From positions 1,178,001 to 1,242,000 of the forward strand of contig NZ_JBEPOC010000001.1 of NCBI RefSeq assembly GCF_040546585.1: DNA of 64,000 bases, in the 5' to 3' direction. The first letter of the stretch is position 1. Every line of letters starts with the position of its first letter. Positions 1-64,000 of the stretch are shown here, piece after piece. The notes below the pieces were generated by a model. The model saw only the letters and a program-made list of their open reading frames with translations, was not told where the DNA came from and did not search any database. The translations under genes were made by a program, and so were the position numbers. The stretch is from Marmoricola sp. OAE513. Its GTDB lineage: Bacteria; Actinomycetota; Actinomycetes; Propionibacteriales; Nocardioidaceae.

Positions 1-2280
<2,280 letters not shown>

Positions 2281-2330
2281 GGTGGCTTCTGTCCTTCGTT
2301 AGTTCTGGAAATCAAGCATGGACTGAGGTT

Positions 2331-2358
2331 CCGGGCCGGCCCTCGCGAGCCGGCCCGG
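2331..2358 (-). other. strong intercistronic hairpin between rpoB and rpoC
   Basis: A perfect 10-bp inverted repeat (CCGGGCCGGC / GCCGGCCCGG) with an 8-nt loop lies between the rpoB stop and the rpoC start. No T-run follows on the minus strand, so it does not look like a complete intrinsic terminator. It may be an mRNA processing or stabilising structure, or simply a GC-rich spacer; the function is inferred only. Confidence 0.5.
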
Positions 2359-2364
2359 GACGGC

Positions 2365-5892
<3,528 letters not shown>

Positions 5893-5988
5893 GAGTGGTC
5901 CTTCCGAGGCACATGTGTGACGGCGTCAGCCCACCACAAACCGGCCACCGGACAGGCGGGATGCATTTGAGAGCAGACGCAAAGATGG

Positions 5989-6017
5989 AGAATACCGAAG
6001 GGCAGGCAGAAACACAA
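5989..6017 (-). promoter_or_regulatory. probable rpoB promoter
   Basis: On the minus strand a -35 box TTGTGT (6017-6012) and a -10 box TATTCT (5994-5989) are separated by exactly 17 bases, in the locally AT-richer 216-base gap between the mce operon and rpoB. It implies a 5' leader of roughly 90 bases before the TTG start. Found by eye; no transcript data. Confidence 0.5.
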
Positions 6018-6108
6018 CAGCCAAATTCCGGGAGAAAACACAGACCCGGCTGTTCGTTGGCGCAAGCATGAACTCCGAAAGGCGCTGCGTCAAGCACCGG
6101 GGGCGGGC

Positions 6109-7002
6109 TCAGTAGATGTCGAGGTCCTCGACGAGCCACTTGTCGCCCGAGTGCAGCATCGTGACCCGGATCCTCCAGGCCCGCTCCTGGGCCTCGGTAC
6201 CGGTCTTCGTCGTGGTGGTGTTCAGGAAGACCAGGATCCGTGCCCGTTTGGCATCGGCCTCGATGACACCGGTCTCGCCGATCTCGACCTTCTGCGCCGC
6301 CTTGAGCTTGATCGCCCCGCCCGGGGCGCCGTTGGCGCCCTTGGTGAGCAGGTCGTACGTCGCCAGGAACTCCTTGCGGAAGGAGGGTGCCACGTACGCC
6401 GAGATCTTCTCCCGGTCGGCGTCGATCGTGCGGTAGTCGTAGGACAGCGCGGCGGTCATCGCCGTGGCTGCGACCGCCCGGGCCTCGGCGCCGTTCTTCT
6501 CGTCCCTGCGCTCGCTGCTCGCGGTCTCGCGCTCGTCGAGCACGTGCTTGCCGACGAACCCGACCGCCACCAGGGAGGCCAGCAGCAGGACACCGACGAT
6601 CAACAGGGCGACCGTGCTGCCGGCGAGCGCACCGACCAGGCCGCCGCTCCGCGGCTCGGAGGCGGTCAGTTCCGGTTCCACGGCGGGCACGGGAGCCGTC
6701 GAAGCAGGAGCCGGAGCCGCGACCGCCTCCGGCTCCTCGGCAGCGGCGGTGACGACCTCGGCAACCGCGGCGGCGTCGGCGGTCCCGGACCGTTCCTCGC
6801 CTGCTTGCTCCGCGTCGTAGGCGTTGCGCCGCTGCGGGTCCAGCAGGACGTCGGCGGCCTCGTTGAACATCCGGAACTGGGCGGCGTTGGTGCCAGGCTC
6901 GAACTTGTCGGTGGCATCGCGCCAGGCAGCCTTGATCTCCGCCGGCGTCGCGTCCGGCGCCACGCCCAGGATCTCGTACCAGGACGGCCCGCTCGTCGCC
7001 AT
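6109..7002 (-). CDS. Mce-associated membrane protein with degenerate J-like N-terminal domain
   Basis: 297 aa, last gene of the mce operon. The start ATG (7002) overlaps the TGA of the preceding gene as TGATG and has a GGGGAAAG ribosome site; the longer ORF upstream is not needed. Residues 5-65 look like a DnaJ J-domain (WYEILGV..., FNEAADVLLDP..., R-R-x-A-Y-D), but the HPD tripeptide that stimulates Hsp70 is absent: the helix II-III loop reads D-K-F-E-P-G-T. Residues 70-120 are an Ala/Pro/Glu linker, about 121-155 a single membrane helix, and 165-297 an extracytoplasmic domain of the Mce-associated type ending L-V-E-D-L-D-I-Y. It is probably an accessory or stabilising subunit of the Mce importer; a true co-chaperone role is doubtful. 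Confidence 0.8.
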   Translation of the reverse strand: MATSGPSWYEILGVAPDATPAEIKAAWRDATDKFEPGTNAAQFRMFNEAADVLLDPQRRNAYDAEQAGEERSGTADAAAVAEVVTAAAEEPEAVAAPAPASTAPVPAVEPELTASEPRSGGLVGALAGSTVALLIVGVLLLASLVAVGFVGKHVLDERETASSERRDEKNGAEARAVAATAMTAALSYDYRTIDADREKISAYVAPSFRKEFLATYDLLTKGANGAPGGAIKLKAAQKVEIGETGVIEADAKRARILVFLNTTTTKTGTEAQERAWRIRVTMLHSGDKWLVEDLDIY

Positions 7003-7523
7003 CAGCTTTCCCCGTCGATGTCGGTGCTGTTGTCGACCAGCCACTTGCCGCCGACCTTGCGCAGGCTGATCACCCAGCGGAAGCCCTGGCCGAGGTCCTT
7101 GCCGTTGACGACGAAGTTCTGGTCGTGGGCGACCATCACGGACGCGCTGTCGCTGTCGATATCGATCACCGCGGCGGACTGGATCTTGCCCTTGGCCGCG
7201 TTGCTCGTCGAGCTGCCCGAGCCGCTGGTGGACCCGAGCTGGCCGTCGACACCCGCGGTGAACTGAGCCCTGAACTTCGAGGTCAGCAGCTCCGAGACGC
7301 TCGCGACGTAACCCTTGAGGTCAGCTGTGTCGACGGCGTCGACCCGCAGCGCGAACTGCTCGGCGACGTTGATGACCTGCTGACGCTCGTGTTCGTCGGC
7401 GCTCGCACCGTCGGGCTCGGGCAGGAGGAGCAGCACCGCCGTCGCCGCCAGGGCGAGGACGAGCGCGACGACGAGTCCGAGCGCGAGGTGACGTCGGGCG
7501 CTGCCGGGTGCTTCGAGGCTCAA
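7002..7523 (-). CDS. Mce-associated membrane protein
   Basis: 173 aa. A TTG start at 7523 is the first possible start after an in-frame stop and lies 4 bases after mceF. A membrane helix at about residues 12-35 (L-A-L-G-L-V-V-A-L-V...) is followed by an extracytoplasmic NTF2-like domain ending K-V-G-G-K-W-L-V-D-N, the typical layout of proteins encoded just after mceF. These are thought to support assembly or stability of Mce complexes in the cell envelope. The downstream gene overlaps by one base, so the two are translationally coupled. No good ribosome site precedes the TTG, which fits coupling to mceF. Confidence 0.82.
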   Translation of the reverse strand: MSLEAPGSARRHLALGLVVALVLALAATAVLLLLPEPDGASADEHERQQVINVAEQFALRVDAVDTADLKGYVASVSELLTSKFRAQFTAGVDGQLGSTSGSGSSTSNAAKGKIQSAAVIDIDSDSASVMVAHDQNFVVNGKDLGQGFRWVISLRKVGGKWLVDNSTDIDGES

Positions 7524-7527
7524 GCGA

Positions 7528-8781
7528 TCACGTCAACGGCTGCAGCAACAAGGTGTTCCACACGGTCTCCCCCGCGACCGGGCTGCCACCAGCGGTGGCG
7601 GACGCCTGGTCGTTCCAGCTCGTCGTACCCTTGGCCAGATCGTACGTGGCCACCGGTGAGTCGAAACCGGTCGCCGTCCTCGGGGCGAACTGCGCACCGC
7701 GCGGCACGAGCTTGCCGGACATGTCGGTGCAGGCTGCGTCCTCGTCCATCGCCTTGTCCTCGGTCTGCAGCGGCGTACGCCGCTCCTTCGGGTCGTAACC
7801 CTTGGCGCAGAGACCGGGCGTCTGGGTGAGCACGAGGCCGAACCGGGCGTTGACCCCTTCGGAATTCTTCGCCGCGACCGTGAAGCCGCCGGCGACCATG
7901 TAGGGGTAGAGCACCAGGACCTGCCGGATGCCCGGGAGGTGCTTGACGATGATGTTGCCGGTGGTGACCAGGTTGTTGATCAGGCTGCCGAGGTCGACCT
8001 GGTTCTGCTGCAGGAAGGTTCGCAGCTCGTTCGCCGTCGCCGACCCGTTGTCGATCAGTGCGCGCAGCGAGGCGTCGTTGTCGGCCAGGACGCCGGTGAA
8101 CAGCGAGAGGTCCTTCGCGAAGCTCTTGATCGCCGAACCCTTGAGGGCCTGGGTCGTGAGGACCGTCTTCCCGTCCTTGATGAGCGCCGTGGTCACGTCG
8201 AAGTTGTCGTTCGCGGCCTGGATGAAGTCGTTGGACGTGTCGATGATCTGACCGAGATCGTCGCCGGTGTCCTTGAACGCGTCGCCCAGCTCGCTCACCA
8301 CCGTGCGCAGGCTGCCCTCGGGAACCGAGCGGACGAGACCGTCCAGGTTGGTGAGGATCTCCGTGGTGGAGACCGGGATCTGGGTGCTGACCTGCTTGAT
8401 GACCGAGTTGTCCTTGAGGTAAGGCCCCCCGTCGCTCTTCGGCTGGAGCTCGACGTACTGCTCACCGACCGCGGACTTGTTGCCGACCAGCGCGATCGCG
8501 TCGGCCGGGATCTTGTCCTCGCCCTTGTCGATGGCCAGGACGACGGTGACGCCCTCCTTGGTGAGCTTCATGTCCTCGACCTGGCCGACCCCGACACCGC
8601 GGTAGGTCACCTCGGCGCCGGTGAAGATACCCCCGGACTCCTTGAACTGAGCGTTGACCTGGTACGTCGAGTCGTAGACGAGACGATCCAGGCGGGCGTA
8701 ACGCGCGCCGACGTACGAGACGCCGATGAGCGTGATGAAGACGAACGCCAGCAGCTGCTTCTTGGTCCGGGAGGTGATCAT
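7528..8781 (-). CDS. mceF: Mce family protein, MceF position
   Basis: 417 aa, sixth and last of the Mce substrate-binding subunits. The N-terminal membrane anchor (about residues 8-26) is followed by the MlaD/MCE domain (G-A-E-V-T-Y-R-G-V-G-V-G-Q-V, about 50-125) and a long helical region predicted to contribute to the lipid-conducting tube across the periplasm. Its ATG overlaps the mceE stop as ATGA, so translation is coupled. Mce complexes import lipids or sterols with the YrbE permease pair and an ATPase; the substrate here is unknown. Assignment as MceF rests on its place in the operon. Confidence 0.9.
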   Translation of the reverse strand: MITSRTKKQLLAFVFITLIGVSYVGARYARLDRLVYDSTYQVNAQFKESGGIFTGAEVTYRGVGVGQVEDMKLTKEGVTVVLAIDKGEDKIPADAIALVGNKSAVGEQYVELQPKSDGGPYLKDNSVIKQVSTQIPVSTTEILTNLDGLVRSVPEGSLRTVVSELGDAFKDTGDDLGQIIDTSNDFIQAANDNFDVTTALIKDGKTVLTTQALKGSAIKSFAKDLSLFTGVLADNDASLRALIDNGSATANELRTFLQQNQVDLGSLINNLVTTGNIIVKHLPGIRQVLVLYPYMVAGGFTVAAKNSEGVNARFGLVLTQTPGLCAKGYDPKERRTPLQTEDKAMDEDAACTDMSGKLVPRGAQFAPRTATGFDSPVATYDLAKGTTSWNDQASATAGGSPVAGETVWNTLLLQPLT

Positions 8782-10197
8782 CCGGCCGTCACCCCCGAGA
8801 GGAGCATCGTGCCGAGAGCCGAATCGTAGCCGGTGCCGGTGAGCAGGAACGGATCCTGCTTCACGTCACCGCCAGCGGCCACGCCGGGGGCGGGGCGCCC
8901 CAGACCGAGGCCATGCAGCAGCTCGGCCAGCGGGTTGGACGTCGCCGGCGGCTTGCTGGCGCCACCACCGGTCGAGCCACCGACGCCCGGGTTCGGGAGC
9001 CCCGCCGCCACCGTTCGCCTTGCTGCCGGCGCAGAGCACGGCGATCAGCTTGCAGACCTGCTGCAACTGAGTGCCGTTGAGCAGGTTCTTCACGGCGGTG
9101 CACTGGGCGCCGGTCGGCTTCTTGCCGCAGTTGCCGAGCAGGTCGGCCAGGCTGACGCCGGGCTGTAGACCCGGAATCGTCGGCAGGTTGAAGAGGTCGA
9201 GCGACAGGTTGATCGACAGGTTGGTGAAGTCGCCCATGTGCAGGTTGCGCGCAACCTCCGGGTCGCGGCCGACGGCCTCGTCGATGAACGGGTAGGTCAG
9301 CACGACCTGCAGCGACTTCGGCAGCGCGTCACCGGCCTTGGCCAGGGCGGAGAGCACCGGAGCGAGGTTCTTCAGGGCGTCGATCGTCGACTCCTTGGAC
9401 GCCTGGATGACCTTGACGCCGACCGAGCTCAGGTTGGACAGAGCCTTCAGCATCTTCACCAGGTCTTGCCGCTGGCCGTTGACCGACTTCAGGGCCGCGG
9501 GCAGCTGCTCCAGCGTCTGCCTGATGGTGCCGTCCTGCTGGCGCAGCTGCACGGAGAGCCTGTTGACGTTCTCGAGGGCCTTGATGATCGAGCCCTTGTT
9601 CTCGTCGAGCTGCTCGGTGAAGCTGCGGATCTGCGTGATGATCGAGCGGACCTCGTCCTCACGACCGTCGAAGGCCTTGTTCAGCTCCTCAGAGATCGAC
9701 TTGAGCTGGCCGACGCCACCACCGTTGAGCAGCAGGGCGAGCGCCTGGAAGACCTCTTCTACCTCGTGGTTCCGGCCGGAGTCCTTGAGCGTGATGATGT
9801 CGCCGCTGGTCAGCTTTCCGACCGGATCGGTGGGCTTGCTCAGCGACACGAACTTCTCGCCGAGGAGGCTGGTCTGGCGGATCTCCGCGCGGGTGTTGTC
9901 CGGCAGGTCGATGGTGCGGGGCAGCTCCACGGTGACATCGGCCGTGTAGCCCTTGAGATCGATCGCAGTGACCTTGCCGACCGTGACGTCGTCGACCTTG
10001 ACCGTCGACTGTGGCACCAGGTCGAGCACGTCGCGGAACTGGATGTGCACCTTGATCGGGTTCGACCCTGTGTCGGCGCCGCCCGGAAGCGGCAGGTCGT
10101 AGACCGAACAGCTGCTCAGGACGACCGAGCCGACCACCGCGCTCGCGACCGCGGCGAAGCGGCCGCGTCGGGTCGCTCGGAACGGGTTCAGCCTCAT
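8778..10197 (-). CDS. mceE: Mce family lipoprotein, MceE position (single-base frameshift)
   Basis: Fifth Mce subunit and the lipoprotein of the set: residues 1-30 form a signal peptide ending in the lipobox L-S-S-C. The start ATG (10197) overlaps mceD as ATGA. The MCE domain follows (V-D-D-V-T-V-G-K-V) and then a coiled helical region. The reading frame breaks in a Gly-rich linker at a C4 run (9000-9003 on the plus strand). Removing one base restores ...A-N-G-G-G-G-L-P-N-P-G-V-G-G... and an intact C-terminus that overlaps mceF normally, giving about 472 aa. As sequenced, the first frame runs on to 8866 as low-quality Arg/Pro-rich protein. This may be a sequencing error or real loss of the tail; the MCE domain itself is upstream and intact. 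Confidence 0.88.
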
Positions 10198-11357
10198 CGC
10201 GGCACCCCCAGGACGTCGGCGAGCGTGTTGTTGCCGAGGTTCGGCGCCGTCAGCAGCGAGGCCGTCTCCGGCGTCAACGCGGACGGGCGACCGAGGCCCA
10301 GGAGCTTGAGGATCGAGGTCAGCGGGCCGCACGCGTCGGGCACCAGCGCACACAGGACGACGCTCGGTTTGGCCGTGAGCTGGTTGACCGTCTCGCCGAT
10401 GTTGGCACGGGTGTCGAGGGTTCCCGCGGTCTCGTTGTAGGTGAGCGCCAGGTTGTTCAGCGCGGCCGGGGCGTAGGTCAACGACTCCTCGAGCTGCTTG
10501 CGGTTCTTCACGAACACCTTGCTGATCTGGTTGAGGCCCTTGATGTTCGTGGACAGCGCAGCCTTGTTCTCCGCCACGAAGCTGCGGATCTCCGTCATAG
10601 CCACCGACAGGTTCTTCAGCACCTTCGCCAGGTCACCCCGCTCGTCGGCCAGCAGGCCCGCACCGGAGGCGAGCGAGTCGTTGAACCGGCGCACCGTGTC
10701 GTCGTTCGCCGCGAGCGCCTGGGTGAACTTCTCCACCTCGGACACCGTGCCGAACAGCTCGTCCTTGTTGTCGGCGAGGGTCTTGGTCAGCTTGCTGAGG
10801 TTCTTCAGCGTCTGGTTGAACTTCACGCCCTGACCACCGAAGTTCTTGGCCGTCGAGTCGAGCAGGCGGGTGAGCGCACCCGTGCCGGTGGAGTCCGGCT
10901 TGTTCGCGCCGTCGGGGCCGAGGGCCACGGTGAGGTTGTTGATCGAACCGAAGATCTCGTCGAGCTCGAGCGGCGTGGCCGTGCGGTCGACGCCGAGCTT
11001 GGCGTTGTCGCCCAGCTTCGCACCACCGCGGTAGACGGGAGTCAGCTGCACGAACCGGTCACCGACAATCGACGGCGAGATCACGGCCGCCTTCACGTCC
11101 TTGGGCAGGTCGTACTTGGCGTCATAGTGGAACTTCACCCGCACCTTGGTGCCGAGCGGGGTCACCTCGTCGACCTTGCCGACCGCGACGCCGAGGATCT
11201 TGACGTCGGAGCCTTTGTAGAGCGAGACCGAGCGCGGGAAGTCCGCGGTGATGGACTTGGTGTCGCTCCCGGGCAGGATCAGCAGGACCGCGCCCACGAG
11301 CAGAACCACGATCGCGACCACGAACACGGCCGGGTTGTCGAGGAAGATCTTCTTCAT
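10194..11357 (-). CDS. mceD: Mce family protein, MceD position
   Basis: 387 aa from the ATG at 11357 (M-K-K-I-F-L-D-N), which overlaps the mceC stop as TGATG; a longer upstream ORF start is rejected because it lies inside mceC. It has an N-terminal membrane anchor (about residues 8-28), an MCE domain (G-S-D-V-K-I-L-G-V-A-V-G-K-V) and a long helical body, ending with a Leu/Pro-rich tail. It is one of six related subunits expected to form the hetero-hexameric lipid-binding assembly. The order of subunits matches mycobacterial mce operons; substrate unknown. Confidence 0.9.
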   Translation of the reverse strand: MKKIFLDNPAVFVVAIVVLLVGAVLLILPGSDTKSITADFPRSVSLYKGSDVKILGVAVGKVDEVTPLGTKVRVKFHYDAKYDLPKDVKAAVISPSIVGDRFVQLTPVYRGGAKLGDNAKLGVDRTATPLELDEIFGSINNLTVALGPDGANKPDSTGTGALTRLLDSTAKNFGGQGVKFNQTLKNLSKLTKTLADNKDELFGTVSEVEKFTQALAANDDTVRRFNDSLASGAGLLADERGDLAKVLKNLSVAMTEIRSFVAENKAALSTNIKGLNQISKVFVKNRKQLEESLTYAPAALNNLALTYNETAGTLDTRANIGETVNQLTAKPSVVLCALVPDACGPLTSILKLLGLGRPSALTPETASLLTAPNLGNNTLADVLGVPR

Positions 11358-12331
11358 CAGCCACCAGCTCCCAGGGCCGGCGCGGGCGGCAGGTTCGAGA
11401 TCCAGTTGTCGAACCACGGACCGGAGCCGAGCGTGTTGGTGAAGACCCGGTAGAACGGTGCGAGCAGCCGCAGCGAGTCGTCCAGGTTCGTCTGGTTCTT
11501 GCGCAGGACGTTGACCACACCCGTCAGGTTGGAGAGCGCGGGCTTGAGGTCGCCCCGGCTCTGGCGGACCAGCGCGGTCAGCTCGGTGGAGAGCTTGCTC
11601 GTCGAGACCAGCAACGTGTGCACGGCCTCCCGACGGGCGACGATCGCACGGAGCAGGACGTCGCCGTCCTTCATCAAGGTGACGATGTCCTGGTTACGGT
11701 CGGCGAGCACGCCGGAGACCTTCTTCAGGTTCGTCAGCAGCAGGTTGACCTGGTCGTCACGCGCGGCGACGTTGGCCGACAGCGCCGAGAGGCCCGACAG
11801 GGTGCTCTTCAACTCCTCCGGCGTGTTCGCGGTGGCCTCGGCGAGCGTGTTGAGCGACGTGGTGAGCTGGTCGAGGTTGATCTTCTCGGCCCGCTCGGCG
11901 AGACCGGAGAAGGCCTCGACCACGTCGTACGCCGAGCGCGTCCGCGACTGCGGGATGACCGCACCCTCCTTCAGCTGACCCGAGCCCTTGGGCTCGAGCG
12001 CGAGGAACATGGCGCCGAGCAGGGTCTTCACCTTGATCTGGGCGCCGGTCTCACGACCGAAGTCCGAGTCGGTCTTGATCTTGAAGCCGACCTTCACGGC
12101 GTCCCCGGAGAGCTCGACACTGGTCACCTTGCCGACGCGGACGCCGGCGATCCGGACCTCGTCGTTCGGCTTGAGGCCGCTGGAATCGCTGAACTTCGCG
12201 TAGTAGGTGTCGCCGCCGCCGATGATCGGCAGCGAGTCCGCCTTGAAGGCCACCAGGATCAGCAGCACGATCGTGAGCAGGCTGGCTGCGCCGATCTTGA
12301 CGGGGTTGCGTTCACGGAAGGGGGTACTCAT
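11357..12331 (-). CDS. mceC: Mce family protein, MceC position
   Basis: 324 aa. The ATG at 12331 (M-S-T-P-F-R-E-R-N-P) overlaps the mceB stop as ATGA, better than the ATG five codons upstream. Membrane anchor at about residues 15-33, MCE domain around 45-120 (N-D-E-V-R-I-A-G-V-R-V-G-K-V), then helical repeats. Shorter than the other subunits and without an extended C-terminal tail. Part of the coupled run of YrbE and Mce genes and so presumably an equal-stoichiometry subunit of the importer. Confidence 0.9.
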   Translation of the reverse strand: MSTPFRERNPVKIGAASLLTIVLLILVAFKADSLPIIGGGDTYYAKFSDSSGLKPNDEVRIAGVRVGKVTSVELSGDAVKVGFKIKTDSDFGRETGAQIKVKTLLGAMFLALEPKGSGQLKEGAVIPQSRTRSAYDVVEAFSGLAERAEKINLDQLTTSLNTLAEATANTPEELKSTLSGLSALSANVAARDDQVNLLLTNLKKVSGVLADRNQDIVTLMKDGDVLLRAIVARREAVHTLLVSTSKLSTELTALVRQSRGDLKPALSNLTGVVNVLRKNQTNLDDSLRLLAPFYRVFTNTLGSGPWFDNWISNLPPAPALGAGG

Positions 12332-13371
12332 GGCTTGAGGTTGCACCTCCCGTTCCCGCCCGGGTACGTCTGGTACGGGATCGCGAGCGGGCCGGTCGGC
12401 AGGATCACCTTGGCCTTGAACTCGCAGAGGTAGAAGTTGAAGAAGGATCCGTAGATCGCCGTGCGGCCGATCTTCTCGAGCTTGATCGGCAGGATCTGCA
12501 GAGCACGGTCGATCTCCCCACGTCCCTTGTTCAGGTTCGTGGCGACCTCGCGGAGACCCTTGATGCTGGCCACCAGGCTCGGCCGGATGCCGGTCGTGAT
12601 GTCCGCGGTCTGGTCGGTCAGCGCCGAGATCGAGTCGAGCGAATTCAGGATCGCGTCCTTGTCCTTGGTCAGTCCGCCGATGAAGTCCCGGAACTGGACG
12701 ATCAGGTTGGAGAGCTCGACGTCCCGGTCACCGACCGTGGTGAGGACGGCGTTCAGGTTGTCGATGACGTCACCGATCAGCTGGTCGCGGTCGGCCAGGG
12801 TCTGGGTGATCGAGCCTGTGCTGCGCAGCAGCCCCTCGAGGTTCCCGCCCTCGCCCTGGAAGACCTGGATGATCTCGTAGGACAGCTTGTTGACGTCGGC
12901 CGGGCTGAGCGCGGCGAACAGCGGCTTGAAGCCGTTGAAGAGCACGGTGAGGTCGAGTGCGGCCTCGGTCCGCTTCAGCGGGATCTCGGCGTTCTCCGGG
13001 AGCCGGGTGGTGCTGCCGATCCCCTGCGCCAGTGAGATGTAGCGCTGGCCAACGAGGTTGCGGTACCGGATCCGGGCGGTCGAGGCGCCGGTCAGCTCGG
13101 TCTTGTCGCGCACGGTGAAGGTGATCCGCGCCTTGGTCCGGTCGACGATCTCGACCTTCTTGACGCTGCCCACCTTGACGCCGGCGACGCGGACGTCGTC
13201 GCCCTTGACCACGCCGGTGGCGTCGGAGAAGACCGCCCTGTACTCACGGGTCTTCTCGAAGCTCAGGTTGCCGATCAGGACCACCAGCACGCCGGTGGCA
13301 AGCGTGGTGACGACGATGAAGGTGACCAGCTTGATCAGGTCACCACGGGTGCGCTTGTCGAGCATCTTCAT
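12328..13371 (-). CDS. mceB: Mce family protein, MceB position
   Basis: 347 aa; ATG at 13371 overlaps the mceA stop as ATGA. N-terminal membrane helix (about residues 14-35), MCE domain with G-D-D-V-R-V-A-G-V-K-V-G-S-V, then a helical region and a C-terminal segment with two Cys (Y-L-C-E-F and G-R-C-N-L) that could pair outside the membrane. Second Mce subunit by order. Function as a lipid-importer subunit is known for the family; the ligand cannot be read from sequence. Confidence 0.9.
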   Translation of the reverse strand: MKMLDKRTRGDLIKLVTFIVVTTLATGVLVVLIGNLSFEKTREYRAVFSDATGVVKGDDVRVAGVKVGSVKKVEIVDRTKARITFTVRDKTELTGASTARIRYRNLVGQRYISLAQGIGSTTRLPENAEIPLKRTEAALDLTVLFNGFKPLFAALSPADVNKLSYEIIQVFQGEGGNLEGLLRSTGSITQTLADRDQLIGDVIDNLNAVLTTVGDRDVELSNLIVQFRDFIGGLTKDKDAILNSLDSISALTDQTADITTGIRPSLVASIKGLREVATNLNKGRGEIDRALQILPIKLEKIGRTAIYGSFFNFYLCEFKAKVILPTGPLAIPYQTYPGGNGRCNLKP

Positions 13372-14618
13372 CGCAACCGCACCTCCGTCCCGGCAGCCAG
13401 CGGGGCGATCATCAGCGTCGAGTAGTCCGAGACCTGGTCGGAGTCGACACCGCGGGCGGTGCCGGCAAGCCGACCGTAGAACTCGGCCTCTGCCGCGTTG
13501 GTCGTACCGGAGTACGGCGCGACGCGCTGAGCGTCACCACGGCCGATGTTATTCACACCGTCGTCGAGGTTCGGGATGCCGGTGAACGGAATCTTCGGGC
13601 TCGGAAGGCCGAGGCACGCCGGTCCGTTGTCCGCTCCGTAGACCTGCTTGTCCTTCGCAGTGTAGCCACGCGGCTGCATCGGGATGGTGATCAGGTCGAT
13701 GTGGAACACGAAGCCTCGGAAGGTCTTGGCCAGCAACGGCGCCTGGTCAACCAGACCGTTGAGCAGGCACGGGAACTCGGGCGAGTAGCGGTTGAGCAGC
13801 TTGGTCTGCGGGGCGCTGACCTGGCCGAGCCGGATGATGTTGTCACCGTTCTTGTCGAGGAAGACCTTGGCGGTGTCGGAGAACGACGCGGTGTCCTTGA
13901 GGAACGCGTTCAGCTTGGCCTGGCGTCCCTTCAGGGTGTTGGTGGTCTTCACCGTGTTGCGCAGGGTGGCGGCGAGTTGCGGAGCGACGTCGGCGTAGGT
14001 GTCGCTGACCTCGGCGAGCAGCTTGAGGTCGTCGACCAGCGCCGGCACCTGCGGGTTGAAGCGCTTGAGGTAGGAGTTCAACGTCTCGATGTTCTTGCCG
14101 ATGTCGTCACCGCGGCCCTCGAGCGCGGTCGCGATCGCGTTCAACGTGTAGTTGAGCTCGGCCGGCTGGATGGCGGTGAGCAGCGGGTACAGGTCGTTGA
14201 GGACCTTCTCCACCTCGATCGGGAGCTTCGTCTGGCGGATCGTGTCGCCCGCGGCCAGCCTGCCTGCCGGGGACGGCGGGACGACCAGCTCGACGTACTT
14301 CTCACCGAACAGGGTCTTCGGGAGGATCGAGGCGGTCACGTTCTTCGGGATCGGCTTGATCTCGTCGGGGTAGATGCCGAGCGTCAGGACCGCGCCGTCG
14401 GAGCCGGACTCGGCCTCGAGGACCTGCCCGACGATGACGCCGCGGATCTTGACGTCCGCGCGGGCCGGCAGCTGCAGACCGATCGTGTCGGTGTTCAGCT
14501 TCACCTCGTCGAAGGACGTGAACTTCTGCTGGAACACGGCGTTCACGACCCAGATCCCGGAGGCCAGGATCAGGATCAGCGTGACGCCGAGCAGACGGTT
14601 GGTGAGGGTCTTCGACAT
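13368..14618 (-). CDS. mceA: Mce family protein, MceA position
   Basis: 416 aa; ATG 14618 overlaps the yrbEB stop by one base (TGATG). Membrane anchor at residues 8-27, MCE domain (R-A-D-V-K-I-R-G-V-I-V-G-Q-V), helical middle, and a longer C-terminal domain with isolated Cys residues (F-P-C-L-L, P-A-C-L-G) as is common in MceA. First Mce subunit after the two permeases, the usual position. Expected to sit in the inner membrane with the hexamer projecting outward. Confidence 0.91.
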   Translation of the reverse strand: MSKTLTNRLLGVTLILILASGIWVVNAVFQQKFTSFDEVKLNTDTIGLQLPARADVKIRGVIVGQVLEAESGSDGAVLTLGIYPDEIKPIPKNVTASILPKTLFGEKYVELVVPPSPAGRLAAGDTIRQTKLPIEVEKVLNDLYPLLTAIQPAELNYTLNAIATALEGRGDDIGKNIETLNSYLKRFNPQVPALVDDLKLLAEVSDTYADVAPQLAATLRNTVKTTNTLKGRQAKLNAFLKDTASFSDTAKVFLDKNGDNIIRLGQVSAPQTKLLNRYSPEFPCLLNGLVDQAPLLAKTFRGFVFHIDLITIPMQPRGYTAKDKQVYGADNGPACLGLPSPKIPFTGIPNLDDGVNNIGRGDAQRVAPYSGTTNAAEAEFYGRLAGTARGVDSDQVSDYSTLMIAPLAAGTEVRLR

Positions 14619-15445
14619 CAGCCCGCCAACCTGACGGTGGTCGTGGAGCCCCAGATCGCCATGCTCAGGAACAGGTCGATGACGTTGATCGCGACGATCG
14701 ACGTACGCACGGCGCGGCCCACGGCCACACCCACGCCCGCAGGTCCGCCGCTGGCGGTGTACCCGTGGTAGCAGTGGATCAGGATGACCACGACGGCGAA
14801 GACCAGGACCTTGCCGAAGGACCAGAGCACGTCACCGGGTGGCAGGAACTGGTTGAAGTAGTGGTCGTAGGTTCCTGCGCTCTGGCCGAAGAATTGCGTG
14901 ACCACCAACCTCGTCGCGAAGTACGACGAGAGCAGGCCGACGACGTACAGCGGCGTGATCGCGATCAGGCCGGCGATGATCCGGGTGGTGACCAGGAACG
15001 GCATCGACGGGATGGCCATCACCTCGAGGGCGTCGACCTCCTCGGAGATGCGCATGGCGCCGAGCTGGGCGGTGAAGCCGCAGCCGACGGTCGCGGCGAG
15101 CGCGATGCCGGCGATCAGGGGCGAGATCTCGCGCGTGTTGAAGTACGCCGAGACGAAGCCGGAGAAGGCCGCCGTACCGATCTGGTTGAGGGCTGCGTAG
15201 CCCTGCAAGCCGACCTCGGTGCCGGTGAAGAACGCCATCGCGGTGATGACGCCGACCGTGCCACCGATGACGGCCAGCGCACCACTGCCCAGGGTGACCT
15301 CGGCGAGCAGCCGGAGGATCTCCTTGGGGTAGCGGGTGACCGACCGCGGCGTGGCGATGAGCGCGCGGATGTAGAACGCGAGCTGCTCGCCCATCGTGTC
15401 GAGAGTCTGGAGGGGCCGTTCGTAGACGGCCTTGAGGTTCGCCAT
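14618..15445 (-). CDS. yrbEB: Mce-system permease YrbEB (MlaE family)
   Basis: 275 aa integral membrane permease of the MlaE family with about five hydrophobic segments and the family glutamate region (M-R-I-S-E-E-V-D-A-L-E-V-M). It pairs with YrbEA to form the ABC-type transmembrane channel of the importer. It lies 4 bases after yrbEA and overlaps mceA by one base, so permease and binding subunits are translationally coupled. No sign of damage. Confidence 0.94.
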   Translation of the reverse strand: MANLKAVYERPLQTLDTMGEQLAFYIRALIATPRSVTRYPKEILRLLAEVTLGSGALAVIGGTVGVITAMAFFTGTEVGLQGYAALNQIGTAAFSGFVSAYFNTREISPLIAGIALAATVGCGFTAQLGAMRISEEVDALEVMAIPSMPFLVTTRIIAGLIAITPLYVVGLLSSYFATRLVVTQFFGQSAGTYDHYFNQFLPPGDVLWSFGKVLVFAVVVILIHCYHGYTASGGPAGVGVAVGRAVRTSIVAINVIDLFLSMAIWGSTTTVRLAG

Positions 15446-15449
15446 CGCG

Positions 15450-16235
15450 CTAACCCGTCTTTGGTGGAACGAGCTGGAAGTAGATGGCGCTCATCACGAA
15501 GTTGATGACGAAGAGCAGCATGAAGGTGATGACGACGGACTCGTTGACCGCGTCACCGACGCCCTTCGGGCCGCCGCCGGCGTTCATGCCCTTGTACGCC
15601 GCCACGATCGCCGCCACGAGACCGAACACCAGTGCCTTGGCCATGCCTTGGTAGAGGTCGGGCAGCTGCGCCAGGGCGGTGAAGCTGGCGAGATAGGCAC
15701 CTGGCGTGCCGTCCTGCAGGACGACGTTGAAGAAGTAGCCACCGCAGACGCCGACGACGCTGACCAGGCCGTTGAGGAACACGGCCACGAGCATGCAGGC
15801 GAGCACCCGGGGGACGACCAGACGCTGGATCGGGTCGATACCGAGCACCATCATCGCGTCGAGCTCTTCACGGATCTTGCGGGCACCGAGGTCGGCCGCG
15901 ATGGCCGAGCCGCCGGCTCCGGCGATCAGCAGCGACGTCGCGATCGGTCCTGCCTCACGGACGACCGCGAGGACCGAGGCCGAACCTGTGAACGACTGGG
16001 CGCCGAACTGCTTGATCAGGCCACCGACCTGCAGCGCGATGACCGCGCCGAAGGGGATGGCGACCAGAGCGGTCGGCACGATCGTCACCGAGGCGATGAA
16101 CCAGGCCTGCTGGAGGAATTCGCGGGTCTGGAAAGGTCGCTTGAACAGCGACCGACCCACGTCGAGCCCGAAGGCGAATAGTTTGCCGGCTGTCCCGATC
16201 GGTGCCAGGATCCGGTCCGCAGTGGCGGAAGACAT
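15450..16235 (-). CDS. yrbEA: Mce-system permease YrbEA (MlaE family)
   Basis: 261 aa MlaE-type permease. The family signature is visible as K-I-R-E-E-L-D-A-M-M-V-L-G-I-D-P followed by further membrane segments, and a C-terminal G-G-G-P-K-G-V-G-D-A-V motif. The ATG at 16235 starts 6 bases after the ATPase stop. It is the first permease of the operon and the partner of yrbEB. It probably contacts the ATPase through its E-E-L-D loop, as in other MlaE proteins. Confidence 0.94.
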   Translation of the reverse strand: MSSATADRILAPIGTAGKLFAFGLDVGRSLFKRPFQTREFLQQAWFIASVTIVPTALVAIPFGAVIALQVGGLIKQFGAQSFTGSASVLAVVREAGPIATSLLIAGAGGSAIAADLGARKIREELDAMMVLGIDPIQRLVVPRVLACMLVAVFLNGLVSVVGVCGGYFFNVVLQDGTPGAYLASFTALAQLPDLYQGMAKALVFGLVAAIVAAYKGMNAGGGPKGVGDAVNESVVITFMLLFVINFVMSAIYFQLVPPKTG

Positions 16236-16241
16236 CCGTCG

Positions 16242-17196
16242 TCAGGCCCCCGGAGCCATCGACATGTTCTCGGCGAACGAGCCCGGAGGCGGCGTGACGC
16301 CGTTCTCCCGGCACCACTCACCGGGCGCACGCTGGCTGCGGCGCGGGATGCCCGAGGAGGGCTCCTGCTGCAGCGGGATCGGGGGCAGCGGGGGCAGCTC
16401 CTGGTCCTTCTCGGCCTCGAGCTCGTCGGCGTCCTTCTCCTCGGACATGCCGATCGGGCCGACACGCTGGGCGTTGAGGAACTGCCGGACGACCGGCTCC
16501 CTCCGAGCTCAGCAGCATCTCGCGGGGGCCGAACATGGCCAGGTGCTTGTGGTAGAGCAGGCCGATGTTGTCCGGGACCGTGCGGGCGGTGTTGATGTCG
16601 TGGGTGACGATGAGGAACGTCGCGTCGATCTGGGCGTTCAGGTCGATGATCAGCTGGTTCAGGAAGCTGGTGCGGACCGGGTCCAGACCGGAGTCCGGCT
16701 CGTCGAAGAGCACGATCTCCGGGTCCAGCACCAGGGCGCGGGCCAGGCCGGCGCGCTTGCGCATACCGCCGGAGATCTCGCCCGGGAGCTTGTCCTCGGC
16801 GCCGAGGAGACCGACCAGGTCCATCTTCTCCATGACGATGTTGCGGATCTCGGACTCGGACTTCTTGGTGTGCTCGCGCAGCGGGAAGGCGACGTTGTCG
16901 TAGAGGTTCATCGAGCCGAACATGGCGCCGTCCTGGAACAGGACACCGAAGAGCTTGCGGATCTCGTACAGCTCGCGTTCGGGGCAGGAAGCGATGTCGA
17001 CGCCCTCGATGACGACCGAACCCTCGTCAGGCTTCAGCAGGCCGATGATCGTCTTCAGCAGCACCGACTTTCCGGTACCGGACGGGCCGAGCATGACGCA
17101 GATCTCGCCCGCGGGAACCGTGAGCGTGACGTCCTTCCAGATGAGCGACTTCCCGAAGCTCTTGGTCAGGTGCTCGATCTGGATCTCGACGCCCAT
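16242..17196 (-). CDS. mkl: Mce-system ABC transporter ATPase, Mkl/MlaF type (single-base frameshift)
   Basis: ATP-binding subunit that powers the YrbE/Mce importer. The start ATG (17196, M-G-V-E-I-Q-I-E-H-L) has a GAGGGAG ribosome site; longer ORF starts are not needed. Walker A GPSGTGKS at 37-44, signature SGGMRKR at about 142-148, Walker B IVLFDEPDSG at about 161-170, switch His199. After residue 232 (M-L-L-S-S-E) the frame breaks at a CCC run (16499-16501 plus strand). Dropping one base restores E-P-V-V-R-Q-F-L-N-A-Q-R-V-G-P-I-G and an acidic, Pro-rich tail ending just before yrbEA, about 317 aa. All catalytic motifs lie before the break. M. tuberculosis mkl also sits between rplJL and rpoB. 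Confidence 0.9.
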
Positions 17197-17282
17197 GGAC
17201 ACAACTCCCTCTAGATTTTCGACCCTGCGGCAGGTGTGACTCCCGACACTCCCACCTGGCCACTCAACGAGCAACCGGGGGC

Positions 17283-17357
17283 TAAGTTACGCGGAGATTG
17301 CGCTCCCGTCACTATCCGGCGACACCATCTCAAATTTCGGTACCCGCGCGTAACTTA
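17283..17357. promoter_or_regulatory. long-spaced inverted repeat upstream of the mce operon
   Basis: TAAGTTACGCG at 17283-17293 and its exact complement CGCGTAACTTA at 17347-17357 form a perfect 11-bp inverted repeat 53 bases apart, in the gap between the rplL terminator and the mkl start. The spacing suits a pair of operator half-sites or a looping regulator better than an RNA hairpin. The regulator is unknown. Confidence 0.45.
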
Positions 17358-17362
17358 CTCCG

Positions 17363-17408
17363 AAAAAATGTGGAAAGCGGCCGTCCCGGTGTCGGAACGA
17401 CCGCTTTC
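17363..17408 (-). terminator. rho-independent terminator after rplJL
   Basis: On the minus strand GAAAGCGG pairs with CCGCTTTC and the stem extends through further pairs (17408-17373) to about 15 bp with a short loop; TTTTTT follows at 17368-17363. It starts 37 bases after the rplL stop. This separates ribosomal-protein transcription from the mce operon and implies that the latter has its own promoter. Confidence 0.85.
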
Positions 17409-17444
17409 GCAGGTGAAACGGGTGTTACAGGAGAGGTGCAGCGA

Positions 17445-17837
17445 TCACTTGAGCGAGATCGTGGCGCCGGCGGCCTCGAGGGCCTCCTTCGCCTTGTCCG
17501 CGGTCTCCTTGTTGACGCCCTCGAGGATCGCCTTCGGGGCGGCCTCGACCAGGTCCTTGGCTTCCTTCAGACCCAGGGAGGTCAGCGCGCGGACCTCCTT
17601 GATGACGTTGATCTTCTTGTCGCCGGCGGCGTCGAGGATCACGTCGAACGAGTCCTGGTCACCAGCGTCGTCGCCGGCAGCGGCGGCGCCACCGGCGGCC
17701 GGGGCAGCGGCAACGGCGACCGGAGCGGCCGCGGTGACGCCGAAGGTCTCTTCGAACTGCTTCACGAACTCGCTGAGCTCCAGGAGGGTCATCTCCTTGA
17801 AAGCGTCGAGCAGCTCGTCGGTGCTGAGCTTCGCCAT
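17445..17837 (-). CDS. rplL: 50S ribosomal protein L7/L12
   Basis: 130 aa stalk protein of the large ribosomal subunit that recruits translation GTPases. ATG at 17837 ([10 protein letters not shown]) with GGAAGGA upstream; extension to 17885 is rejected. The N-terminal dimerisation domain (1-35) is followed by an Ala/Gly-rich hinge (about 37-60) and the C-terminal domain (K-I-N-V-I-K-E-V-R ... G-L-K-E-A-K-D-L-V). It follows rplJ, whose product it binds as multiple dimers. A strong terminator lies just downstream. Confidence 0.98.
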
Positions 17838-17915
17838 GGTGGCGTTCCTTCCGTTGGTGGCTGCGACCGTTCGGCCGTCAGCCAAGGTTTTTCTTGGTGG
17901 GTGGTTGCCGGGTCG

Positions 17916-18611
17916 TTACTCGGCGGGAGCGTCGGTGGCCTCAGGAGCAGCGGCCTCGGCCTCTGCCTCGGGGGCGACGTCAGCAGCCCCGGCCTCGGGC
18001 TCCGCGGCAGCATCGGCTGCCTCGGGCTCCGCGGCAGGGGCCTCCTCCGCAACAGCGGCAGCGGGCTCGCCCGCACCACCCTGGAGGATCGAGGGGTCCT
18101 GCTCGGCCTTGGCCTGCAGCGCACCCGCGAGACGGGCGGCCTGGGCGATCGGCGCGTTGAGCAGGTAGACGGCCTGGGAGAGCGAGGCGAGCATGGCGCC
18201 CGCGAGCTTGCCCATGAGGACCTCGCGCGACTCGAGGTCGGCGAGCTTGCCGATCTCCTTCGCGTCCATCGAGGAACCGTCGATGTAGCCGCCCTTGATG
18301 ACGAGGGCGGGGTTCGCCTTGGCGAAGTCACGCAGACCCTTGGCCGCCTCGACAACGTCTCCGTTGATGAAGGCGATCGCGGTCGGGCCGTTGAGCAGGT
18401 CGTCGAATCCTTCGACGCCGGCTTCGGTGGCCGCGAGCTTGGTGAGCGTGTTCTTGACCACGGCGTAGTTGGCGTTCTCGCCGAGAGCACGGCGCAGGTC
18501 GCGCAGCTGCTTCACGGTGAGTCCGCGGTACTCGGTCAGCACAGCACCGGCAGAGTCGTTGAACTGGTCAACGATCTCCGCAACAGCTGCTGCCTTGTCT
18601 GGCCGCGCCAT
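17916..18611 (-). CDS. rplJ: 50S ribosomal protein L10
   Basis: 231 aa, base of the L7/L12 stalk. Start ATG 18611 ([10 protein letters not shown]); the preceding ORF extension is leader sequence. The globular domain covers about residues 1-130 and the L12-binding helix about 135-175. The last 50 or so residues form an Ala/Glu/Pro low-complexity acidic tail, longer than in E. coli L10. Transcription is probably autogenously controlled through the leader hairpin upstream, as known for rplJL operons. Confidence 0.97.
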
Positions 18612-18670
18612 GGGGACTCCTTCCAACTGTGCACGGGTTGTGCGAACCGAACCCGGCCGGGAAAGACAGA

Positions 18671-18694
18671 CGCCCCGTGCAGGTGCACAGGGCG
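18671..18694 (-). promoter_or_regulatory. rplJ leader hairpin (candidate L10-type leader or attenuator)
   Basis: A 10-bp stem with an ACCT loop (CGCCCTGTGC / GCACGGGGCG on the minus strand) lies 60 bases before the rplJ start, followed by T-rich TCTGTCTTT. The 285-base gap from rplA to rplJ is the usual place for an L10 ribosomal-protein leader. Whether it is the L10-L12 binding site or a simple attenuator cannot be decided by eye. Confidence 0.5.
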
Positions 18695-18848
18695 TGGCGC
18701 GGCGTGGCCGCTCATCTCTGTGGCGCCTGCGCAGGTCGTCCGCGTTCGCGGACCTTCGCACTCCGGGGAGTGGACCGGCGGTCTTCGGTTCCAGCGGTGA
18801 ACTGTACGCGGACCACGGGCCGAGCGCCAAATCGGAGCCGTACGACGA

Positions 18849-18876
18849 AGGCCCGCCCCCTTGCGGGAACGGGCCT
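18849..18876 (-). terminator. probable terminator after rplKA
   Basis: Inverted repeat of about 12 bp (AGGCCCG extended by CCC/GGG pairs, loop GCAA on the minus strand) starting 21 bases after the rplA stop. The T-tract is weak (TTCGTCGT), so termination may be partial. It separates rplKA from the rplJ leader. Confidence 0.6.
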
Positions 18877-18896
18877 CGTCGAGCGGGGAGGGAGGC

Positions 18897-19610
18897 TCAG
18901 GCCTCGTCCTCGACCGCGATGTTGCGGACGCGGTTCGGGTCGACCTGGACGCCGGGGCCCATGGTCGTCGAGACGGTCACCTTCTTCACGTAGCGGCCCT
19001 TGGAGCTGGACGGCTTGAGCCGCAGCACCTCCTCGAGCGCGGCGGCGTAGTTCTCCGCCAGCTGGACCTCGGTGAAGGAGGCCTTGCCGATGATGAAGTG
19101 CAGGTTCGCGTGCCGGTCGACGCGGAACTCGATCTTGCCGCCCTTGATGTCGGACACGGCCTTGGCCACGTCCGGCGTCACGGTGCCCGTCTTCGGGTTC
19201 GGCATGAGGCCACGGGGACCGAGCACGCGGGCGATGCGGCCCACCTTGCCCATCAGGTCCGGCGTCGCGACGGCGGCGTCGAAGTCGGTCCAGCCGCCGG
19301 CCACCTTCTCGATGAGCTCGTCGCCACCGACGAAGTCGGCGCCGGCCTCGCGAGCGGCCTCGGCCTTCTCGGCGTTGGCGAACACGAGGACGCGGACGGT
19401 CTTGCCGGTGCCGTTCGGCAGGCTCACCGTGCCACGGACCAGCTGGTCGGCCTTGCGCGGGTCGACCCCGAGGCGCATGACGACGTCGACGGTCTCGTCG
19501 AACTTCTTCTTCGAGGTGGACTTGGCGATCTTGATCGCGGCCAGCGGGGCGTAGAGCTCGTCCTTGTCGAACTGCTCAGCCGCTGCGCGGTAGGTCTTGC
19601 TGCGCTGCAT
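18897..19610 (-). CDS. rplA: 50S ribosomal protein L1
   Basis: 237 aa, ATG at 19610. Full-length L1 with the conserved [17 protein letters not shown] motif and typical two-domain organisation. It binds 23S rRNA at the E-site stalk and in many bacteria represses its own mRNA. It lies 83 bases after rplK on the same strand. Nothing unusual. Confidence 0.98.
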
Positions 19611-19693
19611 GGTTGTTGCCTCTTTCTTAGGTCCGCGTCCCGGAGGACGGCGGGGCGATGTGGTTAGCGAGCCAGCGCGGCTCTCCCACGGTT

Positions 19694-20122
19694 TCAGTCA
19701 GTCAGGACGCCCATGGAGCGGGCGGTTCCTTCAACGATCTTCATGGCGGCGTCGATGTCGTTCGCGTTCAGGTCCGGGAGCTTGGTCTCGGCGATCTCGC
19801 GGATCTGGTCCTTGGTCAGCTTGCCGACCTTGTCCTTCTGCGGGACACCGGAGCCCTTGGCGATGCCGGCGGCCTTCTTGATCAGCTCGGCGGCCGGCGG
19901 CGTCTTCGTGATGAAGTCGAACGTGCGGTCCTCGTAGATCGTGATCTCGACGGGGATGACGTTGCCGCGCATGGCTTCAGTCTGGGCGTTGTACGCCTTG
20001 CAGAAGTCCATGATGTTCACGCCGTGCGGACCGAGGGCGGTACCGACCGGCGGGGCCGGCGTCGCGGCACCGGCCTGCAGCTGCACCTTGACGAGTGCGG
20101 CGATCTTCTTCTTCGGAGGCAT
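19694..20122 (-). CDS. rplK: 50S ribosomal protein L11
   Basis: 142 aa, ATG at 20122 ([13 protein letters not shown]). N-terminal domain with the [12 protein letters not shown] motif and C-terminal rRNA-binding domain ([10 protein letters not shown]). Part of the GTPase-associated centre and the thiostrepton-binding region. Follows nusG and precedes rplA, the standard order. Confidence 0.98.
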
Positions 20123-20193
20123 TGCTTCTTCTTCCTATCTCGTGGTCATGACGGGGCTGGTGCCCCTGCCACCTGGTGTTACGGGAGCTCTCG

Positions 20194-21055
20194 TCAGACC
20201 TTTTCGATCTGCGAGAAGCTCAGCTCGACCGGGGTCTCCCGGCCGAAGATCTCGACGAGGGCCTTGACCCTCTGGGACTCCGCGTTGATCTCGGTGATCG
20301 TCGCGTGCAGCGTGGCGAACGGGCCGTCGACGACCATCACCGAGTCGGAGACGTCGAAGTCGGCGACCGTCACCTGCGGGCGGGTGTTGGTGCGGACCGG
20401 CGTACCGGTCTGTGCGGCCTCGGCCACGGCAGCCGCCTCGGCCTCGGCGCGGACGGCCGGGGCGAGCATGTTCTCGACCTCGTCGAGGCTCAGCGGCACC
20501 GCGCTGGTGGCTGTGGCCGACGAAGCCCGTCACCGACGGGGTGTGGCGCACGGCGCCCCAGGACTCGTCGTTGAGGTCCATCCGGACCAGCACGTAGCCG
20601 GGCAGGACGGTGCGCTTGACCAGCTTGCGCTGGCCGTTCTTGATCTCGGCGACCTCTTCGGTCGGCACGATGACCTCGTGGATGTAGTCCTCCATGTTGA
20701 GGGACGTGATCCGGTTCTCGAGGTTGGCCTTGACCCGGTTCTCCATGCCCGAGTAGGTGTGCACGACGAACCAGTCGCCGACCTTGGCGTGCAGCGCGGC
20801 ACGGAACTCCTCGAGCGGGTCGACCTCGGCGTCGACGGCGTCGGCCTCGTCCGCGGTCAGCTCGGGCTCCTCCGCCGCGTCAGTGTCGGGAGTCTCCTCC
20901 GCAGCCGCCTCCGGCTCGTCCGCGGCGTCCTCGACCGGAGCCTCGGCAGCCGCCTCGGTCTCGACCTCGGCGGCCTCGGGCTCGTCGCCCGGGGTCACCT
21001 CGAGGTCGACGTCACCCGTGGGCTCGTCGTTGTGCTCGTCGTACTGCTCCGACAC
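20194..21055 (-). CDS. nusG: transcription termination/antitermination protein NusG (single-base frameshift)
   Basis: NusG binds RNA polymerase and couples it to ribosomes and Rho. GTG start at 21055. Residues 1-85 form an acidic Ala/Glu/Asp-rich extension common in actinobacteria. The NGN domain follows ([25 protein letters not shown]). The frame breaks after G-H-S-H near 20506-20510. Removing one base restores [11 protein letters not shown] and the KOW domain ([11 protein letters not shown]) ending at 20194, about 286 aa. As read, the KOW domain would be lost and the first frame would run past into rplK upstream sequence. Loss of an almost universal factor is unlikely, so a sequence error is suspected. 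Confidence 0.93.
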
Positions 21056-21112
21056 GTCTTCTCCGTCTGGTTCGTTGTGCTTCGGTGGTGCTGGTGGGCC
21101 GGCTCCTGGGCG

Positions 21113-21352
21113 CTACTTGGCCTTCGGCGTCTCGTTGCCGAAGAGCCAGAAGACGCCCTTACCGAACCCGAGGTCGAGGAGCGACACGATGCCGATCATG
21201 ACGACCACGAACACCATCACCACGATGAAGTAGGTGATCAGCTGCTGCTGGCTCGGGTACACGACCTTGCGCAGCTCAGCGACGATCTGCCGGTAGAACG
21301 TGATCGGGCTCGTGCGCTCGGACTTGTCCGAGCGCGCCGGTGAATCCGCCAC
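21113..21352 (-). CDS. secE: preprotein translocase subunit SecE
   Basis: 79 aa single-span SecE that clamps SecY in the inner membrane. GTG start at 21352 (V-A-D-S-P-A-R-S). The amphipathic region with F-Y-R-Q-I-V-A-E-L-R-K-V-V-Y-P-S is followed by one membrane helix (about 40-65). Lies between tRNA-Trp and nusG, the conserved secE-nusG arrangement. Confidence 0.96.
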   Translation of the reverse strand: MADSPARSDKSERTSPITFYRQIVAELRKVVYPSQQQLITYFIVVMVFVVVMIGIVSLLDLGFGKGVFWLFGNETPKAK

Positions 21353-21390
21353 GAGTTCCTACTTCCTTGTCGTATCGATTGACTCCAGTG

Positions 21391-21463
21391 CAGGGCACGA
21401 GGGACTTGAACCCCCAACCTTCGGTTTTGGAGACCGATGCTCTGCCAGTTGAGCTAGTGCCCT
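21391..21463 (-). tRNA. trnW: tRNA-Trp (CCA)
   Basis: 73-nt cloverleaf on the minus strand: acceptor AGGGCAC/GTGCCCT, D-arm GCTCAACTGGCAGAGC, anticodon loop CTCCAAA (anticodon CCA) closed by TCGGT/ACCGA, T-arm with GGTTCAAGTCC. The 3' CCA is not encoded. Immediately precedes secE, as in mycobacteria and Streptomyces. Confidence 0.97.
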
Positions 21464-21511
21464 TCGGTGGTCCGGGCATGCCAAAGCATTGCCCGAAAGC
21501 ACCAAGCGAAG

Positions 21512-21541
21512 AGTCTACGGGTCGGCGCCAGCCAAGTCGAA
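21512..21541 (-). promoter_or_regulatory. probable promoter of tRNA-Trp-secE-nusG
   Basis: Minus-strand -35 TTCGAC (21541-21536), 18-base spacer, -10 TAGACT (21517-21512), about 50 bases before the tRNA. Match by eye only. Confidence 0.4.
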
Positions 21542-21594
21542 CCGAGTGCCGCGAACGGTTACCGGCTCGCGGTCACCACCGGCCCTCTGGAACG

Positions 21595-22884
21595 ATGGAC
21601 CCCGTGAGCGCTACCCAGCCCCTGGCCCAGTCGTCCGCCGAAGACCTCGCGAGCTTCCTCGCCACGCAGCAGGCGGCGTACGCCGACCTCAAGGCGCGCG
21701 GACTGAAGCTGGACCTGACCCGCGGCAAGCCCGCAGCGGCACAGCTCGACCTCTCCGACGCGCTGCTCACGCTGCCCTCGAGCGTCAAGGACGCCGACGG
21801 GGTCGACACCCGCAACTACGGGGGGCTCGAGGGCATCACCCAGCTGCGCGAGATGTTCGCCGAGCTCCTCTGGGTCGAGACCGACCAGGTCGTCGCCGGC
21901 GGCAACTCCAGCCTGGTGATGATGCGCGAGGTTCTCGTCGACCTGTGGCTCAAGGGCGGGGTGGACAGCGAGCGCCCGTGGTCGGCCGAGGAGAAGGTCA
22001 CCTTCATCTGCCCGGTGCCCGGCTACGACCGGCACTTCACCCTTCTCGACTGGTTCGGCATCGACACCGTCACGGTGCCGATGAACGACGACGGCCCGGA
22101 CGCCGAGGCCGTTGCGGCGCTCGTCGCGAACGACCCGAGCATCAAGGGCATCTGGATCGTGCCGACGTACGCGAACCCGAGCGGCTCGATCTGCTCGCTC
22201 GAGGTCGCCGAGCGGCTCGCCTCGATGCCGACCGCTGCGCCGGACTTCAAGATCTTCTGGGATAACGCCTACGCGTTCCACCACCTCACCGAGGACGAGG
22301 CGAAGAGCGCGGACATCCTGTCGCTGGCCTCGGCCGCCGGGCACCCGCACCGCCCGATCATGTTCGCCTCGACCTCGAAGATCACCTATGCCGGCGCGGG
22401 AGTGGCCTTCCTGGCCGGCTCGGTCGAGACCGTGAAGTGGTATACCACCCACCTCGGCAAGGGTGCGATCGGCCCCGACAAGCTCAACCAGCTCCGGCAC
22501 GCGGAGTTCTTCGGCTCCCCCCAGGGCGTGCGGGACCACATGGCCAAGCACCGTGCGATCATCGCGCCGAAGTTCGACGAGGTCGACCGGGTCCTGACCG
22601 AGACCCTCGGCGGTCTCGAGGTCGCGACCTGGACCAAGCCGACCGGTGGCTACTTCGTCAGCCTGGACGTCCTGGACGGCACCGCCTCCCGTGTCGTGGC
22701 GCTGGCCAAGGAGGCGGGCATCGCGCTGACGCCGGCCGGGGCCTCGTTCCCGGGCGGGAACGACCCGCGCGACCGGAACATCCGGCTCGCGCCGACGTTC
22801 CCGGGCCTGGCCGAGGTCACCGAGGCGATGGAAGCCGTGGCGACCTGCGTGCTGCTCGCGGCGGCGGAGTCGCTGGCACACTGA
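21595..22884 (+). CDS. PLP-dependent aminotransferase, aspartate aminotransferase subgroup Ic type
   Basis: 429 aa from ATG 21595; a GTG three codons on is an alternative. Fold type I aminotransferase. T-R-G-K-P-A-A-A-Q-L-D-L, Y-G-G-L-E-G-I-T-Q-L-R and the PLP lysine in S-T-S-K-I-T-Y-A-G-A-G are visible, and F-W-D-N-A-Y-A-F-H-H carries the cofactor-binding Asp and Tyr. These match the actinobacterial aspartate aminotransferase family (PF12897) rather than E. coli AspC. Likely interconverts aspartate and oxaloacetate. It is divergent from tRNA-Trp and 5 bases ahead of the deaminase gene, an arrangement also recalled for Streptomyces. Confidence 0.9.
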   Translation: MDPVSATQPLAQSSAEDLASFLATQQAAYADLKARGLKLDLTRGKPAAAQLDLSDALLTLPSSVKDADGVDTRNYGGLEGITQLREMFAELLWVETDQVVAGGNSSLVMMREVLVDLWLKGGVDSERPWSAEEKVTFICPVPGYDRHFTLLDWFGIDTVTVPMNDDGPDAEAVAALVANDPSIKGIWIVPTYANPSGSICSLEVAERLASMPTAAPDFKIFWDNAYAFHHLTEDEAKSADILSLASAAGHPHRPIMFASTSKITYAGAGVAFLAGSVETVKWYTTHLGKGAIGPDKLNQLRHAEFFGSPQGVRDHMAKHRAIIAPKFDEVDRVLTETLGGLEVATWTKPTGGYFVSLDVLDGTASRVVALAKEAGIALTPAGASFPGGNDPRDRNIRLAPTFPGLAEVTEAMEAVATCVLLAAAESLAH

Positions 22885-22889
22885 CCCGC

Positions 22890-23912
22890 ATGGCGCGACC
22901 GCTCTCGGACCTCCCCAAGGCGCACCTGCACCTGCACTTCACCGGGTCGATGCGCCACGGGACCCTGCTCGAGCTCGCCGCACGCGACGGAATCAGCCTG
23001 CCCGACGCCCTGGAGGAGGACTGGCCGCCGCGACTCTCGGTGGCCGACGAGAAGGGCTGGTTCCGCTTCCAGCGGCTCTACGACGTGGCCCGATCGGTGC
23101 TGCGCACCGAGGACGACGTGCGCCGTCTGATCCGTGAGGCGGCGCAGGACGACAAGGCCGACGGGGGGCGCTGGCTGGAGATCCAGGTCGACCCGAGCGG
23201 GTACGCCGCCAAGTTCGGCGGGATCACCGCGTTCACCGACCTGGTCCTCGACGCCGTCGCCGAGGCCTCCCGCGACGTCGGGATCGGCATGGCCGTGGTG
23301 ATCGCCGCGAACCGCACGCGGCACCCGCTGGACGCCCGCACGCTGGCCCGCCTCGCCGCCCAGTACGCCGGCCGCGGGGTCGTCGGGTTCGGGCTGTCCA
23401 ACGACGAGCGACGTGGTCGAACGGCCGACTTCGCGGGCGCCTTCGCGATCGCCGAGCGCGCCGGGCTGCTGCTGGTCCCGCACGGCGGCGAGCTGCTGGG
23501 CCCGGAATCGGTGCGGGTCTGCGTCGACGACCTGCACGCCGGTCGCCTGGGTCACGGCGTCCGGGTGACCGAGGATCCGGCCCTGCTTGACCGGGTCGTC
23601 GAGGCCGGGATCGCCCTCGAGCTCTGCCCGGTGTCCAACGTGGCCCTCGGGGTCTTCTCCGACCTGTCCTCCGTGCCTCTCCCCCAGCTGATCGCGGCAG
23701 GCGCCGAGATCGCACTCGGCGCCGACGACCCGCTCCTGTTCGGGTCGCGGCTGAACGCGCAGTACGCGACGATGCGGGCTGCGCACGAGCTCACCGACGC
23801 GCAGCTCGCCGAGCTGGCACGCTCGTCCCTGCGAGCCTCCCGGGCCGACGACGACGTGAAGGCCGCGGCCCTGGCCGACATCGACGCCTGGATGGAGACA
23901 CCCGATGAGTGA
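22890..23912 (+). CDS. adenosine deaminase family protein
   Basis: 340 aa, ATG 22890. Metal-dependent amidohydrolase. The H-L-H-L-H-F-T-G-S metal site is at about residues 12-20, H-G-G-E in the middle, and R-L-G-H-G-V and A-D-D-P near the end, the adenosine deaminase set. The usual H-L-D-G is H-F-T-G here, so substrate preference (adenosine, adenine or a modified purine) is uncertain. It lies directly after the aminotransferase and overlaps the next gene by 8 bases. Cytoplasmic purine salvage is the likely role. Confidence 0.85.
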   Translation: MARPLSDLPKAHLHLHFTGSMRHGTLLELAARDGISLPDALEEDWPPRLSVADEKGWFRFQRLYDVARSVLRTEDDVRRLIREAAQDDKADGGRWLEIQVDPSGYAAKFGGITAFTDLVLDAVAEASRDVGIGMAVVIAANRTRHPLDARTLARLAAQYAGRGVVGFGLSNDERRGRTADFAGAFAIAERAGLLLVPHGGELLGPESVRVCVDDLHAGRLGHGVRVTEDPALLDRVVEAGIALELCPVSNVALGVFSDLSSVPLPQLIAAGAEIALGADDPLLFGSRLNAQYATMRAAHELTDAQLAELARSSLRASRADDDVKAAALADIDAWMETPDE

Positions 23913-24444
23913 TCCGAACCCGCCCGCGGGCGAGCCGTCCGACGAGGTCGGCTACTGGGAGAAGCTGGCCGCGTCAGGCCCTCAGGAACCGCCGTCGCAG
24001 ATCCAGTTCAACCCGCAGTCCGGCACCGTGCTCGGCAGTGCTGAGCCGCAGGCGGCCCCCGGCTCCGTCCCCGCCCCGCCCCCGAACGCTGCGTGGGCTC
24101 CCCCGCCGCAGCAGCAGACCCCCTACGGCTACGGCGTCGGCGCGCCGGGACTCCCCGACCACCCCAAGGCCGATCTCGCCTTCGTCTTCGGCATGATCGC
24201 CGGGCCGGGCGCGATCGTGAGCTGTCTCCTCACGATCCTGGTCGCCCCGGTCGCGCTCGTCCTCGGCTACCAGGCGCGCAAGGCGATCGACGCCGAGCCG
24301 GGCCGGTGGGGCGGTCGCGGCAAGGCCACCACCGGGTTCGTCATCGGCATGATCGGCACCGCCGTCCTCGCGCTCGGCCTGGTCACCTTCACCGTGCTCG
24401 TCATCGTGGCCGCTTCCGACCCGGACGCGCTGAGCCTCGTCTAG
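23905..24444 (+). CDS. DUF4190-like membrane protein
   Basis: 179 aa. A Pro/Gln/Ala-rich cytoplasmic N-terminus (residues 1-85) is followed by two membrane helices (about 93-120 and 143-170) bracketing Y-Q-A-R-K-A-I-D and G-R-G-K-A-T-T-G-F-V-I-G, the pattern of the DUF4190 family. Function unknown. Its ATG lies inside the end of the deaminase gene, so it is translationally coupled. It ends 3 bases from the convergent murB gene. Confidence 0.75.
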   Translation: MSDPNPPAGEPSDEVGYWEKLAASGPQEPPSQIQFNPQSGTVLGSAEPQAAPGSVPAPPPNAAWAPPPQQQTPYGYGVGAPGLPDHPKADLAFVFGMIAGPGAIVSCLLTILVAPVALVLGYQARKAIDAEPGRWGGRGKATTGFVIGMIGTAVLALGLVTFTVLVIVAASDPDALSLV

Positions 24445-24447
24445 GAC

Positions 24448-25470
24448 CTACAGCTCGCAGCCGACGAGCACCGGCTCGTTGACCAGGGTGATGCCGAACC
24501 GCTCGTTCACCCCGTCCCGGATCTCGCGTGCCAGCGCGAGCAGGTCCTCGGTGGCGGCGCCGCCCCGGTTGGTCAGCGCGAGGGTGTGCTTCGTCGACAG
24601 GGTCGCTGCACCGCTGCCGTAGCCCTTGGCGAAGCCGGCGTGCTCGATGAGCCAGGCCGCACTGGTCTTGACCTGACCGTCGGGCTGCTCCCAGGACGGC
24701 GCGCCGTCGGGCACCGCGGACGGCGGGACGACAGGGTTGGTGAAGAACGACCCGGCGCTCCAGGTGTCGTGGTCCGTCGGGTCCAGCACCATGCCCTTCC
24801 CGCGCCGGAGCTCGAGCACGGCAGCGCGGACGTCGACGACCGGCGCACGGTCGCCTACCTGGCGGTCGAGGCGCTCGGCCAGCTCGGCGTACTGGAGCGG
24901 GGTGCCGAGGTCGCCCAGGCGCAGCTGGAAGACGACTTCGAGGACGACCCAGCGCCCCGGTTCCTGCTTGAGCCGGCTGGTCCGGTAGCCGAGCCGCAGG
25001 TCGCGGTGGAACAAGGTCTTGACCGCGCCCGTGGACCGGTCCCAGCAGCGCACCGAGGCGATCGACTGACCGATCTCCTGGCCGTAGGCGCCGACGTTCT
25101 GGATCGGCGTGGCTCCGACCAGTCCGGGGATGCCGGCGAGCGCCTCGATCCCGATCCAGCCCTCGATCGCCGCACGTTCGGCGAGTGCGTCCCACGGTTC
25201 CCCGGCCGCGACCCGGACGACAGCGCCGCCGCAGGCATCGGCGTCGGCGTGCACCCCGCGGGTCCGTACGACGACGACCCGACCGGCGAAGCCGCTGTCA
25301 GCGACCACGAGGTTGCTACCGCCCCCGACGAGGAGCACCGGCAGGCCGACGGCGTCGGCGCTGCGGACGGCCTCGATCAGCTCGGCCTCGGTGGCGGCCT
25401 CGACGTACTCGGCGGCGGGCCCGCCCACCCGCAGGGTGGTGAGCTCGGCGAGGGTCTGCGGTTCAGCCAC
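24448..25470 (-). CDS. murB: UDP-N-acetylenolpyruvoylglucosamine reductase
   Basis: 340 aa FAD enzyme that reduces UDP-GlcNAc-enolpyruvate to UDP-MurNAc in peptidoglycan synthesis. FAD-binding G-G-G-S-N-L-V at 49-55, I-P-G-L-V-G-A-T-P-I-Q-N-V-G-A-Y-G substrate region, and the catalytic serine region S-A-G-S-F-F-T-N-P-V. Its 5' end overlaps the upstream MaoC gene by 8 bases. The same order (MaoC, MaoC, murB) occurs near rpmG in other actinobacteria. Confidence 0.96.
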   Translation of the reverse strand: MAEPQTLAELTTLRVGGPAAEYVEAATEAELIEAVRSADAVGLPVLLVGGGSNLVVADSGFAGRVVVVRTRGVHADADACGGAVVRVAAGEPWDALAERAAIEGWIGIEALAGIPGLVGATPIQNVGAYGQEIGQSIASVRCWDRSTGAVKTLFHRDLRLGYRTSRLKQEPGRWVVLEVVFQLRLGDLGTPLQYAELAERLDRQVGDRAPVVDVRAAVLELRRGKGMVLDPTDHDTWSAGSFFTNPVVPPSAVPDGAPSWEQPDGQVKTSAAWLIEHAGFAKGYGSGAATLSTKHTLALTNRGGAATEDLLALAREIRDGVNERFGITLVNEPVLVGCEL

Positions 25471-25849
25471 GCAGCACCGCCCGCGGGTTGCCGAGAACCT
25501 TCTCGCCGTCGCAGGTCACGGTGAGGGCCACCGTGCGGACGCCGTCGGTCTCGCGCAGAACCCCGGCGACCGTGACCTCGGTGCCGGTCTCCCCGGCCGG
25601 GACGACGACCGGCTTGGTGAACTTGGCAGCGAGCTCGGCGATCTGACCGGGCTCGCCGAGGTGTTCGTCGACGTACCGGGCGGCGAGGGCGAGGGTGTAC
25701 ATGCCGTGCGCGATCACGCCGGGCAGGCCCACGGCCAGGGCCACGGACTCGTCGGTGTGGATCGGGTTGTGGTCACCGCTGGCGGCGGCGTAGGCGACCA
25801 GGTCGGCGCGGGTGACGCGGAAGGTCCTCGGTGCGATCTCGGTCGTCAT
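25463..25849 (-). CDS. MaoC family dehydratase (HadB-like)
   Basis: 128 aa hot-dog fold (R)-hydratase. The catalytic dyad region reads S-G-D-H-N-P-I-H-T-D, and A-H-G-M-Y-T-L-A follows, as in mycobacterial HadB. It probably forms a heterodimer with the preceding gene and dehydrates 3-hydroxyacyl thioesters. ATG 25849 overlaps the upstream stop by one base. HadB provides the catalytic residues in mycobacteria; a mycolate role is not implied here, as no HadC is present. Confidence 0.88.
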   Translation of the reverse strand: MTTEIAPRTFRVTRADLVAYAAASGDHNPIHTDESVALAVGLPGVIAHGMYTLALAARYVDEHLGEPGQIAELAAKFTKPVVVPAGETGTEVTVAGVLRETDGVRTVALTVTCDGEKVLGNPRAVLRG

Positions 25850-26262
25850 CAGGCACCTGCACCAGGCTGGTGCACCAAGGTCGCTCGGGCAGTGCAGACC
25901 AGCGCACCCGAGGCGTCGGTGATCGCACTGCTGGTGGCGATGATGTCGGCCCCGCCGATCTGGCGCAGGCTCTCGACGGTCAGCTCAGCGGCGAGCCGGT
26001 CACCCGCGACGACCGGGCGCTCGTGGGCGAACCGCTGCTCCCCGTGCACGACGTGGTGCAGCTCGATGCCGACCTCGGCGTCGGTCATCAGCGCGGTCAT
26101 CGCGCCGAACGCGACGACGATCGGGAAGGTGGCCGGGGCAGGCCCTCCGGCCGCGTACGTCGTCCCGGTGGCGGCGGCGAAAGCCGCCAGCGCGTTCTCG
26201 GTGACGTCGTACGGGGGCGTCGGCGGGAAGGTGCGTCCCACCAGGGACTGATCTACAGGCAC
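25849..26262 (-). CDS. MaoC-like N-terminal dehydratase partner (HadA-like)
   Basis: 137 aa hot-dog protein of the FAS1-like dehydratase/MaoC N-terminal type, beginning M-P-V-D-Q-S-L-V-G-R-T-F-P-P. It lacks the D-H-N-P-I-H catalytic signature seen in its neighbour, as expected for the substrate-binding HadA partner. ATG 26262. One-base overlap with the HadB-like gene indicates coupled translation. Same neighbourhood (tRNAs, rpmG) as hadA in M. tuberculosis. Confidence 0.85.
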   Translation of the reverse strand: MPVDQSLVGRTFPPTPPYDVTENALAAFAAATGTTYAAGGPAPATFPIVVAFGAMTALMTDAEVGIELHHVVHGEQRFAHERPVVAGDRLAAELTVESLRQIGGADIIATSSAITDASGALVCTARATLVHQPGAGA

Positions 26263-26473
26263 GGGTCGAGGTTACCGAGTGGCCGAGCTTGCTCGTGCCC
26301 GAGTGGCCGAGAACCCGATGACGAGCGAAGCGAGGAGCACGGGTCGAGGCTACGCGAACGAGCGGAGCGGCACGGAGCTTGCTCCGGTGCCTGCGGAGCG
26401 AGGAGCGTTGAGGAGCGCAGCGACGATCATCGAGTGGCCGAGCTCGTCCCGCTACGGGACGCTCCACAACGCA

Positions 26474-26508
26474 GACGAGCGGCGCCCCCGCTAGGGGCAC
26501 CGCTCGTC
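26474..26508 (-). terminator. hairpin downstream of rpmG
   Basis: GACGAGCGG (26474-26482) pairs with CCGCTCGTC (26500-26508) and the stem continues through GCCCC/GGGGC around a TAGC loop. It starts about 38 bases after the rpmG stop. No T-run, so termination is plausible but not certain. The dispersed repeat begins at its edge. The rest of the 283-base gap to the hadA-like gene holds small inverted repeats and three copies of GAGTGGCCGAG. Confidence 0.5.
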
Positions 26509-26527
26509 TCGACAGGCTCGACGACCG
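26506..26527. repeat. dispersed repeat, copy 1
   Basis: GTCTCGACAGGCTCGACGACCG, written here in two parts: GTCTCGACAGG then CTCGACGACCG. Member of a family found at six sites in the window; this copy is intergenic, beside the rpmG hairpin. Confidence 0.8.
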
Positions 26528-26545
26528 AGGTCGCGATCCGCTGGT

Positions 26546-26716
26546 TCAGCGGGTCTCGCGGTGGTCGGTGTGCGTCCGGCAGCGCGGGCAGAACTTCTTC
26601 AGCTCCATGCGGTCGGGGTCGTTGCGACGGTTCTTCTTGGTGATGTAGTTGCGTTCCTTGCAGTCCACGCACGCCAAGGTGATCTTGGGGCGGACGTCGG
26701 AGCTCTTGCTGGCCAC
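26546..26716 (-). CDS. rpmG: 50S ribosomal protein L33
   Basis: 56 aa, too short for most ORF filters. GTG start at 26716 ([11 protein letters not shown]), ending H-T-D-H-R-E-T-R. It contains two Cys pairs (A-C-V-D-C and F-C-P-R-C), so it is the zinc-binding C+ paralogue. Lies between tRNA-Met and the HadA-like gene, as in M. tuberculosis rpmG2. Confidence 0.96.
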
Positions 26717-26771
26717 GGTGTGCCTTCTTCCTTGCTGAAAGTGTGCTGCTGTGCGCGGTGCTGCTGGTGTG

Positions 26772-26845
26772 TAGCGGGAGCGGGGCTCGATCCCGCGACC
26801 TCACGATTATGAGTCGTGCGCTCTAACCAGCTGAGCTACCCCGCC
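26772..26845 (-). tRNA. trnM: tRNA-Met (CAT, elongator)
   Basis: 74-nt cloverleaf: 5' GGCGGGG, D-arm GCTCAGCTGGTTAGAGC, anticodon loop CTCATAA, T-arm GCGGG/CCCGC with ATCGAGC. G1 opposes U72 as a wobble, and the 3' CCA is not encoded. No initiator features (three G-C pairs plus C1-A72 mismatch) are seen, so elongator Met is preferred. Confidence 0.93.
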
Positions 26846-26877
26846 TTGTAACAGCCGCGACTCCGCAGCCATTCCAG

Positions 26878-26950
26878 AGCCCCCTTACGGAATCGAACCG
26901 TAGACCTTCTCCTTACCATGGAGACGCTCTGCCGACTGAGCTAAGGGGGC
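26878..26950 (-). tRNA. trnT: tRNA-Thr (GGT)
   Basis: 73-nt cloverleaf: acceptor GCCCCCT/AGGGGGC, D-arm GCTCAGTCGGCAGAGC, anticodon loop ATGGTAA closed by TCTCC/GGAGA, T-arm with GGTTCGATTCC. First of the tRNA-Thr, tRNA-Met, rpmG series. Confidence 0.96.
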
Positions 26951-26996
26951 CTGCCTCGACGCTCCGGATGTTGCTCGGGCTTCGAGGCCGACGTGA

Positions 26997-27026
26997 AGAA
27001 TACACAGGCCGCACCCGGTTCGTGAA
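26997..27026 (-). promoter_or_regulatory. probable promoter of tRNA-Thr operon
   Basis: Minus-strand -35 TTCACG (27026-27021), 18-base spacer, -10 TATTCT (27002-26997), 46 bases before tRNA-Thr. Same spacing as the box found before tRNA-Trp. Confidence 0.45.
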
Positions 27027-27044
27027 ATCGGTATGACCGGCGTC

Positions 27045-28484
27045 TCAGGCGTCGGTGATCGAGGCGAATCCGACGGCTTCCTCCAGCTCGTAGGCGACCT
27101 CGAGCAGGCGAGCCTCGTGACCTCGCCCGGTGGCGAGCTGGACGCCGATCGGCATGCCGTTGCGACCGGTCCCCAGCGGCAGGGAGACGGCCGGGTCGCC
27201 GGTGGCGTTCTGGAGCGGGGTGAAGTTCACCAGCTGGATCAGCCGCTCGATGACGACCTCGTAGGACTGGCTCGGGTTCAGCCAGCCCAGCTCCGGAGTG
27301 GGCAGGGCCAGGACCGGGGTGAGCACGGCGTCGTACTGCTTGAAGAACCTGGACGAGACCTGCTGGGAGGCACCCAGCCGGGCCAGCGTGAGCGGCAGCT
27401 TCCAGGCGTTGCGCAGGCCGTGCCGGGCCAGACCCTTGCTCAGGTTGTCGGTGAGGTTGCGGTCGAAGGTCGGCCCGAAGGTGCGCTTGCCGGTGCCGAG
27501 CAGGAAGGTCGACAGGAATGCCCAGTACGCCAGGAAGTCGTCGAGGAAGTAGTCCGGCGCTGGGACGGCGATCTCCTCGACCCGGTGGCCGAGCGCCTCG
27601 AGCTGCTTCGCCGCGGCCCGCACGGTGTCGGCGACCTCGGGGTCGGTCTTCAGGTCGCCGATGGAGTCGATGACCACGGCGATCTTCAGGCGCTTGGGGC
27701 CGGGACCGCGGATGTCACCGATCGGCGGAAGCTTGAGGTTGCGGTGGATCTTCTCCGACTCGCGCAGGAACGCGGCGGTGTCGCGCACGGTCCGGGTGAC
27801 CACGCCGTCGGCGACGATCTGAACCGGCATCTCCCGGTTCATCTTGTCCTGGGGGACGCGCCCGCGGGTCGGCTTGAGACCGACGAGACCGTTGCAGCCT
27901 GCCGGGATCCGGATCGAGCCGCCGCCGTCGTTGGCGTGCGCGATCGGGACCGCGCCGCTGGCGACGAACGCCGCCGCCCCGGCGCTGGAGGCTCCCGAGG
28001 AGTACGCCGTGTTCCACGGGTTGCGGACGGGATCGGCGTTGTAGAACTCGGCGCTGGCGGAGAACCCGAACTCCGAGAGCTGGGACTTGCCCAGCCCGAT
28101 CAGGCCCTGGCCGAAGAACATCGCGGCGAAGTCGCCGTCGGCGGCGGCCCGCTCCCCCACGTACGCCGAGCAGCCCTGCTGGGTGGGAAGGCCCTGGACG
28201 TCGGAGTTGTCCTTGACCAGCGTCGGGACTCCGGCGAAGAAGCCCTTGCCCCGCCCGTCAGCCGGAGCCGCGGCGGCCCGGGCCCGGGCACGGTCGAAGT
28301 CGGCACACGCCAGGCCGTTCAGCTCGGGGTTGACCTTCTCGATCCGGGCGATCGCAGCGTCGACGGCCTCGACCGGAGAGATCCGACCCTCGCGGATCTC
28401 CTCGGCCAGGCCGACGGCGTCGTAGCTGCCGAGAGCGTCGTCGGAGAAGGCGTGCACCCGGCTGCGGGGTTCAGGCAACGTCAT
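27045..28484 (-). CDS. amidase (amidase signature family)
   Basis: 479 aa serine amidohydrolase. The Ser-cisSer-Lys triad is recognisable: Lys in L-V-K-D-N, cis-Ser in S-S-G-A-S-S-A-G-A-A, nucleophile Ser in G-G-G-S-I-R-I-P-A. It hydrolyses an amide bond of unknown substrate; GatA is unlikely because no gatB/gatC neighbours are present. ATG 28484. Last of a minus-strand series with lrgB, lrgA, tag and pirin, though 66 bases separate it from lrgB, so co-transcription is not sure. Confidence 0.9.
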   Translation of the reverse strand: MTLPEPRSRVHAFSDDALGSYDAVGLAEEIREGRISPVEAVDAAIARIEKVNPELNGLACADFDRARARAAAAPADGRGKGFFAGVPTLVKDNSDVQGLPTQQGCSAYVGERAAADGDFAAMFFGQGLIGLGKSQLSEFGFSASAEFYNADPVRNPWNTAYSSGASSAGAAAFVASGAVPIAHANDGGGSIRIPAGCNGLVGLKPTRGRVPQDKMNREMPVQIVADGVVTRTVRDTAAFLRESEKIHRNLKLPPIGDIRGPGPKRLKIAVVIDSIGDLKTDPEVADTVRAAAKQLEALGHRVEEIAVPAPDYFLDDFLAYWAFLSTFLLGTGKRTFGPTFDRNLTDNLSKGLARHGLRNAWKLPLTLARLGASQQVSSRFFKQYDAVLTPVLALPTPELGWLNPSQSYEVVIERLIQLVNFTPLQNATGDPAVSLPLGTGRNGMPIGVQLATGRGHEARLLEVAYELEEAVGFASITDA

Positions 28485-28550
28485 GGAGGGAACCTATGCG
28501 CTCGCGGGTGCCGACGGAATCCTCCCGTGGGCGGAGTTTCGGGCGCAGCG

Positions 28551-29264
28551 CTACAGCACCAGGATCAGCAGCGGGACGGCGACGCTGGTGGCCACCGCGG
28601 CCAGGCCCATGCACAGGGCGCTGAACGCGCCCTCGGTCCGACTCTCCTGCAGCGCCCGGGCCGTGCCGATCCCGTGCGTGACGCTGCCCATCGCGATGCC
28701 GCGGGCGCGCTGGTCGGTGACGCCGATCCGGTCGAGCACCCACGGACCGAGGATGGCACCGGTGATGCCGGCCAGGATCGTCAGGGCCGCGGTGAGCGCC
28801 GGGATGCCACCGATCTGCGTCGAGAGCGCCAGCGAGACCGGGGTGGTCGCGGCCTTGGGCGCCATCGTCAGCTGCAGCTCCCGACTGCCTCCTGCCAGGT
28901 CGGTGACCCAGATCGCGCAGACCACCGAGACCAGCGTGCCGGCGACCACGCCGAGCAGGACCGGCAGCGCTGCTCGGCGTACGAGGTGCCACTCCTGGTG
29001 CAGCGGCAGGGCGAGGGCGACGGTGGCGGCACCGAGCCAGAAGCTGATGTACGAACCGCCGACCATGAACTCGGCGTAGCTGACGTCGGTGAGCTCGAGG
29101 AACGTCACGATCACCACCATCGCGACCAGGACCGGCTGGAAGACCGGGCTGCTCGTCCGGGCGTGCAGCCACCGACCGAGGACGTAACCACCCACCGTGA
29201 GGGTGACCCCGAGCAGCGGCGAGGTGCTCAGCCAGTCCCAGGTCTCGGCGCCGTGGAGGTTCAC
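28551..29264 (-). CDS. lrgB: LrgB family membrane protein
   Basis: 237 aa, about seven membrane helices; the family motif region M-A-P-K-A-A-T-T-P-V-S-L-A and G-S-V-T-H-G-I-G-T-A-R-A is present. GTG start 29264 overlaps the lrgA stop as GTGA. LrgB/LrgA (CidB/CidA) pairs are membrane proteins linked to murein hydrolase control, and related pairs export glycolate, glycerate or pyruvate. Which applies here cannot be decided. Confidence 0.88.
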   Translation of the reverse strand: MNLHGAETWDWLSTSPLLGVTLTVGGYVLGRWLHARTSSPVFQPVLVAMVVIVTFLELTDVSYAEFMVGGSYISFWLGAATVALALPLHQEWHLVRRAALPVLLGVVAGTLVSVVCAIWVTDLAGGSRELQLTMAPKAATTPVSLALSTQIGGIPALTAALTILAGITGAILGPWVLDRIGVTDQRARGIAMGSVTHGIGTARALQESRTEGAFSALCMGLAAVATSVAVPLLILVL

Positions 29265-29632
29265 CGGCGCTCCCTGACCAGGCGCAGCAAGGTCGAGGCG
29301 ACCAGGCCGGTGACGACGAAGCCGACCAGCCAGGACACCCAGAGGCCGGCGGCCAGCGGCAGCGCGTTGTCCCGGACGGTGCCGAGGTAGACGACGATGC
29401 CGACTCCGGCCGGGATGAAGAGCAGGTTCAGGTGGCGCAGCAGCAGGGCGGGGGCCGCGACCAGCGGCGAGGACTCGGCGGGTCTGCGGATCCGGAGCAG
29501 CACGAGGAACAGCACCATCCCGACCACGGGACCGGGGAACTCGATCCCCGTCAGCCGCACGCCGACCTCGCCGGCGAGCTGACAGCCGAGCAGGACCATG
29601 AGTCCCTGGAGGACAGGGGTGTTGTGCGGCAC
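29261..29632 (-). CDS. lrgA: CidA/LrgA family membrane protein
   Basis: 123 aa, four membrane helices, holin-like. Contains the family stretch G-I-E-F-P-G-P-V-V-G-M-V-L-F and N-L-L-F-I-P-A-G-V-G. Forms the expected pair with lrgB by GTGA overlap. ATG 29632 lies 13 bases after tag, so transcription from the pirin promoter is likely. Confidence 0.88.
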   Translation of the reverse strand: MPHNTPVLQGLMVLLGCQLAGEVGVRLTGIEFPGPVVGMVLFLVLLRIRRPAESSPLVAAPALLLRHLNLLFIPAGVGIVVYLGTVRDNALPLAAGLWVSWLVGFVVTGLVASTLLRLVRERR

Positions 29633-29645
29633 GGGCGTCAGTGTT

Positions 29646-30239
29646 TCAGGCCGGCCAGCGGGCAGCGACCCCGCGCCGGTGACACCCGGTGAGATGGGTG
29701 TCCACGATGCCGCTGGCCTCGAACAGGGCGTACATCGTCGTCGGTCCGACGAACGCGAAGCCGCGCTTCTTCAGCGCCTTGGACAGCGCGAGAGATTCCG
29801 GTGAGGTGGTCGGCACCTGGGAGGTGTCCGCGGGCCTCGGCGTCCTCGCCGGGGCGAACGACTCGATGAACGCCTCCAGCCCACCGTCGGCGCGGAGCTC
29901 GACAGCGGCGCGCGCGTTCGTGCGGACCGAGGCGACCTTGCCACGGTTGCGGACGATGCCGGGGTCCAGGAGCGCCTCAGCCAGGTCCGCGTCGGTCATC
30001 GCCGCGACGCGGTCGACGTCGAAGCCGAGGAACCGGCTCCGGTAGTTCTCGCGCTTGTTCAGGATCGTCAGCCAGGACAGTCCGGCCTGCGCGCCCTCCA
30101 GCGAGAGCCGCTCGAACATGGCGGACTCTCCCAGGATCGGCACGCCCCACTCGGTGTCGTGGTAGTCGCGCAGCACCCCGGGAGCACTTCCCCACGGGCA
30201 GCGGGCGATGTCGTCCTCGCTGCGGACCGCCTTCGTCAT
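29646..30239 (-). CDS. tag: DNA-3-methyladenine glycosylase I
   Basis: 197 aa base-excision repair enzyme removing 3-methyladenine. ATG 30239 overlaps the pirin stop (ATGA); the longer ORF is pirin sequence. N-terminal C-P-W-G and Y-H-D-T-E-W-G-V-P, the helix-hairpin region, and the C-terminal H-L-T-G-C-H supply the zinc ligands (Cys, His, His, Cys) typical of Tag. Length matches the family. Confidence 0.94.
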   Translation of the reverse strand: MTKAVRSEDDIARCPWGSAPGVLRDYHDTEWGVPILGESAMFERLSLEGAQAGLSWLTILNKRENYRSRFLGFDVDRVAAMTDADLAEALLDPGIVRNRGKVASVRTNARAAVELRADGGLEAFIESFAPARTPRPADTSQVPTTSPESLALSKALKKRGFAFVGPTTMYALFEASGIVDTHLTGCHRRGVAARWPA

Positions 30240-31156
30240 CCGCGTTTCATCATCCGGACGTTCGGCAGCACGGGCGCCGGGATCGGCGGCATCAGGTCGG
30301 CGGAAGGCAACGAGAACCTGTCGGAACGTCCGCTCTCGACCAGGCTCTGCCACTGCTCGCGGTACTCCACCACCTCGTCGTGATCACGCCCGATGAAGTT
30401 CCACCACATGACGATCTTCTCGCCGAACGGCTCGCCGCCGAGCACGAGCAGGAGGGAGTCCTCCTGCGCGACGATCTCGATGTCGTCCCCGCGCGGCGCC
30501 AGGTAGCCGAGGTCGTTGAGCTCCAACGGCTTGCCGTCCACCGTGACAGCACCGGTGTCCAGCAAGATGCCGTGCTCGAAACCGGGGTCGACGGGGATCC
30601 GCAGCGTGGTGCCCGCCCGCATCCGCAGCTCCGCGCCGACCAGCGGTGAGAACGTGCGCACCGGGGACCGCGTGCCCAGCAAGGAGCCGAGGAAGACCCG
30701 GGCCTGCCAGCCGTTGCCGTTGACCGGTTGGGGGGTGAAGTGCTCGAAGTTCGGAGCCGTGTGCCGGTGCGCGTCGGGCAGGGCCAACCAGAGCTGGGCG
30801 CCGTGCAGCAGCGACGTGCCGGGACTGGAGTACTCGGAGTGGCTGATCCCGCGACCGGCCGTCATCAGGTTGACCTCACCGGGGCGGACCAGCGCCTTGA
30901 ACCCGGCCGAGTCGCGGTGCTCGATCTCGCCGCTGAACAACCAGGAGACGGTCTGCAGACCGGTGTGGGGGTGCGGCGGCACGACCATGCCGCCGTGCGG
31001 CCCGACCGCATCCGGGCCGTAGTGGTCCACGAAGCACCAGGCGCCGATGAGCGTGCGCTGACGCTGGGGCAGGGTCCGGCGCACCGTCATGGCACGCAGA
31101 CCCCCCAGCGGCACTTCGCGCGGCCTCAGGGACTCCATGGGAGGTAAGGGTGCCAT
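30236..31156 (-). CDS. pirin family protein
   Basis: 306 aa bicupin. The metal site H-P-H-P-H-T-G-L and the pirin sequence W-L-F-S-G-E-I-E-H-R-D-S are clear, and the C-terminal cupin ends G-E-P-F-G-E-K-I-V-M-W-W-N-F-I-G. Pirins act as metal-dependent quercetinase-like oxygenases or redox sensors; the specific role here is unknown. First gene of the run with tag and lrgAB. Confidence 0.92.
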   Translation of the reverse strand: MAPLPPMESLRPREVPLGGLRAMTVRRTLPQRQRTLIGAWCFVDHYGPDAVGPHGGMVVPPHPHTGLQTVSWLFSGEIEHRDSAGFKALVRPGEVNLMTAGRGISHSEYSSPGTSLLHGAQLWLALPDAHRHTAPNFEHFTPQPVNGNGWQARVFLGSLLGTRSPVRTFSPLVGAELRMRAGTTLRIPVDPGFEHGILLDTGAVTVDGKPLELNDLGYLAPRGDDIEIVAQEDSLLLVLGGEPFGEKIVMWWNFIGRDHDEVVEYREQWQSLVESGRSDRFSLPSADLMPPIPAPVLPNVRMMKRG

Positions 31157-31234
31157 GCAGCACGCCTCGGTACCGTATCCACGCCGCCGATTGTGGGTTG
31201 CGACGTCGTACGGCGTCCGATTTGGGCGGGTGTC

Positions 31235-32698
31235 CTAGCGACCGCGACGTCCGCTGAAGGCCGCGGCGCTATGGCCGCCACCGTTCGACCCCGATCCCGA
31301 TCCGCCGCCGGAACGGTTGCGACGGGGGCGGCCCGAGCCCTCCGAGCCACCGCTCTTCGGGGCTGCGGAACCGTTGCGCGAACCACGACCACCGCTAGAG
31401 GCCGACCCGCTGCGCGAGCCGTTCTTGGCGCCACCGCTGCGCGACCCGCCGCCCGACCGACGCGGACGCTGGCCGCCACCCGAACGCTGCTTCTCCTCGG
31501 TCGCGATGCCGAGCCCGCCGGGGACCAGGACGCGCTCGCCCGGGGCGAGCTCGCGGAGGAACTCGTGGTGGGGGCCGCTGACCTTCGTGGTGGTCGGCTT
31601 GATGCCGGCCGCCCGGGTCAGGTCGCGCACGTCGCGGACCTGCTGGTCGGTCATCAGCGTGATCACCGTGCCTGCGGCGCCGGCGCGCGCCGTACGGCCG
31701 GAACGGTGCAGGTAGGCCTTGTGCTCGGCCGGCGGGTCGGCGTGGATCACCAGCGCGACGTCGTCGACGTGGATGCCGCGGGCGGCGATGTCGGTCGCGA
31801 CCAGCGTGGTCGCCTTGCCCGAGTGGAACGCGTCCATGTTCCGGGTGCGCGCGTTCTGCCCGAGGTTGCCGTGGAGCTCGACGGCGGGCACGCCCTTGCT
31901 GTTGAGCTGGCGGGTCAGCGCCTTCGCACCGTGCTTGGTGCGGGTGAAGACGACCGTGCGGCCGGGCGCACTCGCCAGGTCCACCAGGACCGGGACGCGG
32001 TGCTGGTGCTCGATGTGCAGCACGTGGTGGTCCATCGCGGCGACCGGCGACTGGGCCGAGTCGGCCTCGTGCGTCTTCGGGTCCACGAGGAAGCGCTTGA
32101 CCAGGACGTTCACGCCCGCGTCCAGGGTGGCGGAGAACAGCATCCGCTGGCCACCGGCCGGGGTCTTGTCGAGGAGTCGGCGTACGGCGGGCAGGAAGCC
32201 GAGGTCGGCCATGTGGTCGGCCTCGTCGAGGATGGTGATCTCGACGTTGGACAGGTCGCACAGGCCCTGCTGGATCAGGTCCTCGAGGCGACCGGGGCAC
32301 GCCAGGACGACGTCGACCCCGGCCTTGAGGGCCTGGGCCTGCGGGTTCTGCCCCACGCCACCGAAGACGGTGCGGGTCTTGAGGCCGGCGACCTCGGCGA
32401 GCGGGGCGAGGGACGCCTCGATCTGCAGGACGAGCTCGCGGGTCGGGGCCAGGACGAGCGCGCGCGGGCGCTTCGGCTGACGCCGGGAACCGGACTCCAT
32501 CAGCCGGGCGACCAGCGGGAGCAGGAACGCGTAGGTCTTGCCGGAGCCGGTACGGCCGCGTCCGAGGACGTCGCGACCGGCGAGGGAGTCGGGCAGGGTC
32601 GCTGCCTGGATGGGGGTGGGCTCGGTGATGTCGAGCTGCGCCATCGTGGCAACAAGATCTCCGGGCACGCCAAGGACTGCAAAAGCATTGGTGGACAA
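31235..32698 (-). CDS. DEAD-box RNA helicase with Gly/Ser/Arg-rich tail
   Basis: 487 aa. Q-motif region E-P-T-P-I-Q, Walker A G-R-T-G-S-G-K-T, P-T-R-E-L, C-P-G-R, D-E-A-D, S-A-T, and helicase C motifs ending H-R-S-G-R-T-A-R-A-G. Residues beyond about 395 form a basic Gly/Ser/Arg-rich tail that probably binds RNA. TTG start at 32698 is the first that includes the phenylalanine upstream of the Q motif (F-A-V-L-G-V-P), but no ribosome site is obvious. RhlE or CsdA-like roles in ribosome assembly or cold adaptation are likely. Confidence 0.93.
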   Translation of the reverse strand: MSTNAFAVLGVPGDLVATMAQLDITEPTPIQAATLPDSLAGRDVLGRGRTGSGKTYAFLLPLVARLMESGSRRQPKRPRALVLAPTRELVLQIEASLAPLAEVAGLKTRTVFGGVGQNPQAQALKAGVDVVLACPGRLEDLIQQGLCDLSNVEITILDEADHMADLGFLPAVRRLLDKTPAGGQRMLFSATLDAGVNVLVKRFLVDPKTHEADSAQSPVAAMDHHVLHIEHQHRVPVLVDLASAPGRTVVFTRTKHGAKALTRQLNSKGVPAVELHGNLGQNARTRNMDAFHSGKATTLVATDIAARGIHVDDVALVIHADPPAEHKAYLHRSGRTARAGAAGTVITLMTDQQVRDVRDLTRAAGIKPTTTKVSGPHHEFLRELAPGERVLVPGGLGIATEEKQRSGGGQRPRRSGGGSRSGGAKNGSRSGSASSGGRGSRNGSAAPKSGGSEGSGRPRRNRSGGGSGSGSNGGGHSAAAFSGRRGR

Positions 32699-32921
32699 AG
32701 TTGATCGCTATCTCATGTGGTGTCTCACCACGGCCGCGACCCGGATGATCTCCGGAGAATCGCGTTGGTCGTTCGCCGGCACGGAGCCCCTCGCGGTGCT
32801 GCGACGTGCCATCAGGACCGAGGTAAGACTGGGCGATCCTTGTGACTCAAGATTACCGGGTCGCGGTCCGTTTCGAAGAATCGTGCTGGCCGATCCGGGT
32901 GTGACCTGCGACTCTCGTGCG

Positions 32922-33707
32922 GTGCCGGACGACCTCTCCTACGACGCGATCGTGACCAGGCTGCGCGCGGCGGGGTGCGTGTACGCCGAGGACGAGGCGG
33001 CGCACCTGCTCGCTGCCGCCGACGCTGCCGACGACCTCGCCGCACTGGTCGCGCGCCGGGTCGCGGGCGAACCGCTGGAGTGGGTCGTGGGCTGGGCGTT
33101 CTTCGGCACCGAGGACGGCGAGGGCATCCGGGTCGCCGTCACCCCCGGGGTCTTCGTCCCCCGGGGCCGGACGATCGAGCTCGCGCTGGCCGCGCTGGAG
33201 CGCCTCTCCCCCGGGGACACCCTCGTCGAGCTGTGCTGCGGAAGCGGGGCGATCTCGGCGTACCTGGTCGACCGGGTCGACGACCTCGACGTGTGGGCGG
33301 CCGACATCGACCCGGATGCTGTTGCATCCGCGCAGCACAACCTGCCCGGGGCACGCGTCGTCGTCGGCGACCTGTTCGAGCCCCTGCCGCCGGCACTGCG
33401 AGGCACCGTCGCAGTCCTGGTGGCGAACACCCCGTACGTGCCGAGCGATCAGGTCGCGCTGATGCCGGCCGAGGCCCGCGACCACGAACCGCTGCACACC
33501 CTGGACGGCGGGCCCGACGGCCTGGCACTGCTGCGCCGGATCGCCTCGGAGGCGTCGACCTGGTTGCGCCCCGGGGGCAGCGTGCTGATCGAGATCGCCG
33601 AGAGCCAGTTCGACGCCGCGCGCGTCGCGTTCGAGGCGGCGGGACTGGTCACGTCCGGCCTGATCGACCCGGACGGGACGACGGTGATCGTGGGCCTGCG
33701 GAGCTAG
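32922..33707 (+). CDS. PrmC/HemK-related protein N5-glutamine methyltransferase
   Basis: About 261 aa from GTG 32922 (V-P-D-D-L-S-Y-D-A-I); GTG 32883 and 32901 are in-frame alternatives and none has a good ribosome site. SAM-binding motif E-L-C-C-G-S-G-A-I-S (usual D-L-G-T-G-S-G-A-I), acidic A-A-D-I-D-P-D-A, and catalytic N-T-P-Y-V-P in place of N-P-P-Y. It resembles the PrmC-related family of uncertain substrate rather than release-factor PrmC. Divergent from the helicase; ends at the edge of the 32-nt repeat array. Confidence 0.82.
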   Translation: MPDDLSYDAIVTRLRAAGCVYAEDEAAHLLAAADAADDLAALVARRVAGEPLEWVVGWAFFGTEDGEGIRVAVTPGVFVPRGRTIELALAALERLSPGDTLVELCCGSGAISAYLVDRVDDLDVWAADIDPDAVASAQHNLPGARVVVGDLFEPLPPALRGTVAVLVANTPYVPSDQVALMPAEARDHEPLHTLDGGPDGLALLRRIASEASTWLRPGGSVLIEIAESQFDAARVAFEAAGLVTSGLIDPDGTTVIVGLRS

Positions 33708-33732
33708 GGGCGCTCGCTCGGGTCACCAGTCG

Positions 33733-33980
33733 CCGAGAGGTCTGGGATGTCCCACCCAGCCACGTCGAGAGGTCTGGGATGTCCCGCGGGACAACGCCGA
33801 AGGGGCTCAGATGTCTCGCAGGACAGCGCCGAAAGGGCTCAGATGCACAGTCGGCTGGGACATCTGCGCCCGCTCGGCGCACCAGGCTGGGACATCTGGG
33901 CCCGCTCGGCGTACCTGGGCGGGACATCTGGGCCCGCTCGGCGTACCTGGGCGGGACATCTGGGCCCGCTCGGCGTATCA
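33733..33980. repeat. head-to-head array of 32-nt tandem repeats
   Basis: Fills the gap between two convergent genes. Left half: about four direct 32-nt units in one orientation (starting CGCCGAGAGG, CGTCGAGAGG, CGCCGAAGGG, CGCCGAAAGG). Right half: four 32-nt units in the opposite orientation, each beginning GGGACATCTG and containing CCCGCTCGGCG. The orientation switches near 33855. Right-hand units are almost identical, left-hand ones more diverged. No unique spacers, so not CRISPR. Transcripts from either side could fold into a long hairpin. Confidence 0.85.
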
Positions 33981-34799
33981 GTCGCCGGTGGTGCGGTGCT
34001 CGTACGCCGCGCGGGCGCCGTGGTCGAAGTCGGTGAACATCGTGTCCATGCCGGTCTTGCGACCCATCCAGCGCTTCGCGCGGTTCGGCATCAGGCCCCA
34101 CTGCGCGGCCGAGATCGCCATGGACGGCGGAACCGTGGCGATCGGGCGGTGCCTGCCCAACAGGGCGACCACGGCGGCGGCGACCTGCTCGGGTTGGATC
34201 GGCGGGCTAAGCTTCGGCGGGGTGGTGCCGTCGATGAGACCGGTGCTCGTGAACGACGGCAGCACCGCAGCCACGCGGACGCCCTGGCCGGAGAGCTCGG
34301 CGTCGAGCGCCTCGGTCAACGACAGGACACCTGCTTTGGTGGCGGAGTACACGGCCGCACCGGGTGCGGCGATCTTGCCGGCCAGCGAGGCGATGTTGAC
34401 GATCTGACCACCACCGGCGGCGATCATCCGGGGAGCGACCTCGTGGACGCCGAGGATGACGCCGCGCAGGTTGATGTCGAGCTGCTTGAGCTGACCTTCG
34501 AGCGGCACGTCGAGGTGCTTGCCGATGACCATGATCCCGGCGTTGTTGACCAGCCCGTCGATCCGGCCGTACTCGGCCTGCACCTTGTCGAGGAAGCCGG
34601 CGAACGACTCCTGCGAGGTGACGTCGAGCGGGAGACCGAGGCCGCCGTAGGCCTGGGCGGATCGCTGCGCCAGCTCGGCGTCGAGGTCACCGACGGCGAC
34701 CCGGGCGCCGGCGGCGGCGAGCGCCTTGGCGGTGGCTTCACCGATGCCACGCGCACCACCGGTGATCGCGACGACCTTGTTGCGTACAGAGCGAGCCAT
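33978..34799 (-). CDS. short-chain dehydrogenase/reductase
   Basis: 273 aa classical SDR. NAD(P)-binding T-G-G-A-R-G-I-G, N-N-A-G-I, catalytic Ser in I-A-S-L-A-G and Y-S-A-T-K. D-L-D after the second strand suggests NAD(H) preference. ATG 34799 overlaps the aldehyde dehydrogenase stop by one base. It probably oxidises an alcohol or ketone in the same pathway as the aldehyde dehydrogenase, DUF2236 protein and P450. Its C-terminus ends inside the last repeat unit. Confidence 0.9.
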   Translation of the reverse strand: MARSVRNKVVAITGGARGIGEATAKALAAAGARVAVGDLDAELAQRSAQAYGGLGLPLDVTSQESFAGFLDKVQAEYGRIDGLVNNAGIMVIGKHLDVPLEGQLKQLDINLRGVILGVHEVAPRMIAAGGGQIVNIASLAGKIAAPGAAVYSATKAGVLSLTEALDAELSGQGVRVAAVLPSFTSTGLIDGTTPPKLSPPIQPEQVAAAVVALLGRHRPIATVPPSMAISAAQWGLMPNRAKRWMGRKTGMDTMFTDFDHGARAAYEHRTTGD

Positions 34800-36448
34800 C
34801 AGATGTCCTTCCGCGCCTTGCGGCGAGCTGCCTTGAGCTGGGCGATGACGACGACCCGCATGGCGGCCATGTAGGCCTTCGTGCGGGACGGGTAGGGGGT
34901 GGCGACCCGCTGGGTCGTGGTGGTCTGCGACTCGGTGAACCGCAGGATGCCGTCGGCGGCGTGCCGGCGACCGACCCCGCTCGCCTTCATCCCGCCCATC
35001 GGGGCGGACAACGAGGAGATGGCCGAGAGGTAGCCGTCATTGATGTTCACCGCACCCGCCCGGATCGCGTTCGCGACCTTCTGGGCCTTCGCGAGGTCCT
35101 TGCCCCAGACGCTCGCGGACAGGCCGTACTCGGTGTCGTTGGCGCGGGCGATCGCGTCCGCGTCGTCGACGACGGGGTAGACCGAGACGACCGGGCCGAA
35201 GGTCTCCTCGGCGTACAGCTTCATCCCGGGACGTACGCCGGTGATCACCGTCGGCTCGAAGAAGAACGGACCGAGGTCGGGGCGGTGCCGTCCACCCGAG
35301 GCGACGACCGCACCCTGGGCGACGGCGTCCTCGACGTGGTCGCGGGTCACCCCGAGCTGCTCGGCCGAGGTGAGGGACCCCATCTCGACGTCGTGGTCGT
35401 AGGACGCCCCGATCTTGATCCGGGCGGTCTCCGCGACGAGCTTCTCGACGAACGTCGGGTAGAGCGACTCGTGGACGTAGATCCGCTCGATGCCGATGCA
35501 CATCTGTCCGGCGCTGGCGAAGCACGCCTGCACCGCCCCGGTCACCGCGGCGTCGAGGTCGGCGTCCTCGCGGACGACCATCGGGTTCTTGCCGCCGAGC
35601 TCGAGCGAGGTCCCGATCAGGCGTTCACCGGCAGCGGCCGCGAGCCGCCGTCCGGTGGCGGTGGAGCCGGTGAAGGCGAGGTGGTCGACGTTCTCGATGA
35701 TCGCCTGACCGAGCTTGCTGCCCGGGCCGGCGACGACCTGCCAGATCTCCGCCGGCACCCCGGCGCGGACGGCGAGCTCGCGCGCCGCGAGCAGCGTCAT
35801 CGGCGCCTGCGAGTCCGCCTTGGACAGCACGGCGTTGCCAGCGATCAAGGCCGGGACCACGTCGCCGACGGCGAGGAAGAGCGGGTAGTTCCACGGGGCG
35901 ATGACCCCGACCAGCCCCTTGGGGTGGCGGGTGACACGAGCCCTGACGACCCCCGGTACGCCGGAGCGCACCGAGCGCGGTGCGAGGTAGTCCGCGCTGG
36001 CAGCACCGTAGTGCGCGGCGACCAGCGGGACCCCGAAGGTCTCGATGCCCGCGTGGATCCGGGACTTGCCCGTCTCCCACTGCACGAGGTCGGTGAGCTT
36101 GTCGCGCTCCGCGACCATCAGCTCGCCGAACTTCAGCGCGATCCTCGTCCGCTCGGACAGCGGTCGCGCTGCCCAGGCAGGTTGGGCCGCACGCGCCCGG
36201 GTCGCAGCGAGGGCCACGTCGGCGGCGGAGGACTGCGGGACCGGGGGGAGCAGCGCGCCGGTGAAGGGCTCGACTGCTTGCGCGGTGTCGTCGCCCGAGG
36301 TGGTGACCTGGGCTGCGTAGCGCGCGATGTCGGCGGAGGTCAGGTGCGGCGGGAGCTGGGCCTGGGCGGGGTTGGCGCGCCTCGGCAAGCTCGACGACCG
36401 GGGGATCGACGACCGAAGGGGGTTCGAGGACCGGCTGAGGATGCTCAC
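34799..36448 (-). CDS. aldehyde dehydrogenase, succinate-semialdehyde dehydrogenase type
   Basis: 549 aa. The core has W-N-Y-P near the cofactor site, general base Glu in L-E-L-G-G-K-N and catalytic Cys in G-Q-M-C-I-G. It resembles GabD2-type succinate-semialdehyde dehydrogenases, but true substrate is unknown. GTG start 36448 overlaps the upstream stop (GTGA). The first 30 residues (S-S-N-P-L-R-S-S-I-P-R-S-S-S-L-P-R-R) are encoded by the dispersed repeat and look like an acquired extension. The last 50 residues are basic. Confidence 0.88.
   Translation of the reverse strand: MSILSRSSNPLRSSIPRSSSLPRRANPAQAQLPPHLTSADIARYAAQVTTSGDDTAQAVEPFTGALLPPVPQSSAADVALAATRARAAQPAWAARPLSERTRIALKFGELMVAERDKLTDLVQWETGKSRIHAGIETFGVPLVAAHYGAASADYLAPRSVRSGVPGVVRARVTRHPKGLVGVIAPWNYPLFLAVGDVVPALIAGNAVLSKADSQAPMTLLAARELAVRAGVPAEIWQVVAGPGSKLGQAIIENVDHLAFTGSTATGRRLAAAAGERLIGTSLELGGKNPMVVREDADLDAAVTGAVQACFASAGQMCIGIERIYVHESLYPTFVEKLVAETARIKIGASYDHDVEMGSLTSAEQLGVTRDHVEDAVAQGAVVASGGRHRPDLGPFFFEPTVITGVRPGMKLYAEETFGPVVSVYPVVDDADAIARANDTEYGLSASVWGKDLAKAQKVANAIRAGAVNINDGYLSAISSLSAPMGGMKASGVGRRHAADGILRFTESQTTTTQRVATPYPSRTKAYMAAMRVVVIAQLKAARRKARKDI
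36379..36434. repeat. dispersed repeat, copy 2 (within the 5' end of the aldehyde dehydrogenase)
   Basis: CTCGGCAAGCTCGACGACCG followed by two decayed part-copies (GATCGACGACCG, GTTCGAGGACCGG). Read in frame as P-R-S-S-S-L-P-R-R, the same peptide as in copy 5. Confidence 0.75.
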
Positions 36449-37338
36449 GCCACCCGACCCTCACGCTTGAACGCCCGCAGCGCAATGGGGTGCATCCGGA
36501 ACTTTCCGGGGAGCTTGGCGTAGACCGGGTTCAGCGCGCGGCTCAGTTTCGCGAACCGCTGGTACCTCCGCTCGCGCTGCGGGTCCCACGGGAGGCCGAG
36601 GATCTCGCGACCGCGCTCGGGCATGCCGCCGATGGTGATGGACGAGCTGATCGCGTTGATCGGGCCCTTGACCACGAACCACACCGGCGCCGGGATCCGC
36701 TTCGGCCGCGGCCATCCCTTGGTCGCGTAGCCGACTCCGTACGCCGCGGTGCGGTGCGCGACCAGGCGCTCGTCCAGCGCGTGCTGCCAGTAGGCGTCGA
36801 ACTCGGCCCAGGTGGTCGGCACGGAGCGGGCGCTGACGCCGTACCGCTGGAACCAGGTGATGTGCTCGCCGATGATCTGGTCCTTCTCGGCATCGCTGAG
36901 CGGACGGATAAAGGTCTCGGTGGCGACGACCAGGTGCTCGACGAAGGTCGCGTGCGCCCAGTAGTAGGTGTCCGGGTTGAGCGCGCTGTAGCGGCCGCCG
37001 TCGGGGAGCTTGCCCTTGATGTGCTTGTGGAAGTCGCGGACCTCGTGGCCGGCCGCGACGCCGTCGACGCCGTACACGGTGTTGAAGATCGGCGGGATGC
37101 TGCGCTGCAGGCGGGCCAGCGTCTCGGCGAACCAGACGGAGTGGTCCTCGACGCCCTGACCGAGCGACGGAAGCATGTTCTGCAGAACTGCGGCGCGCGG
37201 TCCGAGCAGGGCCATCCGGTTGTCGGCGAAGAGCTGCCAGGTCAGCGAGTCGGGGCCGAGCGGAAGGGCCTTCGTCTCGGCAGGCTCGACGACCGGGGCA
37301 GGCGCGACGACCGGGTCCGGGGTCTGGGCAAGCGTCAT
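36445..37338 (-). CDS. DUF2236 (MpaB/latex-clearing-like) oxygenase family protein
   Basis: 297 aa from ATG 37338, which lies 6 bases after a -10 box and so may be leaderless; ATG 37353 is the alternative. Helical DUF2236 fold with conserved R-x-x-x-T, D-F-H-K-H-I-K-G and Y-Y-W-A-H-A-T-F histidines, which in the family coordinate haem b (latex-clearing protein) or support related chemistry. Residues 10-25 (V-V-A-P-A-P-V-V-E-P-A-E-T) come from the dispersed repeat. Co-operonic with aldehyde dehydrogenase and SDR and divergent from P450, it probably belongs to an oxidative catabolic or detoxifying pathway. Confidence 0.85.
   Translation of the reverse strand: MTLAQTPDPVVAPAPVVEPAETKALPLGPDSLTWQLFADNRMALLGPRAAVLQNMLPSLGQGVEDHSVWFAETLARLQRSIPPIFNTVYGVDGVAAGHEVRDFHKHIKGKLPDGGRYSALNPDTYYWAHATFVEHLVVATETFIRPLSDAEKDQIIGEHITWFQRYGVSARSVPTTWAEFDAYWQHALDERLVAHRTAAYGVGYATKGWPRPKRIPAPVWFVVKGPINAISSSITIGGMPERGREILGLPWDPQRERRYQRFAKLSRALNPVYAKLPGKFRMHPIALRAFKREGRVA
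37274..37314. repeat. dispersed repeat, copy 3 (within the 5' end of the DUF2236 gene)
   Basis: CTCGGCAGGCTCGACGACCG plus a part-copy GGCGCGACGACCGGG. Read in a different frame from copies 2 and 5, as V-V-E-P-A-E-T. Confidence 0.75.
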
Positions 37339-37344
37339 GAGCCG

Positions 37345-37373
37345 ATGATACATTGATACAGATTTGTTTCAAT
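37345..37373. promoter_or_regulatory. divergent promoter/operator between DUF2236 and P450 genes
   Basis: Bases 37352-37373 form a 22-bp near-perfect palindrome, ATTGAWACA-N4-TGTWTCAAT. On the minus strand it covers -35 TTGAAA (37372-37367) and the 16-base spacer before -10 TATCAT (37350-37345), which is 6 bases from the DUF2236 ATG. This is the expected layout for repression, probably by the TetR protein encoded after the P450. Confidence 0.7.
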
Positions 37374-37375
37374 GC

Positions 37376-37398
37376 GTCTCGACAAGCTCGACGACCGG
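37376..37398. repeat. dispersed repeat, copy 4 (P450 leader)
   Basis: CTCGACAAGCTCGACGACCG core lying between the operator and the P450 ribosome site, so it is part of the P450 5' leader. Confidence 0.8.
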
Positions 37399-37411
37399 AA
37401 CTGGAGTGCCC

Positions 37412-38734
37412 GTGACGACGACGTCCGATCCCACCACCGCACTGAAGACCGTCGGCGGCCCGCGGGTCGGCCTCCCGCACCTGCTGAAGATGCGGCGCGA
37501 CCCGATCGGTCACAACGACCTGATGCGCGCGAAGTACGGCGAGGTCCTCAAGCTCAACGTCTTCGGCACCACGCTCTACGCCTGCTACGGCATGGACGCC
37601 GCCGAGCAGATCCTGATCAACCGGGACCGCGCGTTCGTCAACGGCCCGGCGTGGTCGCACTTCATCGGTCCGTTCTTCCACCGCGGGCTGATGCTGCTGG
37701 ACAACGAGGAGCACCTGCACGACCGCCGGATCATGCAGGCCGCGTTCACCAACGACGCGATGCGCCGCTACCACGCGGTGATGGTGCCGCACATCCGCTC
37801 GGGCCTGGAGGCGTGGGCGGACGTGGAGAACCCGCGGATGTACGAGCTGTTCAAGGACCTCACCCTCGACCTGGCACTGGAGACCTTCGTCGGCGTGGAG
37901 CTCGACCGCGCCGAGAAGGACCGGATCAACAAGGCGTTCATCGCCGCGGTCCGGGCCGGCACGTCGATCGTGCGCGCGAACGTCCCGGGCACTCCGTGGG
38001 CCAAGGGCCTGGCGGCCCGCAAGGTGCTCGAGGACTTCTTCTTCAAGAACCTTCCCGCCAAGCGGCGCGACGGCGGCGACGACCTGTTCGCCCAGCTGTG
38101 CACCGCGACGTCCGAGGACGGCGAGGTGTTCAGCGACGCCGACATCGTCAACCAGATGATCTTCCTGCTGATGGCGGCGCACGACACCACCACCATCACG
38201 ATGAGCTCGATGGCCTACCACCTGGCCCGCTTCCCCGAGTGGCAGGAGAAGGCCCGCCAGGAGGCGCTCGCCGCCACCGATTCCTACGACTCGATCACCG
38301 CGTGCGAGCTGCAGGACCGGATCATGAAGGAGTCGCTGCGCCTGTGCAGCCCGGTGCCCTCGCTCCCCCGGGTGGCCACCCGCGAGGTCGCGGTGAACGG
38401 CTACCGGATCCCTGAGGGCGCGTTCGTCACCGTCTCCCCCTTCTACAGCCACTTCGACCCGGAGTACTGGCCGAACCCGACCCACTTCGACCCCGACCGG
38501 TTCGCCGAGCCTCGCCGCGAGGACCACGGCCACCGGATGGCCTTCCACGGGTTCGGCGGTGGCGTGCACAAGTGCATCGGCATGTTCTTCGCCGGCGTCC
38601 AGGTGCGCGCGATCTTCCACGAGCTGCTGACGACGTACCGGTGGTCGGTTCCCGCGGGCTACGAGTGGCCGCTCGACCTGGTAGCACTGCCGTTCCCGCG
38701 CGACCGCCTCCCCGTGACGCTGGAGAAGCTGTGA
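37412..38734 (+). CDS. cytochrome P450
   Basis: 440 aa haem-thiolate monooxygenase. GTG 37412 has GGAG 6 bases upstream. I-helix A-A-H-D-T-T at 255-260, E-x-x-R at 307-310 (E-S-L-R), haem loop F-H-G-F-G-G-G-V-H-K-C-I-G with Cys388. No membrane anchor, soluble bacterial type; substrate unknown. No ferredoxin gene is adjacent. The stop overlaps the tetR start (GTGA). Shares the divergent control region with DUF2236, aldehyde dehydrogenase and SDR genes. Confidence 0.95.
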   Translation: MTTTSDPTTALKTVGGPRVGLPHLLKMRRDPIGHNDLMRAKYGEVLKLNVFGTTLYACYGMDAAEQILINRDRAFVNGPAWSHFIGPFFHRGLMLLDNEEHLHDRRIMQAAFTNDAMRRYHAVMVPHIRSGLEAWADVENPRMYELFKDLTLDLALETFVGVELDRAEKDRINKAFIAAVRAGTSIVRANVPGTPWAKGLAARKVLEDFFFKNLPAKRRDGGDDLFAQLCTATSEDGEVFSDADIVNQMIFLLMAAHDTTTITMSSMAYHLARFPEWQEKARQEALAATDSYDSITACELQDRIMKESLRLCSPVPSLPRVATREVAVNGYRIPEGAFVTVSPFYSHFDPEYWPNPTHFDPDRFAEPRREDHGHRMAFHGFGGGVHKCIGMFFAGVQVRAIFHELLTTYRWSVPAGYEWPLDLVALPFPRDRLPVTLEKL

Positions 38735-39279
38735 CGTCAGGCATCCTGGACGCCGCGGAGCGGGTCTTCACCCAGTACGGCGCCCGCCGCGCCAACGTCG
38801 AGGACGTCGCTCGCGCCGCCGGTATCAGCCGGAGCACGCTCTACCGCGCCTACCCGACCAAGGAGGCCCTGCTCCAGGCGGTGCTCGACCGCGAGATCGA
38901 CGAGTTCTTCGACCAGCTCGACCTGGTCGCCTCCGACCTGCCCCCGCGCGAGGCGATCGTCGAGTGCTTCACCGCCGGTATCGCGCTGACCCGGGAGATC
39001 CCGTTGCTGGCCCGGCTCGTCGAGACCGAGCCGGAGATCATCACCGGCATCGGCGGCGCGACCCCGACGAGCGCGGTCCTCGGCTCGGCCCACCGCGTCG
39101 CCCGGACCCTGCGACGTAGCGGCGCCACCATGCCCGAGGAGGAGCTGTACGTCGTGGCGGAGCTGATGCTCCGGATCGCCTACACCTACATGCTCAACCC
39201 GCACGGCACCGTCGACATGACCCGGGACGACGCGGTGCGCGACTACGCGCGCCGGTACCTCGCACCCCTCGTGCACTGA
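38731..39279 (+). CDS. TetR family transcriptional regulator
   Basis: 182 aa. Short N-terminus leading straight to the helix-turn-helix (I-L-D-A-A-E-R-V-F ... V-E-D-V-A-R-A-A-G-I-S-R-S-T-L-Y-R), then an all-helical ligand domain. GTG 38731 overlaps the P450 stop. It probably binds the ATTGA-W-ACA palindrome 1.4 kb upstream and senses a substrate or product of the cluster; this is inference from context. Confidence 0.9.
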   Translation: MTSGILDAAERVFTQYGARRANVEDVARAAGISRSTLYRAYPTKEALLQAVLDREIDEFFDQLDLVASDLPPREAIVECFTAGIALTREIPLLARLVETEPEIITGIGGATPTSAVLGSAHRVARTLRRSGATMPEEELYVVAELMLRIAYTYMLNPHGTVDMTRDDAVRDYARRYLAPLVH

Positions 39280-39348
39280 GAGGTCACCCGCCGGGGCCGG
39301 TCCGTACCGTGTTACCTGGACGCAACGTGCGTCGGCGAAGGTGGGCGC

Positions 39349-42300
39349 ATGTCGGTCAAGGTCTCGCTCGAGCATCGGACGTCGTACACGTTCGCGCGCC
39401 CGGTGAACGTCGGGCCGCACGTGGTCCGGTTGCGACCCGCTCCGCACTCGCGGACGCCGATCGAGGCCTACTCGCTGCAGATCGAGCCGAGGAACCACTT
39501 CCTCAACTGGCAGCAGGACCCGTTCGGGAACTGGCAGGCACGGATCGTCTTCCCCGAGAAGGTCTCCCGGCTCGAGATCAACGTCGGCGTGGTGGCCGAC
39601 CTGATGGTGGTCAACCCGTTCGACTTCTTCGTCGAGGAGGCCTGCGAGACCTTCCCGTTCGACTACGAGCCCGGCCTGGCTGCCGACCTGGCCCCGTACC
39701 TCGCACCCGTCGAGGACCCCGACGGCGCGGTGGACGCGTGGCGCCGGAGCCTCCCCCTGCCGCACGCGGGCATGAGCACCACCGACTTCCTGGTCGCGGT
39801 CAACGCCGCGGTGAACGCCGCGGTCGGCTACTCGGTGCGGATGGAGCCCGGGGTGCAGGAACCGGCGTACACGCTGAGCAGCGCGATCGGTTCGTGCCGC
39901 GACAGCGCGTGGCTGCAGGTCGCCGTGCTGCGGCAGTACGGGCTCGCGGCACGGTTTGTCTCCGGCTACCTCGTGCAGCTGGCCGCGGACGAGAAGAGCC
40001 TCGACGGACCGAGCGGGCCCGAGGAGGACTTCACCGACCTGCACGCCTGGACCGAGGTCTACGTGCCGGGGGCAGGCTGGATCGGGCTGGACCCGACCAG
40101 CGCGCTGTTCGCCGGCGAGGGCCACATTCCCCTGTCGGCGACACCGCACCCGTCGACGGCCGCGCCGATCGAGGGACTCGTCGACCCGGTCGAGGTGGAG
40201 TTCGCGTTCTCCAACGTCGTCCGGCGGATCCACGAGGACCCGCGGGTCACCAAGCCCTACTCCGACGCGCAGTGGGTGCGGATCGACGCCCTGGGCGAGG
40301 CGGTGGACCTGCGGCTGCACGAGGGGGACGTCCGGCTGACCATGGGCGGGGAACCCACGTTCGTCGCTCTCGACCCTGCCGTCGACGAGGCCGAGGCGGC
40401 GCAGTGGGCGACCGACGCCGACGGCCCGCAGAAGCGGCTGCTCGCCGGGCGGCTCGCCGAGTCGCTGCGGACGGCGTACGCCGGCAACGGCGTGGTGCAC
40501 CGGGGCCAGGGGAAGTGGTACCCGGGCGAGGACCTGCCCCGCTGGAACATCGCCCTGCAGTGGCGCTCCGACAAGGAGCCGCTCTGGCGTGACCACACGC
40601 TGCTCGCCGACCCGTGGGACCCGGCGGCTGCCGTCGAGGACGCCCCGCGTCGAGCGGCCGCGCTCGCTGCCGAGGTCACCCGCGTCCTCGGGCTGCCCGC
40701 CGACCAGCTGCTGCCCGCCTTCGAGGACCCGTTCGCCGTGGTCGCCGCGGAGGCGCTGCTGCCCGCGGGACCGCGGCCCCGTCGAGATCCCGTGCGCACC
40801 GAGGCGGCCCGGGACCTGATCGCCGAGCTCGATGCGGACACGTCGATCCCGACCGGGCACGTGCTGCCGCTGACCACCGGCGAGGACGGCTGGACCGCTC
40901 CGCGCTGGCGCTTCCGTCGCGGCAGGTTGGTGCTCCTTCCCGGCACCTCACCGGTCGGGCTCCGGCTGCCTTTGAGCTCCATCGCCTGGACCGAACCGGA
41001 CCCGCCCGGGGAGCCGTCCTACCTCCGGGCGGGCGGACCGCCGCCCCCGGGCGTTCCCCCGGTCGAGGTCGTCGAGGCCGAGGGCGCGGAGACCACCGCC
41101 CTCGCCTTCGAGGGCCGCGAGGGGTTCGTGCACGTCTTCCTGCCGCCCACCGTCCTGCTCGAGGACTACACCGCCCTGCTCGAGGTCGTCGAGCAGGCCG
41201 CGGCGGCACTCGCCCAACCGGTCGTCATCGAGGGCTACGGGCCGCCTCCGGACCCGCGCGTGGTGCAGCTCGTCGTCACCCCGGACCCCGGCGTGATCGA
41301 GGTGAACGTGCAGCCGGTGTCGTCGTGGGCCGAGCAGCGCGAGCTCACCACCACGTTGTACGACCTGGCCCGGCGCACCCGACTGAGCACCGAGAAGTTC
41401 GACCTCGACGGCACCCACACCGGCACCGGGGGCGGAAACCACATCACCCTCGGCGGCGCCCAGCCCATCGACTCCCCGCTGCTGAGGCGCCCGGACCTGC
41501 TCACCAGCATGGTCGGCTACTGGCAGCGGCACCCGTCGCTGTCCTACCTGTTCTCCGGGCGGTTCGTGGGCCCGACCAGTCAGGCGCCCCGGTTCGACGA
41601 GGGCCGTCCCGAGGCCGTCTACGAGATGGAGATCGCTCTCTCCGAGATCAGACGGCAGTGCGAGATCGCGGCCCTCGCCAAGGACGACGCCCGCCCGTGG
41701 ATGGTCGACCGGGCGCTGCGCCACCTGCTGACCGACCTGGTCGGCAACACCCACCGCTCCGAGTTCTGCATCGACAAGCTGTACTCCCCCGACTCCAGCC
41801 GGGGTCGGCTCGGCCTGCTCGAGCTGCGCGGTTTCGAGATGCCCCCGCACCCGCAGATGGCGTTGGTGCAGGTGCTCCTGGTGCGCTCCCTGGTCGCGAT
41901 GCTCTGGGAGCGCCCGCAGACCGATCCGCTCGTGCGCTGGGGCACCGCGCTGCACGACGAGTTCCTGCTCCCCCACGGCGCGACCGCCGACATCCGGGCC
42001 GTGGTCGCCGACCTCAACGCGCACGGCATCGAGTTCGAGACGTCCTGGCTCGACCCGTTCACCGAGTTCCGCTTCCCGCGGATCGGTGTCGCCCAGGCCG
42101 GTGGGGTCGAGCTCGAGCTGCGCGCCGGTATCGAGCCGTGGCTGGTCCTCGGGGAGGAGGCGACCTCCGGCGGCACCGCACGCTACGTCGACTCCTCGCT
42201 CGAGCGGCTCCAGGTCTCTGCTCGTGGATTCCAGCCCGGCCGGCACCTGATCACGTGTCAGGGTGTACCCGTGCCGATGACCCCGACGGGGACGGCGGGC

Positions 42301-42648
42301 GAGTTCTACGCCGGCGTCCGCTACCGCGCCTGGCAGCCGTGGTCCGCCCTGCACCCCTCGATCGAGGTGCACGTTCCCTTGCACTTCGACGTCGTGGACC
42401 TGGCGTCGGCGACGTCGCTGGGCGGAGCGACGTACCACGTCACCCATCCGGGCGGCCGTTCCTACGAGCAACCGCCGGTGAACGCGCAGTCAGCCGAGGC
42501 ACGCCGTTCCAGCAGGTTCGAGGCTCGCGGGCACACCCCGGGCACGATCGACGTCGGAGCCCTGCGGGACGCCGCGCTGCGCGCCGCGAACCAGGAGTAC
42601 CCGCGCACCCTGGACCTGAGGCGAGTCCCGACCAGGAGCTGCTCGTGA
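39349..42648 (+). CDS. transglutaminase-like protease domain fused to DUF2126 predicted amidoligase
   Basis: 1099 aa. Residues 1-150 match the bacterial transglutaminase N-terminal region. The transglutaminase fold follows with triad Cys183 (G-S-C-R-D-S-A), His232 (L-H-A-W) and Asp248 (G-L-D-P-T-S). From about residue 330 the DUF2126 region begins (M-G-G-E-P-T-F-V, later T-G-G-G-N-H-I-T-L-G-G), predicted in the literature to be a glutamine-synthetase/GCS-like COOH-NH2 ligase. ATG 39349 has a GAAGG site. First of four tandem genes with ATP-grasp/alpha-E, transglutaminase and metallopeptidase products. Likely makes or removes peptide linkages; substrate unknown. Confidence 0.88.
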   Translation: MSVKVSLEHRTSYTFARPVNVGPHVVRLRPAPHSRTPIEAYSLQIEPRNHFLNWQQDPFGNWQARIVFPEKVSRLEINVGVVADLMVVNPFDFFVEEACETFPFDYEPGLAADLAPYLAPVEDPDGAVDAWRRSLPLPHAGMSTTDFLVAVNAAVNAAVGYSVRMEPGVQEPAYTLSSAIGSCRDSAWLQVAVLRQYGLAARFVSGYLVQLAADEKSLDGPSGPEEDFTDLHAWTEVYVPGAGWIGLDPTSALFAGEGHIPLSATPHPSTAAPIEGLVDPVEVEFAFSNVVRRIHEDPRVTKPYSDAQWVRIDALGEAVDLRLHEGDVRLTMGGEPTFVALDPAVDEAEAAQWATDADGPQKRLLAGRLAESLRTAYAGNGVVHRGQGKWYPGEDLPRWNIALQWRSDKEPLWRDHTLLADPWDPAAAVEDAPRRAAALAAEVTRVLGLPADQLLPAFEDPFAVVAAEALLPAGPRPRRDPVRTEAARDLIAELDADTSIPTGHVLPLTTGEDGWTAPRWRFRRGRLVLLPGTSPVGLRLPLSSIAWTEPDPPGEPSYLRAGGPPPPGVPPVEVVEAEGAETTALAFEGREGFVHVFLPPTVLLEDYTALLEVVEQAAAALAQPVVIEGYGPPPDPRVVQLVVTPDPGVIEVNVQPVSSWAEQRELTTTLYDLARRTRLSTEKFDLDGTHTGTGGGNHITLGGAQPIDSPLLRRPDLLTSMVGYWQRHPSLSYLFSGRFVGPTSQAPRFDEGRPEAVYEMEIALSEIRRQCEIAALAKDDARPWMVDRALRHLLTDLVGNTHRSEFCIDKLYSPDSSRGRLGLLELRGFEMPPHPQMALVQVLLVRSLVAMLWERPQTDPLVRWGTALHDEFLLPHGATADIRAVVADLNAHGIEFETSWLDPFTEFRFPRIGVAQAGGVELELRAGIEPWLVLGEEATSGGTARYVDSSLERLQVSARGFQPGRHLITCQGVPVPMTPTGTAGEFYAGVRYRAWQPWSALHPSIEVHVPLHFDVVDLASATSLGGATYHVTHPGGRSYEQPPVNAQSAEARRSSRFEARGHTPGTIDVGALRDAALRAANQEYPRTLDLRRVPTRSCS

Positions 42649-45116
42649 CCGTCCTGCGCGACTACGCGGCTGCACTGTCGCAGCCGACGCTGACCGGGGC
42701 GGTGCTCCGCTACGACGAGGTGGTCGCCCCCGACGGCACGCTGCGCCCGAGCTGGAAGGGTCTGGCCGACCTCGCAGTCAGGCTGACCCCCGGTGACCTG
42801 GCACGGCTGGACAACGAGATCAGGCAGTTCCTCAACAACGACGGCGTCACCTACGCGCGGCCCGGTCAGGTCTCGGACGCCTGGCAGCTCGACCCGGTGC
42901 CGCTGGTCATCAGTGCCGCCGAGTGGGCCCCGCTCGAGGTCGGCCTCGCCCAACGGGCCGAGCTCCTGAACGCGATCCTGGTCGACCTGTACGGCGAGCA
43001 GACGCTCCTGCGCGAGGGCGTGGTGCCGGCGGAGGTGGTCTTCGGCCACTCCGGGTTCGTCCGGACGATGGCGCGCACCACCGGGACCGACTCGCGCCCC
43101 CTGGTCATCGCTGCCGCCGACCTCGGGCGCACCCAGGACGGGACCTGGACTGTGCTGTCGGACCGGGCCCAGGCACCGTCGGGGATCGGCTACGCGCTGG
43201 AGAACCGGCGCGTGATCTCCCAGGTCCTCCCCGAGCTCTACCGCGAAGCCGGCCTGCACCGGGTCCGACCGTTCCTCGACGCGTTCCGGTCGGCGCTGAT
43301 CCAGACCGCGGACGTCGACGTGGTCGACCCGCGCATCGTGGTCCTGTCCCCCGGCACCCACTCCGAGACGTCCTACGACCAGGCGAACGTCGCGGCCAGC
43401 CTCGGCTTCCCCCTGGTCCGCGGCTCCGACCTGGTCGCGCGCCAGGGTCGGGTCTACCTGCGCGCCTACGGCGGCACGATGGAGCAGGTCGACGTGATCC
43501 TGCGCCGGGTCGACGCCTCCTGGAGCGACCCGCTGGAGCTGCGCGCGGACTCCCAGCTCGGCGTACCGGGTCTGTCCGAGGCGATCCGCCGGGGCACCGT
43601 CCGGATCGTCAACGGCCTCGGCGCCGGGGTTCTGGAGAACCCGGGCCTGCTGCCGTACCTGCCCGCGGCGAGCGAGGCGCTGCTCGGGGAGTCGCTGCGG
43701 TTGCCGACCGTCGCGACCTGGTGGTGCGGCGACGCTGACGGGCTGGCCCACGTGGTGCCCCGTCTCGGCGAGCTCGCGATCCGCGCGATCGACCGCCCGG
43801 GCACCGACCTGGCCGGACCGGACGCCGATCTGGACGAGGTACGTCGACGGGTCGTCGCCGAGCCGCACCGGTTCGTCGGCCAGCAGCGGCTGACGATGTC
43901 GCAGGCGCCCTCGTTCGGGGGCGCGTCGCTGGAGCCGCAGGCCCTGACGCTGCGGACCTTCACGCTGCGGTCCGGGTCGGCGTACCGACCGATGGTCGGG
44001 GGACTGGCCTCGACCCAGGACGTCCACCGGCTCCGGGCATCCAGCAAGGACGTCTGGATCCTCAAGGCGAACCCCGAGGAGGCCGACGCCGAGGTGCTCA
44101 CCCTCGCCTCGGTGCAGGCGCGACCGGCCGTGGTTCCCCGTGCCCTCGACGACCTGTACTGGTTCGGCCGCTACCGCGCTCGCGCCGAGGACACCCTGCG
44201 GTTGCTGCTGGCCGCGCACTCGCTGAACGAGGACTTCAAGTCCCGGCCCTCCTCCACCGGCGGGCGGGCGAGCCGGGTGCTGCTCGATGCCCTCGCCGGG
44301 GTACCGGTGGACTCCACCGAGGTCGACCAGCGCCTCCGCACGATCCTGCTCGACACCAGCCGGCCGAGCACCGTGGCCCAGTCGTTCTCCGCGCTCCGCG
44401 ACTGCGCGCAGAGCGTCCGCGACCAGCTCTCGCTCGACGTCTGGAAGGCGTTCGGCGCCTTCGACCGGGCATCGTGGGAGCTGGTCCGCCACGAGCACAG
44501 CTACCAGGTCTCCGAGAGCGCCGGCCGGATGCTCAACGCGACGCTTGCGCTGCACGGCGTCACGTCCAACATGGTGCGCGACGAGGGCTGGCGGATGATC
44601 CGCATCGGCGGCTGGCTCGAGCGCGCCATGCAGGTCGCCCAGCTGCTCCGCCTCGTCATCGTGCGCAACGGTCTCGACGTCGACCGGATGGTGCTCAACC
44701 AGGCGCTGCTCGCCGCGGACAGCGCCGTCACCCACCGGCGCCGGTACCGCGGCTACGTGCGCCCGCGGACGGTGCTCGACCTGCTGCTCTTCGACGACGA
44801 GAACCCGCGCTCGGTGGAGTTCGCTCTGACCGAGCTGCGGCGTCACCTCGGCGCGCTGAGGGCGTCGACCGGGTCGACCAGGCCCGAGCGGCTGCTCGAG
44901 GAGCTCATCGAGGAGTGCCGGACCGCGGACCTCACCTCGATGGTCGCCCTCGACGGCGAGACCCGCCCTTACCTGGTCAAGCACCTCGACCAGCTCAGCC
45001 GGCAGCTGGTCCGGCTGGCCGACTCGATCGCGAGCGTCCACTTCGAGACCGCGCCGCGGATGCGCCCGCTCGGCCCGATGGCACCCCCGGGTGGGCCGGC
45101 GGTGAGCACCCCGTGA
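42645..45116 (+). CDS. circularly permuted ATP-grasp protein fused to alpha-E (DUF403) domain
   Basis: 823 aa. Residues 1 to about 490 match the circularly permuted ATP-grasp family (DUF404/DUF407; F-G-H-S-G-F-V-R, G-I-G-Y-A-L-E-N-R, S-E-T-S-Y-D-Q-A, R-I-V-N-G-L-G-A-G-V). From about 500 the all-helical alpha-E domain follows (D-D-L-Y-W-F-G-R-Y-x-A-R-A-E-D-T, G-W-R-M-I-R-I-G-G-W-L-E-R-A). These are often separate genes; here they are one chain. GTG 42645 with AGGAG site overlaps the previous stop. Predicted to form an amide or peptide bond using ATP. Confidence 0.9.
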   Translation: MTVLRDYAAALSQPTLTGAVLRYDEVVAPDGTLRPSWKGLADLAVRLTPGDLARLDNEIRQFLNNDGVTYARPGQVSDAWQLDPVPLVISAAEWAPLEVGLAQRAELLNAILVDLYGEQTLLREGVVPAEVVFGHSGFVRTMARTTGTDSRPLVIAAADLGRTQDGTWTVLSDRAQAPSGIGYALENRRVISQVLPELYREAGLHRVRPFLDAFRSALIQTADVDVVDPRIVVLSPGTHSETSYDQANVAASLGFPLVRGSDLVARQGRVYLRAYGGTMEQVDVILRRVDASWSDPLELRADSQLGVPGLSEAIRRGTVRIVNGLGAGVLENPGLLPYLPAASEALLGESLRLPTVATWWCGDADGLAHVVPRLGELAIRAIDRPGTDLAGPDADLDEVRRRVVAEPHRFVGQQRLTMSQAPSFGGASLEPQALTLRTFTLRSGSAYRPMVGGLASTQDVHRLRASSKDVWILKANPEEADAEVLTLASVQARPAVVPRALDDLYWFGRYRARAEDTLRLLLAAHSLNEDFKSRPSSTGGRASRVLLDALAGVPVDSTEVDQRLRTILLDTSRPSTVAQSFSALRDCAQSVRDQLSLDVWKAFGAFDRASWELVRHEHSYQVSESAGRMLNATLALHGVTSNMVRDEGWRMIRIGGWLERAMQVAQLLRLVIVRNGLDVDRMVLNQALLAADSAVTHRRRYRGYVRPRTVLDLLLFDDENPRSVEFALTELRRHLGALRASTGSTRPERLLEELIEECRTADLTSMVALDGETRPYLVKHLDQLSRQLVRLADSIASVHFETAPRMRPLGPMAPPGGPAVSTP

Positions 45117-45991
45117 AGTTCCGTGTCTGGCACCGGACGACGTACACCTACGACGAGCCGGTCACCGACAGCCTCGGCGTCGGCCACCTCACCCCTCGGG
45201 CGCTCCCGTGGCAGAACGTCGCCTCGCCCACCGTCACGATCGAGCCGGTGCCGGCCGACCTGACCCACGAGGTCGACTACTACGGCAACTCCACCACCTA
45301 CTTCCAGGTGACCCAGCCGCACACCGAGCTCCGGGTCACCGCCAGCGCCGAGGTCGAGTCGCTGACACCGTTCTACGACGACCACGCACTCGCCCAGCCG
45401 TGGGAGGACGCCGTGCCGACCCGGCGGCGCGACGCACCCGAGGCCTGGCGGGCCGTCGACTTCGCGCTGGAGTCCAGCCAGGTCGCGCACACCGAGCGTG
45501 CCCGGGCGTACGCCGCGCAGTCGCTCACCCCCGGGCGACCCGTCGGCGAGGCGGTCACCGACCTGGTGCACCGGATCCACGTCGACTTCGCCTACGAGGT
45601 GGGGGCGACGACGGTGACCTCGACGGTGGACGAGGTCTTCGACAAGCGCGCCGGGGTGTGCCAGGACTTCGCGCACCTGACGATCGCCTGCCTGCGCACC
45701 CACGGGCTGGCAGCGCGCTACGTCAGCGGGTACCTCGCCACCGAACCGCCGCCGGGACGCGAACGCATCGTCGGCGCTGACGCCTCGCATGCCTGGGTCT
45801 CGGTCTGGGTACCTGGGACGGAGAACTGGCTCGCGGTCGACCCGACCAACGACCAGTGGGTCAACGACCGTTACATCACTGCAGCCTGGGGACGCGACTA
45901 CGGGGACGTCCCTCCCCTCAAGGGTGTCATCTTCTCCGACGCCACCACGTCCACGCTGACCGTCGAGGTCGACGTGGCTCCGCTCCCCTGA
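45113..45991 (+). CDS. transglutaminase family protein
   Basis: 292 aa. N-terminal bacterial transglutaminase beta domain (F-R-V-W-H-R-T-T-Y-T-Y) and thiol-protease-like core with Cys183 (A-G-V-C-Q-D-F-A-H), His226 (A-S-H-A-W-V) and Asp243 (V-D-P-T-N). GTG 45113 overlaps the ATP-grasp stop (GTGA). Second, stand-alone transglutaminase of the cluster, presumably cutting or exchanging the amide bonds made by the ligases. Confidence 0.93.
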   Translation: MKFRVWHRTTYTYDEPVTDSLGVGHLTPRALPWQNVASPTVTIEPVPADLTHEVDYYGNSTTYFQVTQPHTELRVTASAEVESLTPFYDDHALAQPWEDAVPTRRRDAPEAWRAVDFALESSQVAHTERARAYAAQSLTPGRPVGEAVTDLVHRIHVDFAYEVGATTVTSTVDEVFDKRAGVCQDFAHLTIACLRTHGLAARYVSGYLATEPPPGRERIVGADASHAWVSVWVPGTENWLAVDPTNDQWVNDRYITAAWGRDYGDVPPLKGVIFSDATTSTLTVEVDVAPLP

Positions 45992-46008
45992 CGAATCGAG
46001 TTCCCGGC

Positions 46009-47013
46009 TTGAAGGCCTACACCTGTCGCGTGTGCGACCGCCCGCTCTACTTCGAGAACTCCCTGTGCGTCTCGTGCGGGACCGGGCTCGGGTACTCGCG
46101 CTCCGAGCGGGCGATCGTCCCGGTCGACGCCGACGGCCGGTACGTCGACCAGTCCGGCCTGGTCTGGTGGGTGTGCCGCAACCTCAACCTGTCCGGCTGC
46201 ACCTGGCTCACCGAGATCGAGGGAGATGCCTGCTTCTCCTGCACCCTCACCCGGACCCGTCCGGCCGACGACGACCTGGCCGGACTGGCGGCGTTCCACG
46301 CCGCGGAGCAGGCCAAGCGGCACCTGGTCGCCGAGCTCGACGTCCTCGGACTGCCGATCGTCGGTAAGGACACCGACCCGGAGAATGGGCTCGCCTTCGA
46401 TCTCCTCAACGGCCTGGAGGAGAAGGTGACCATCGGGCACGACGAGGGCGTGATCACCATCGACGTCGCCGAAGCCGACGACGCCCGACGGGAGAAGGTC
46501 CGGGTCCGGCTGGACGAGCCCTACCGCACCATGCTCGGTCATTTCCGGCATGAGGTCGGCCACTACTACGAGTGGCAGCTGGTCCGCGGCGACCTGATCG
46601 CTCGGTGCACCGAGCTGTTCGGCGACGAGAACGCCGACTACCAGGCAGCCATCGACCGGCACTACGCCGAGGGTCCTCCCGCCGGATGGGAGGAGAGCTA
46701 CATCTCGACGTACGCGACCATGCACCCGTTCGAGGACTTCGCCGAGACCTTCGCGCACTACCTGCACATCTCCGACACGGTCGAGACGGCCAACGCCTTC
46801 GGCCTCACCACCGTCGACCCGGCAGCGTTCTCGGTGTTCCGCGACCTCGTGGTCGGGGTCTGGGTGCCCCTGTCGGCGGCGCTGAACCAGATCAACCGCA
46901 GCATGGGTCGCAACGACCTCTACCCGTTCGTGATCCCGGACCCGGTGCTCGACAAGCTGGAGTTCGTGGCGTCCCTAGTGGCGCACGCCGATCCGGGCGT
47001 GGAGTCGGCGTAG
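46009..47013 (+). CDS. putative zinc-binding metallopeptidase
   Basis: 334 aa. The N-terminus is a zinc ribbon (C-R-V-C ... C-V-S-C-G). The catalytic H-E-V-G-H is at 181-185 with further acidic and His residues downstream (F-E-D-F-A-E-T-F-A-H-Y). Matches the Peptidase_Mx-like family. TTG start at 46009 follows the transglutaminase stop by 17 bases; no ATG or GTG alternative precedes the ribbon. Its last 39 bases overlap the end of the convergent MMPL gene. Probably the fourth member of the amidoligase cluster. Confidence 0.85.
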   Translation: MKAYTCRVCDRPLYFENSLCVSCGTGLGYSRSERAIVPVDADGRYVDQSGLVWWVCRNLNLSGCTWLTEIEGDACFSCTLTRTRPADDDLAGLAAFHAAEQAKRHLVAELDVLGLPIVGKDTDPENGLAFDLLNGLEEKVTIGHDEGVITIDVAEADDARREKVRVRLDEPYRTMLGHFRHEVGHYYEWQLVRGDLIARCTELFGDENADYQAAIDRHYAEGPPAGWEESYISTYATMHPFEDFAETFAHYLHISDTVETANAFGLTTVDPAAFSVFRDLVVGVWVPLSAALNQINRSMGRNDLYPFVIPDPVLDKLEFVASLVAHADPGVESA

Positions 47014-49104
47014 CGGACCGGGCGCCCACCAGTTCGCCTCGCCGAGCAGACGCATCAGCGACGGCACCAGCAGTGCGCGGACGACGGTCGCGTCGATCAC
47101 CACCCCGAGTGCGACCCCGACCGCGATCTGCTTCATGAAGAACACCGGGCTGACCGCGAAGGCTGCGAAGACGACCGCGATCATCACGGCGGCGGCACTG
47201 ATGATGCGGCCGGTGCGCGCGACGCCGTTCGCCACGGCGTCCTCGTTGCTCATTCCGCTGTCACGCAGCTCCTTGATCCGCGCCATCACCAGGACCGCGT
47301 AGTCGGTGGCCAGCGCGAACGTCACCGCGAAGAGGAACACCATGCTGGTCATCTCGACCTTGTACGGCCCGGGGTAGTCGAGCAGATCCACCAGGAACTT
47401 CTTCTCGAAGACGATCACGAGAATGCCCAGCGTCGCTGCGAGCGTGAGCGCGTTCATGAGCAACGTCTTGATCGGGAGCAGCACCGAACCGGTGAGCAGG
47501 AACAGCAGCACCACGGTGAGCAGCACGATCAGGCCGAGCGCCAACGGCGCGTTGCTGACCAGGCTCTTCTTGTAGTCCAGGAAGCTGGCGGTGTTGCCGG
47601 CCAGCAGCAGGTCGGTGTCGGGCGGCGGGCTGAGTGCTCGGATGTCACGGACGGCCTGTTGGGCAGCGGGCGAGAGCGCCGGGTCGTCCAACGAGACCGT
47701 GGTGAACCAGGCGTCGGCGGAGGCCTGCGTGAACGGAGCGACCTCGTCCACACCGTCGATGGCCGCGATCTGCCCGGCAAGGGCCTGGCCGTCCGCCGCG
47801 GTCGCCTTCCCGCGCAGCGTCACCGACACACCTTCGTAGACGACCCGCGGGTAGTGCGCCTCGAGGTACTTCACGACCTCGTAGGACTGCTGGCCCGGCG
47901 GCACCACCTCGGCGCTCGGACCCGTCAGGTGGGTCGAGACCAGCGGCGAGGCGAGGCCGAGCAGCACCGCACTCGTCGCGATCGCCACCAGCGCGGGGCG
48001 CTTCATCACGCCGCGGGCGACCTTGAGCCAACGCGTGGAGGTGTCGCTCACCGCAGGACCGCGGCGGATCGACCACGTGTTGATCCGGGGCCCGAGGACC
48101 ACCAGGATCGCCGGCGCGACGAACAAGGCCATCACGGTCGACAGGATGCCGACAGCGGCACCGGCAGCACCGACCGAGTAGAGGAAGCGCTGCGGCATCA
48201 CCATCAGTGCCGCCAGCGCGGCAGCAACGGTGAGGCCGGAGAACATCGCCGTCCGACCGGCGGTGGAGATCATCCGGCGGTGGGCCTCCTGGGTGAAGCC
48301 GGCGACGGCCGTCTCCTCCCGGTGGCGCGAGACGAGCAGCAGCGCGTAGTCGACGGCAAGTCCGAGGCTGAGCGCGGTGCCGATGTTGAGCGCGAACACC
48401 GAGGTGCCGACGAACTCCGACATCACCCGGAGCACGAACAGCGTGCCCACGATGGAGAGCACGCCGATGACCAGCGGCACGGCCGCGGCGACCGCGCTGC
48501 GGAAGACGAGGAGCAGCAGAATGGCGAGCAGCGGGAACGCGATCAGCTCGGCGTTCGTCAGGTCCTTCTTCGTCTGGTCGTTGACCTCGTTGAAGCCGGG
48601 GGCGTAGCCGCCGTACCCGAGGTCGAGAAGGTCGGAGCGGACGTTCTTCCGGACCGACTCGTCAGCCAGGCCACCCTTGTCCTCCAGGTCGTTCGTCGCC
48701 AGGTAGGCCGCCAGCACGATCGACTTCCCGTCGTCCGCGACGAGCTCCCGGGCCTGCGGGCCTGCGGTCAGCGGGTTGACCGCCTGGCCGACGTACGCGG
48801 ACTCGCCGAGGCGTTGGGTCAGCCGGGCGACCTCGGCCTGCACCGCGGGGTCCTCCACGTCGAGGCGACCGCCGTCCTTGGCGCGGACGACGACGACCAG
48901 CCCCGGCTCGGCGGAGAACCCGCGCGCCCCCGCGAGGACGTCCCCGGCGCGCTGGCTCTCCGAGGCCGGGTCGGTGAACCCGGCCGCCTTGAGGTGATGC
49001 TCGACGTCGTGACCGAAGAAGCCGGCGACCGCGGCGAACAGCAGTGCCGCCCCCAGGATCTTCCGGGGGTGGTTCCAGGTCAGGTCGGCGATGCGCTCCA
49101 GCAT
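46975..49104 (-). CDS. MMPL family RND transporter
   Basis: 709 aa from ATG 49104 (M-L-E-R-I-A-D-L-T-W); the longer ORF upstream runs through the hxlR gene and is rejected. Two repeats of RND topology: large extracytoplasmic loops after TM1 and TM7 and twelve predicted helices, with G-L-A-V-D-Y-A-L-L and A-L-A-T-D-Y-A-V-L motifs carrying the proton-relay Asp-Tyr pairs. Exports lipids or drugs in relatives. Divergent from an HxlR regulator, with a perfect palindrome between them. Confidence 0.92.
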   Translation of the reverse strand: MLERIADLTWNHPRKILGAALLFAAVAGFFGHDVEHHLKAAGFTDPASESQRAGDVLAGARGFSAEPGLVVVVRAKDGGRLDVEDPAVQAEVARLTQRLGESAYVGQAVNPLTAGPQARELVADDGKSIVLAAYLATNDLEDKGGLADESVRKNVRSDLLDLGYGGYAPGFNEVNDQTKKDLTNAELIAFPLLAILLLLVFRSAVAAAVPLVIGVLSIVGTLFVLRVMSEFVGTSVFALNIGTALSLGLAVDYALLLVSRHREETAVAGFTQEAHRRMISTAGRTAMFSGLTVAAALAALMVMPQRFLYSVGAAGAAVGILSTVMALFVAPAILVVLGPRINTWSIRRGPAVSDTSTRWLKVARGVMKRPALVAIATSAVLLGLASPLVSTHLTGPSAEVVPPGQQSYEVVKYLEAHYPRVVYEGVSVTLRGKATAADGQALAGQIAAIDGVDEVAPFTQASADAWFTTVSLDDPALSPAAQQAVRDIRALSPPPDTDLLLAGNTASFLDYKKSLVSNAPLALGLIVLLTVVLLFLLTGSVLLPIKTLLMNALTLAATLGILVIVFEKKFLVDLLDYPGPYKVEMTSMVFLFAVTFALATDYAVLVMARIKELRDSGMSNEDAVANGVARTGRIISAAAVMIAVVFAAFAVSPVFFMKQIAVGVALGVVIDATVVRALLVPSLMRLLGEANWWAPGPLRRLHARIGVRH

Positions 49105-49126
49105 GGGCGGCACGCTAGCGCAGTCA

Positions 49127-49141
49127 GTTCCCTTTGGGAAC
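49127..49141. promoter_or_regulatory. candidate HxlR operator between MMPL and HxlR genes
   Basis: GTTCCC-TTT-GGGAAC, a perfect palindrome. On the plus strand it overlaps a possible -35 (TTCCCT), 18 bases before -10 TACGAT (49152-49157), which lies 7 bases from the hxlR ATG. Confidence 0.55.
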
Positions 49142-49164
49142 CCACTCGGCGTACGATGTGGGCC

Positions 49165-49671
49165 ATGCAACGCTCCACCCTCTCGGACCAGCCCTGTTCG
49201 GTCGCTCGCACGCTCGACATCATCGGTGACCGCTGGACGCCGCTCGTCCTGCGCGACATCGCGATCGGCATCTCGCGCTTCGACGCGATCCAGGGTGACC
49301 TCGGCGTCTCCCGCAAGGTCCTGACGCAGCGGCTCGAGGCGCTCGTCGAGCACGACGTCGTGGTCCGGGTCGCGTACCAGGACAACCCGCCGCGCTACGA
49401 CTACCGCCTCACCGAGAAGGGCAGCGACCTCGCGATGGTGCTGCTGGCGATGCAGCAGTTCGGCGACAAGTGGGCGTACGGCGGCGCTCCCCCGATCCAG
49501 TGGCGACACCTCTCCTGCGGGCAGGTCAGCACCCCGGTCGCCTGCTGCGACCACTGCGGCGAGCAGGTGCGACCTGGTGATGCCGTGCCGTTGCGCGGGC
49601 CAGGCTTCTCCGAGGCTGACGCCCCGACGGTCGCTGCCGCACTGGACCGCATCGACACCGCCTTCGGCTAG
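49165..49671 (+). CDS. HxlR family winged-helix transcriptional regulator
   Basis: 168 aa; ATG 49165 (49156 is an in-frame alternative). The HxlR core reads C-S-V-A-R-T-L-D-I-I-G-D-R-W-T-P-L-V-L-R-D and R-F-D-A-I-Q-G-D-L-G-V-S-R-K-V-L-T-Q-R-L. A C-terminal zinc-ribbon-like tail (C-C-D-H-C-G) is extra to the minimal domain and may sense metal or redox state. Likely controls itself and the MMPL pump through the palindrome between them. Confidence 0.92.
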   Translation: MQRSTLSDQPCSVARTLDIIGDRWTPLVLRDIAIGISRFDAIQGDLGVSRKVLTQRLEALVEHDVVVRVAYQDNPPRYDYRLTEKGSDLAMVLLAMQQFGDKWAYGGAPPIQWRHLSCGQVSTPVACCDHCGEQVRPGDAVPLRGPGFSEADAPTVAAALDRIDTAFG

Positions 49672-49790
49672 GTTCTCAGCCGCCCGTCCGACATCGAGGA
49701 GTTCCTGGGCTCCCCGGAGGTCGCCAAGGCACTGGTCGCCGAGCTCGGCGTAGCGAGCTCCTAACGAGAGCGGATGGCATGTTGCGAGAT

Positions 49791-50204
49791 TCAGGCTGAC
49801 CTTCGGCGAACAACGGTCGAAACACCCAGTCCAGCGACCGCCGCGATAGCCAGGCCGGTCGGGCCGATCGACACCCACAGCCGTTTGCGCAACGCCCGAC
49901 CGCATTCCCAGTCCCAGTCAAAGCCCTTGTCGAGCCCGCCGTACTCGAGGGACCAATCGTCGAACACGCAGTACACGTGCGGGTCCTCCGGGTCGACGAC
50001 AGTGACTTCCTTGGAGAGCCACAGGACCGTCCAGGCCCCACAGGCAAGTGCGCTCACCAGGACCAGGTACAGCGGCCATCGTGCCCCGGAGCGGAGGACA
50101 ACGACTCCCACGACGAGCACCCCCAGTCCCAGGACGGCGACCGCAATCAATCCCACGTCGGCCCAACTCAGGGATCCGAACGGGCTTTCCACATCAGCAG
50201 GCAT
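49791..50204 (-). CDS. hypothetical membrane protein
   Basis: 137 aa from ATG 50204 (M-P-A-D-V-E-S-P-F). I do not recognise a family. Membrane helices at about residues 14-36, 40-62 and 108-130; the loop between the last two is acidic and aromatic (D-W-S-L-E-Y-G-G, D-W-D-W-E-C-G) with two Cys. Somewhat less GC-biased than its neighbours. Stands alone between hxlR and dnaE2. Confidence 0.55.
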   Translation of the reverse strand: MPADVESPFGSLSWADVGLIAVAVLGLGVLVVGVVVLRSGARWPLYLVLVSALACGAWTVLWLSKEVTVVDPEDPHVYCVFDDWSLEYGGLDKGFDWDWECGRALRKRLWVSIGPTGLAIAAVAGLGVSTVVRRRSA

Positions 50205-50249
50205 GGCGACATTCTTCAGCGGCCGCCGGTGCCCCGTCACGCGGCTCGG

Positions 50250-53200
50250 TTACTGGAAGTTCCGTGGCTGATGCCTGGACTGCAGGGCCTCCTCGGCTTG
50301 CGGGCTGACGCTGTCGAGCGAGGAGATCTTGTCGGCGAGCAGGTTGGTCACGCCTTCGTTGCACTCGACCAGGCCGCGGATGACCATGCCGGCCGCCGTC
50401 CGGGCGACCTTGCGGTAGCGGTTCCACACCCCCTCGGTGCAGATGACGTTGAGCATCCCGGTCTCGTCCTCGAGGTTGAGGAAGGTCACTCCCCCGGCCG
50501 TGCTCGGGCGCTGACGGTGCGTGACCAGTCCGGCCACGTGGACCCGGCGACCGGACTCGACCGTTGTCGACGCCTTCACCGAGAGGATGCCGACCAGCTC
50601 GAGGGTCCCGCGCAGGTGCGCCATCGGGTGCGAGTCCGGCGAGATCCGGGTCGCCCACATGTCCGCCAGGGTCTCACCCACCGGGTCGAGGTCGGGGAGC
50701 ATCGGCGCCTCGACGACGGCACCTGCTCCCTCCAGCTGGTCCTCCCGCTCGGTGAACCCCGCGTTCCACATCGCTTCCCGACGCGACAGGCCCCAGCACT
50801 CGAAGACGCCGGCGGTGGCGAGCGCCTCGAGCTGACCGGTGTCGAGACCGGCGCGACGGGACAGGTCGACCATGTCGCGGAACGGTCGCTCCTCGCGTGC
50901 AGCGACGATCCGACGGGCGACGTCGAGGCCGATGCCGCGGACCTCGTCGAGGCCGAGCCGTACGGCGAAGTTGCCGTCGCGTCGGTGGGTCGGGGTCGGG
51001 TCGGGAGCATTCGCGTCGTAGGGGGTGGGTTCGTGGTGGGAGGCGACGCAGGTTGCCATTCCTGTTGGCTCAGCACGTCTCGGCAAGCTCGACGACCGGG
51101 GCGTGGACGACCGTTCCTCCAGCGGCTCGAGCGAGGCCTGCGCCCGCGAGCTGACGATGTCGGGACGCAGCACGGTGACCCCGTGCCGGCGGGCGTCCTG
51201 GGTCAGTGACTGCGGGGAGTAGAAGCCCATCGGCTGGGAACGCAGGAGACCGGCGAGGAACGCGGCCGGGTAGTGCAGCTTGAACCACGAGCTCGCGTAG
51301 ACCAGCAGCGCGAAGCTGAGCGAGTGGCTCTCGGCGAACCCGAAGCTCGCGAACGAGAGGATCTGCACGTAGATCTGCTGGGCGTCCTCGCCGTACAGAC
51401 CGCGCTTGGCCATGCCCGCGAACAACGTCTCCTTGATCGACTCGATCCGCTCCACCCCGCGCTTGGACCCCATCGCACGTCGGAGGAGGTCGGCGTCGTC
51501 GCGGGAGCAGTCGCCGATCGCGACGGCCATCTCCATCAGCTGCTCCTGGAACAGCGGCACCCCCAGCGTCCGCTCCAGCACCGGCTCCAGGTCGGGGTGC
51601 GCGTAGGTGACCGGCTCTTTGCCGGTGGCCCGCCGGATGTAGGGGTGCACCGCTCCGCCCTGGATCGGACCGGGGCGGATCAGGGCGATCTCGATCGCGA
51701 GGTCGTAGAAGCAGCGCGGTCTCAACCGGGGCAACGTGCCGATCTGTGCCCGGCTCTCCACCTGGAAGACGCCGATCGAGTCAGCCCTGTCGAGCATGTC
51801 GTAGACGCCGGGCTCCTCCTTGGGGATGCTCTGCAACGTCCAGTGCTCACCGATGTCGTCGGCGATCATCACCATCATGTGGTTCAGGGCACCGAGCATG
51901 CCGAGGCCGAGCAGGTCGAACTTGACCAGCCCCATGTACTCGCACGCGTCCTTGTCCCACTGCAGGATCGTGCGCTTGTCCATCCGGGCACGCTCGATCG
52001 GGCAGACCTCGCCGATCGGTCGTTCGGTCAGGATCATCCCGCCGGAGTGGATGCCGAGGTGCCGCGGTGACTTCATCAGCCGGTTGGCGAGGTCGGCGAC
52101 CGGCGCAGGCATGTCGCCGGCCTCGACGGACCCGCCCCAGCTGTCGATCTGCTTGGACCACGCGTCCTGCTGACCGGCCGAGAAGCCGAGCGCCTTCGCG
52201 GCGTCTCGGACAGCCATCTTCGGGCGGTAGGTGATCACGTTCGCGACCTGCGCGGCGTTGTGCCGGCCGTAGCGCTCGTAGACCCACTGGATCACCTCCT
52301 CGCGCCGGTCGGAGTCGAAGTCGACGTCGATGTCGGGCTCCTCGTCACGGTGCGCGGAGATGAACCGCTCGAAGGGGAGCCGGTAGTAGACCGAGTCGAT
52401 GGCGGTGATCCCGAGTGCGAAGCAGACCGCGGAGCTGGCTGCCGACCCCCTGCCCTGGCAGAGGATCCCCTGGCTCTTCGCGAACGCGACGATGTCGTGG
52501 ACGATCGCGAAGTAGCCGGCGAAGTCCTTCTCCTCGATCACCCGCAGCTCGTGCTCGATCCGTTCACGCGCGCGCTGCTCGTGCGGGGTGCCGCGGTAGT
52601 AGGTCTCGAACCCCTGCTCGGTCAGCACCCGCAGCCAGCTGCTCGGCGTGTGCCCCTCGGGGATCCCCAGCTTGGGCAACCGGGGCGTGGCCTTCTGCAG
52701 GTCGAACCCGAGCCGGTCGGCCAGCACGACCGAGTGCGCAACAGCCCCCGGGTAGCGCGCGAACCTGGCCGCCATCTCGGCACCGGACCGCAGGCACGCG
52801 GATCCTGCCGGGGGCAGCCACCCGTCCATCTCCGCCAAGGAGCGGCGGGCCCGGATCGAGGCCATCGCCGAGGCGAGCCGGTGGTCGGCAGGAGTCGCGT
52901 AGTGGACGTTGTTGGTGGCCACGACAGGAAGGCCGTGAACCTGCGCCAGGCCGGCCAGGGCGTCGTTGACCTCGTCGTCGCGCGGGTTGCCGTGGTCGAT
53001 CAGCTCCACCACCACCCGGTCGTGGCCGAAGAGCGAGCAGAGCCGGTCGAGCTCGTCGGCGGCCGCGTTCGACCCGCTCGACGCCAGGGCTGTTCGTACC
53101 GCCCCCTTGCGACATCCGGTCAGCACGACCCAGTGCCCGCGACCGCGCTGGGAGAGCTCCTCGAGGTCGTAGACCGGACGCCCCTTCTCGTCCCCGCGCA

Positions 53201-53693
53201 GCTGCGCCTCCGTGATGGCGGCAGCCAGCCGGTGGTAGCCCTCGACGCCCTCGGCGAGGACGAGCAGGTGGTTGCCCTCCGGGTCCGGTACGCCGTTCTG
53301 CGGCCCGCTCAGGCCGAGCGAGAGCTCGGAGCCGTAGACGGTCTTCAACCCCCCGAGGTGTCCCAGCTTCTGGGCGATCTCCGCGAACAGCGGTGCACCT
53401 GCGAAGCCGTCGTGGTCGGTGAGCGCCAGTCCGTGCAGACCGAGACGGACGGCCTCCTCCACCAGCCTGTCCGGCCCGCTGGCCCCGTCGAGGAAGCTGA
53501 AGTTGCTGTGGCTGTGCAGCTCGGCGTACGGCGTGACCGGGCCGGAGGGCGGCCGGATCTCGTCCCGCGGCTGGTACTTCCTGCGTTTGCGCGAACCCGG
53601 TCCGTCGTCGGGCGGGGCATTGGCGGCACGCGGGGTCGGCGAGAGGCGGCGCTCGAGCTCGGACCACGGGATGGGCGGGTTGCTCCATCCCAT
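50250..53693 (-). CDS. dnaE2: error-prone DNA polymerase III alpha subunit DnaE2 (ImuC)
   Basis: 1147 aa. PHP domain (A-E-L-H-S-H-S-N-F-S-F-L-D-G-A), C-family polymerase core with catalytic P-D-I-D-V-D-F-D at about residue 455, finger region, and C-terminal OB fold. It synthesises across DNA damage with ImuA and ImuB under SOS control. Residues about 855-900 carry an insertion (P-R-S-S-S-L-P-R-R and a Pro/His/Asp-rich stretch) encoded by the dispersed repeat and flanking sequence. 79 bases of repeat separate it from imuB. Length is otherwise normal for DnaE2. Confidence 0.95.
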   Translation of the reverse strand: MGWSNPPIPWSELERRLSPTPRAANAPPDDGPGSRKRRKYQPRDEIRPPSGPVTPYAELHSHSNFSFLDGASGPDRLVEEAVRLGLHGLALTDHDGFAGAPLFAEIAQKLGHLGGLKTVYGSELSLGLSGPQNGVPDPEGNHLLVLAEGVEGYHRLAAAITEAQLRGDEKGRPVYDLEELSQRGRGHWVVLTGCRKGAVRTALASSGSNAAADELDRLCSLFGHDRVVVELIDHGNPRDDEVNDALAGLAQVHGLPVVATNNVHYATPADHRLASAMASIRARRSLAEMDGWLPPAGSACLRSGAEMAARFARYPGAVAHSVVLADRLGFDLQKATPRLPKLGIPEGHTPSSWLRVLTEQGFETYYRGTPHEQRARERIEHELRVIEEKDFAGYFAIVHDIVAFAKSQGILCQGRGSAASSAVCFALGITAIDSVYYRLPFERFISAHRDEEPDIDVDFDSDRREEVIQWVYERYGRHNAAQVANVITYRPKMAVRDAAKALGFSAGQQDAWSKQIDSWGGSVEAGDMPAPVADLANRLMKSPRHLGIHSGGMILTERPIGEVCPIERARMDKRTILQWDKDACEYMGLVKFDLLGLGMLGALNHMMVMIADDIGEHWTLQSIPKEEPGVYDMLDRADSIGVFQVESRAQIGTLPRLRPRCFYDLAIEIALIRPGPIQGGAVHPYIRRATGKEPVTYAHPDLEPVLERTLGVPLFQEQLMEMAVAIGDCSRDDADLLRRAMGSKRGVERIESIKETLFAGMAKRGLYGEDAQQIYVQILSFASFGFAESHSLSFALLVYASSWFKLHYPAAFLAGLLRSQPMGFYSPQSLTQDARRHGVTVLRPDIVSSRAQASLEPLEERSSTPRSSSLPRRAEPTGMATCVASHHEPTPYDANAPDPTPTHRRDGNFAVRLGLDEVRGIGLDVARRIVAAREERPFRDMVDLSRRAGLDTGQLEALATAGVFECWGLSRREAMWNAGFTEREDQLEGAGAVVEAPMLPDLDPVGETLADMWATRISPDSHPMAHLRGTLELVGILSVKASTTVESGRRVHVAGLVTHRQRPSTAGGVTFLNLEDETGMLNVICTEGVWNRYRKVARTAAGMVIRGLVECNEGVTNLLADKISSLDSVSPQAEEALQSRHQPRNFQ
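51077..51099. repeat. dispersed repeat, copy 5 (inside dnaE2)
   Basis: CTCGGCAAGCTCGACGACCG core, in frame within dnaE2, encoding R-S-S-S-L-P-R-R. Confidence 0.8.
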
Positions 53694-53703
53694 TCAGGTC
53701 ACC

Positions 53704-53769
53704 GTCTCGACAAGCTCGACGACCGGGAGGCAGGCTCGACAACCGGGGGCGCAGGCTCGACGACCGGGG
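53704..53769. repeat. dispersed repeat, copy 6 (triplet between imuB and dnaE2)
   Basis: Full core CTCGACAAGCTCGACGACCG followed by two part-copies, GCAGGCTCGACAACCGGG and GCAGGCTCGACGACCGGG. Fills almost all of the imuB-dnaE2 gap. Confidence 0.85.
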
Positions 53770-53772
53770 CGA

Positions 53773-55341
53773 TCAGTCATAGGAAGCCTCGGTCCACCAC
53801 CCGGAGGCGTCGCAACGCATCAGCCACGCGCGGCCGTCGACGCCGACGATCTGGAAGCGCGCCACCAGGCCGCGTCCCGAGGCCTCCCACCACTGCTCGT
53901 CGACGGGCCAAGGTCCCGCCCAGGAGTCGATCGCCTGCCAGCCCGACCCGCTCCCGCTGTGGAAGCGGGTCGGCACGCTGGTGAGCACGCCCCGGTCGGT
54001 GACCGAGACCGGCTGTCCGTTCGCCCCGACCACCGAGGTGGCCCAGGGCTCGGCGAAGACCCGGCTCGGCGCCGGGGACGGGATCGAACCGGGCCAGGGC
54101 AGGTCGGGCTTGCGCACTCCTGTCGGGCGTTCGCCCCACGGGACCAGCAGCTGCCGGTCCGCGGGAGTACGCCCACCCTGCCGGACCGGCACGACCACCG
54201 AGTCGTAGCCGAGCATCGCCTGGACCCGGGCCACCCCGCGGTCGACGCGCTCGTCGGTCCCGCCGCCCCAGAGCCCGTCGGCATGGGCGGCCGCCGGCTC
54301 GACGGTCTCGGGGATGAAGCGCACGAGGCCGACCGGTGCCCCGAGAAGCACTCCGGTCGGGGTCGCCTGCAGCTGCCAGTGCACGCGATCCACCACGTCC
54401 GCCGCGGCGAACCAGCGCGAGTGCACCCAGGCGCGTGACGAGAGCACCGTGCGCTTCGCGTCGTCGGCCTCGGCCTCGACCCGCAGCGCGGTGCAGACGA
54501 GACCCTGCTTCGCCAGGTTCGCGACGAACGCCTCGGCGGTACGACGCACGCTGAAGCTGACCGCCTCCACGGAGACCAGCGCGGGTTCGAAGACGACCTG
54601 GCCGACCAGCTCGGGAGGTGGTTTCCGGGTCGCAGGCTGGACCGGGTCGACGCCGCGAGCGAGGCGGTGCACCTTCGCGCCGTACGCACCGAAGCGGGTC
54701 AGCACGTCACGGGCAGGCAGGGCAGCCAGGTCGCCGAGCGTGCGCAATCCGAGGCGCTGGAGGAGCCCGACCAGCTCAGCGTCATCGAGAACGTCGACGG
54801 AGAGGTGCTTGAGGAACCCCGAGGAGCCCCCCTCCTCGATCACCTTCCACCCCTGGAGCTCTGCTCGTCGCGCTGCCTGCTCGGCGGAGAACAGGTCGTC
54901 GGCGACGCCGATCCTGACGTCCCAGACACCGAGCTCGACGAGCCTCTCGGCGATCGTGGCGGCAGCGTTCTCCTCGCCGCCGTAGAAACGTCCGGGAGCA
55001 CGGATCGCGAGCAGCCCGGGACGCAGCGGCGCGACTCCGGGACGCAGCTCCTCGACCGCGGCGAGGACCGGCTCGAAGGCCCGGACGTCCCGGTCCGGGT
55101 TGGCGTCGAAGATCCGGAGCTCGGGACAGCGCGACTGGGCGTCGCGCCTCCGCATCCCCCGTCGTACGCCGTGGTCGCGCGCCAGGTCGTTGCACGCCTC
55201 GACCGCGCTCCGGGTCACCACGGCGCACGCGTGCTTGCCCGGCGAGCCGGTGCCGCCGGACCCGATCTCGCCGTCGGCCAGCGCAGCGACGACCGGCCAG
55301 TCGGGGCACCAGAGGACCAGAGCCCGGGAACGCTCGCTCAT
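53773..55341 (-). CDS. imuB: ImuB, Y-family polymerase-like protein
   Basis: 522 aa. Y-family fold used as a hub: the normal D-x-D at the start is replaced (L-V-L-W-C-P-D-W-P-V) and the S-I-D-E motif is missing (R-P-G-L-L-A-I), so polymerase activity is not expected. The A-C-N-D-L-A-R-D-H-G-V-R-R-G-M helix and the helix-hairpin-helix region (L-G-L-R-T-L-G-D-L-A) remain. It links ImuA, DnaE2 and the beta clamp in relatives. ATG 55341 overlaps the imuA stop. Confidence 0.92.
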   Translation of the reverse strand: MSERSRALVLWCPDWPVVAALADGEIGSGGTGSPGKHACAVVTRSAVEACNDLARDHGVRRGMRRRDAQSRCPELRIFDANPDRDVRAFEPVLAAVEELRPGVAPLRPGLLAIRAPGRFYGGEENAAATIAERLVELGVWDVRIGVADDLFSAEQAARRAELQGWKVIEEGGSSGFLKHLSVDVLDDAELVGLLQRLGLRTLGDLAALPARDVLTRFGAYGAKVHRLARGVDPVQPATRKPPPELVGQVVFEPALVSVEAVSFSVRRTAEAFVANLAKQGLVCTALRVEAEADDAKRTVLSSRAWVHSRWFAAADVVDRVHWQLQATPTGVLLGAPVGLVRFIPETVEPAAAHADGLWGGGTDERVDRGVARVQAMLGYDSVVVPVRQGGRTPADRQLLVPWGERPTGVRKPDLPWPGSIPSPAPSRVFAEPWATSVVGANGQPVSVTDRGVLTSVPTRFHSGSGSGWQAIDSWAGPWPVDEQWWEASGRGLVARFQIVGVDGRAWLMRCDASGWWTEASYD

Positions 55342-56039
55342 GCCGTCACCTCCTCGACGAAGGAGGCGCGGCCGACTGAAGCGGGCTCGATCCGGACCAT
55401 CGTCTGATCCGGCGAGGGGAACCAGAGCTCGGCACGACGCTGCGGAGCCGTGCCGTGCTGGACGCCGAGAACGACCTTGCGGGCACGCAGACGACCGTGA
55501 CCCTCCTCAGCCCCGGACCAGGACGACTCCAGGACGCTCAGCCTGGCCTCGACGCCGGGCCACTCGCCCCAGACGACCAGGACCGAGGAGCGCTTGCGAA
55601 GCCGGGCGGCGATCTTGCCCGCCGTCCTTGCGGTGACTCCTGCCGGAGGTCGCAGCAGCACCACGCTGACGACGTCGACCAGCGCTGCTGTCGCCTCGAG
55701 CCACTGGTCGCCGGGGTCGGGGACGAGGATCGTGCGGGTCAGGTCGACACCCAGCTCGGCAGCCGCCTCGACCCCGAAGTCACCGGCACCCACCACCGCC
55801 GACCACGCACCCTCGCGCGACGCCGCTCCGAGCAACGCCATCCCGAGGCTCGGCCGGTCGACCTGGTAGGCACCGCCGGTCCGCAGCTGCAGCAGATCGG
55901 CGATGGCCGGGTGCGTCGGGACGGGGACCCGCGGGACGCCGTCCTGCATGCCCGCGATCCTGGTCCGCAGCTGCTCCAGGGTGGGCGCAGCACCGTTGTC
56001 CGGGGCGTCCTCCCCTGCGAGCGTCAGTGTGCGGGCCAT
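55338..56039 (-). CDS. imuA: ImuA, RecA/SulA-like mutasome accessory protein
   Basis: 233 aa from ATG 56039 (M-A-R-T-L-T-L-A-G-E-D); the long ORF upstream crosses the LexA box and is rejected. RecA-like core without an evident Walker A; family ImuA'/SulA-like. First gene of imuA-imuB-dnaE2, with the LexA box directly upstream and a -10-like GAACAT six bases before the ATG, implying a leaderless SOS-induced mRNA. Confidence 0.88.
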   Translation of the reverse strand: MARTLTLAGEDAPDNGAAPTLEQLRTRIAGMQDGVPRVPVPTHPAIADLLQLRTGGAYQVDRPSLGMALLGAASREGAWSAVVGAGDFGVEAAAELGVDLTRTILVPDPGDQWLEATAALVDVVSVVLLRPPAGVTARTAGKIAARLRKRSSVLVVWGEWPGVEARLSVLESSWSGAEEGHGRLRARKVVLGVQHGTAPQRRAELWFPSPDQTMVRIEPASVGRASFVEEVTA

Positions 56040-56045
56040 CTGCTC

Positions 56046-56074
56046 ATGTTCGAACATCTGTTCGAACGAGTCAA
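56046..56074 (-). promoter_or_regulatory. LexA (SOS) box and promoter of imuA-imuB-dnaE2
   Basis: TTCGAACATCTGTTCGAA at 56049-56066 is a perfect 8+8 bp palindrome containing CGAAC-N4-GTTCG, the gram-positive SOS box. It lies between -35 TTGACT (56074-56069) and -10-like GAACAT (56051-56046) on the minus strand. Confidence 0.88.
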
Positions 56075-56129
56075 TCCTCGCTGGCCAACCGTCCGCACTG
56101 TGGTCCTCCCCGTCGGGCAGACTCAGCGC

Positions 56130-56873
56130 ATGAAGATCGCTGTCGCCGGCGGGACCGGTGTCGTCGGGTCCGTGACCGTCACCCGGCTCAAGATGGCCGG
56201 ACACGAACCCGTCGTCCTCGCCCGTGCCACGGGGGTCGACCTGATGACCGGGACCGGTCTCGTCGAACGCCTGGACGGCGTCGACGCCGTGATCGACGTG
56301 ACCAGCACGGTGACCACCTCGGCCAGGGCTGCCACCGAGTTCTTCACGACCACCACGGGCAACCTGCTCGCTGCGGGTGCCGAGGCGGGCGTCCGGCACC
56401 ACGTGCTGCTCTCCATCGTCGGCATCGACGTGACCCCGTTCGGCTACTACGTCGGCAAGGTCGCCCAGGAGAAGCTGGTGGCCGGGTCGTCCGTGCCGAG
56501 CACGATCGTGCGCGCCACCCAGTTCCACGAGTTCGCCGAGCAGATGGTCGAGCGTGGCAGCTTCGCCGGGATGACCTTCGTGCCGGGGATGCGCTCCTCG
56601 ACGGTGTCCGCACGCGAGGTCGCTGCCGCCCTCGTCGAGATCGTCGGTGGAGAACCCCAGGGGTACGCCGCCGAGATCGGCGGACCCTCGACGGACCTGA
56701 TGCCCGACCTCGTCCGGCGGCTGCTGCGGCACCGCGGCTCGCGGCGGCCGGTGCTCAGCCTGCGGGTTCCGGGCGCTGCCGGGAGGTCGATGCGCAGCGG
56801 TGCGCTCGTCCCCGCCTCCCCCGGCGTCGTCGGGGTGCAGACGTTCGACGCGTGGCTCGAGGAGAAGTCGTGA
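56130..56873 (+). CDS. NmrA/NAD(P)-binding family protein
   Basis: 247 aa atypical SDR. Rossmann motif G-G-T-G-V-V-G at residues 7-13; no classical Y-x-x-x-K but Y-Y-V-G-K at about 110. NmrA-like proteins reduce or sense NAD(P) and small molecules; substrate unknown. ATG 56130. Divergent from imuA; whether the SOS box affects it is uncertain. Overlaps the next gene (GTGA). Confidence 0.82.
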   Translation: MKIAVAGGTGVVGSVTVTRLKMAGHEPVVLARATGVDLMTGTGLVERLDGVDAVIDVTSTVTTSARAATEFFTTTTGNLLAAGAEAGVRHHVLLSIVGIDVTPFGYYVGKVAQEKLVAGSSVPSTIVRATQFHEFAEQMVERGSFAGMTFVPGMRSSTVSAREVAAALVEIVGGEPQGYAAEIGGPSTDLMPDLVRRLLRHRGSRRPVLSLRVPGAAGRSMRSGALVPASPGVVGVQTFDAWLEEKS

Positions 56874-57274
56874 TCAGCACCACCCGCCGCGTCGGCCTCG
56901 TCGTCCTGGCCGCCCAGGGGCTCCTCGTCGGCGCCTGGGCCCTGGTCGGGCCGAGGTCGTTCTACGACGACTTCCCCGGGCTGGGCCTGCACTGGACCGC
57001 GGTGACCGGTCCCTACAACGAGCACTTCGTCACCGACGTCGGCGCCGCGTACCTGGCGCTGAGTGCTGCGGCCGTCCTCGCTCTGGCGTGGGGCGACCTG
57101 CGGACGTGCAGGCTGGCAGGTTCGGTGTGGGCGGTCTTCAGCACCCCGCACCTGTACTTCCACGTGCGACACCTCGACGGGTTGAGCACCGCGGACAGAG
57201 TCGGAGAGCTCGGCTCGCTGGCGGGGACGCTGGTGGTGGCGGTGCTGCTGGCCCTGCCGGCTCGGGAGGGTTAG
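56870..57274 (+). CDS. small membrane protein of unknown function
   Basis: 134 aa from GTG 56870, translationally coupled to the NmrA-like gene. Four membrane helices; conserved-looking Y-N-E-H-F-V-T-D-V-G and H-L-Y-F-H-V-R-H histidines in the membrane resemble DoxX-like or uncharacterised small membrane families. Function not assigned. Its end overlaps the end of the convergent cyclase by 4 bases. Confidence 0.7.
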   Translation: MISTTRRVGLVVLAAQGLLVGAWALVGPRSFYDDFPGLGLHWTAVTGPYNEHFVTDVGAAYLALSAAAVLALAWGDLRTCRLAGSVWAVFSTPHLYFHVRHLDGLSTADRVGELGSLAGTLVVAVLLALPAREG

Positions 57275-58833
57275 CGCAGGCGCCCGGTCGCCGTCGGCAC
57301 CGACCGCCCGCGCAGCACGTGGTCACCGGCCGGTTGCCAGTGCGGTTGCTCCGTCGCACCCGCCTCCTGCACCGAGGACCAGGCCACCAGGACGTGACCG
57401 GGGACGGTCTTGGACAGGTCGCACAACCGGGCTGCGGAGTTCACCGAGTCGCCGATGACGGTGTACTCGAAACGGGTCTCGACACCGATGTTGCCCGCTA
57501 CTGCTTCGCCGGTGGCGACACCGATGCCGGCCTCGATCTCGGCGACCTCCTCGGCCAGGCGTCCGGCGATCCGCCGGGCCGCCGTCAGAGCAGCGAGCGC
57601 GTGCTTCTCCTGGTCGACCGGTGCCCCGAAGATCGCCAGCGCGGCGTCCCCCATGAACTTGTTGACGAACCCGCCCTGGGCGTCGACCTCCTCGACCACG
57701 ACGCCGAGGAACTTGTTGAGCGTCTCGACGACCTCGATCGGGGAGCGCTCGGTCGCGTACGCCGTCGAACCGATCAGGTCGATGAACAGGACCGAGACCA
57801 CCCGGGTCTCGCCGCCGAGCACGACGTTGCCCTCAGCGGCCGCGGCCGCGACGTCCTTGCCGACGTGGCGGCCGAACATGTCCCGGATCGCCTCGCGCTC
57901 GCGCAGCCCGGTGGCCATGTCGTTGAATCCCGCCTGCAGCAGGCCGAGCTCGGTGCCGTCGAAGACGGTGACCTCGGTGTTGAAGTCACCAGCGCGGACC
58001 CGTCCCAGCGCGTAGCGCACCGAGGCGATCGGGGCGACCACCGAGCGCGCGTTCAGCACCGTGACCAGCAGACCGAAGACCAGCACCACCCCGGAGAGGG
58101 CGAGCGCGATGATCGCGACCCGGTCCTTGGACATGTCGTCGCTGGTCAGCGCGACGATCGCGACGATCACCATGCCGGCCGTCGGTGCCGCCGTGCCGAT
58201 GCCCCAGAAGAGGAGCATCCGCGCCTGGACGCCGGTCATGCCGCGTCGGCTGCGGGCCTGGCCGGTGAGAGCCTGGGCGGCGATCGGTCGGAGCGCGAAC
58301 TCGGTGAGCAGGTAGGCGACCGTGCTGACCACCAGACCGCTGATCGCGATCGCGAAGCCGGTGCCCAGAGCCCGGTCGGGCTGGAGGATGAGGCTCTGGA
58401 TGGTGAAGACCACCACGGCGCCTGCCCACAGGCCACCCTGGATCCAGGTCAGCCGGATCGGCGTCCGCAGGGCCGCCCGGCGCTCCTTCGAGGTCGGCGT
58501 CCGCCCCTCGAGCGCCCAGCGCAACCGGCGCAGGCTGCTGATGGTCCCCCAGAACCCTCCGACCAGCACCGAAACACCCACGTACGTCGGCACGGCGATC
58601 GCCAGACCGATCACGCTGGCCCGGTTCAACGCCTCCGTCGGCAGCACGAAGACCGAGATCACGAACACGACGCACGCACCGATCAGGTGCGTGGTGACGA
58701 GCATCGCGGTCAGCAGCAGCTGGAGACGGACCCGGAGTCGCTTGGGCGACTGGGTCGCCGGGCCGAGCAGGATCGATCCGAAGGGGGCACGCTGCCCCTG
58801 CGGACCGCGCCCCTTCCGCCCCCGTCTCGCCAT
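57271..58833 (-). CDS. membrane-bound class III adenylate/guanylate cyclase
   Basis: 520 aa from ATG 58833 (M-A-R-R-G-R-K-G-R-G); upstream ORF rejected. About six membrane helices (45-275), HAMP-like segment (S-V-V-A-P-I-A-S-V-R-Y-A-L ...), then the cyclase domain (about 335-500): metal Asp in V-L-F-I-D-L-I-G-S-T, substrate Lys and second Asp in N-K-F-M-G-D, transition-state region D-S-V-N-S-A-A-R-L. All key residues present, so active cAMP synthesis is likely; the N-terminal sensor ligand is unknown. Confidence 0.92.
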   Translation of the reverse strand: MARRGRKGRGPQGQRAPFGSILLGPATQSPKRLRVRLQLLLTAMLVTTHLIGACVVFVISVFVLPTEALNRASVIGLAIAVPTYVGVSVLVGGFWGTISSLRRLRWALEGRTPTSKERRAALRTPIRLTWIQGGLWAGAVVVFTIQSLILQPDRALGTGFAIAISGLVVSTVAYLLTEFALRPIAAQALTGQARSRRGMTGVQARMLLFWGIGTAAPTAGMVIVAIVALTSDDMSKDRVAIIALALSGVVLVFGLLVTVLNARSVVAPIASVRYALGRVRAGDFNTEVTVFDGTELGLLQAGFNDMATGLREREAIRDMFGRHVGKDVAAAAAEGNVVLGGETRVVSVLFIDLIGSTAYATERSPIEVVETLNKFLGVVVEEVDAQGGFVNKFMGDAALAIFGAPVDQEKHALAALTAARRIAGRLAEEVAEIEAGIGVATGEAVAGNIGVETRFEYTVIGDSVNSAARLCDLSKTVPGHVLVAWSSVQEAGATEQPHWQPAGDHVLRGRSVPTATGRLR

Positions 58834-58859
58834 CACCTCAGCATCCTCGCACTGCGACG

Positions 58860-59732
58860 TCAGCCCGCGACGGTGCTGACCAGCGCGCCCGAGAACGAGA
58901 TCAGGTGCGCGGCCACCAGGTCGGGACGACTTACTTGCGGGCAGTGCCCGCAGTCCTCGAGCACGACGACCTCGGCGCCGGGCGCCAGCCCGCGAACGGC
59001 CTCGGCACCCTCGACCAGCGTGAGCTTGTCGTGACGCCCCCACAGGACCAGGACCGGGACGCCGACGTGGTCGCGCGAGATCATCCGCAGCTCGCCGAGC
59101 AGCTCGACGGCGTTGCCGAGAACACGGGAGACGTGCGCGCGGGACGGGAAGTTCACGTCGGCCACCGCGGCCGCGACGCCGGGCAGCACCTTCGCGGTGC
59201 CGCCGGCGATGAAGTTGTAGCCGACGATCGTGAGCAGCCGGAACACCCTGGTCGGCACCGGGACCGTCATCAGCGGCTGGAGCCACGGGTTGTTCTCGAG
59301 CAGGTCCAGGATCCACGAGTGGCTGAAGCCGGCGGGTGCGACCGGGACGATCCCGCTGACCACGGACCGCGGGTCCTGGCCGGCGCGGATCGCGACGACG
59401 CCGCCGAGGGAGTTGCCCACGACGACCGGCGGGATGCCGTCGATCGTCCAGCGCTCCACGGCGGCGGCGAGGAACGCATCGAGCTGCGGCAGGGATTCTC
59501 CCGGCTCGAGCGGGTCTGCCTCGCCGTAACCGGGCATGTCCAGCGCGACAGCGCGACACCCGGCTTCGTCGAGCTGCTCGAGGACGGGGAGCCAGGTGCC
59601 CGCGTGGTCACCGAAGCCGTGCAGCAGCACGAGCACCGGGCCGGGCGCTGCCGAGTGCGGGCCGACCTCCAGCGCTCGGGTCTGCCAGCGCGCCAGCAAC
59701 GGGCGCGACACGACGACTCCGGAACGACCCAC
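58860..59732 (-). CDS. alpha/beta hydrolase
   Basis: 290 aa from GTG 59732, preceded by GAGGT nine bases upstream; GTG 59759 is an alternative nine codons longer. Oxyanion H-G-F-G-D-H, nucleophile elbow G-N-S-L-G-G, acid W-G-R-H-D and final His in D-C-G-H-C-P. Lipase/esterase-type fold, substrate unknown. Precedes the cyclase gene by 26 bases on the same strand. Confidence 0.87.
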   Translation of the reverse strand: MGRSGVVVSRPLLARWQTRALEVGPHSAAPGPVLVLLHGFGDHAGTWLPVLEQLDEAGCRAVALDMPGYGEADPLEPGESLPQLDAFLAAAVERWTIDGIPPVVVGNSLGGVVAIRAGQDPRSVVSGIVPVAPAGFSHSWILDLLENNPWLQPLMTVPVPTRVFRLLTIVGYNFIAGGTAKVLPGVAAAVADVNFPSRAHVSRVLGNAVELLGELRMISRDHVGVPVLVLWGRHDKLTLVEGAEAVRGLAPGAEVVVLEDCGHCPQVSRPDLVAAHLISFSGALVSTVAG

Positions 59733-59842
59733 GAGATCCCCACCTCTTGTTGAGCTCACACCAGGAGAACCTAGGCGAGCAGCACCGCCGCCACACCGGT
59801 TATCGGGATCTCGTGCGAGCGGGGCGGATCAGCCCCGGGCTC

Positions 59843-61052
59843 CTACCGTTGAGCCGGCCGGTAGGCGGTGACGACGACAGCACCCCCGAGGCCGATGTTG
59901 TGCTGCAGTGCCACACCGTCCTTCGTCGCGGCGCTCGCGACCTGGCGCGCTTCCGCCTGCCCGCGCAGCTGCCAGGTCATCTCGGCGCACTGCGCCAGCC
60001 CGGTCGCGCCCAACGGGTGTCCCTTGGAGATCAGGCCGCCCGACGGGTTGACCACCCAGCGCCCGCCGTACGTCGTGTCGCCGGCGTCGACGAGGTGGTG
60101 CGCCTCGCCCTCGGCGGCGAGTCCGAGCGCCTCGTAGGTGATCAGCTCGTTGGGGGCGAAGCAGTCGTGCAGCTCGATCACGTCGACGTCGGCCGGCGTG
60201 ATCTGCGCCTGTTCGTAGACCTTCTCGGCCGCCTTGCGGCTCATGTCGGCGCCGACCAGGTTGATCGCCGAGGCGGTGTCGAAGGTCGAACGCATGTCGG
60301 TCACCATCGCCTGCCCGACGATCTCGACGGCCTGCTCGGCCAGACCGTTCTCCTCGACGAACCGCTCGCTGGCGAGCACCGCGGCGCCCGAGCCGTCGGA
60401 GGTCGGCGAGCACATCAACCGGGTCAGGCCGGCCTCGGCGTAGACCATCTTGGCGTTCTTGATGTCCTCGAGCTCGTACACGTCGCGGAACTGCGCGTAC
60501 GGGTTGTTCGCCGAGTGCCGGTGGTTCTTCTCGGCGATCTTGGCGAAGTGCTCCGGGGTCGAGCCGTACTTCTCGTTGTGCTCCAACCCGGCCGCACCGA
60601 ACATCCAGGGCGCGGCCGGGAAGGCGAACTCGCGCATCTCGGCCAGCGCGACGATGTGCTTCATCAGCGGCTGCTCGCGGTCCTCGTACGCCGTGGTCAG
60701 CGACCCCGGCTGCATCTTCTCAAAACCCAGGGCCAGGGTGCAGTCGGCCAGGCCGCCGCGGATCGCGTTCGCAGCCAGGTAGAGCGCGGTGGACCCGGTG
60801 GAGCAGTTGTTGTTCACGTTGGTGATCGGGATGCCGGTCATGCCGAGCTCGTAGACGGCGCGCTGCCCGGCGGTCGACTCGCCGTACATGAAACCGACGT
60901 GCGCCTGCTCGACATTCTCGAACGCGATGCCGGCGTCCTCGAGCGCCTTGGTCCCGGCCTCCTTGGCCATCACCGGGTAGTCGGCCGCGTCCTCGCGTCC
61001 GGGGCTTCTCGAACTTCGTCATGCCGACGCCGACGACGTACACCTTGTTCAC
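59843..61052 (-). CDS. thiolase / lipid-transfer protein family acyltransferase (single-base frameshift)
   Basis: About 402 aa once corrected. GTG 61052 with AGGAGA site starts [17 protein letters not shown], then the frame breaks at a G4 run (61001-61004, plus strand). Dropping one base gives [13 protein letters not shown] and an intact remainder. Nucleophile Cys83 in [15 protein letters not shown] and G-H-P-L-G-A-T-G follow the SCPx/Ltp thiolase pattern seen in sterol side-chain and lipid degradation. Neighbours (acyl-CoA ligase, SDR) support a degradative role. Confidence 0.88.
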
Positions 61053-61136
61053 GGGCTCTCCTGGCTTACGGGGACGGTGAGAGCACCTTCGCTGCTGCGG
61101 GCGCCGAAGGCAACAGCTCGGCTCTCGCGTCCGCGG

Positions 61137-62768
61137 TCATGCGTCCAGGTCGACCAGCACGCGTTTGAGGACCTTGCCGGCCGGGTTGCGCGGCAGCTCC
61201 TCGAGGAAGGTGACGTCGCGCGGGACCTTGAACCGGGCCAACGTGGAGCGGACGTAGGTCCGGACGTCGTCCTCGGTGAGGTCGGAACCCTGGGGGCCAC
61301 GCACGATGAAGACGCTGATGCGGGCACCGAACTCCTCGTCCGGTACGCCGATCGCCGCCACCTCCAGCACACCGGGGTGCGCCGCCAGGCACTCCTCGAC
61401 CTCGCCGGGGAAGAGGTTCTCACCACCGGAGATGATCATCTCGTCGTCACGGCCGTCGACGAAGAGCAGACCGTTCTCGTCGAAGTGGCCGACGTCGCCC
61501 GACGACATCAGGCCGCCGACGATCTCCTTGCCGCCGCCACCGGTGTAGCCGGAGAACTGGACGCCGTTGGCGACGAAGATCCGCCCGGTCTCCCCGACGG
61601 GGAGCTCGCGCCCGGTGTCGTCGAGGATCTTCACGGTCGACCCGAGGAAGGCGCTGCCGACGGTGCCCGGGTGGATCGCGAGCTCCTCGGGACTCGCGAT
61701 CGAGACGTAGGCGACCTCGGTCGAGGCGTAGAGGTTGCGCAGCACCGGGCCGAACGCCTCGGTCACCCGGACGGCCAGGTCGGCGCCGAGCTGCGAGCCC
61801 CCGGAGAGCACCACCGACAGGCTGCTGAGGTCCAGCCCCGCACGCGCCTCGGGGCCGAGGTCGACGATCCGCTGGAGCATCACCGGGACGGCGGCCAGCA
61901 TGGTCACCTTGTTGCGCTCGATGCTGGCCAGCGTCGCTGCGGGGTCGAAGTACCGGCGCATCACCACGGTCATACCGAGCGTGATACCGAGCATCAGCTG
62001 GGCGTAGCCGAGCGAGTGGAAGAACGGCGGGCAGGCCTCGAGCACGCCGCCGCTGCGGTAGGGCACCTTCACGAACAGACCGCCGACCGGGATCAGCGAG
62101 CGCGGGTTGGGGCGCTCGGTGCCCTTCGGCCGTCCGGTGGTGCCGCTGGTCAGGATGATCACCTTCGCCTGCGCCGCGGGCTTCGGCGGCAGCGCGGTCG
62201 ACCCGGAGGCGATGGCGGACTCGAGTGTCGGGGTGGTGCCAAGCGTGCTCGGGTCCTCGATCCAGGCGAGGTAGGTACCTCCGCGGGTGCGCACACCCTC
62301 GACCAGCGGCGCGTAGCCCTGGTCGACGACGAGGATGTCGATGCCCTCGCGCTCGCAGACGTCCACGATCGCGGGCCCGCCGAAGTCGGTGTTCAGGTAG
62401 ATCAGCCGGGCGCCGATCATCGCCGCGGCGAAGGAGGCCTCCACGAAACCGCGGTGGTTGCGGGCCAGGATGCCGATCCCGCTGCCGGCGGCGAACCCGT
62501 CGTCGAGCCAGGTGTTGGCGAGCGCGGTCGCGCGGGCGAGCAGCTCGCCGTACGTCAGGGTGCCGAGCTCGTCGACCACTGCGGCGCGGTCGGGGTAGCG
62601 CTCGCCGGAGAAGACCAGCACACCGCCCATCGGCCCGTAGGTCCGCATGCCGCGGACGCCGCGGTAGAAGACGGTGGGCCGGTCGAGCCGGAACAGACCG
62701 GCGCGCACGGCTTCGCGGAACGACAGCGCCTCGAGGGCGAGCGTCCGGGGGAGACTGGAGAACTTCAT
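61137..62768 (-). CDS. acyl-CoA synthetase (AMP-forming)
   Basis: 543 aa. P-loop L-T-S-G-T-T-G-R-P-K-G at 206-216, Y-A-S-T-E-V-A-Y, S-G-D-V-G, the G-R-D-D-E-M-I-I-S-G-G-E-N hinge and catalytic Lys in N-P-A-G-K-V-L. FadD-type enzyme that activates a fatty or steroid-derived acid for the adjacent thiolase. ATG 62768. Substrate not determinable from sequence. Confidence 0.93.
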   Translation of the reverse strand: MKFSSLPRTLALEALSFREAVRAGLFRLDRPTVFYRGVRGMRTYGPMGGVLVFSGERYPDRAAVVDELGTLTYGELLARATALANTWLDDGFAAGSGIGILARNHRGFVEASFAAAMIGARLIYLNTDFGGPAIVDVCEREGIDILVVDQGYAPLVEGVRTRGGTYLAWIEDPSTLGTTPTLESAIASGSTALPPKPAAQAKVIILTSGTTGRPKGTERPNPRSLIPVGGLFVKVPYRSGGVLEACPPFFHSLGYAQLMLGITLGMTVVMRRYFDPAATLASIERNKVTMLAAVPVMLQRIVDLGPEARAGLDLSSLSVVLSGGSQLGADLAVRVTEAFGPVLRNLYASTEVAYVSIASPEELAIHPGTVGSAFLGSTVKILDDTGRELPVGETGRIFVANGVQFSGYTGGGGKEIVGGLMSSGDVGHFDENGLLFVDGRDDEMIISGGENLFPGEVEECLAAHPGVLEVAAIGVPDEEFGARISVFIVRGPQGSDLTEDDVRTYVRSTLARFKVPRDVTFLEELPRNPAGKVLKRVLVDLDA

Positions 62769-62805
62769 GGCCGAGAAAGCTCCGGGAGGGCGGTGGAGGA
62801 AGGGG

Positions 62806-63708
62806 TCAGATCGCGTTCTTGCGGATCACGTCGCCCAGCGCGGGGCTGATCGACTCCGCGAAGCTGACCCAGCTGGCGACGAGCGGCGTCACGCGGCGCG
62901 AGCGGCTGACCGTCGCGTCGCAGACGACCTCGGCCGCCTGGTCCATCGTCAGGGCCGGCATCCGGTTGTAGAGCTTGGTGGGACTGATCATCGGCGTGCG
63001 CACCAGCGGCATCCGCACCGAGGTGAAGACGATCCCGTCGCCGAGGACCTCCCCCTGCACGCAGTCGGACCACGCCTCGAGGGCAGCCTTGGAGGCGGTG
63101 TAGCCGGAGAAGCGTGACGGCCGCAGCAGGGCCGCCCAGCTGGAGATGTTGATGACCTGGCCGGACTCGCGCTCGACCATCGTCGGAAGCAGACCCATCG
63201 TCAGCCGGACGGCGGCGAAGTAGTTGAGGTGCATCGGGCGTTCGAAGTCCTGGAAGCGCTCCTGGGAGTGCCGAACCTTGCGCCGGATGGACATGCCCGC
63301 GTTGTTGACCAGGACGTCGACGTGGCCGTGCCGGTCGAGGACCTTGGTGACCAGCGCATCGATCTGGTCGAAGTCAGCCAGGTCGCAGCGGTAGGCCACG
63401 GCCGTGCCGCCGTCGGCAGTGATCTCCTCGACGACCTCGGCAAGCTGGTCCTCGCTGCGTGCGACCACGAGCACCTCGGCGCCGGCGGCGGCCAGGTGCA
63501 CGGCGGCCGCACGGCCGATGCCGGAGGAGGCGCCGGTGATCAGGACAACCTTGCCGCCGACGGCCTTGCGCAGCGCGGAAGCGCCCTTGCTGTCACCGAT
63601 GCGGCCCACGGACCGGTTCAGCACCGACCGCGAGCTGATCGGCGTCGCCCCGAACGAGTTCGCCCGCTGCACGACTGCCTTCGCGATACCGCGTCCGCTC
63701 AGATCCAT
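62806..63708 (-). CDS. SDR family oxidoreductase
   Basis: 300 aa from ATG 63708. An N-terminal extension of about 50 residues precedes T-G-A-S-S-G-I-G, N-N-A-G-M, catalytic Ser in I-S-S-W-A and Y-T-A-S-K. A-R-S after the second strand suggests NADP(H). A -10 box TATCCT (63720-63715) ends six bases before the ATG, so the mRNA may be leaderless. Controlled from the same divergent region as the next gene, under the KstR-like box. Confidence 0.9.
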   Translation of the reverse strand: MDLSGRGIAKAVVQRANSFGATPISSRSVLNRSVGRIGDSKGASALRKAVGGKVVLITGASSGIGRAAAVHLAAAGAEVLVVARSEDQLAEVVEEITADGGTAVAYRCDLADFDQIDALVTKVLDRHGHVDVLVNNAGMSIRRKVRHSQERFQDFERPMHLNYFAAVRLTMGLLPTMVERESGQVINISSWAALLRPSRFSGYTASKAALEAWSDCVQGEVLGDGIVFTSVRMPLVRTPMISPTKLYNRMPALTMDQAAEVVCDATVSRSRRVTPLVASWVSFAESISPALGDVIRKNAI

Positions 63709-63750
63709 GCACGAAGGATAGGGGTCGAGGGTTGAAGGCGTCTTCAGAAC

Positions 63751-63764
63751 TAGAACGTGTTCTT
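63751..63764. promoter_or_regulatory. KstR-like operator in divergent promoter
   Basis: TAGAACGTGTTCTT, with perfect core AGAAC-GT-GTTCT, matches the KstR cholesterol-regulon consensus TnnAACnnGTTnnA except for the last base. It overlaps the start of a -35 TTGTTT (63763-63768), which lies 17 bases from -10 TACCCT (63786-63791). Confidence 0.65.
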
Positions 63765-63797
63765 GTTTACACCACTGCGAGCCCCTACCCTCCTCGC

Positions 63798-64000
63798 ATG
63801 AGCACACCGAAGCGCGTCGTCGTCTGGGGTACCGGGGTCGTCGGCAAGATGGTCATCGCCGAGATCGTGAAGAGCCCCGTTTTCGAGCTGGTCGGCGTCG
63901 GGGTGAGCAACCCCGAGAAGGTCGGCAAGGACGCCGGCGAGATCTGCGGCATCGACGCGACCGGCGTGATCGCGACCGACTCGGTCGAGGAGCTCGTGGC
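63798..64000 (+). CDS. dihydrodipicolinate reductase-like NAD(P)-binding protein (5' part, runs off window)
   Basis: First 67 residues only. M-S-T-P-K-R-V-V-V-W-G-T-G-V-V-G-K-M shows a Rossmann G-x-G-x-x-G, followed by A-E-I-V-K-S-P-V-F-E-L-V-G-V-G-V, the start of dihydrodipicolinate/amine dehydrogenase-like reductases. ATG 63798 is six bases after a -10 box (leaderless). Shares the KstR-like region with the SDR gene. The catalytic domain lies outside the window. Confidence 0.8.
   Translation, partial: MSTPKRVVVWGTGVVGKMVIAEIVKSPVFELVGVGVSNPEKVGKDAGEICGIDATGVIATDSVEELV

Follow-up and report, generated by a model that had tools for sequence, protein, structure and literature searches.

The head-to-head repeat array at positions 33731-33975 of the window (by which we mean the whole stretch of 64,000 nt that was analysed) is not a local oddity, but a member of a genome-wide family of repeats linked to a nuclease gene. 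We are highly confident of the underlying association, in which a gene encoding a nuclease fusion goes together with arrays that are head-to-head, dispersed and largely helically phased. Dozens of related bacteria show this combination of gene and repeats, in most cases with a distinct repeat sequence, and the pattern suggests an as yet undescribed type of system by which repeats are spread or kept.

The window array consists of eight 23-nt cores (GGGACATCNNNGCCCNNTCGGCG) which, together with 9-nt spacers, give exact 32-nt steps within each arm. The left arm contains four minus-oriented cores, at 33731-33753 (outermost, one mismatch to the core pattern), 33763-33785 (two mismatches), 33795-33817 (two mismatches by direct count, one in the search output for genome position 1211795) and 33827-33849 (innermost and degenerate, three mismatches). 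The four cores of the right arm, at 33857-33879 (innermost), 33889-33911, 33921-33943 and 33953-33975 (outermost), are plus-oriented and all match the core pattern without mismatches, and the innermost cores of the two arms are 7 nt apart (33850-33856). Tandem Repeats Finder gave a score of 201 for the right arm (3.9 copies, 94% matches) and of 108 for part of the left arm. The flanking genes, called with our own script, encode a predicted methyltransferase on the left (32922-33707, plus strand; Pfam Methyltransf_25, 4.1e-8) and a short-chain dehydrogenase on the right (33978-34799, minus strand; Pfam adh_short, 5.6e-48). An initial annotation, made from the window alone, had described a head-to-head array of 32-nt repeats, and this architecture is borne out by the four minus and four plus cores at exact steps, as is the argument that a period of 32 nt speaks for non-coding DNA. 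Its view that the right units are nearly identical and the left ones more diverged also holds, with three of the four right cores identical and the left cores differing more, while its statement that the array exactly fills the gap between the genes is correct on the right (2 nt to the stop codon of the right gene) but not on the left, where 23 nt separate the array from the end of the gene.

The same annotation had proposed a search of the genome for the unit, and we used the core pattern derived from the window array to do this in the organism's own genome (G000, a single contig of 3,890,914 bases). Up to three mismatches were allowed, which gave 146 matches (71 on the forward and 75 on the reverse strand) as against 0 with the reversed control, and a looser core pattern gave 251 matches vs 12 for its control. 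The matches make up at least 27 clusters, the window's own included, with a few more listed by the looser pattern, and a sister genome of the same genus (G020) also has at least 27 clusters, 27 of which were read. The orientation of the cores is uniform: all 37 two-armed clusters (20 in G000 and 17 in G020) have their minus cores to the left of their plus cores, while seven clusters in G000 and ten in G020 are one-armed. These counts leave out isolated matches with four to five mismatches inside flanking genes (1212005, 1661163 and 3213179 in G000, 108763 in G020), one of which, the minus match at 1212005, lies to the right of the window's plus arm and would break the head-to-head rule if it were counted.

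With regard to gene context, 29 of the 54 clusters in the two genomes lie between convergent genes, 18 between co-directional genes and seven between divergent genes, whereas 57 of 510 array-free gene pairs in the same stretches are convergent (median gap 16 nt; Fisher p 2e-12 vs arrays), in support of the convergent setting that had been remarked upon for the window. The gene calls come from our own script, and the background pairs are those of the fetched stretches only; Pfam served to check the strands of 12 proteins, among them those of the nuclease locus and of two divergent sites. Where an array side faces a stop codon, the median distance to that codon is 1 nt (57 of 76 sides within 8 nt); for start codons it is 42 nt, with 1 of 32 such sides as close as 8 nt. 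The idea that the units are mere 3'-end elements of each gene was rejected, because both arms also sit between co-directional and between divergent genes.

The cognate gene of the window's family lies outside the window, at 1347035-1347979 of the own genome (contig C1, plus strand), between an arm of five minus units (1346802-1346952) and one of two plus units (1347981-1348035). It is likewise found between minus and plus arms at the corresponding place in G020 and also, among different neighbours, in G316, which belongs to another genus and has a diverged core; among 341 family genomes, these three are the only ones with tandem copies of the window core at up to three mismatches. Immediately next to the gene in G000 are two housekeeping genes, one for a class II tRNA synthetase and the other for a type III pantothenate kinase, and neither neighbour is an AbiEii toxin gene.

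The 314-aa product of this gene is predicted to be a fusion of an AbiEi-like part with a nuclease resembling Vsr and I-Bth0305I. Its N-terminus matches Pfam AbiEi_4 (1.5e-5; 25.4 bits vs a cut-off of 25) and PADLOC AbiEi (2.1e-12), and its C-terminal restriction-like stretch matches MTES_1575 and DUF559, both below their cut-offs, while a search of NCBIfam with three of the proteins gave no family for two and a weak match for the third. Structure comparisons were made on an AlphaFold2 model of the protein (mean pLDDT 90.1). Residues 200-304 of the model align with the catalytic domain of I-Bth0305I (3r3p_A; Z 9.4, rmsd 2.0, 95 residues), and the model also matches Vsr (Z 7.1, rmsd 2.4, 100 residues). 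Residues 2-195 align with an AbiEi antitoxin at Z 9.2 over 168 residues, with a high rmsd of 8.7, and Foldseek matched the N-terminal two thirds to AbiEi 6y8q (E 1.9e-4); MenT1 toxins (8an5) come near to the AbiEi score, with a Z of 8.4 (rmsd 3.8, 138 residues) for residues 40-208. In a sequence alignment of 31 homologues the candidate catalytic residues E203, D236, E247, H254 and D262 are invariant. No relative was found in viral contigs among the 57 pattern matches of one scan.

Homologues of the nuclease fusion are present in 294 of 335 family genomes (E <= 1e-15), and the flanks of their genes were compared in two ways. When the upstream flank was compared with the reverse-complemented downstream flank, 23 of 30 fetched loci scored above the 95th percentile (54.5) of 870 cross pairs, with some cross pairs reaching up to 491, above every own pair, and no own pair at the 99th percentile. 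A stricter test against displaced flanks was applied to 80 named loci, mostly from Nocardioides, Marmoricola and Nocardioidaceae MAGs and with two from Microlunatus, four of which were excluded for short flanks. Here 69 of 76 loci exceeded the highest (33) of 75 controls and seven fell within the control range, although the sets of 30 and 76 loci overlap and some genomes have several loci, and therefore these are not independent. A tandem period above the 99th percentile of displaced flanks was present in 93 of 159 flanks vs 2 of 154 displaced ones. In a phylum-wide sample, 51 of 396 genomes had a match at E <= 1e-20, and 15 of 29 loci exceeded the highest control (26), or 14 of 28 outside the family, with the own-genome locus (L238) excluded. 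The repeats vary from locus to locus, with some related loci sharing one, and a motif G-(N)-Y-G-A-S-N-N-G-B-C, which was chosen after looking at the repeats, is found on one strand at 63 of 69 loci vs 7.9 expected from shuffled segments. At four loci (L158, L198, L203 and L171) the bracketing repeats are near-perfect palindromes, in which head-to-head cores with almost no centre give a REP-like look.

Cores can be private to their genome. The 26-nt core beside the gene in G193 has 286 matches in that genome and 0, 1, 0, 10 and 1 in five others, and the 32-nt core beside the gene in G011 has 115 matches in its own genome and 0, 0, 0, 0 and 1 in five others. A second paralogue in G000 (C1:3319831-3320736) is bracketed by a different 32-nt repeat, for which the pattern GCACATNNCTGCCRGGTCGGCG gave 52 matches in G000 at up to two mismatches and 75 at up to three (reversed control 2), some of the 23 three-mismatch matches belonging to the first family or to chance, and in which minus matches again precede plus matches at the listed places. 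The third homologue in G000 (74610-75293) has no arrays beside the gene. Likeness of the cores rises with likeness of the nucleases (Mantel rho 0.24, 0 of 1000 permutations, 1978 of 2346 pairs kept) after exclusion of pairs with similar wider flanks or more than 80% identity, the version without these exclusions being confounded by synteny. Divided by protein part, the values were 0.24 for the middle, 0.16 for the N-terminal and 0.13 for the C-terminal part, a breakdown which is too weak for the specificity to be assigned to a domain.

The basic period was clear at 60 of the named loci, and was 21-22 nt at seven, 31-34 nt at 42 and 41-44 nt at four of these, the remaining periods being 15, 16, 29, 30, 63, 74 and 75 nt, so that 53 of 60 loci have a period near whole helical turns. 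The phasing resultant at 10.5-10.7 nt was 0.85 (0 of 5000 random draws), which overstates the phasing as the loci are related; it was 0.59 (6 of 5000) without the periods of 31-33 nt, and a weaker 0.52 (169 of 5000) when distinct periods only were used. Off-phase cases are the 26-nt period in G193 and the top lags of 26, 29 and 53 nt in the first 30-locus sample. The simplest reading of these periods is that proteins may occupy consecutive units along the same side of the DNA. A possible array of another period was seen in G305 (C12:55853-56111), where five near-core matches are spaced at exactly 60 nt.

Variation among 177 units in G000 differs between spacers and cores. Within an arm, identity was 0.60 for spacers and 0.88 for cores; when the two arms of a locus were compared, it was 0.34 and about 0.80, respectively, and for comparisons of different loci the values were 0.38 and about 0.81. 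From this, units seem to multiply locally within an arm, with arms diverging separately and the core being kept alike everywhere, and the local amplification that the initial annotation had suggested for the window is supported by the higher spacer identity within arms than between the arms of a locus. The arrays did not arise recently as complete copies of each other, since both arms and 9-nt spacers vary from locus to locus.

The positions of the arrays also differ between G000 and G020. We looked in G020 for the genes next to 12 of the G000 arrays and located both flanks for six; for the other six there was one flank, scattered weak matches or nothing, and such misses are weak evidence since only the best 40 of about 400 candidates were scored per search. 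Four G000 array sites (674519, 1295004, 2008584 and 3412182) are core-free in G020 at up to four mismatches, with their flanking genes adjacent and separated by gaps of 21, 69, 55 and 45 nt, respectively. Neither a target-site duplication nor a clean junction was seen at these core-free sites, and since the short G020 gaps do not align to the edges of the G000 arrays, replacement or growth in situ are both possible. The gene pair that flanks the window array is 2.7 kb apart in G020, and when the 27 G000 clusters were compared with the 27 fetched G020 clusters, three matched one by both neighbours, at two places. The 45-nt gap (L277, gap 1760-1805) contains a short CGCCGAGAG stretch similar to a core's outer end, possibly a seed or a remnant, and the 69-nt gap (L230, gap 1761-1830) has an ordinary-looking hairpin, as if the array had replaced a hairpin. 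The G020 counterpart of the G000 array at 3623773 is 384 nt long and carries an unlike head-to-head pair of roughly 22-nt repeats (L279, gap 1762-2146; contig C2, about 126595-126981), and this intergenic site is thus used by two different repeat families in the two genomes.

We favour, with reasonable confidence, a reading in which the window array, which carries no gene, represents a non-autonomous member of an interspersed repeat family linked to a nuclease, the cognate of this family being a single-chain protein with an AbiEi-like DNA-binding part and a C-terminal nuclease. The AbiEi-like part would bind each core, neighbouring units on the same face of the helix would place the molecules side by side, and the two arms would form a symmetric assembly of bound protein. 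The nuclease part would cut at or beside a core or core-like site, and repair of the break would copy or expand units, which could both seed arrays at new intergenic sites and keep tandem units alike within an arm, with selection leaving copies mainly just behind stop codons, where they would be least harmful. Binding of the cores by the cognate protein is likely, whereas spreading or maintenance of the cores by the nuclease is our best guess; both mobility and spreading by cutting are what we infer from the linkage of gene and arrays. In its most general form, this would be an undescribed mobile or domesticated repeat system of the Actinomycetota, in which an AbiEi-nuclease fusion recognises phased head-to-head arrays and spreads or maintains them by cutting and repair, with private protein-core pairs coexisting in one genome and coevolving, a proposal for which we consider the chances to be about even.

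An alternative that we hold to be unlikely, albeit well within reason, is that the arrays are binding sites owned by the host, serving as operators or anchors for a nuclease-like protein that is now a regulator or chromosome organiser, with an old dispersal kept by selection. The higher identity of cores (0.81) than of spacers (0.38) when different loci are compared would fit this, as would periods near whole helical turns and arrays located between divergent starts, for example those of an enoyl-CoA hydratase family gene and of a Mur-ligase family gene, the latter site being occupied in both G000 and G020. With only three of 27 clusters shared by neighbours and four sites core-free in the sister genome, turnover is rapid, however, and this would be odd for required operators, while the residues of the nuclease domain that are invariant in 31 homologues suggest that the enzyme has been kept.

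The initial annotation had raised the possibility of a two-way terminator or a long-hairpin RNA element between convergent genes, and we now consider this very improbable. The enrichment of convergent sites (29 of 54 vs 57 of 510), the 57 of 76 stop-facing sides within 8 nt of the stop codon and the 73% complementarity of the window arms over 85 nt are all in keeping with such a role, and the two arms could physically pair into one long hairpin. However, 25 of the 54 clusters are not convergent, and the cores of the two arms of one locus are no more alike, and so no more complementary, than those of arms of different loci (0.800 vs 0.808); that the arms of a locus are not kept complementary is evidence against a selected long hairpin. 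In addition, no intrinsic terminator with a G+C-rich stem and U tract was found in window positions 33500-34200 (0.1 expected), the predicted folding of either window arm by itself does not surpass that of shuffled sequences (z -0.69 and -0.27), nor does that of single 32-nt window units (z -1.05, 1.09 and 0.68), and at the gathering score Rfam has no match in the array, its only matches in the window being three tRNAs.

A defence or self-marking device, with the nuclease restrained by or reading the genomic arrays and attacking DNA that either lacks or carries the core, is a still more doubtful explanation: the combination of an AbiEi-like N-terminus with a homing- or repair-type nuclease fold and the presence of two systems with different cores in one genome would suit it, but the immediate neighbours of the G000 gene are the tRNA synthetase and pantothenate kinase genes rather than defence genes. 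Finally, while tandem repeats are error-prone in assembly, an assembly or slippage artefact is extremely improbable given that the same architecture is found in many independent assemblies and that arms have their own spacers.

Compared with known systems, REP and REPIN sequences are described as dispersed extragenic repeats that are often oppositely paired and mostly located between convergent or co-directional genes, with RAYT genes being flanked by repeats in some cases (PMC3733652, PMC8049555, PMC8266576). The arrays described here share with these REP/REPIN-RAYT systems (REPtrons) the many dispersed extragenic, oppositely paired copies and the enzyme gene flanked by repeats, but the enzyme is an AbiEi-nuclease fusion rather than a Y1 transposase, and the window family has tandem non-palindromic cores near whole helical turns whereas REPs are palindromes of 20-40 nt that fold as a stem-loop and bear a GTAG or CGTC tag at one end. 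The Y1 HUH transposase family PF01797 has no match in G000, with matches in 5 of 14 control genomes. The REPtron is the nearest known logic, with its enzyme not found in G000 and with a different unit. Our host lineage is the Nocardioidaceae, and the term 'Actinobacteria' is absent from the main text of the REP survey (PMC3733652).

Likenesses to other systems are partial. The catalytic fold is that of I-Bth0305I-type homing endonucleases by structure comparison, but it is here fused to an AbiEi-like part, with the gene located between arrays among ordinary genes and the cores dispersed; I-Bth0305I is an EDxHD enzyme, EDxHD being a family of homing endonucleases. Such enzymes cleave alleles that lack them and enter these through repair; what was observed here in this regard are the core-free sites of G020. 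The N-terminal two thirds match AbiEi, the antitoxin of the AbiE type IV toxin-antitoxin system, which binds operator repeats, but a nuclease domain is fused to it and there is no AbiEii immediately beside the G000 gene. Tandem units of tens of bases are also a feature of CRISPR as it is commonly defined, but here the arms are arranged head-to-head, and the spacers of 9 nt have an identity of 0.60 inside an arm. MIRUs are short tandem repeats, again with units of tens of bases. No description of AbiEi or DUF559 genes linked to dispersed repeats was found in the part of the literature that was covered by our searches.

If the preferred reading of a nuclease-linked interspersed repeat is correct, a repeat population that occupies dozens of intergenic regions in each genome would be driven or maintained, in members of a large bacterial family, by a nuclease of the homing type that has no relation to HUH transposases. 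REP-like biology would then gain an independent second origin, so that general features of repeat populations could be asked about, and orphan genes annotated as AbiEi or DUF559 might find an explanation. Since the core belonging to each protein is found in the flanks of its gene, a large number of natural pairs of protein and site would be open to the study of DNA recognition, and the recognition sequence of each protein could be read from its host genome.

Two further genes were seen between opposed arms. One, in the own genome, is YqeY-like and has arms of the window's family on both sides, with seven units in the minus arm and four in the plus arm (L042, G000:C1:1779217-1779952). In G193, a DUF222 gene (Pfam 7.2e-25) is found between minus and plus arms of the 26-nt family (L272:1041-2369, G193:C1:3282040-3283368); the DUF222 family often accompanies HNH nucleases, and the position of this gene means that arrays can bracket genes other than that of the nuclease.
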